Source of the DNA: a virus
DNA: 21,701 nucleotides
Virus record (IMG/VR): IMGVR_UViG_3300024288_000007
Location: 1-21,701 of that record
Strand: one strand, 5' to 3'
The notes below the pieces were generated by a model, which was given only the letters and a program-made list of their open reading frames with translations, was not told where the DNA came from and searched no databases. Each line of letters opens with the position of its first letter. The stretch's first letter is position 1. The translations under genes and the position numbers were made by a program. Of this stretch, positions 1-21,701 are shown one piece after another.

Positions 1-9
1 AACTTCAAT

Positions 10-444
10 TTAAATATTTTTATTAAACGCCAACAATCCGGCCACGCGTTTCTCTGGATTGGTTAGTTCTTTTATGGGCCATCCTGTTATTTTGCAGAAA
101 GTAGCATGGTTTATCTGAGATAAACCACATGGCTTAACGAGGGTATAAGTGATATTAAAGCGCTTGCAAAACTTCTCTATTTGCCGGCCTATCTCGTGAT
201 TTCGACCCACATCACCAGCTCCAGCGAAACCTCCGCCATTCCAATTTCTTTTTTTTATCAACCATCCGGCTTCAAGACGAACAAAGCAATTTTCTCGCAA
301 ATTCATCAGAGTAAAAAACGTATCATGCAAATCGTATTGTTCAAGCCTTAGCTTTTGTCCCATGATCCAATAAGCAAAACCAGACTTATCTACGTCTGGA
401 TCTATCCCGATTACAAACTCCTCTGCTGTTATTTTTTCGGTCAT
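10..444 (-). CDS. RuvC-like Holliday junction resolvase
   Basis: 144 aa. The N-terminus carries a first RNase H-fold strand with the GIDPD signature (D15, D17) followed by SG, as in RuvC-type crossover-junction nucleases. A second acidic strand reads VRLEAGW (E58). A GRNHEIGRQIE helix follows at about 80-90, and the C-terminal NPEKRVAGLLAF (E131) sits where RuvC has its last acidic residues. It would cut four-way or branched DNA made during phage recombination and replication, before packaging. It is slightly shorter than bacterial RuvC (about 170 aa), as is common in phages. Its start overlaps the stop of the upstream gene by ATGA, which fixes the start. Family assignment is by motif; substrate specificity is inferred. 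Confidence 0.75.
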   Translation of the reverse strand: MTEKITAEEFVIGIDPDVDKSGFAYWIMGQKLRLEQYDLHDTFFTLMNLRENCFVRLEAGWLIKKRNWNGGGFAGAGDVGRNHEIGRQIEKFCKRFNITYTLVKPCGLSQINHATFCKITGWPIKELTNPEKRVAGLLAFNKNI

Positions 445-635
445 ATTAAATGCTTGTATGGTTCGCCTTTTAAAAATAACTTTAGCTTTTCAATAGCCGT
501 TTCTTCGGTTTTAGCTGTCATATTGACTTCTGCCTTAAATGGCTTTTCAATTTCAGTAGAAGCAATATAAACTTTACCAATCTTGATGCATGTTATAGCG
601 CAATATTTTATTTCCATTTTATTAATTTCCTTCAT
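441..635 (-). CDS. Small hypothetical protein (64 aa)
   Basis: Not recognised. A compact mixed alpha/beta protein with two cysteines near the N-terminus (C12, C16) and a Lys/Glu-rich C-terminal half. It overlaps the resolvase start by 4 bases (ATGA) and the gene before it by 14 bases if the first Met is used. The second Met (617) would remove that overlap and is preceded by an A/T-rich stretch usual for Bacteroidota starts, so the start is ambiguous between 635 and 617. Its place in the early operon is the only hint of role. Confidence 0.6.
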   Translation of the reverse strand: MKEINKMEIKYCAITCIKIGKVYIASTEIEKPFKAEVNMTAKTEETAIEKLKLFLKGEPYKHLI

Positions 636-948
636 CTACTAAATCTTCTTTTCTTACTAGCTCAACCATGTATTCGATAGTTCCGAAAACGAGAACCTGT
701 AAAACTTCGACTTCACATATATTTTCGTAATCCGGATTTCTATCTGAGCTATATTTTGTTTTCTTTTTAAGAGCTGCGCTTTCTCCTTGATAATTAAAAA
801 TCCAGTCTTCCATTTTTGAGCCACCTGAAAATTTAACAAAAAAACTTTTTGGGTGTGATCGCTGCATCATTCCGGATGATGGCTGATTAAAAGTAACATT
901 TGAGGTATGAGACCCCATTTTTATGTTTGTTTGACTTATATTAAACAT
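622..948 (-). CDS. Hypothetical phage protein (108 aa)
   Basis: Not recognised. Soluble, no membrane segment. The N-terminal third is Ser/Asn/Gln-rich, the middle is basic, and the C-terminus has two hydrophobic strands followed by an acidic tail. The start lies 4 bases after the stop of the upstream gene, which fits the operon. A 60-codon frame inside it (657-839) is a shadow in another phase. Confidence 0.6.
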   Translation of the reverse strand: MFNISQTNIKMGSHTSNVTFNQPSSGMMQRSHPKSFFVKFSGGSKMEDWIFNYQGESAALKKKTKYSSDRNPDYENICEVEVLQVLVFGTIEYMVELVRKEDLVDEGN

Positions 949-952
949 TTTC

Positions 953-1321
953 TTAATTTTCTTTAAATAAAACTACCCATTTTTCTGATTCGTTAATCTG
1001 CAAATGCTGCATTAGTGATTTGAATGCATCTAACGCATTAGAAAAACTACTTATACCGCCTCGATAAAAAATACCATCCAAATGATGCAATGTATTATTT
1101 TCATCAACCATAATCTTTGCTTGCTCCTCCGTAACCTCGCTTGTAAGGCCGATTAGTTGCCATTTACCAGGAGGAAGCTTTGTAAAACTTTCATCGGCTA
1201 TAAGATATAAATAATCATCAGGATCATAATCTGCTAATTTAGCTAATTCAAAATGCGTATTGTTATCTTTTACTTTCTGAAAGCAAAGCGTTCCTTTTTC
1301 TGTTTTATGTTCTACTTGCAT
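953..1321 (-). CDS. Hypothetical phage protein (122 aa)
   Basis: Not recognised. A soluble protein with several short hydrophobic strands (LYLIAD at about 38-43, KWQLIGL at 53-59, KWVVLF near the C-terminus), suggesting a small alpha/beta fold. It overlaps the end of a 48-codon gene just upstream by 10 bases, as expected for tightly packed early phage genes. No catalytic motif is visible. Confidence 0.65.
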   Translation of the reverse strand: MQVEHKTEKGTLCFQKVKDNNTHFELAKLADYDPDDYLYLIADESFTKLPPGKWQLIGLTSEVTEEQAKIMVDENNTLHHLDGIFYRGGISSFSNALDAFKSLMQHLQINESEKWVVLFKEN

Positions 1322-1458
1322 GGCTTAAAAAGTTTTAGACAGTATTTGCAATCTACTTTTGATTTATTTCCAGTATGTGATACATCGGTAGTAAAATAAC
1401 GACCGCAATTTACTCTTGTAGATCCCCATTCGCCAGATGGCGCATAATGTGTTTTCAT
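1312..1458 (-). CDS. 48-aa putative zinc-binding peptide
   Basis: A short gene found by translating the gap upstream of position 1321. It has an ATG at 1458 and a TAG stop at 1312-1314, overlapping the next start by 10 bases. The product has a CKYC knuckle (C37, C40), further cysteines at 18 and 47, and histidines at 4 and 28. That spacing could hold a zinc ion in a treble-clef or ribbon-like mini-domain. Such peptides are common in early phage regions and often act as host-directed inhibitors or DNA-binding adaptors, but no function can be assigned here. Confidence 0.55.
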   Translation of the reverse strand: MKTHYAPSGEWGSTRVNCGRYFTTDVSHTGNKSKVDCKYCLKLFKPCK

Positions 1459-1491
1459 AACTATTTTAAATTTTGGGTTTATGTTGATTGA

Positions 1492-2280
1492 TTAATTGTT
1501 TTCTACTCTAATTTGGATGTATTCAGCAACATCTATCATTCTGCCGCCGTAATTGATAAATCTTTTGCCATCTGATAAGCCTTGCTCGTCGTGTATGGCG
1601 TTAAATTCTTTAACATAAGAATTTATCTGCTTTTGTTCTTCGCTTACCTCATATAGCTTTAAAACCACTTCTTTTTTACCCATGCCAGCAATAGTTTCTT
1701 TGAAGTATTCTGGCATAGGCACTCCTTTTGGTTCTCCGATCGACGTAACCGGATCTGGTATGCCGATAGGTTTTGCATTTAAGCGTTTTGTTTCGTTAAT
1801 TCTTGCTTGCTCAATCTCAGCGCAATAATCTTTATTGAATTGATTTAACCACTCGAAAATGATCTGCCCATCCATCCTGTCGTATTGCTTACCATACGCC
1901 CCCATCTTAGCATTTTTAAAACATAAAGCAAAGTAATCAGGCTTGTATATTGACATATTTTCTAAAATCAAATCTGCAGTTGTGTTAATTTGACTTGCGC
2001 CCATTGATTTTCCAACGCTTAAAAAGTCCAATGCTTCAACGATCATCAGTACCAATAAAGATTTTACTTTAGCCTCTTTTAATTTATTTGGCCTAATCGA
2101 CGATTGAATTATAACATCCCTACCGTCGATGGTTTCAGTATCATAATCCTTAGACATCAAAGCAAAAGATTTATTAGTGCTGTTAACAATGTCTAAAGCC
2201 GTTCTCGGATTAATTGCCTGTAAGTATTCTTGTGGCGAGTTCTGCCAGCTCAGCCCTTGATTCTGTTTTTGAATTTCCAT
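1492..2280 (-). CDS. Conserved Bacteroidota phage protein, possible replication accessory
   Basis: 262 aa from the internal Met at 2280; the frame extends to 2310 but then overlaps the replication gene by 101 bases instead of 71. The central part has a conserved-looking stretch, PDYFALCFKNAKMGAYG followed by YDRMDGQIIFEWLNQF. I associate this pattern with proteins that sit directly downstream of phage replication initiators in Bacteroidota elements, possibly a DUF6633-type family, but I am not certain of the name. The N-terminal half is helical; the C-terminus has helical segments and an NYGGR turn. No Walker motif is seen, so it is not a classical helicase loader of the AAA+ type. Coupling to the replication gene suggests a helper role in initiation. 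Confidence 0.6.
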   Translation of the reverse strand: MEIQKQNQGLSWQNSPQEYLQAINPRTALDIVNSTNKSFALMSKDYDTETIDGRDVIIQSSIRPNKLKEAKVKSLLVLMIVEALDFLSVGKSMGASQINTTADLILENMSIYKPDYFALCFKNAKMGAYGKQYDRMDGQIIFEWLNQFNKDYCAEIEQARINETKRLNAKPIGIPDPVTSIGEPKGVPMPEYFKETIAGMGKKEVVLKLYEVSEEQKQINSYVKEFNAIHDEQGLSDGKRFINYGGRMIDVAEYIQIRVENN

Positions 2281-2953
2281 TGTTTGTTTTTTTGTTGAAG
2301 TTTTTATCATTTTTCGCCCAGGTATTTAATCTTCTTTTCACATCCCAGGTTCGCTCCAGTTCAAATTTTAATTTTGTTTTTGATTTATTAGGCTCTATCC
2401 AGTAAAAGTAAAATTCATTTAAAAGCTCTTTTCCAAATTCACTTAAAAAAGGTGATAGCGTGGCGGAAAATTCTTTTTTCCGCACATCTATACTTTTAGT
2501 ATTTTTTTCTTTAACAGTTACTTTTACATTATCACTTACACTAACACTATCCGTTACACTTACAGTTAACAGCGATGTTTGCGACGTTAGCGATTCGCTA
2601 TTATCGCTTAGCGATTCCTTGCGACTATCAGCGATATTTAATGCTTCATTTAGTGATATTTCTCCATTTACGTATTTATTATACAAATCTAAATGCCATC
2701 TTTTTAGGTTTCCAATTATTCCGCTTTCGCTTCTTTCTACTTTCTTACCCTCCCATTTTGCAAGATCTCTTTTAAGCGTATTCTGAATATCGAGAAATGA
2801 AAGCTTAGTTATTTTGTCTGGAAACTCAGGATTTAAATCGTTTATATACCTGAAAAAATGCTTTATCAACCTGCCTGCTTCGTCATCTTCAAGCGCCTCG
2901 AATTTATCCATCCAATCAGCGTAAACAAGAACCCCCTTTTTGTCTTCTGCCAT
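2210..2953 (-). CDS. DUF6291-type phage replication initiation protein
   Basis: 247 aa. The N-terminal domain (about 5-75) has the DUF6291 pattern: a VLVYADW opening, DDEAGRLIKHFFRYIND, and a LKRDLAKWE helix. A Ser/Thr/Val-rich linker follows (about 105-150). The C-terminal domain holds EFYFYWIEPNKSKTKLKFE and TWDVKRRLNTWAKN, a pairing typical of replisome-organiser proteins in Bacteroidota phages. It probably binds the phage origin and recruits the host helicase. The linker is encoded by a dense array of short direct and inverted repeats (2571-2635), which could itself be the origin, as in lambda gene O. Family match is by recalled pattern; function is inferred. Confidence 0.7.
   Translation of the reverse strand: MAEDKKGVLVYADWMDKFEALEDDEAGRLIKHFFRYINDLNPEFPDKITKLSFLDIQNTLKRDLAKWEGKKVERSESGIIGNLKRWHLDLYNKYVNGEISLNEALNIADSRKESLSDNSESLTSQTSLLTVSVTDSVSVSDNVKVTVKEKNTKSIDVRKKEFSATLSPFLSEFGKELLNEFYFYWIEPNKSKTKLKFELERTWDVKRRLNTWAKNDKNFNKKTNNGNSKTESRAELAELATRILTGN
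2571..2635. repeat. Iteron-like repeat cluster inside the replication gene
   Basis: Two copies of a three-part module AGCGAT-TGCGAC-AGCGAT. One has units at 2571, 2580 and 2589 (9-base steps); the other at 2610, 2620 and 2630 (10-base steps). An inverted ATCGCT lies between them at 2603, making two small palindromes (2589-2599 and 2603-2615). The 10-base steps are not multiples of three, so the pattern exists in the DNA and is not only a product of amino-acid repetition. The flanks are A/T-rich. This is a candidate replication origin or initiator-binding site. Confidence 0.5.
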
Positions 2954-2987
2954 TTTTAACTTTATTTAAAATTTTGAACATAAAAAA

Positions 2988-3158
2988 TTACGAAAACTGC
3001 TTCGGCAACAAAGAAACTATGGCAGTTCTTTTATCTTCTGGCATTGTGGCTTTTCCACTTAGCATCATGCTTAAGTGAGCCGTTGAAACCCCTATTTTTG
3101 AAGCTATGAAAGACTGTTTTAGTCCTGATTCTAAAATCCTTATTTTCAATTGTTTCAT
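2988..3158 (-). CDS. 56-aa XRE-like helix-turn-helix protein
   Basis: A short gene in the gap before the replication gene: ATG at 3158, TAA at 2988-2990. The product reads as one helix-turn-helix domain: a helix around 8-15, the LKQSFIASKIGVSTAHLSMM core (13-32) with the alanine and glycine-valine turn of XRE/Cro repressors, then LSGKATMP as in Cro-type proteins. It is about as small as lambda Cro (66 aa). It lies 34 bases upstream of the replication gene on the same strand. It may regulate early genes or act as an origin-binding partner. Confidence 0.75.
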   Translation of the reverse strand: MKQLKIRILESGLKQSFIASKIGVSTAHLSMMLSGKATMPEDKRTAIVSLLPKQFS

Positions 3159-3193
3159 TGAGTAAATTTAATAAAAATTAAAATATAAAACAA

Positions 3194-3397
3194 TTATAAA
3201 AACCACTCTTTAAAATGTTTTCCGTCTTTTTCAATCCAACGATCTTTAATAACTAAACCTTCTTTACGGAGTTTGCTTAAATAATGCCGTATTTCGGTGG
3301 TTCCAATTGACTTTAGCACAGATATTGAAGTTATCCTTTTGCCTTTCTCTAACTGGCATTTAATTAGAGAAAGGTTATCGTTTTTAGTTTGTTCCAT
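3194..3397 (-). CDS. Winged-helix HTH protein (HTH_39-like), 67 aa
   Basis: The pattern LEKGKRITSISVLKSIGTTE, then a helix with LSKLRKEGLVI, then a short beta wing (KDRWIEKDGKHFKEWFL), matches small phage winged-helix proteins of the HTH_39 type. These open with a fixed 'LxxGxxIT' and end in a wing with an aromatic tail. It probably binds DNA as a regulator or replication accessory. Its start shares one base with the stop of the methyltransferase gene (TAATG), so the two are translationally coupled. Confidence 0.65.
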   Translation of the reverse strand: MEQTKNDNLSLIKCQLEKGKRITSISVLKSIGTTEIRHYLSKLRKEGLVIKDRWIEKDGKHFKEWFL

Positions 3398-4407
3398 TAG
3401 AATAGTTTTATAGATTCGTTTTCATGAAACCTGATTTCTACGTGCTGTAGATTTTTAACAGCTTGTTTATAATAGGTATCTTTTAATTCGATTCCAATTG
3501 CTTTGCGGCCCATCGATACAGGGGAATAAACCTCGCTACCCACCCCCATAAAAGGGGTTAATACAACTTCATTAGGATTAGAATATAGCTCAATAAGTCT
3601 ATCTATAACATCTAATTGAAGTGGATGCACGTGCTTCTCGTCGTCCTCGTCCTTACTTTCTCTAAACTTCAATACATTATCAATTCGGATATCGTCCCAA
3701 ACAGATGAAGCATAACGCTGCCAAATGTAATGGCTTAGTTTATTAGACTTTGGATCCGCCCATCCTTTAAATTTTACATTCAAATATTCCCATAATTCAG
3801 TAGGGGTAAAATTTGTTTCATTTGCATTATTCCATGCATCAATAATATTCGGCAAAATTGGGGTTTCTCCGGCATAACTGTTTAGTCCAAATTCATGAGT
3901 AACCGGAACCGCGTTTTCACCTTTCTTTTTGAATACCAAAACATAATCAGGCATGGCGGTAAAGCATTGTGTAGAGTCTTCTACAATCAGCTTATGCATT
4001 AATGATTTTACCATTGTTCGCATACGGACTTTCAAAGGTTCCTTCCATATTGTAATTTTATTCATTCGCTTAAATCCGTACTTCTCGTGGATCTTTTGAA
4101 TTTCGTTAGGATAGTCCCATTGCGAACCGTCTTTATTCATTAGGTCGGTACAATGAACTGCAGTTATTCTTCCTGGCTTAGTTACCCTTGCAATTTCTTT
4201 TACTAAAAATTCGTATTGCTTTAGTCCGTCTTCACGATTTTCGTTATTAGAAAAATCATTATCGCTCGAGCTGTAATTATACAGGCCTAAAAAAGGCGGA
4301 GAGTATACCGACAAATCAACGCTTTCCTTGTCTAAAGTTGGTAATACATACATGCAATCAGAATTATAGATAGCAAAATTTTCTGTTATTAATTGATCTT
4401 TTACCAT
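3397..4407 (-). CDS. DNA methyltransferase, N4-cytosine/N6-adenine type
   Basis: 336 aa. Catalytic motif IV is SPPF (36-39) near the N-terminus. The AdoMet-binding motif I, TPFMGVGSE (284-292), is near the C-terminus and is followed by GRKAIGIELKDTYY. The order IV before I marks a beta-class enzyme of the N6_N4_Mtase family. SPPF, not DPPY, slightly favours N4-cytosine as target, but phage adenine enzymes vary. The gene overlaps the helicase upstream by 7 bases. No restriction nuclease gene lies next to it, so it is probably an orphan phage methylase that protects phage DNA from host restriction. Recognition sequence unknown. Confidence 0.85.
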   Translation of the reverse strand: MVKDQLITENFAIYNSDCMYVLPTLDKESVDLSVYSPPFLGLYNYSSSDNDFSNNENREDGLKQYEFLVKEIARVTKPGRITAVHCTDLMNKDGSQWDYPNEIQKIHEKYGFKRMNKITIWKEPLKVRMRTMVKSLMHKLIVEDSTQCFTAMPDYVLVFKKKGENAVPVTHEFGLNSYAGETPILPNIIDAWNNANETNFTPTELWEYLNVKFKGWADPKSNKLSHYIWQRYASSVWDDIRIDNVLKFRESKDEDDEKHVHPLQLDVIDRLIELYSNPNEVVLTPFMGVGSEVYSPVSMGRKAIGIELKDTYYKQAVKNLQHVEIRFHENESIKLF

Positions 4408-5771
4408 TTTGGCTTTATTATTTCTTGATTAAATTCTTTGTTTGTTATTTCGTAGTTTGTATTAATTTTTGCGTTTAGCTTGCTGAACAATTCGTTTGCT
4501 TTTGTTGATTTAGCCAATAAACCGTCTAATACCCTTTGTTGGCCCGATGAATAGACCAAATCACATTGTACAGATCCGACACGACCAAACCTCCAAAATC
4601 TTCTTATAGCTTGATAATATTGCTCATAGCTGAATGTTGGAAAGTACGTAGTGTGTCCGCAATGCTGCCAGTTCAACCCGAAAGCCGTCATTTTTGGCTT
4701 TGTAATTAACTTCTTGATATCGCCATTTAAAAAAGCTAAAAGCATTTCTTCTTTTTTATCGATATCCATACTTCCTTTTATCTGATAAGCATCTTTATCC
4801 AATTTTTGAAGCAAATCGCCCTCGTTGTTTAAGTTACACCAGTAAACAGATGTTTCGTGTTTTGATGCGATATCGTAAGCCATTTCGCAACGCCGTTCAA
4901 TAGTTTGCCTATTTTCGTCTTTTATTTCAGTTAACCGCTTTGCTTTTTGCATATTAAACAAAAGCTCCTGGCCGTTTTCGATAGGCATTTTATTATTTTC
5001 TACACAATGGTAATTTGTAAGCAATTCAGGTAAAATATGCTTTTCGTCAGAAAAACCTAAATCAGACGGCTTGCGCATTGAAAAGCTCCACCCCGAAACC
5101 CACTCAAAGAAATTATCTTTTGCATGGCCCTTTAAAATCCATTCAGTACCGATATTCATTGGCGATATCGTATCTTCATTGTTGGTGAAGAACTTGGTTA
5201 ACATATCCGCATATCCCATATATCCTAAAGCCTCGGAGCTGGTGCCTAATTCAATAAAATCATTTGGGCTCGGCGTGGCTGTGAATAGATATCTGTATTT
5301 AACCTTTCTTAAAAATGCCGTAATTTGTGTTTTTATTGCGCCATTAAAGTTTTTAAGGATTGAGCTTTCGTCTAAAATAACACAATCAAAATCGTTCGGA
5401 TTGAAAAAATGTAATCTTTCGTAATTGCATATAACAATTTTTGTTTTGAATTTGCCGTCTTTCGAGTAGCTGATATCGTCAATATTAAATTTTTCAGCTT
5501 CTTTAATAAACTGAAATGCTACAGCTAATGGAGTTAAAATCAATACAGGCTTATTGCTGTGTTTTGCGTAGTTTACGGCTGTAATTATTTCAATTAATGT
5601 CTTGCCTAGTCCGGTATCAATAAACCCAGCGCCGCGCCCTTTTGTTATTAGCTTTTCAGTTAAATACGCCTGATAATCAAAAAGACTATCAGGTACAAAT
5701 AAAGGCTTAATTCCGAAATCCTGGCTAACATGCTTTTTCTTTTCGAGAAACTTTTTATAATCAGCTCTCAT
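4401..5771 (-). CDS. SNF2/DEAD-like superfamily 2 helicase
   Basis: 456 aa. Walker A DTGLGKT (52-58), Walker B ILDESS (132-137), motif III TATP (164-167), and in the second RecA lobe a motif V region (ITKPKMTAFGLNW) and motif VI with arginine fingers, QAIRRFWRFGR (387-397). This is a full-length two-lobe SF2 ATPase of the kind common in phages, close to SNF2/DEAD translocases. It lies 2 bases after the clamp gene and overlaps the methyltransferase by 7 bases, so helicase and methylase are probably made together. It could remodel replication or recombination intermediates, or help the methylase scan DNA. The partnership is inferred from gene order only. Confidence 0.88.
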   Translation of the reverse strand: MRADYKKFLEKKKHVSQDFGIKPLFVPDSLFDYQAYLTEKLITKGRGAGFIDTGLGKTLIEIITAVNYAKHSNKPVLILTPLAVAFQFIKEAEKFNIDDISYSKDGKFKTKIVICNYERLHFFNPNDFDCVILDESSILKNFNGAIKTQITAFLRKVKYRYLFTATPSPNDFIELGTSSEALGYMGYADMLTKFFTNNEDTISPMNIGTEWILKGHAKDNFFEWVSGWSFSMRKPSDLGFSDEKHILPELLTNYHCVENNKMPIENGQELLFNMQKAKRLTEIKDENRQTIERRCEMAYDIASKHETSVYWCNLNNEGDLLQKLDKDAYQIKGSMDIDKKEEMLLAFLNGDIKKLITKPKMTAFGLNWQHCGHTTYFPTFSYEQYYQAIRRFWRFGRVGSVQCDLVYSSGQQRVLDGLLAKSTKANELFSKLNAKINTNYEITNKEFNQEIIKPKW

Positions 5772-5773
5772 AA

Positions 5774-6868
5774 TTATATTACACTAGGAACGTTTAAGAA
5801 TAGATTTACATCAGTTTCGTCGCCTTTAATTAGACAAACTGTTTTTTCGTCCTTTAACCAAAATGTAGCCGTATCGGTTTCTAATTTTGAAACGATGTTT
5901 GTGATCTGACTGCCTATAAAACCGATTGAAAAACTTTCTCCATCGTAATCGCAATCAATAGTTTCGCTTCCCTCCTGATTTACCGTTTTATCGCTTGATT
6001 TAACGATTAACTGTTTGTTTTCGAATGTGAATACGCAATGGCCAGTTTTTACATTAGCAACGATTAAAACGCGGGATACTGCCCTGGTTAATTTATCAAT
6101 ATCTACAGTAATTTTAATAGGGTGATTTTCCGGAATGAAAGCGGAATAGGCAGGAAATTTACCCTCAGATAAAATACCAAAAACAATTGTATTGCCATAA
6201 TCAAAACTAATCCATCGGTCGGAATATGAAATATTAACATCGCCATTAAAACCTAAAGACGAAATTGTATTCAGGATAAAAGGCCTAACTAAGCAATTTT
6301 GCAAATTGATTGTGTTTTCGAATACATTTTGAACCGCTATTGTTTTTGCATCGGTGCCGACAATATTAATGCCGTTTCCAAATTCAACCAGCGCAGATGA
6401 ATAAACCATGCTCGAATCAGGTGAGCACGCAAATGTAGTTTTTGAAATGGCTCGATTTAAAACTGCAGAATCAATTTCGATTTTATGGCTTTCGATAATT
6501 GGAGTTTGCGGGTAGTTTTCCGTTTCTTCCCCCGGCAATTGAATTTTACCGGATGAGGTTTTAAGAACAACCAAATAGCCTTTATCAATTGGTTTAATCT
6601 CGAAATTCAATTCCTGATCTGACAAAGTTTTAATGTAGTCTAGCAGTTTTTTGCTGTTAACACAAATATCTTTGTTATATTCTGATTTAATTACAGGAAT
6701 TGTTTTGACTATGTACAGTTCGCTACATGACCCTGTAATTGTGCATTGTTTTTCGCTTAACGATAATTTAAAGCATTCCAATACCGGGTTAGTAATTGAC
6801 GTTTTGATGCCTTTAGTGCAGATCGAAAGGGCTGATAATAATTCTTTTTGCTGGATAGTGAATTTCAT
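5774..6868 (-). CDS. dnaN: DNA polymerase III beta subunit (sliding clamp)
   Basis: 364 aa from the Met at 6868, against 366 in E. coli. The frame continues upstream to 6943, but family members begin with MKFxxxxKELLxAL as here, and the earlier start would overlap the preceding gene. Three repeated clamp domains can be followed: domain 1 with SITNPVLECFKLSL, domain 2 opening near VLNRAISKTTFACSPD, and domain 3 near the KFPAYSAFIPEN stretch. The usual C-terminal MPMRL is replaced by LNVPSVI. It forms a ring on DNA that tethers polymerase. No phage polymerase or clamp loader is visible here, so it may work with host enzymes or act as a competitor of the host clamp. Confidence 0.92.
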   Translation of the reverse strand: MKFTIQQKELLSALSICTKGIKTSITNPVLECFKLSLSEKQCTITGSCSELYIVKTIPVIKSEYNKDICVNSKKLLDYIKTLSDQELNFEIKPIDKGYLVVLKTSSGKIQLPGEETENYPQTPIIESHKIEIDSAVLNRAISKTTFACSPDSSMVYSSALVEFGNGINIVGTDAKTIAVQNVFENTINLQNCLVRPFILNTISSLGFNGDVNISYSDRWISFDYGNTIVFGILSEGKFPAYSAFIPENHPIKITVDIDKLTRAVSRVLIVANVKTGHCVFTFENKQLIVKSSDKTVNQEGSETIDCDYDGESFSIGFIGSQITNIVSKLETDTATFWLKDEKTVCLIKGDETDVNLFLNVPSVI

Positions 6869-6911
6869 AATTTTGTTTAAGTTAAAAATGTCTAGTTCTA
6901 ATTGCGGCATA

Positions 6912-7139
6912 TTACCACGCCAAAAGGTATTTTTCCCATCCATTGTCTGTGATTAGTTTAACTGTTATCCCCTCGTTTTGAAGCTGAGTAATTGCGTGAT
7001 CATTCATTTTAGCTTTTAATACTAAAAACTCTGATTTACGATTTTGAGCTTGGATCATTAATTGTTTACGAATTGCGCGGTACTCGATTGATTCGGTGCG
7101 TTCGTTTAGGGTTGTTGATAATAATTTTTTAGTTGCCAT
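6912..7139 (-). CDS. Hypothetical protein (75 aa)
   Basis: Not recognised. Mostly helical and basic. The C-terminal half (HAITQLQNEGITVKLI) resembles a helix followed by a strand, as in many small phage proteins that describe a domain with a conserved 'NGW' end. It ends 43 bases before the sliding clamp and starts 3 bases after the previous stop, so it belongs to the clamp operon. Confidence 0.55.
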   Translation of the reverse strand: MATKKLLSTTLNERTESIEYRAIRKQLMIQAQNRKSEFLVLKAKMNDHAITQLQNEGITVKLITDNGWEKYLLAW

Positions 7140-7142
7140 TGC

Positions 7143-7559
7143 TTAAGTGTTTATGATTTTTGATAATAAATTGATTCTGCTTAAATAAGATTCGTACATA
7201 AGGCCAGAGTAATTAAATTGATTTAAGGCCTTCAATTCATCTGACGCCACTTCTTTTTGATGCTCTATTCTTTTGTAAACATCAGGAAATGAAAGCCTAA
7301 ATTTCTGATTTTCCTTTTCTATCAACATCAATTCTCTTTCGATTGTGCATCTCTTTTTAAATCTGATTGTTCCTACCAACTGGCTACGTCTTTTCTTTTC
7401 CATTTCGACCGATTTTAAGCCGTTCAGGTACATGAAAGACTTAACGGAGTTGTAAGATCGATTAAGATAAAAAGCTATTTCATGTTTAGTCTTTTTATTG
7501 AAATTTCTAAAAACGTATTGCTTTTCTTTCTCCGAATAATAATAGTTACGGCCTGACAT
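7143..7559 (-). CDS. Myb/SANT-like HTH DNA-binding protein
   Basis: 138 aa. The N-terminus (about 5-50) shows YSEKEKQYVFRNF, KKTKHEIAFYLNRS and a helix YNSVKSFMYLNGLK. This is the three-helix pattern of Myb/SANT or GcrA-like domains ('EIAxxLxRSxxSVxxxxxxLGL'). The rest is a basic, helical tail, possibly coiled (90-138). It probably binds DNA as a regulator of the replication operon. The start shares one base with the stop upstream (TAATG). Confidence 0.6.
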   Translation of the reverse strand: MSGRNYYYSEKEKQYVFRNFNKKTKHEIAFYLNRSYNSVKSFMYLNGLKSVEMEKKRRSQLVGTIRFKKRCTIERELMLIEKENQKFRLSFPDVYKRIEHQKEVASDELKALNQFNYSGLMYESYLSRINLLSKIINT

Positions 7560-7738
7560 TATTTTATGCGTTTAACCAGTAATGTTCCGGGGCCATCAAA
7601 TCCCAAAGTTGAAATCCATTCGCCTTTTCCATTTCTTTTTAATCTCGATTTAGTTGAAATTAAATTGTCGTAATCGTTTTTAACATCCCAATCTGATGAC
7701 GTTTCGCCGATTTTCATGCTTAATAATTTTTCTACCAT
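7559..7738 (-). CDS. Small hypothetical protein (59 aa)
   Basis: Not recognised. The start at 7738 (MVEKLLSMKIGE) is chosen over the first Met at 7813, because the upstream part reads like non-coding sequence, contains the promoter at 7760-7767 and has a cysteine-rich, atypical composition. The product is basic, with KGEWISTLGFDGPGTLLVKR at the C-terminus looking like two beta strands. It is the first gene of the transcript that goes on to the clamp, helicase and methylase. Confidence 0.55.
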   Translation of the reverse strand: MVEKLLSMKIGETSSDWDVKNDYDNLISTKSRLKRNGKGEWISTLGFDGPGTLLVKRIK

Positions 7739-7759
7739 AATTTTATGTTTTTGATTATT

Positions 7760-7791
7760 CAAATGTAAACAATTACAAACAAACATACAAG
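7760..7791 (-). promoter_or_regulatory. Bacteroidota-type promoter for the clamp/helicase operon
   Basis: On the minus strand TACATTTG (7767-7760) is a perfect TAnnTTTG -7 element. CTTG (7791-7788), three of four bases of the -33 TTTG, precedes it by exactly 20 bases. It follows the terminator at 7820-7850 and precedes the start at 7738 by about 20 bases, so it would restart transcription for genes from 7738 leftward. Confidence 0.6.
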
Positions 7792-7819
7792 TAATATTTA
7801 CGTTACACAACATGCCTTT

Positions 7820-7850
7820 AAAAAAAAATAGCCTCGTTAAGAAGCTATTT
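7820..7850 (-). terminator. Intrinsic terminator after the exonuclease gene
   Basis: Minus-strand stem AAATAGCTTC/GAGGCTATTT (10 pairs with one G-U) and a 5-base loop, followed by a run of about nine U residues. It lies 5 bases beyond the stop of the exonuclease gene. Confidence 0.8.
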
Positions 7851-7855
7851 GAATG

Positions 7856-8773
7856 TTATGATTGTTTTAATTCTAAGTCTCGATGTATTTCTATTAGGTA
7901 TTCTCGACCAGCCTCAACGTACTTTTTAATATTATCTATGTATTCGTCTTTCCATTCTATTTCATATTCAAGCAATCGTTTTTTAACTGGAATATCCGAA
8001 TAGGTCATTTCGGCCCGTATTTCTTCGCAAGCTTTTAAGAATAAAGGCGATTCCGTTAAAGGCTTACCCATCTTATACCAAATTCTATCGATCTCGCTTT
8101 GAATTAAGCTCTCTGGCGTGTCAACTAAGCAGTAGGCTACACTTCCCGACCGTGCGCCCGTTAGCCACATATAAGCGATTATTTGCCAAAAATAAATAGG
8201 GTTTAGTTTCCGTTTAAATGTTTGGTAAAATGTTCGTAAACTCCAAGAAGATTTAATGTCTGGCAATCGGGTTGCTGTATGTATTGATTCTCCCTCAAAA
8301 ATATCAGGGGTGCCTTTAATCCAGAGGTTATGTAAATGTTGCTCATTCTTTTTAAAGAACATTTTTTTAACCCTGGAATAAAGTGTAATTGATTCATCTT
8401 CTACCATATTGCCCTTGCGCACATACCGGTTTTCAATGTCGCCTTTACGTCCAGTAGTTAGAAAAATATAAACATCCATCAAATGAGTTTTCGCAGCATC
8501 TGAAAGCGTTATTTTATCCTTATTGGTAAAGAGCTCTGCTTCTAATGCTGATGCTTCTTTAAGCTTATCAGCCTTATTTAAATAGTTTTTAGAAACGGTT
8601 ACGCCATCCTTATTAAATTTAGGCATTAAGTTAAACTCATTTAATAACTTTTGATAATTATTTGCAGCATCCTGCCATTTTTCAAGATTTGATTTTTCTT
8701 TGCCTTCAGCCATTAAATATCCCAGGCTACTAGCCCGGAATAAATGTTTTTCAAATATTTTATTGTAATCCAT
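7856..8773 (-). CDS. YqaJ-like PD-(D/E)XK exonuclease
   Basis: 305 aa. The lambda-exonuclease-type fold is read from these motifs in order: RASS (13-16) near the N-terminus, an acidic GNMVEDE helix (E125), GTPD with D157, DIKSSW with D172 and K174, and a Q197-xxx-Y201 helix. D157, D172 and K174 form the PD-(D/E)XK metal site. Such enzymes chew one strand of double-stranded ends to make single-stranded tails. The gene overlaps the annealing-protein gene by 14 bases, and a nuclease plus annealase pair is the classic phage recombination module. The terminator just beyond the stop ends this transcript. Length is usual for the family. Confidence 0.8.
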   Translation of the reverse strand: MDYNKIFEKHLFRASSLGYLMAEGKEKSNLEKWQDAANNYQKLLNEFNLMPKFNKDGVTVSKNYLNKADKLKEASALEAELFTNKDKITLSDAAKTHLMDVYIFLTTGRKGDIENRYVRKGNMVEDESITLYSRVKKMFFKKNEQHLHNLWIKGTPDIFEGESIHTATRLPDIKSSWSLRTFYQTFKRKLNPIYFWQIIAYMWLTGARSGSVAYCLVDTPESLIQSEIDRIWYKMGKPLTESPLFLKACEEIRAEMTYSDIPVKKRLLEYEIEWKDEYIDNIKKYVEAGREYLIEIHRDLELKQS

Positions 8774-9665
8774 CTTTCTTTTGGTTAAATAGATCCAATA
8801 ATTCTGGCTTAACGTCTTTTTCGAGTTTGGCTAAATCTTCTTTTGTAACTGCATCATTAATCAAAATAACCATACGCTCGTTTTCGATTTGTTCTGGTGT
8901 TTTTGCTATTACTTCATCTTTTTTACCTTTAAATGCAGCCTCAACTGTTGTATCACCATCCTTAATTGCCTGTCCAATTCCAATCAATACCACTAAATCA
9001 TCCGGTGTAATGTGATCAACTGCAGCTTTTCCAATAGCAGATAAAACTTCTTTTTCGGTTAAAGTGTACGTTGACATTAATCCATCCATAACCTGTTTAC
9101 GCCTTTTAAGTAGCTTAGTTTGGTCTGAAATATCGCCGGTAATAGTTTGCTTTGCTGAATTATAAACCTTATCGACAATAGCTTTAGGGATAACAGATAA
9201 AACCGCGTTGCGTAGCGCTATAGAATTGCCTGCATTGCCCGTAACAACAATCATATCATCATTCATACGGCCCGATCTTGTCATTATTGATCGCTTAACT
9301 TCAACCTTAATAGCCACATTATTTTCAAGGTCAAAAGCAACAGCCTGGCTGGTTACGTGTTTATCGCCAACCTCAATAACTTTTGCTTCAATACGCATGT
9401 TGCCCCAGCATTGCGCTAATATCTTAGCGAGGTGAACAGATGGCCCCGTAATGGATTTGCCTCCTCGCGGCACCGAGTAAGTGCAAGTTGAAGCGGTTTC
9501 CCTGTCGATTGTTGCTGTTACGATTGCATTCTCTAGTGACCGCTTTAAATTTCTCGGAAAGGCCTTAGCTGTTGAAATTTGAACATCAACCTGCGCTTTT
9601 TCCTGTAAAAATGCTATATCGTTTCCTGATATTTGCATTACTTCTAATTCTGTGTTTTCTGACAT
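8760..9665 (-). CDS. Probable single-strand annealing recombination protein
   Basis: 301 aa. A conserved-looking core at about 50-95 holds ATIDRETASTCTY, PRGGKSITGPSVHLAKILA and WGNMRIE. It is followed by a QAVAFDLENNVAIKVEVKRSI beta section and SIALRNAVLSVIPKAIVD at about 150. This pattern occurs in phage proteins that pair with YqaJ exonucleases, and I read it as a RecT/Rad52-like annealase. The C-terminal third is helical and charged. It would coat the single strand made by the exonuclease and anneal it to a complement. Evidence for annealing is context plus family memory; I cannot verify the fold. Confidence 0.65.
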   Translation of the reverse strand: MSENTELEVMQISGNDIAFLQEKAQVDVQISTAKAFPRNLKRSLENAIVTATIDRETASTCTYSVPRGGKSITGPSVHLAKILAQCWGNMRIEAKVIEVGDKHVTSQAVAFDLENNVAIKVEVKRSIMTRSGRMNDDMIVVTGNAGNSIALRNAVLSVIPKAIVDKVYNSAKQTITGDISDQTKLLKRRKQVMDGLMSTYTLTEKEVLSAIGKAAVDHITPDDLVVLIGIGQAIKDGDTTVEAAFKGKKDEVIAKTPEQIENERMVILINDAVTKEDLAKLEKDVKPELLDLFNQKKDGLQ

Positions 9666-9853
9666 TATAATTTTGATTTTAATTGTTTGTGTTTTTCTAG
9701 AAGAAACGGCCTGATAATTTCAGTTAACGATTCATCTAAAGTATTTTTAATTTCGCTACCTATTTCGGTTTGATATTCAATTTTAGCCAAATGGTTAAGG
9801 ATCTCAAAAGTTCGCTCGATCTTCCGTAAATCGTTTTGGATTTCTAAGGACAT
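9665..9853 (-). CDS. Small helical hypothetical protein (62 aa)
   Basis: Not recognised. Almost wholly alpha-helical with heptad-like Leu/Ile spacing, so probably a coiled coil that oligomerises. It shares one base with the start of the annealing-protein gene (TAATG) and overlaps the preceding gene by 10 bases, so it is translated from the recombination transcript. Confidence 0.6.
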   Translation of the reverse strand: MSLEIQNDLRKIERTFEILNHLAKIEYQTEIGSEIKNTLDESLTEIIRPFLLEKHKQLKSKL

Positions 9854-10080
9854 TTTATTTTGTTTAAAAGATTAACTAATCCCCTTCCGGATGAAATTCC
9901 TTTACCAGAATACCAACCTGAATAAGGGAAAAACTCAATCTTATTGCCTTTAAATAAAAACATTAACCTGTTTTCATCTTCACATTGAATTTCATAACCC
10001 ATTTCCTGTATTTTTTCTTTAGCGTAAACCATTCTTTTAGGCTCTAATTGAGTTTGCCTTTCTTTATCTAATCTACTCAT
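9844..10080 (-). CDS. Conserved small phage protein (78 aa)
   Basis: A basic N-terminal helix is followed by a beta-rich part with KIEFFPYSGWYSGK and GISSGRGLVNLLNKI. The 'FPxSGWxSGKGI-GRGxxxLLxxI' arrangement is familiar from small early-region proteins of many phages, but no function is known to me. It shares one base with the upstream stop. Confidence 0.65.
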   Translation of the reverse strand: MSRLDKERQTQLEPKRMVYAKEKIQEMGYEIQCEDENRLMFLFKGNKIEFFPYSGWYSGKGISSGRGLVNLLNKIKCP

Positions 10081-10277
10081 TATGATAAAACATTTAACTG
10101 TGATTTAATTTCTTTCAGTGCCTGATCGCATACGAATATTTTCATGTCGATCAGCTCAATTTTAATGGCGTTCAGTTTGGCTGATTCCTTTTTGTTGTCA
10201 TCTGCCAAAGCTTGTATTTCAAGTTCTGTAATTGCCTTAATTCGGCTGTCGATGTATGCTAAAGTTTCCTTTGTCAT
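10080..10277 (-). CDS. Small coiled-coil hypothetical protein (65 aa)
   Basis: Not recognised. Continuous amphipathic helix rich in Lys, Glu, Ala and Ile; no cysteine pairs except one Cys near 50. Placed one base after the stop of the next upstream gene, so coupled in translation. Confidence 0.55.
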   Translation of the reverse strand: MTKETLAYIDSRIKAITELEIQALADDNKKESAKLNAIKIELIDMKIFVCDQALKEIKSQLNVLS

Positions 10278-10278
10278 T

Positions 10279-10533
10279 TTATTTAAGTTTTGATTTTATT
10301 AACGAGACTGTTTTATTGTGAAATGATAAGCAGTAATCTATACCTTTTTGATTTTCTGAAACTAAATGTATCTTCATAATCGACCTACCTTCTTTTTTAA
10401 ATATGAAAGTTTCGAATTGGAATCTTTCGCCCCAAATTTCATCGTAAAAAATAGCTGCTGTTGAAACTCTAACATTATCGTTAATCACTGTAGATGCTAT
10501 GTTAAAATTCTTTTTAAGGTTTAATCTTTCCAT
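10279..10533 (-). CDS. Hypothetical protein downstream of a structured RNA leader (84 aa)
   Basis: Not recognised. A beta-rich soluble protein (IFYDEIWGERFQFETFIF in the middle, CLSFHNKTVSLIKSKL at the end). It is the first gene after the structured RNA at 10547-10633, whose U-run ends about 14 bases before this start. If that RNA works as an attenuator, this gene and the recombination genes below it are the ones controlled. Confidence 0.6.
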   Translation of the reverse strand: MERLNLKKNFNIASTVINDNVRVSTAAIFYDEIWGERFQFETFIFKKEGRSIMKIHLVSENQKGIDYCLSFHNKTVSLIKSKLK

Positions 10534-10546
10534 TTTGTTTTAAATT

Positions 10547-10633
10547 AAAAAAGCCTCTAAAACATTTACCGCCTCGGAGTGGCAAACATTGAAAAGGCTT
10601 TAAGTGTGAGTGGTTAAGTTTCCGAGGCTAACC
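10547..10633 (-). ncRNA. Structured RNA leader or small RNA with kissing loops and terminator
   Basis: About 87 nt. Hairpin 1 pairs GGUUAG with CUUAACC (one bulge) around loop CCUCGGAAA (10619-10627). Hairpin 2 has an outer stem AAAGCCU/AGGCUUU (10595-10601 with 10550-10556) and an inner stem AUGUUUGCC/GGUAAAUGU (10581-10589 with 10562-10570, three G-U pairs) around loop ACUCCGAGGC. The two loops are complementary over seven bases (CCUCGGA with UCCGAGG). Six U residues follow hairpin 2. The first G of hairpin 1 falls at the start site predicted from the promoter. It could be a two-state attenuator for the genes from 10533 leftward or a free small RNA. It matches no RNA class I can name. Confidence 0.6.
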
Positions 10634-10638
10634 ATAGT

Positions 10639-10670
10639 CAAAGATAAGGAGGTTTGATTTGATAAGCTAA
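10639..10670 (-). promoter_or_regulatory. Bacteroidota-type promoter for the structured RNA
   Basis: TATCTTTG on the minus strand (10646-10639) is a perfect TAnnTTTG element. TTAG (10670-10667), three of four bases of TTTG, lies 20 bases upstream. Expected start about 5 bases after the element, at 10633-10634, exactly where hairpin 1 begins. Confidence 0.65.
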
Positions 10671-10691
10671 TTTGTATCTGACTTGTTACAG

Positions 10692-11345
10692 TTAGAAAAG
10701 TAATGATTGATTAACATTTTGGCTTTCAATTACCCCCATAGCTACATTTAATATTGTTCTTCCAGCTTCGTAATCAACTAAATTCCTAGCTATCTTTAAC
10801 ATTGGCTGTTTGCCTTTATATTGGCTAAAATCATAATCATGTATGCTTGATAATAATTTTAATTCATTCTTTGCTGAAGAAACAATCCCGCTTATATTTC
10901 TTGTACTTAAAACAGATGGTAGTTTAAAGTTAGTCCAGTATAAATGTCTATCCCTTTTTATCGCTGGTATTAAAGGCTCGTAGTAAGGTATTACATTTTC
11001 AACGACAAATTTACCAGTTCTGTAATAATGCTGAAGAAAAAGTATTTCTTCATATAGCTTCATGTCAGGATAAATAGCTTCTGTTGTTGTATCGTAATTT
11101 GAGCTATTCCAATATCTCGCGCGAGAATGACTAGGACAAGGTGGAGATGACCAAATAAAATCGAACTCCTTGTAATGATCTAGTAAATATTGATGTGCAT
11201 CATGAACAATTACTGTGTCATTAGGAAATCTTTCTTGGTATAATTTTGCTAACTCAGGATCTAATTCCACAGCTGTTACTTCGTGTTCATCACCCCATTT
11301 ATATCTATTCCCGCCAAGGCATGCGTAAAGGTTTAATATTTTCAT
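10692..11345 (-). CDS. C5-cytosine DNA methyltransferase
   Basis: 217 aa. AdoMet motif I is LNLYACLGGN (4-13), a Bacteroidota-phage variant of FSGxGG. Then VELDP (26-30), and catalytic motif IV SSPPCPSHS with the attacking Cys at 70. Motif VI is VVENV (114-118). A RHLYWTNF (133-140) resembles motif VIII, and ARNLVDYEAGRTILNVAMG near the C-terminus resembles motifs IX-X. It is much shorter than bacterial Dcm enzymes, with a small target-recognition region, but all catalytic motifs are present. It would methylate cytosine in phage DNA. No partner nuclease is seen, so protection from restriction is the likely role. It overlaps the gene before it by ATGA. Confidence 0.85.
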   Translation of the reverse strand: MKILNLYACLGGNRYKWGDEHEVTAVELDPELAKLYQERFPNDTVIVHDAHQYLLDHYKEFDFIWSSPPCPSHSRARYWNSSNYDTTTEAIYPDMKLYEEILFLQHYYRTGKFVVENVIPYYEPLIPAIKRDRHLYWTNFKLPSVLSTRNISGIVSSAKNELKLLSSIHDYDFSQYKGKQPMLKIARNLVDYEAGRTILNVAMGVIESQNVNQSLLF

Positions 11346-11545
11346 TTCAATTCGCTATGTAGTTCATTAATATACTCAGTTCTTTTATCCTGGTCGTTGA
11401 GCTGCTTGAAATAAAGCGCTACAACGAGCAGAGCAGCAAGGCCGATAAATATTACTAGTCCTGCAAAGAAATGCGCTATAAATAACGCTTTTTGGTCGCT
11501 ATCATTTGTATGGTCAAAGCAACCATGTGTGTTTTTAGTTTTCAT
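11342..11545 (-). CDS. Single-span membrane protein (67 aa)
   Basis: One strong membrane segment, FFAGLVIFIGLAALLVVALYF at about 26-46, between a polar N-terminus with His and Cys and a charged C-terminal helix. Function unknown; small inner-membrane peptides from early phage regions often modify host envelope functions. ATGA overlaps on both sides tie it to the methyltransferase below and a 56-aa gene above. Confidence 0.65.
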   Translation of the reverse strand: MKTKNTHGCFDHTNDSDQKALFIAHFFAGLVIFIGLAALLVVALYFKQLNDQDKRTEYINELHSELK

Positions 11546-11712
11546 AATTCGTCTTTTAGGCTTAAAATTAATTGTTTATTTAAAATAAACTTTCCCTCAT
11601 TTATATCATATTCATAGCAATCCGAAGCTTCATCAATCTTTTGGTTTGCGTAAATTTTCATGGCCTTTATGATTGAATGATTTTCTTTTAATATTTCTTC
11701 CGCTGTTTTCAT
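11542..11712 (-). CDS. 56-aa hypothetical protein
   Basis: Short gene with ATG at 11712 and TGA at 11542-11544. Its stop overlaps the next start by ATGA, and its start overlaps the previous stop by ATGA, which strongly supports it. The product is helical, acidic to neutral and soluble (MKTAEEILKENHSIIKAM at the N-terminus). Not recognised. Confidence 0.65.
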   Translation of the reverse strand: MKTAEEILKENHSIIKAMKIYANQKIDEASDCYEYDINEGKFILNKQLILSLKDEL

Positions 11713-11798
11713 GTTGCTATTGCTAAAATTGTGAGTAAAATGTAAATTGTTGCAATCCTAATGCGGATCGTGTCGGTTATCGGATTGGGGTGTGTCAT
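11709..11798 (-). CDS. 29-aa membrane peptide
   Basis: ATG at 11798, TGA at 11709-11711. After a short polar head (MTHPNPITDT) the rest is one hydrophobic helix (ATIYILLTILAIA). Both ends overlap neighbours by ATGA, so it lies in a chain of coupled genes. Very short, and not detectable by usual gene finders; the coupling is the main evidence. Confidence 0.5.
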   Translation of the reverse strand: MTHPNPITDTIRIRIATIYILLTILAIAT

Positions 11799-12208
11799 GA
11801 TAATTTAATCCATCCGTATTCTACTTGCTTTTCAACGCTTAATCCCATGTAAGGAAGTGCGTAGCCTTTTGAGCGTAGGTAATCTCCAGCGCTAATTACT
11901 GGCGCATATTTTTCTAGGTATTCTTTTGCTAATACAATCATCTTTGCTTTTTTTCGCATATCAAATTTCATGGCTCTTCTATACCCTATAAATTCGGATA
12001 ATTGTAAAGCATCTTCATCTGTTATTGATGAAATAGGCTTTAGTTTAAGTAATTGTTTGTAATCACCATTAGCCTCTGAATCTTCCATTAAACAACTAAT
12101 CCAACTTTTAATAATTGGGTAATTATCGTTTGTTCCCAAAGTTAATACCTCTTGCCCCCAATATTGTGCAAAGAACTTTGTTTTATTTTCTAATATATTT
12201 TTCATCAC
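11795..12208 (-). CDS. Conserved phage hypothetical protein (137 aa)
   Basis: No enzyme motif. Helical throughout, with SEFIGYRRAMKFDMRKKAKMI at about 71-91 and a C-terminal YLRSKGYALPYMGLSVEKQVE (about 110-131) that I associate with uncharacterised Bacteroidota phage proteins. Start at the first of two adjacent Met codons because it makes an ATGA overlap with the upstream gene. Confidence 0.65.
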   Translation of the reverse strand: MMKNILENKTKFFAQYWGQEVLTLGTNDNYPIIKSWISCLMEDSEANGDYKQLLKLKPISSITDEDALQLSEFIGYRRAMKFDMRKKAKMIVLAKEYLEKYAPVISAGDYLRSKGYALPYMGLSVEKQVEYGWIKLS

Positions 12209-12426
12209 CTTATAATTTCAAGTTCATAAAACATTGTTTTTACTATTGCGTATTCTTCGTTAGGCTTGCTAGATGAAGCTTTCGTAACGGTCAATGTTTC
12301 GTATTTTAATTCTATTTTGTCGCATATGTTGATAGCCTCAGTCGAATACACGTTAATTTTTTCAGCCGAAACCCATTTGTGAAATTTCGGGTATTTTTCT
12401 TTTTGATCGAGTTTGTGGGTTTTCAT
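12205..12426 (-). CDS. Hypothetical protein (73 aa)
   Basis: Not recognised. Lys-rich N-terminus, then beta-rich (ELKYETLTVTKASSS, MFYELEIIR). Starts 2 bases after the preceding stop and overlaps the next start by ATGA. Confidence 0.55.
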   Translation of the reverse strand: MKTHKLDQKEKYPKFHKWVSAEKINVYSTEAINICDKIELKYETLTVTKASSSKPNEEYAIVKTMFYELEIIR

Positions 12427-12428
12427 GG

Positions 12429-12650
12429 TTATGATTCTTTATTTAGTTCTTTAATTAGCGAATCTGCGGCCTCTACCGACCACCTAGCCATGCTTTCGCT
12501 ACTTGCGTTGGGTTCGGCATTACAAAATGCTTCCATAGCTTTAGCAGCAAAATATTCTCTTTTAGATAAGCCAGATTCATTTACATGCGATTCCCCATTA
12601 GCTGTAGTAAATCCATATCCAAAAGCTGATTGATTAGGTTCTGTTTTCAT
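12429..12650 (-). CDS. Small phage protein with GLxKREYFA motif (73 aa)
   Basis: Contains GLSKREYFAAKAMEAF (about 27-42) and ends with AADSLIKELNKES. The 'GLTKREYFAAMAMQG ... ADALIxEL' pattern is widespread among small early proteins of phages from many phyla. The function is unknown. Helical after residue 25; the N-terminal part is Gly/Asn-rich and probably flexible. Confidence 0.7.
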   Translation of the reverse strand: MKTEPNQSAFGYGFTTANGESHVNESGLSKREYFAAKAMEAFCNAEPNASSESMARWSVEAADSLIKELNKES

Positions 12651-12669
12651 TTTAAGTTTGTTTAAGGGG

Positions 12670-12774
12670 TTATTTATTTTTGCTTACTTGTTTTCTGATA
12701 TATATCGCCCACTGATTAAAGCTTAATCGTTTTGGCGGAATTACTGTTGATTGTATTGATCTGTGATTATTCAT
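12670..12774 (-). CDS. 34-aa basic peptide (tentative)
   Basis: ATG at 12774, TAA at 12670-12672, overlapping the preceding gene's end by 8 bases. The product is basic with an aromatic centre (RLSFNQWAIYIRKQV). It fills an otherwise empty gap of about 115 bases, but length and composition are not decisive. Confidence 0.4.
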   Translation of the reverse strand: MNNHRSIQSTVIPPKRLSFNQWAIYIRKQVSKNK

Positions 12775-13081
12775 CTTCCTTTTCAATTTTAAAGTCCTCA
12801 GCCTCGTTTAAATACGTTTGGCATAGTTCCATCAATTCGCCATGATAATAACTTGGATTAGTTAACCGCATATCGAAATCTTCTGTGAAATCATCGTACT
12901 CTCTTAATTCAAGAGAGCCAACAGTTACGCGTGATCCATTAGTAAGATTGATGTGTATTTTCGTTTCTTTTCCTGGCTCCTGTTCGATGCCGAAATCTTC
13001 TACAGTTAATTTAGGTTCTTCGATAACCAAAGGCCTTACGCTTTGAAGATCTTTAAGTTTGTTTATTTTTTCTGAGTTCAT
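12767..13081 (-). CDS. Hypothetical acidic protein (104 aa)
   Basis: Not recognised. Strongly acidic. A beta-rich middle (KIHINLTNGSRVTVGSLEL) and a helical tail. Its leader (13082-13162) folds into two hairpins, one spanning most of the distance to the upstream gene. Confidence 0.6.
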   Translation of the reverse strand: MNSEKINKLKDLQSVRPLVIEEPKLTVEDFGIEQEPGKETKIHINLTNGSRVTVGSLELREYDDFTEDFDMRLTNPSYYHGELMELCQTYLNEAEDFKIEKEDE

Positions 13082-13096
13082 TTTGTTTATTGTTTT

Positions 13097-13162
13097 TTAC
13101 CACCTAAAGAGCGAACCCCTGAGAGTGTCGCTCTGGTATTACCGCAACTGCAGTAACGGTAA
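13097..13162 (-). ncRNA. Two-hairpin structured leader
   Basis: Hairpin A: UUACCG/CGGUAA with an inner extension and a UGCA loop (about 13139-13162). Hairpin B: outer UACCA/UGGUA, inner GAGCGA/UCGCUC, then ACUC/GGGU around a UCAG loop, with an unpaired UUUAGG on one side (about 13097-13137). No U-run follows, so it is not a terminator. It lies 16-25 bases before the start at 13081 and may control translation or protect the 3' segment of a processed message. It does not match a riboswitch class I know. Confidence 0.45.
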
Positions 13163-13321
13163 TTATTTTATAATTAAAATCGTACATTCTTCGTACCAAT
13201 ACTTTTTAGGCAGCCCCATGCAAGGAGAAATAACACCGCTATCAATATCTATGGCTTTTTCGATATCAGATTCTTTTCCAATTGAAAATTTAGTTCTGTT
13301 TAAGTTTGTTATGATAATCAT
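13163..13321 (-). CDS. 52-aa hypothetical protein, first gene of the early operon
   Basis: ATG at 13321, TAA at 13163-13165. The product starts with a beta strand (MIIITNLNRTKFSIG) and ends with a second one (CTILIIK) around a CMGLPKKYWYEE turn with two Cys (34, 46). Not recognised. It is the first reading frame after the minus-strand promoter at 13393. Confidence 0.55.
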   Translation of the reverse strand: MIIITNLNRTKFSIGKESDIEKAIDIDSGVISPCMGLPKKYWYEECTILIIK

Positions 13322-13392
13322 TATTCCTGCAATTTAACAAACAACCCTATTGCTGCTTGATGATGTAAAGGTATGAATAGTTTTTATAATTG

Positions 13393-13400
13393 CAAATTTA
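13393..13400 (-). promoter_or_regulatory. Candidate early promoter, minus strand
   Basis: TAAATTTG on the minus strand fits TAnnTTTG. No good -33 TTTG is visible in the very A/T-rich upstream DNA. Expected leader about 65 nt to the ATG at 13321. It faces away from the plus-strand promoter at 13452, making this a divergent control region. Confidence 0.45.
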
Positions 13401-13404
13401 TTTA

Positions 13405-13418
13405 ATAAAATATTTTAT
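13405..13418. promoter_or_regulatory. Palindrome between divergent promoters (possible operator)
   Basis: A perfect 14-base palindrome, ATAAAATATTTTAT, sits between the divergent promoters. It could be a repressor site, for example for the HTH protein at 13463, but palindromes of this base composition are common in A/T-rich DNA. Confidence 0.3.
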
Positions 13419-13427
13419 AATTTATTT

Positions 13428-13459
13428 TACGGTTTATTTAAATATTATTCTTACATTTG
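13428..13459 (+). promoter_or_regulatory. Promoter for the plus-strand island, probably leaderless
   Basis: TACATTTG (13452-13459) is a perfect -7 element, preceded by TACG (13428-13431) at 20 bases. The ATG of the HTH gene comes 3 bases after the element, so the message would start at or next to the ATG. Confidence 0.5.
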
Positions 13460-13462
13460 GAT

Positions 13463-13633
13463 ATGGATAAATTTACTGAAAACAAGCGAAAGCGTTTAGA
13501 ACGTAATCAGCGCATTAAAGAAAGATATAACAATGAAATGTTGCAAGAAGGCGCAATGAGCTCGGCTGTTATTGCTGGAATTTGCAAATCTTATCGAATG
13601 ACACCACCAACTGTTTACTCAATAATAAAATAG
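13463..13633 (+). CDS. 56-aa helix-turn-helix protein
   Basis: Too short for standard gene calling. The N-terminal half is a highly basic helix (ENKRKRLERNQRIKERY). The C-terminal half, AVIAGICKSYRMTPPTVYSIIK (35-56), fits a helix-turn-helix in which RMTPPTVYSII is the recognition helix, as in small phage and plasmid regulators. It is the first gene of the only plus-strand operon in the window, right behind its promoter. It is therefore a good candidate for the switch regulator that acts on the divergent control region. A stop-to-start distance of 2 bases links it to the nuclease-fusion gene. Confidence 0.65.
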   Translation: MDKFTENKRKRLERNQRIKERYNNEMLQEGAMSSAVIAGICKSYRMTPPTVYSIIK

Positions 13634-13635
13634 CC

Positions 13636-14061
13636 ATGGATTGTTTTATATATTCTATATCAAGCCCTTTGGATGGGGATGTTTTTTACATTGGAAAAAC
13701 TAGGAATTTTAAGGCCAGGGAAAAATCTCATGTAAATAATTCTCACAACGAGCAAACAAGAATTAAAATAAAAGAGATAATAGAATCAGGAATGATGCCT
13801 GTTTTCAATATCATTGAACAGTGCAATCAAGATGTGTCAAGTGTAATCGAGGTTAAATGGATTAAGTATTTTGAAAAAAAAGGATTTAACCTTTTTAATA
13901 AAAATAAAAATTGCTCTGATTCAAACGAAAATGAAGCTACATTTTTATTAAGGATTGATAAAGATGTTAAAGACAAAGCCGAAAAACTGGCTAAGAAATC
14001 AGATAGGTCATTTAATGGCTTTTTGAACAATTTAATTAAACTGGAGTTAGCTAAAAAGTAA
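13636..14061 (+). CDS. GIY-YIG nuclease domain fused to an Arc-type ribbon-helix-helix domain
   Basis: 141 aa from the ATG at 13636; an in-frame Met at 13582 lies inside the HTH gene and is rejected. The N-terminal part (1-85) has the GIY-YIG hallmarks: FIY (4-6), FYIG (17-20), Lys21-Thr22, a catalytic-type Arg28 with His32, and a Glu (E72) in IEVKWIKYF. The C-terminal part (about 97-140) reads as a ribbon-helix-helix: strand TFLLRID, helix KDVKDKAEKLAKK, then SFNGFLNNLIKLEL. Arc/MetJ domains bind DNA as dimers. The protein could be a site-directed nuclease or an autoregulated nickase. It is not a normal homing enzyme with NUMOD repeats. Confidence 0.75.
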   Translation: MDCFIYSISSPLDGDVFYIGKTRNFKAREKSHVNNSHNEQTRIKIKEIIESGMMPVFNIIEQCNQDVSSVIEVKWIKYFEKKGFNLFNKNKNCSDSNENEATFLLRIDKDVKDKAEKLAKKSDRSFNGFLNNLIKLELAKK

Positions 14062-14063
14062 TT

Positions 14064-14285
14064 ATGAGAAAATTATTATTAATACCAGTATTATTTTTAT
14101 TTGCCTGTCAAACTAAGCATGTAAAAAAGACTGTAATAGGTAAAGATATGTCATTCGATAAATACGGATCGAAAACATATAGCCTTTATTATTCTGACGG
14201 CTATGAAAACGTTACAGGATCTTATTATTACAGCGCAAAAGTTGGTGATACGATAACCATTACTCAATTTAACGTTGGCGAATAA
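14064..14285 (+). CDS. Small lipoprotein (73 aa)
   Basis: Signal peptide II: MRKLLLIPVLFLFAC with lipobox LFAC and the modified Cys at 15. The mature part (58 aa) is beta-rich with many Tyr (YSLYYSDGYENVTGSYYY) and ends in VGDTITITQF, as in small OB-fold or beta-sandwich phage lipoproteins. Such proteins in temperate phages often exclude superinfecting phages at the envelope, but that role here is inferred from context. It starts 2 bases after the nuclease-fusion stop. Confidence 0.75.
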   Translation: MRKLLLIPVLFLFACQTKHVKKTVIGKDMSFDKYGSKTYSLYYSDGYENVTGSYYYSAKVGDTITITQFNVGE

Positions 14286-14449
14286 TGAAACTAACCTTAA
14301 ACCAACGCCAAAACATACTAAATGGCGAAATAAAGCTCAAAGAAAAGGCCAACCACGCTATTACTGTATTGCTGTACTCCTGCGAAACAGAAGGAAGCTA
14401 TTTTACTGAGCGCGGAAAAAGAACAAACAGGGGCGTTAAAATTAATTAA
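14285..14449 (+). CDS. 54-aa basic hypothetical protein
   Basis: Start shares one base with the lipoprotein stop (TAATG). Basic, with an amphipathic helical N-terminal half (LNQRQNILNGEIKLKEKAN) and a polar tail ending RGKRTNRGVKIN. Two Met-to-stop distances and the coupling support it; not recognised. Confidence 0.6.
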   Translation: MKLTLNQRQNILNGEIKLKEKANHAITVLLYSCETEGSYFTERGKRTNRGVKIN

Positions 14450-14452
14450 GAT

Positions 14453-14609
14453 ATGAAAGTTATAAGCCAAATTTTAAAAGCATTATTAATTACATTTTTT
14501 TTGGGGTGTTTTAGTTGGTATTTTAGAGGCAATAAGCGAGCGAGATAATCATTTGTTGTTTCTTAGTGGATTAATAGTAATTCAGTTGTATTGCATATTT
14601 GAAGAGTAG
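14453..14609 (+). pseudogene. Frame-disrupted small membrane protein
   Basis: The ATG at 14453 opens a frame ending at 14548 (31 aa, MKVISQILKALLITFFLGCF...). After a run of eight T at 14495-14502, a different frame carries a protein-like sequence to a TAG at 14607: WGVLVGILEAISERD, then a hydrophobic LLFLSGLIVIQLYCIFEE. Joining the two by one base less in the T run gives a plausible 51-aa protein with two membrane segments. This is most easily explained as a one-base indel in the homopolymer, natural or from sequencing; a programmed slip would also fit. The frame-2 product as it stands is a 31-aa single-span peptide. Confidence 0.5.
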
Positions 14610-14857
14610 TAAAAGCTGAAAAAATAGCAAAGGATAAGGAAATTAAAGAGGCAATCGATTTAATACCAAAAATTTTAATTTTGTGCATTAAGAAAGGTCT
14701 TGATTTTTCATTGTGCGAATCTGTTAAAGTCATCGACATTAAAAATTTAAAGACTGGCTATTCTCTTACTGGATATTATTCCGAAGATTTGATTAATTAT
14801 ACATCAGATTATACAGATACAATTAAAAATATTTATCAAAAATGTAAAGAATATTAA
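14603..14857 (+). pseudogene. Start-less reading frame, likely truncated protein (about 84 codons)
   Basis: An open frame from the TGA at 14600 to the TAA at 14855 has protein-like composition: helical AEKIAKDKEIKEAIDLIPKI, then KKGLDFSLCESVKV and a Tyr-rich beta part. It has no ATG, and no GTG or TTG near its 5' end. It is in the same frame as the ATG at 14453, so the whole stretch 14453-14857 could once have been a single membrane-anchored protein of about 134 aa broken by two compensating indels, or two genes, the second having lost its start. It ends just before the terminator. Confidence 0.45.
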
Positions 14858-14860
14858 ACT

Positions 14861-14890
14861 AAAAACCCTCGACATTTGCCGGGGGTTTTT
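14861..14890. terminator. Bidirectional intrinsic terminator
   Basis: An 11-pair stem (AAAAACCCTCG with CGGGGGTTTTT, one G-T) and an 8-base loop, with T runs on both strands. It separates the plus-strand island from the converging late genes and can stop both. Confidence 0.85.
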
Positions 14891-14918
14891 AATTATGGCT
14901 AATTTGCCGTATTAAGAA

Positions 14919-15101
14919 TTACGCATTAATATCCCAATCGTCTGTCACATCAACCCAATTTTTCTTTAACAAGGCCGAAATAATGATCTCTACGATTTTT
15001 GAAAGGAACAGCTTTATAATTGTTCCGAAAAAGCCTTTAGCCTCTGATTTAAGCGATTCTTTTAAATCGTCTGTGAGTAAATCAATTCTACGTCTGCGCA
15101 T
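14919..15101 (-). CDS. Small amphipathic membrane protein at the end of the lysis cluster (60 aa)
   Basis: A very basic head (MRRRRIDLL) is followed by GFFGTIIKLFLSKIVEIIISALLKK (about 23-47) that would form one membrane helix or a pair of amphipathic ones, with an acidic tail. It could be a lysis helper or antiholin, but it lacks a recognisable family. It starts 1 base after the 30-aa gene. Confidence 0.55.
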   Translation of the reverse strand: MRRRRIDLLTDDLKESLKSEAKGFFGTIIKLFLSKIVEIIISALLKKNWVDVTDDWDINA

Positions 15102-15102
15102 G

Positions 15103-15195
15103 TTAAAATGGTTTAAATATCAATATTCCGGCTATCACAAAGCCTACTGTTAAAATTAAAGTAATGCCAATACAAATAGCTGTTGGCCTATCCAT
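15103..15195 (-). CDS. 30-aa membrane peptide
   Basis: ATG at 15195, TAA at 15103-15105. Nearly the whole chain is one hydrophobic helix (ICIGITLILTVGFVIAGILI). It overlaps the end of the holin-like gene by 8 bases and stops 1 base before the next start. Spacing and composition support translation; role in lysis inferred from place. Confidence 0.55.
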   Translation of the reverse strand: MDRPTAICIGITLILTVGFVIAGILIFKPF

Positions 15196-15469
15196 TGCTT
15201 TTATTTATATCAACCACAACTTTTTCAGCTTTATCGTTTGTGTTATAAACAGTAGTTACTGAAGCAGGACCAAATAGGTTCTTAGATAGGTAGGTTAAAA
15301 AGGCAATAATAGCCACATTTAAAATGCTTTTCCAATTTACCTGGAAATCACCGGCCTGTAAAGATTGGATTAAAATCGTGAATGCTGGAGATATTGCCGC
15401 AAGAATACCGCCCTTCAATAAGTCGCGCCAGTTCAGCGTCCCTGTTTTATTTAAATGTACTTTACCCAT
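15188..15469 (-). CDS. Putative holin (93 aa)
   Basis: Two hydrophobic segments, GGILAAISPAFTILIQSL (about 20-37) and SILNVAIIAFLTYLSKNLF (about 48-66), separated by a short polar turn, then a charged C-terminal tail. Two membrane spans, about 90 aa and a place beside an endolysin are what is expected of a class II-like holin, which opens the inner membrane at the set time. The start shares a base with the 38-aa gene's stop (TAATG). No family signature is certain. Confidence 0.6.
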   Translation of the reverse strand: MGKVHLNKTGTLNWRDLLKGGILAAISPAFTILIQSLQAGDFQVNWKSILNVAIIAFLTYLSKNLFGPASVTTVYNTNDKAEKVVVDINKSNG

Positions 15470-15585
15470 TACTTATAATATTTTGATTTTTCCTGCTCCA
15501 TGCAGCCAAACTGAGCGTGTTCAGGAATTAACATGTTTAACCCAATTCCTAAACAAACCGAATAAAAGTATTTTCTTAGTTTCAT
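15469..15585 (-). CDS. 38-aa exported or membrane peptide in the lysis cluster
   Basis: ATG at 15585, TAA at 15469-15471, with a one-base overlap onto the next start. A basic head (MKLRKYFY) and a hydrophobic part (SVCLGIGLNMLI) look like a weak signal sequence; then PEHAQFGCMEQEKSKYYK with a cysteine. It sits between endolysin and holin, where spanin subunits are often found, but it is short for one and has no clear lipobox. Confidence 0.5.
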   Translation of the reverse strand: MKLRKYFYSVCLGIGLNMLIPEHAQFGCMEQEKSKYYK

Positions 15586-15587
15586 AA

Positions 15588-16049
15588 TTATGATAAAAAT
15601 AGATTTGCCTCTCTTGACCTGCGATTAGTCAATCCTTTTAATTCAACTTTCTTGCCGTTTATTGTTCCTTTATTCCAAACGCCAAACCAGTATTTTATTG
15701 TGGATGGATCTTTAATTCCTGCGTTTATTTTCTTAAACAAAGTCGATGAAGTTCCGCCAGGGCCAACGTTGTATATAAACGATGTAATCGCGTCAAATTG
15801 ATTTTGCGTAACATTTACCTTTAAGCCAGATTTAACAGCAGGAACGTAGCGAGATTGTAGTTTGTGATTAAGTAGCTCGGTTGCTTCTGCTTCGTTAATC
15901 TGTTTATCTTTTAAAGTAACTGATTTCCCATTCATATAAACAGTTGAGCCATAACCGATGGTCGGCACGCCAACTGAATCTAAATAAGGCTTACTCCTAA
16001 ATTCTTCCTCGTTCTTAATGAAGTTAATTCCTTTTTGCGAAATATTCAT
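15588..16049 (-). CDS. GH24 phage lysozyme (endolysin)
   Basis: 153 aa, close to T4 lysozyme (164). The catalytic pattern E-x8-D-x5-T is exact: E15, D24 and T30 in NEEEFRSKPYLDSVGVPTIGYG. The family's later parts also appear: QNQFDAITSFIYNVGPGG (about 83-100) and the C-terminal LTNRRSREANLFL, which in GH24 reads GLxxRRxxExxLF. No signal peptide or SAR segment, so it needs a holin to reach peptidoglycan. It hydrolyses the MurNAc-GlcNAc bond and leads the lysis cluster. Confidence 0.93.
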   Translation of the reverse strand: MNISQKGINFIKNEEEFRSKPYLDSVGVPTIGYGSTVYMNGKSVTLKDKQINEAEATELLNHKLQSRYVPAVKSGLKVNVTQNQFDAITSFIYNVGPGGTSSTLFKKINAGIKDPSTIKYWFGVWNKGTINGKKVELKGLTNRRSREANLFLS

Positions 16050-16080
16050 AATAGTAAAGTTAAATAAAATATTGGTAAAT

Positions 16081-16107
16081 AAAAAAGGCTATCTCACGAC
16101 AGCCTTT
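16081..16107 (-). terminator. Intrinsic terminator after the 36-aa membrane-peptide gene
   Basis: Minus-strand stem AAAGGCTGTC/GATAGCCTTT (10 pairs, one G-U), GTGA tetraloop, then six U residues. It lies between the 36-aa gene and the endolysin. Confidence 0.8.
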
Positions 16108-16164
16108 AAAACCTAAAACAAAACAAAACAAAATTATGAAAAATCAGCCAGGACGACCAATATT

Positions 16165-16275
16165 TTAATTAAATGTAGCGAATGTAATTAATGCAAAAAC
16201 TGCTAAACTAAATATCGTTGTGGCAATTATAATAACCTTGTTACTGAAAATGCCTTTTGTTCCAATGTTAAACAT
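16165..16275 (-). CDS. 36-aa membrane peptide with its own promoter and terminator
   Basis: ATG at 16275, TAA at 16165-16167. A short polar head (MFNIGTKGIFSNK) precedes one hydrophobic helix (VIIIATTIFSLAVFALITFA). A TACATTTG element ends 3 bases before the ATG, and a terminator lies 58 bases beyond the stop. It can thus be expressed as a single-gene unit inside the late operon. Function unknown; a toxin-like or envelope-directed peptide is possible. Confidence 0.5.
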   Translation of the reverse strand: MFNIGTKGIFSNKVIIIATTIFSLAVFALITFATFN

Positions 16276-16278
16276 ATT

Positions 16279-16310
16279 CAAATGTAGAAGTTATTTTGTG
16301 ATTATTCGTA
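16279..16310 (-). promoter_or_regulatory. Promoter for the 36-aa membrane peptide, probably leaderless
   Basis: TACATTTG (16286-16279) with TACG (16310-16307) 20 bases upstream and an ATG 3 bases downstream: the same spacing and bases as the plus-strand promoter at 13428-13459. Confidence 0.45.
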
Positions 16311-16324
16311 TTGTAATGAAATCG

Positions 16325-16597
16325 TTACTTATTCGCCCTAATCTTTAAATCTGTTATAGCTCCGTTAAGCTTATCAATGCTTTCTGTAAGTCTTTTGATA
16401 TCTGGAGTAACACGATTGTCAATAGCCTGATTTATTAGAACCTGCATGGCCGCATCTCGCTCTTGCGCCTTGTCTTTAAAGTGGTTTTTAATCCATGTTT
16501 GGATAAGAAAAAAGGGACCAGCGCAAGCTGCAATAATTTTAGCAAGGTCTAGCCACCTTTCGCTTTCATTTTCTAATGCCATCGTGTATTTTCTCAT
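16325..16597 (-). CDS. Membrane-anchored coiled-coil protein (90 aa)
   Basis: One membrane segment (LAKIIAACAGPFFLIQTWI, about 18-36), then a basic/acidic helical tail (NHFKDKAQERDAAMQVLINQ..., ending DKLNGAITDLKIR) with coiled-coil spacing. This is the layout of i-spanin-like or holin-accessory proteins in phages. The start at 16597 is chosen because it overlaps the previous stop by ATGA; a second Met five codons in is also possible. Confidence 0.6.
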   Translation of the reverse strand: MRKYTMALENESERWLDLAKIIAACAGPFFLIQTWIKNHFKDKAQERDAAMQVLINQAIDNRVTPDIKRLTESIDKLNGAITDLKIRANK

Positions 16598-16968
16598 TTC
16601 CTACGTTTTAAAAAACCGTAGCGTAATAGATTAAAGTAAATTGATATAAATATAACAAAAAATATTACGCTGCCAATAAATATACTGTGTTTTGTAGTCC
16701 ACCAAATTACACCTGTGTAGTACAAAAAGTATACCGAACCTATTAAGAGCGAAAATAGATTATGTAAAGAATAAATAAGTAACTGCCATTTGCTATCATT
16801 TTCCGCCCTTAATTCGTTATTTAGGGACGGTAAAATAAATACAGGACAGATAAAAAATATAATGCGCACAGCCTTATGCTCACTCAAATAGCTATAATCA
16901 AGCGATAAGAAGTAACATAATGTAGCTATGTGCATTATAAGCAAAAGACTAGATATCGCTATCTTCAT
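16594..16968 (-). CDS. Four-span membrane protein (124 aa)
   Basis: Four hydrophobic segments: ISSLLLIMHIATLCYFL, VRIIFFICPVFILPSL, NLFSLLIGSVYFLYYTG and FIGSVIFFVIFISIYFNLL. The C-terminal tail is basic (KRRK), pointing to the cytoplasm. The Met at 16968 is chosen because it fits the end of the cysteine-rich gene (20-base overlap); the frame runs on to 17013. Not recognised; possible roles include superinfection exclusion or a lysis accessory. Confidence 0.6.
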   Translation of the reverse strand: MKIAISSLLLIMHIATLCYFLSLDYSYLSEHKAVRIIFFICPVFILPSLNNELRAENDSKWQLLIYSLHNLFSLLIGSVYFLYYTGVIWWTTKHSIFIGSVIFFVIFISIYFNLLRYGFLKRRK

Positions 16969-17092
16969 CTTCTGTTTTGGTAGTATTGCCGATGTCGGGT
17001 ACGCATTTACCATTTACGCATACGAAACCTGTCGTGCAATCACTATCCTTGTTGCATTGACCTTCAAAAAATTGTTCTTCTTTTTCTTCCAT
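16949..17092 (-). CDS. 47-aa acidic cysteine-rich protein
   Basis: ATG at 17092, TAG at 16949-16951. The core GQCNKDSDCTTGFVCVNGKC (11-30) has four cysteines (13, 19, 25, 30) spaced as in EGF/Dickkopf-like disulfide or metal-binding knots. Both flanks are strongly acidic (MEEKEEQFFE, and TKTEDEDSD at the end). No signal peptide. It overlaps the membrane protein start by 20 bases. If cytoplasmic, the cysteines would more likely bind metal than form disulfides. Not known to me from phages. Confidence 0.55.
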   Translation of the reverse strand: MEEKEEQFFEGQCNKDSDCTTGFVCVNGKCVPDIGNTTKTEDEDSDI

Positions 17093-17123
17093 GATTTTTA
17101 TTTTATTGTATAAGTTAATTTAA

Positions 17124-18995
17124 TTAAACAATAAGGTCTTTTAAAACTCCAACAACACATTCTCCAATTCTCTTGCCGCCTTCTGCGTTTGGGTGTATAT
17201 GATCAGGAAAATATATAGCCTCCGTGTAGGCGTTAAAATTTGCGTTAGAGTGTAAATCTACACACTTCAGTCCAAAGTATGCCGCAACTTCTTTGGAAGC
17301 ATTGGCGTAATTTGTATATCTAAGCCCCGAAGCTGGAGCAAGCGTCACCCCATCATTCCATGCCCATGTAGTAGTTAATATTATTATTTTTAGAGAAGGT
17401 TTCCATGTAAGAAGGTTGTCTATGATGTAACTATATGATCCTTTAAATGTGGTAACAGTCTTATCAATATATTCAGAATCACTGCCGATAGGTATTTCTC
17501 CAACTAAATCGTTGGCCCCCCCCAATATTGTTAGTATATCTGGATTGGATGCTTTAACCGCATTTAACCGGCTTGATTCCCAAAATCTAGGATTTGACGG
17601 GAATGACGCCCCTGCAAGCTGAGAAGAATTAACGCCGCAATTCGTATGCACAAGTCCAGTCCTTTCTATTACGCGTGGCTGCCATTGCCCTTGAAATGTT
17701 ATGCTGTCTCCTAATGAAGTCCAAAGAAGTCCATTTATTTCAGGCTCAACCATTAGCCACGGAATGATGTATTTTGGAGAAGAATATAATAAATTTGCAT
17801 ACGCGGGATGCGCATCATAATCAACGCCACCGGGCAAGTATGATGTTGGCATATTGATTGCCATCTTATCCGCATTCTCAGGTATATTTATTGTATAGTC
17901 AAAATAATTACCCGCAGATCCTAGTGTGGATATGAACACATTTGAGCTATCATAAAAAGCAATCGAAAGCGTCGAAGAGAAACTTAACTTAACTTTGATC
18001 GCGCCGTTTAGCTCTATTTTGTCGGTATATTTGTACGTTCCAGCCGCCTGAGGAACTCCATCTTCATCAATATAGCCAGAATTAGGGAAGGTACTGGCCA
18101 CATTTGTTTCGTCTATTTTAGCAAAAAAAAGATCAGATTCTTCAACATCAACAATATTACCTGGCTTAACTGTTAACCACGGCAAAGAATATTTAGCGTA
18201 TGTTTTAAACTTTAAATATGCAGGATGATCATCGAAATCAGAACCTCCTGTTATGTATTGAGCAGGCGTCATATATACAACTGATTTTGATCCTGCTGGT
18301 ATGGTTATTTCTTTATCAAACACATTTTCGCTATCCCCTAGTGTAGATATAAATTCCCCGTAATTGTCATAAAAAGCAACAGCCAAACTTGAAGCAAAAG
18401 CCACCTTAAGCGTAGTAACTCCGTAGGGTATGCCAATTCTTTCTGTATGCCTATATGTTGCGCCAGATTCAACTTCTCCTGTTAGGGATATATACCCGTC
18501 ATACGGAAATACACTAGCATAATTTTCTCCTGTATATCCAGATACTCCCTCTCCTGCAGCCTCTTTTATATTGCTTGGCGGAAGACTTTGAACCAAATTC
18601 TTAACGGTAATGAAATCTGCATTCTTAGCATACTCAGACAAATCCAAATTTATTTCATAAGCTACTGACCAAGTTGTGCCGTTCCATGATAATATATTTA
18701 AGTTCCCGTCAACCACTAAAGAGCTTTCCCCAGTTTGGGTATAAGTTCCTGCTTCAACAATTGTAAATCCAGAATCCAAAACAGGGTCAGGCAAAGTGTT
18801 GCCAGTAACCAAGACATATCCAGATGCTCCTATTGATGAAACAAAAGGAGCCATAAAAGTCGCTAATCCGTTAATGGTATTTTTATAAAGCCTTCCATTA
18901 GGAAGCGAATGAGCAAAATAATTAGTCAACGCCAGATTTAGTGTATCTAACCTAGAATAATCTGTTGTCTCTACGGTATTTGGATCAATTGCCAT
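17124..18995 (-). CDS. Tail protein with SGNH/GDSL esterase domain and a duplicated module
   Basis: 623 aa. The N-terminus (1-155) is a virion-attachment region with SWNGTTWSVAYEINLDLSEYA. Two tandem repeats of 120 aa follow (159-278 and 299-419); both hold a 'FYDxxxxFISTLG' strand and end in 'HPAYxxxxxxxxKYxxPWLxVxP'. The C-terminal SGNH hydrolase domain (about 425-623) has block I GDS with S431, block II near G454, block III GGANDL with N495, and block V DHIHP with D598 and H601. It probably removes acetyl or other acyl groups from host surface glycans during attachment. It is the last large structural gene before the lysis cluster. Confidence 0.8.
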   Translation of the reverse strand: MAIDPNTVETTDYSRLDTLNLALTNYFAHSLPNGRLYKNTINGLATFMAPFVSSIGASGYVLVTGNTLPDPVLDSGFTIVEAGTYTQTGESSLVVDGNLNILSWNGTTWSVAYEINLDLSEYAKNADFITVKNLVQSLPPSNIKEAAGEGVSGYTGENYASVFPYDGYISLTGEVESGATYRHTERIGIPYGVTTLKVAFASSLAVAFYDNYGEFISTLGDSENVFDKEITIPAGSKSVVYMTPAQYITGGSDFDDHPAYLKFKTYAKYSLPWLTVKPGNIVDVEESDLFFAKIDETNVASTFPNSGYIDEDGVPQAAGTYKYTDKIELNGAIKVKLSFSSTLSIAFYDSSNVFISTLGSAGNYFDYTINIPENADKMAINMPTSYLPGGVDYDAHPAYANLLYSSPKYIIPWLMVEPEINGLLWTSLGDSITFQGQWQPRVIERTGLVHTNCGVNSSQLAGASFPSNPRFWESSRLNAVKASNPDILTILGGANDLVGEIPIGSDSEYIDKTVTTFKGSYSYIIDNLLTWKPSLKIIILTTTWAWNDGVTLAPASGLRYTNYANASKEVAAYFGLKCVDLHSNANFNAYTEAIYFPDHIHPNAEGGKRIGECVVGVLKDLIV

Positions 18996-19524
18996 TTTTT
19001 GTATCTATTAAATTATTATTTCCATCTGTAACTAAAACAGAACCTGTATTGTCTGTTGCAAGAACTTGTTTGAATATATTGCTTTCTAAAATCGGCTTGC
19101 CAATACCTATAAAATTGGCAGTAAATGAATAAGGGCTATCCAAGTCGGCCGTTTCCCTGTATTGCGTAATTCTAACTTTACCCTCTCTTGTTATCGTTGT
19201 TTCCAAATCTTCCATTTTGGCCCAAAATTCAGTTTTATTTAAAGCAAGCAAGGCTATTTCTTGAAAGTTTGCTTTCGCTATTTGGTCTGCCGTCTTTAAG
19301 CCTATAGCAAAACCATCCATATCAAACGACCATGAAAGATAGCCGCCTTTAGATTGATCGTAACCGCCATCGCATTTATTTCTCGTGCTTACGGATTCTA
19401 TATCCATTCCGAAACCGTTTGATACGCCGCAAACTATAGGGCGATAATCTAACCCACGTTCAGCCGTTAAAGGCGTTGTGGTGTCTACAAAAATCAGATA
19501 TGCGGTTCCATTTAACAGGTTCAT
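18985..19524 (-). CDS. Putative tail-tube-like structural protein (179 aa)
   Basis: The pattern of a beta-rich start, VSTRNKCDGGYDQSKGGYLSW, then SFDMDGFAIG, resembles the TP901-1/lambda-type tail tube family, which shows a 'cxxGWxExxxGxxsWsxsxdG' stretch. The later part (RITQYRETADLDSPYSFTANF) continues a beta-sheet protein. In most phages the tube gene is upstream of the fibres, so its place between fibres is odd and a fibre-tip or baseplate paralogue is possible. It overlaps the SGNH gene by 11 bases. Confidence 0.5.
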   Translation of the reverse strand: MNLLNGTAYLIFVDTTTPLTAERGLDYRPIVCGVSNGFGMDIESVSTRNKCDGGYDQSKGGYLSWSFDMDGFAIGLKTADQIAKANFQEIALLALNKTEFWAKMEDLETTITREGKVRITQYRETADLDSPYSFTANFIGIGKPILESNIFKQVLATDNTGSVLVTDGNNNLIDTKNGN

Positions 19525-19542
19525 GTCGTAAATATAAGTATT

Positions 19543-20445
19543 TTATTTTTCAAAAATAGCCACGTCTACATTAGCGCCGCTTACATTTGAATAAGTAGGC
19601 AATAATCCCAAAACATCTACCCTGTTAACTACAGTAACCGTAAACCCAGTTGTTGTTACCGATGTTATTTTTATGATGTTCGTGTTCGTACCACCAATAA
19701 TATTGGCTTGGATATTTGGCGCGACACTATAAGCAACGGAAAATGTAACAGCATACACCCCGCTTCCATTTGTTGTGCCGCTGTAAGGCTCCGTCCTCTT
19801 TGTTTTTCTCATTATACCTGTAGCAGAATCGTAACTAAGTTCATTCCCTGCTGAAATTGATAATCTTGATCTAGATGTTGTGAAATAAAGATTTGCGCCT
19901 TCTACTAAATCAGTTGTGCTCTTGCCGCTAAACGCCGTATTAAACCTTGCTGCTGTATAGTAAAGATTAACGCTTTCTGTTACTTGAGAGGTGTTATAAT
20001 CGCCATTAGCTGAAACAACAGCGCCCGCGCGACCAAACACAGTCGTTACTGGCGCAATGGTTAAGAAGTTGCTTGGGTTGCCAGTTAATGGATAAGCATC
20101 AGTTATCCCATATCCGGATAAAGTAGTTGGCTTACCTGTTAATGACGCGAAAGATTGTGCTGGCACGCTTGATATATATCCATTTGGATTTGTCAATAAG
20201 TAATATCTAGAGTTGCCAATGTTTTTTATTGTATCATTAATCCCTAATATATTGAATGTTTTAAGCTTTAAGCTATCCATTTTCGCTACAAGTATCCTAT
20301 TATCATTAGGAGGTATTGTAAACGCATAATTAGCCGCTGATATGTCTAGTGGTACATTTTGAACGGGCAGTAATTTACTTGCTGTCTGAGCATTTAAAAC
20401 TAATGAAAATAGTAATAGAGCAAACGTTAATAGATGTTTTTTCAT
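19543..20445 (-). CDS. Tail fibre protein with a Sec signal peptide
   Basis: 300 aa. The first 21 residues are a typical signal peptide I (MKKHLLTFALLLFSLVLNAQ, cleavage probably after LNA). The body is fibre-like: SLTGKPTTLSGYGITDAYPLTG (about 102-123), then VFGRAGAVVSANGDY and two NLYYTAARF/NLYFTTSRS units. The C-terminal globular part has GTTNGSGVYAVTFSV and ends near VDVAIFEK. GKPTTLxGYGITDAY occurs in many Bacteroidota tail fibres, so assignment to the tail is good. The signal peptide is unusual for a virion protein assembled in the cytoplasm. Confidence 0.75.
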   Translation of the reverse strand: MKKHLLTFALLLFSLVLNAQTASKLLPVQNVPLDISAANYAFTIPPNDNRILVAKMDSLKLKTFNILGINDTIKNIGNSRYYLLTNPNGYISSVPAQSFASLTGKPTTLSGYGITDAYPLTGNPSNFLTIAPVTTVFGRAGAVVSANGDYNTSQVTESVNLYYTAARFNTAFSGKSTTDLVEGANLYFTTSRSRLSISAGNELSYDSATGIMRKTKRTEPYSGTTNGSGVYAVTFSVAYSVAPNIQANIIGGTNTNIIKITSVTTTGFTVTVVNRVDVLGLLPTYSNVSGANVDVAIFEK

Positions 20446-20457
20446 GATTATATGATT

Positions 20458-21701
20458 TTAAGATAAGACACTCCAATTGATTCCATTGTTGTAAATTGAG
20501 TAAGTTTGGCCGGGTGCTATAGTTAACGAGCTGCTTAATACTCCTGTTTCCCAAAGATCATTCCCTCCAGTATTTGAATTTAGCGTTATAATTCCTATCC
20601 CTTGATTTATGATAACTATTCTTTTTTTATCATTTCCAGAAATAGGCGGGGCCGTATAGGTGGATATCGAGCCAGTAAACGTAAAATAACTTATAAGTGC
20701 GGTGGTTGTTATTGTTAAGGTAGCGGCCGAACTAATGATATTTTGAATAACGGTATCAAGAACATTTTTAACAAATTCTGTTGTAGCTATTTGGGTTGTA
20801 TTATCTGAAGTTGCCGCCGTTGGCGCCAATGGTGCGCCCGTAAAAGAAGGCGAAACAAGTTCAGCAATTCCAACTCCATTAAACGTAGGCCGCGTTGTAA
20901 AATTCCATAGACCAGAAATGGTTGCGGCTAAAGTTTTAATATTAACCCACCAATTTTTTAATTTTAATGGGGTTATGAATTTAGCGTCATTTGTTCCTGT
21001 TTGAGTTTCTGAATCGTCAGCCTTTACTGGAACGTCAACAATTAGCGCATAACCTGTTAAATCAACCGTAGCGCCGCCAGAAGATGGCGCATTAACTCCC
21101 GTCGGAGTACCTACGCTTACTCCATTTTTATCTTTTTCAGTTCCGTAATCTTCCCTTACTTCTTCTGTAAACGGTATTTGATCAGTTAAAACTTGTGCAA
21201 ACCTTAATTTTCTTATGTCTTTTTTTAAGTCGAACCGTCCTGATAAGAAAATGTATTTGCCGGGCAAAAATGTAACCGATAGAAGCGTGTTAATGTCAAT
21301 CAAACCGAATCCAATAAAATCAGCCTCTAAAATACGGTATGGCTGTGAGTGGGTTATTAACTCACTATTTGCAATTACATGCAACAAACTTACACTTTCC
21401 GTTATTCCAGATCTTTTCCATTTATCAGACGGAATAGTTGGCGGCGGCAACCCTATTGATATTTGAGATGTTCGTTTGTTATTTGGCTCATCGCCGTGCA
21501 AAAGTAAAACAGGGTCTTTTGTATGGGTTTGGGTTGTTAGCGATTTCTGCCTGTTGTAAATGCCAACGGACGGCTTAGTTTGATCGGCAGTAACAGAGGG
21601 AGTTACCTGTACATTATTTATTCTTGTCGGATAATCAGCGGGGCCAACTTCTTGCAATGACTGAACGCCAAAATATAATGTATAATCCGCATCCCTTGCA
21701 T
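20458..21701 (-). CDS. Tail protein, N-terminal part outside the window
   Basis: At least 413 codons; the frame is open to the right edge, so the 5' end is missing. A TTG at 21655-21657 is not a likely start, because DYTLYFGVQSLQEVGP before and after it reads as continuous coding sequence. The middle has a long beta-rich section (about 30-150 from the TTG), then AFIG-type fibre motifs: VDLTGYALIVDVPVK, SPSFTGAPLAPTAATSDNTTQ, IATTEFVKNV. The C-terminal beta part (NDKKRIVIINQGIGIITLNS) ends in NGINWSVL. Probably a fibre-hub or adsorption protein, encoded first in this late cluster. Confidence 0.75.
   Translation of the reverse strand, partial: ARDADYTLYFGVQSLQEVGPADYPTRINNVQVTPSVTADQTKPSVGIYNRQKSLTTQTHTKDPVLLLHGDEPNNKRTSQISIGLPPPTIPSDKWKRSGITESVSLLHVIANSELITHSQPYRILEADFIGFGLIDINTLLSVTFLPGKYIFLSGRFDLKKDIRKLRFAQVLTDQIPFTEEVREDYGTEKDKNGVSVGTPTGVNAPSSGGATVDLTGYALIVDVPVKADDSETQTGTNDAKFITPLKLKNWWVNIKTLAATISGLWNFTTRPTFNGVGIAELVSPSFTGAPLAPTAATSDNTTQIATTEFVKNVLDTVIQNIISSAATLTITTTALISYFTFTGSISTYTAPPISGNDKKRIVIINQGIGIITLNSNTGGNDLWETGVLSSSLTIAPGQTYSIYNNGINWSVLS

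Follow-up and report, generated by a model that had tools for sequence, protein, structure and literature searches.

An apparently undescribed family of kissing-loop leader RNAs in flavobacterial phages

Organization of the locus

The window, that is, the whole 21,701-nucleotide stretch of IMG/VR virus record IMGVR_UViG_3300024288_000007 analysed here, carries on its minus strand a methylase gene that ends at 10692, followed in the same direction by a small leader element and an operon. Read directly from 10670 to 10533, this strand presents a promoter, a first hairpin, a 9-nt linker, a second hairpin, a run of six U and an ATG, and all the coordinates of the original prediction hold on this reading. 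The promoter has the TTAG-N20-TATCTTTG arrangement that had been claimed, with a −33 element TTAG (10667..10670) located 20 nt ahead of a −7 box (10639..10646) of the Bacteroidota TAnnTTTG type. Hairpin 1 (10611..10634), recognized by sequence, by folding and by the family descriptor presented below, begins 4 nt further on and would contain the 5′ end of the RNA; it is composed of TGGTTAG (10634-10628), a loop CCTCGGAAAC (10627-10618) and TTAACCA (10617-10611). The linker CUCACACUU (10602..10610), the shortest among the 59 non-redundant elements described below, leads to the terminator-like hairpin 2 (10550..10601), which has an outer stem AAAGCCUUU / AGAGGCUUU and an inner stem AUGUUUGCC / GGUAAAUGU. 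The kissing sequence of hairpin 1, GCCUCGGA (10621..10628), which also covaries in the family, corresponds to a second kissing sequence, UCCGAGGC (10571..10578), in the apex of hairpin 2: GCCTCGGA (10628-10621) and TCCGAGGC (10578-10571) are fully complementary, and the kissing pair spans 7-8 bp. The six U (10547..10552) belong to a predicted intrinsic terminator, downstream of which lies the ATG at 10533.

This ATG opens the first gene of the downstream operon (10279..10533, minus strand), encoding a protein of 84 aa without Pfam or PHROG match. The remaining operon (7856..10277, minus strand) includes a phrog_3657 protein whose homologues are annotated as RecT-like or ssDNA-binding (8760-9665) and an exonuclease gene (7856-8773). 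IMG/VR contig 3300020140_000012 (L041) is identical to window positions 10277-10900 over 624 nt and represents the same virus or a nearly identical one. Elsewhere in the window, a GIY-YIG endonuclease gene (Pfam PF01541) is present at 13582-14061 on the plus strand, opposite to the operons; a kissing-loop leader was sought upstream of this gene and was not found.

Hairpin 2 alone folds far better than its shuffled versions (z = −4.7; 0 of 200 shuffles as good), in agreement with the terminator-like hairpin running into six U that had been proposed, and the whole 88-mer gives z = −2.9. For hairpin 1 taken by itself, folding is no better than expected by chance (z = −0.44). In the window sequence alone, the match between the two loops could also have been a chance event; the relatives show otherwise.

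Relatives at homologous sites

The protein encoded at 10279-10533 has a single relative in viral contigs, which is identical, and the family was therefore approached through the neighbouring annealing-protein and methylase genes. Two contigs reached through the downstream annealing-protein gene (L004 and L005, with 94% and 86% identical protein) have the same architecture upstream of this gene, with loops CTGCAAC/GTTGCAG in both. Among contigs carrying the upstream methylase, the element lies directly behind the methylase gene in L126, with loops ACGCAAG/CTTGCGT, and in L166, with loops GTTACGG/CCGTAAC. Wholly different loops thus occupy homologous or syntenic sites with their complementarity kept, a pattern that argues for compensation and for a genuine kissing pair between the two hairpin loops, as had been suggested from the window. 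Five further records (L002, L003, L041, L125 and L205) correspond to one near-identical record and are not independent.

Single-strand folding of L004, L005 and L126 recovers the same two hairpins in each, with z-scores of −0.86, −2.66 and −2.07, respectively, so that folding energy alone would not prove each case. BLAST searches of the leader DNA against named phages gave chance matches only, because the sequence itself is not conserved. A search of viral contigs for exact copies of the window's kissing pair led, the near-identical record excepted, to unrelated contigs, which make up the 958-kb negative control used below.

Covariation of the loops and stems

Viral contigs were searched with the pattern TTTG-N(3-8)-GTAGAGTNNNNNCTACAA, which describes the end of the promoter and hairpin 1 only and selects neither for pairing between the loops nor for hairpin 2. 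Among the matches listed, 86 were unique and had enough downstream sequence, 71 with a TAnnTTTG box and 15 without. The reverse complement of GTNNNNN was present 12-95 nt downstream in 70 of the 71 box-bearing matches and in none of the 15 promoterless ones, again among the matches listed, whereas 2000 permutations of the loops among the same loci averaged 0.03 and never exceeded 1. At least 15 different kissing 7-mers occur in this pattern-selected set. The outer stem of hairpin 2 adjoins the T-run and has a mean of 6.5 Watson-Crick pairs, versus 3.6 with swapped 5′ arms, and the inner stem is built from several pair types. In a MAFFT alignment of 12 members, changes on both sides were found in 14 of 21 pairs, with a covariation score of 0.560 compared to 0.140 for shuffled and 0.032-0.096 for slid partners. 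The compensating changes to which the original prediction had looked for support are thus present in the relatives: covariation extends to the loop pair and to both the inner and the outer stem, which establishes the structure as far as computation can.

The restriction of the kissing pair to matches with a promoter bears on the possibility that the terminator only stops transcripts of the upstream operon, the kissing pair merely helping it to fold. Upstream genes are indeed often co-directional, as is the methylase here, ending at 10692, but the terminator is located after the new promoter, not before it, at a fixed spacing. We consider this explanation highly improbable.

Size and geometry of the family

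The original prediction had treated the element as a single case, and in this respect it has to be revised, since the window carries one copy of a large family. A descriptor combining hairpin 1, a complementary apex in a U-tailed hairpin, a TAnnTTTG box and an ATG within 80 nt retrieved 156 elements in 2.0 Mb of related viral sequence, compared to one in three dinucleotide shuffles; none was found in 447 kb of bacterial loci or in the 958 kb of unrelated viral loci. Among the 156 elements, 59 are non-redundant and contain 48 different kissing sequences (mode 7 bp), with all four Watson-Crick types at most kissing positions. As these sets were chosen for complementarity, the pair counts of the descriptor illustrate variety and prove no structure; the structural proof, in so far as sequences can provide it, is the pattern-selected set, in which pairing went unselected.

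In the 59 non-redundant elements, the TAnnTTTG box mostly lies 3-5 nt before hairpin 1, which supports family-wide the predicted start at this hairpin. The linker has a median length of 19 nt and is composed of 51% A and 32% T, and hairpin 1 and the second kissing sequence lie 37 nt apart (interquartile range 35-39). In each of the 59, the 8 nt behind the stem contain 5-8 T (the descriptor required at least five). The start codon follows the stem by 6-52 nt (median 16) in all accepted members, the ATG being a filter of the descriptor, and it likewise lies behind the stem in the independent pattern-selected set.

This geometry could also suit a role at the 5′ end of the message, in which a kissing rod with a paired 5′ end would protect the mRNA or shape the start of translation, the U-run being incidental. 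Hairpin 1 does start at the predicted +1, and the 19-nt median linker would accommodate such a rod together with a fully closed hairpin 2. However, the GC-rich stem base followed by U5-8 has the look of an intrinsic terminator and is kept in the pattern-selected set though not required there, which makes such a role quite unlikely in our opinion.

Several loci carry two or three leaders (L209 at 12558 and 13592, L233, L274, L291, L310 and L318), and their kissing sequences always differ. No kissing sequence was shared within one phage in 43 pairs, against a null expectation of 3.5, a weak result given that the loci were mostly chosen by one element of one type; the claim that copies in one phage avoid a shared kissing sequence was held back on account of this ascertainment.

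Distribution and downstream genes

The element is present in Flavobacterium phages of the Lillamyvirus group, where more than 30 records match one element by DNA and where stinky9-1 and hemulen6-1 have two copies each; on record MN812238 the elements lie at 12558 and 13592. It precedes a primosomal gene in Polaribacter phage P12002S and is also present in Cellulophaga phi10:1 and Flavobacterium 11b. Searches of Bacteroides B124-14, Nonlabens P12024S, Cellulophaga phi12:1, Flavobacterium 6H and the initial 50 kb of Cellulophaga phi17:2 were negative. A search of 85,000 bacterial and archaeal genomes for one subtype gave 61 occurrences of the hairpin-1 pattern, none of them with the complementary loop.

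Among 58 first downstream genes, about 14 encode NUMOD4/HNH and three GIY-YIG homing endonucleases, five encode helicases, several primase or VapE-type proteins, five replication initiators or DnaD-like loaders, one an MT-A70 methylase and one an AntA antirepressor. Flavobacteriia phages reuse one module, with its own kissing sequence in each copy, ahead of genes for replication, recombination, methylases and homing endonucleases. Small proteins that are alike by eye, about 70-80 aa long and ending near LDKxTAxxLxxEL, are a recurrent first gene behind the leader (L156:5590, L209:13734 and L133:3810, with L253:7269 and L289:1256 on the minus strand). Similarly, leaders of the GTAG hairpin-1 type are repeatedly followed by a protein of 78-79 aa that starts with MNTISVQGFKIDINHFD (L224, L234, L236, L257, L258, L263, L274, L296 and L310).

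The comparison of stinky9-1 with lillamy9-4 reveals the element and an endonuclease gene sitting together in one replaced module. This joint travel with homing-endonuclease genes could point to inverted repeats acting at the DNA level, as an operator, an origin or a homing-endonuclease target. Such a role appears scarcely credible to us, as the sequence is freely variable and the stems include G-U pairs, while the U-run is strand-specific and the order promoter-element-gene is fixed. At the site in question, lillamy9-4 has a ParB-like gene where stinky9-1 has leader and endonuclease, and at ~12780-12815 of L212 (plus strand) the sequence ahead of this ParB-like gene resembles, by eye, the DUF805b stretch of L222 (GGAAGCCGAAAA...AGAGTAGGC). 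This stretch, L222:2119-2151 (minus strand), matches Rfam DUF805b RNA (RF02914; 39.5 bits, E 4.6e-8) and is located ahead of a gene, on a phage contig that also has a kissing-loop leader.

The occurrence of one element before unrelated genes would suit a general signal, and thus a sensor, in which the internal loop of hairpin 2 would be the receptor for a protein or a small ligand, with the kissing contact as scaffold, and binding would switch termination in the manner of a riboswitch or an antiterminator. This internal loop has GA on both sides in 41 of the 59 elements, versus 16.9 expected from shuffling, and among its module types AGUA/GAA resembles a loop-E/sarcin-ricin module and GA/GA a tandem sheared pair, which we counted in favour of a sensor. 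On the other hand, three module types (UGAA/GGAU, UGAU/UGAU and AGUA/GAA) do not make a single invariant aptamer, and the window's own hairpin 2 is without a clear GA module. Moreover, a phage-encoded factor unique to carriers was sought in ten records, which shared only common methylases and replication genes. We regard a sensor as unlikely, although the enriched GA-containing internal loop may bind a factor.

A predicted transcription attenuator

Promoter, stem with U-run and start codon follow each other on one strand, which is the layout of an attenuator. As the start codon lies behind the stem in all accepted members, the gene can be reached from its own promoter by read-through only, and as the predicted transcript begins in hairpin 1, nothing would be translated before the terminator; a gene reached solely by read-through or from further upstream makes the element an attenuator by layout. 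No open reading frame of at least 50 aa was found before the terminator, and a leader peptide, as a ribosome-mediated attenuator would have, could not be accommodated before hairpin 2, because the RNA would start in hairpin 1. We consider it reasonably probable, with room for doubt, that the element is a cis-acting transcription attenuator forming the 5′ leader of the downstream operon, in which the kissing pair sets the partition between termination and read-through. The covarying fold recurs at a fixed place between promoter and start codon; we infer the start sites, termination, read-through and the sign of the kissing effect.

According to the model that we propose, RNA polymerase would start at hairpin 1, the first structure to fold. 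Its loop would pair over 7-8 bp with that of hairpin 2 after the apex of the latter has emerged from the polymerase, at a time when the outer stem is still incomplete. The outer stem and the U-run would then act as an intrinsic terminator, some transcripts stopping near 10547 and others reading through into the operon; transcript ends at 10633 and 10547 are accordingly predictions of the sequence. Because closing the terminator would shorten the linker, the kissing pair could impede its complete closure, in the manner of guanidine-IV riboswitches.

The original prediction had envisaged a competition between loop pairing and terminator, and this idea is plausible in the window, whose 9-nt linker appears too short for a kissing complex together with a fully closed hairpin 2: it spans at most ~60 Å, whereas a straight kissing complex and a closed terminator together need ~87 Å, an estimate that leaves the long inner stem of the window's hairpin 2 uncounted. 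By this geometry, the two structures exclude each other in eight of the 59 elements, window included. In the other 51, the linker is long enough for both, which we counted against exclusion as the attenuator's principle and which means that mutual exclusion is not general; in these relatives, tuning or stabilisation of the terminator may be the role of the kissing pair. Three further results were counted against the attenuator reading: the strength of the kissing pair as a duplex (mean −10.5 kcal/mol), the search for a conserved antiterminator helix joining upstream RNA to the terminator's 5′ arm, which found none (9.46 versus 9.54 shuffled), and the small comparison of carriers, which yielded no regulatory gene specific to them.

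An attenuator was one of two functions initially offered for this locus and is the one favoured by the start codon behind the stem. The other, a free small RNA, supposes that the promoter mainly yields a stable RNA of about 87 nt ending at the U-run and acting elsewhere, the downstream gene having other promoters. Its own promoter, a hairpin at the extreme 5′ end and an intrinsic terminator would fit such an RNA, but they leave its placement poorly explained, with a start codon following the terminator at a median distance of 16 nt. In addition, only structure is conserved: the sole exposed sequence is that of the loops, which are paired to one another and vary from copy to copy. A free small RNA is in our view very unlikely.

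Comparison with known RNA elements

No Rfam 15 family matched the elements at the gathering threshold, and relaxing the search to E values up to 10 gave only chance matches there. A description of the element was not found in the open-access literature that was searched. The family thus appears to be a real and widespread kissing-loop leader RNA family of flavobacterial phages, undescribed as far as Rfam and the open literature show.

Several known systems share part of its design. The guanidine-II riboswitch likewise has two hairpins joined by a kissing loop. Its loop sequences are fixed and bound to guanidinium, and no terminator hairpin is known to take part in its kiss. The HK022 put RNA and the lambda nut RNA are also promoter-proximal phage hairpins, which act on the elongating polymerase. 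Unlike in these RNAs, the second hairpin of the present element is itself terminator-like, and the two hairpins are tied by the loop pair. In T4-like phages, structured RNA is similarly present just upstream of homing-endonuclease genes (I-TevI, segB and mobE), where a hairpin hides the ribosome-binding site on early transcripts (PMC2988022). In contrast, the hairpin that separates promoter from gene in the present element is U-tailed, and core replication genes are served by the element as well.

The related known kind is that of terminator attenuators with a loop-loop switch. In the guanidine-IV (mepA) riboswitch and its Gd4v variant, two hairpins are joined by a loop-loop pair and the 3′ hairpin is a Rho-independent terminator (PMC9788692, PMC11611296), an arrangement found here as well. 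In guanidine-IV, the linker becomes shorter as the terminator stem grows, which works against the kissing loop, and formation of this loop in turn hinders the full terminator (PMC11611296, PMC9788692). Guanidine-IV and Gd4v sense guanidine, with many nucleotides in and around the loop pair highly conserved, whereas the phage element is viral, its kissing sequence is free to vary (48 versions) and no aptamer sequence is conserved; its gene context suggests no hint of guanidine.

Implications for phage gene regulation

We suggest, tentatively and with more doubt than confidence, that these leaders could form a virus-only RNA switch class, in which the same promoter-terminator leader stands on many early operons and mobile endonuclease genes, and a self-addressed kissing code, different for each copy in a genome, decides read-through, amounting to a genome-wide antitermination programme. 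The attenuator reading is directly testable in cultured Flavobacterium phages. If true, it would provide a search recipe for other hidden kissing-loop RNAs and simple orthogonal parts for Bacteroidota genetics, and it would account for the failure of sequence-based RNA surveys to detect the family. It would also add a layer of control to free-standing homing endonucleases and, more broadly, would mean that early genes in the phages of a major environmental phylum are controlled by a modular RNA attenuator that needs self-complementarity and no fixed sequence.
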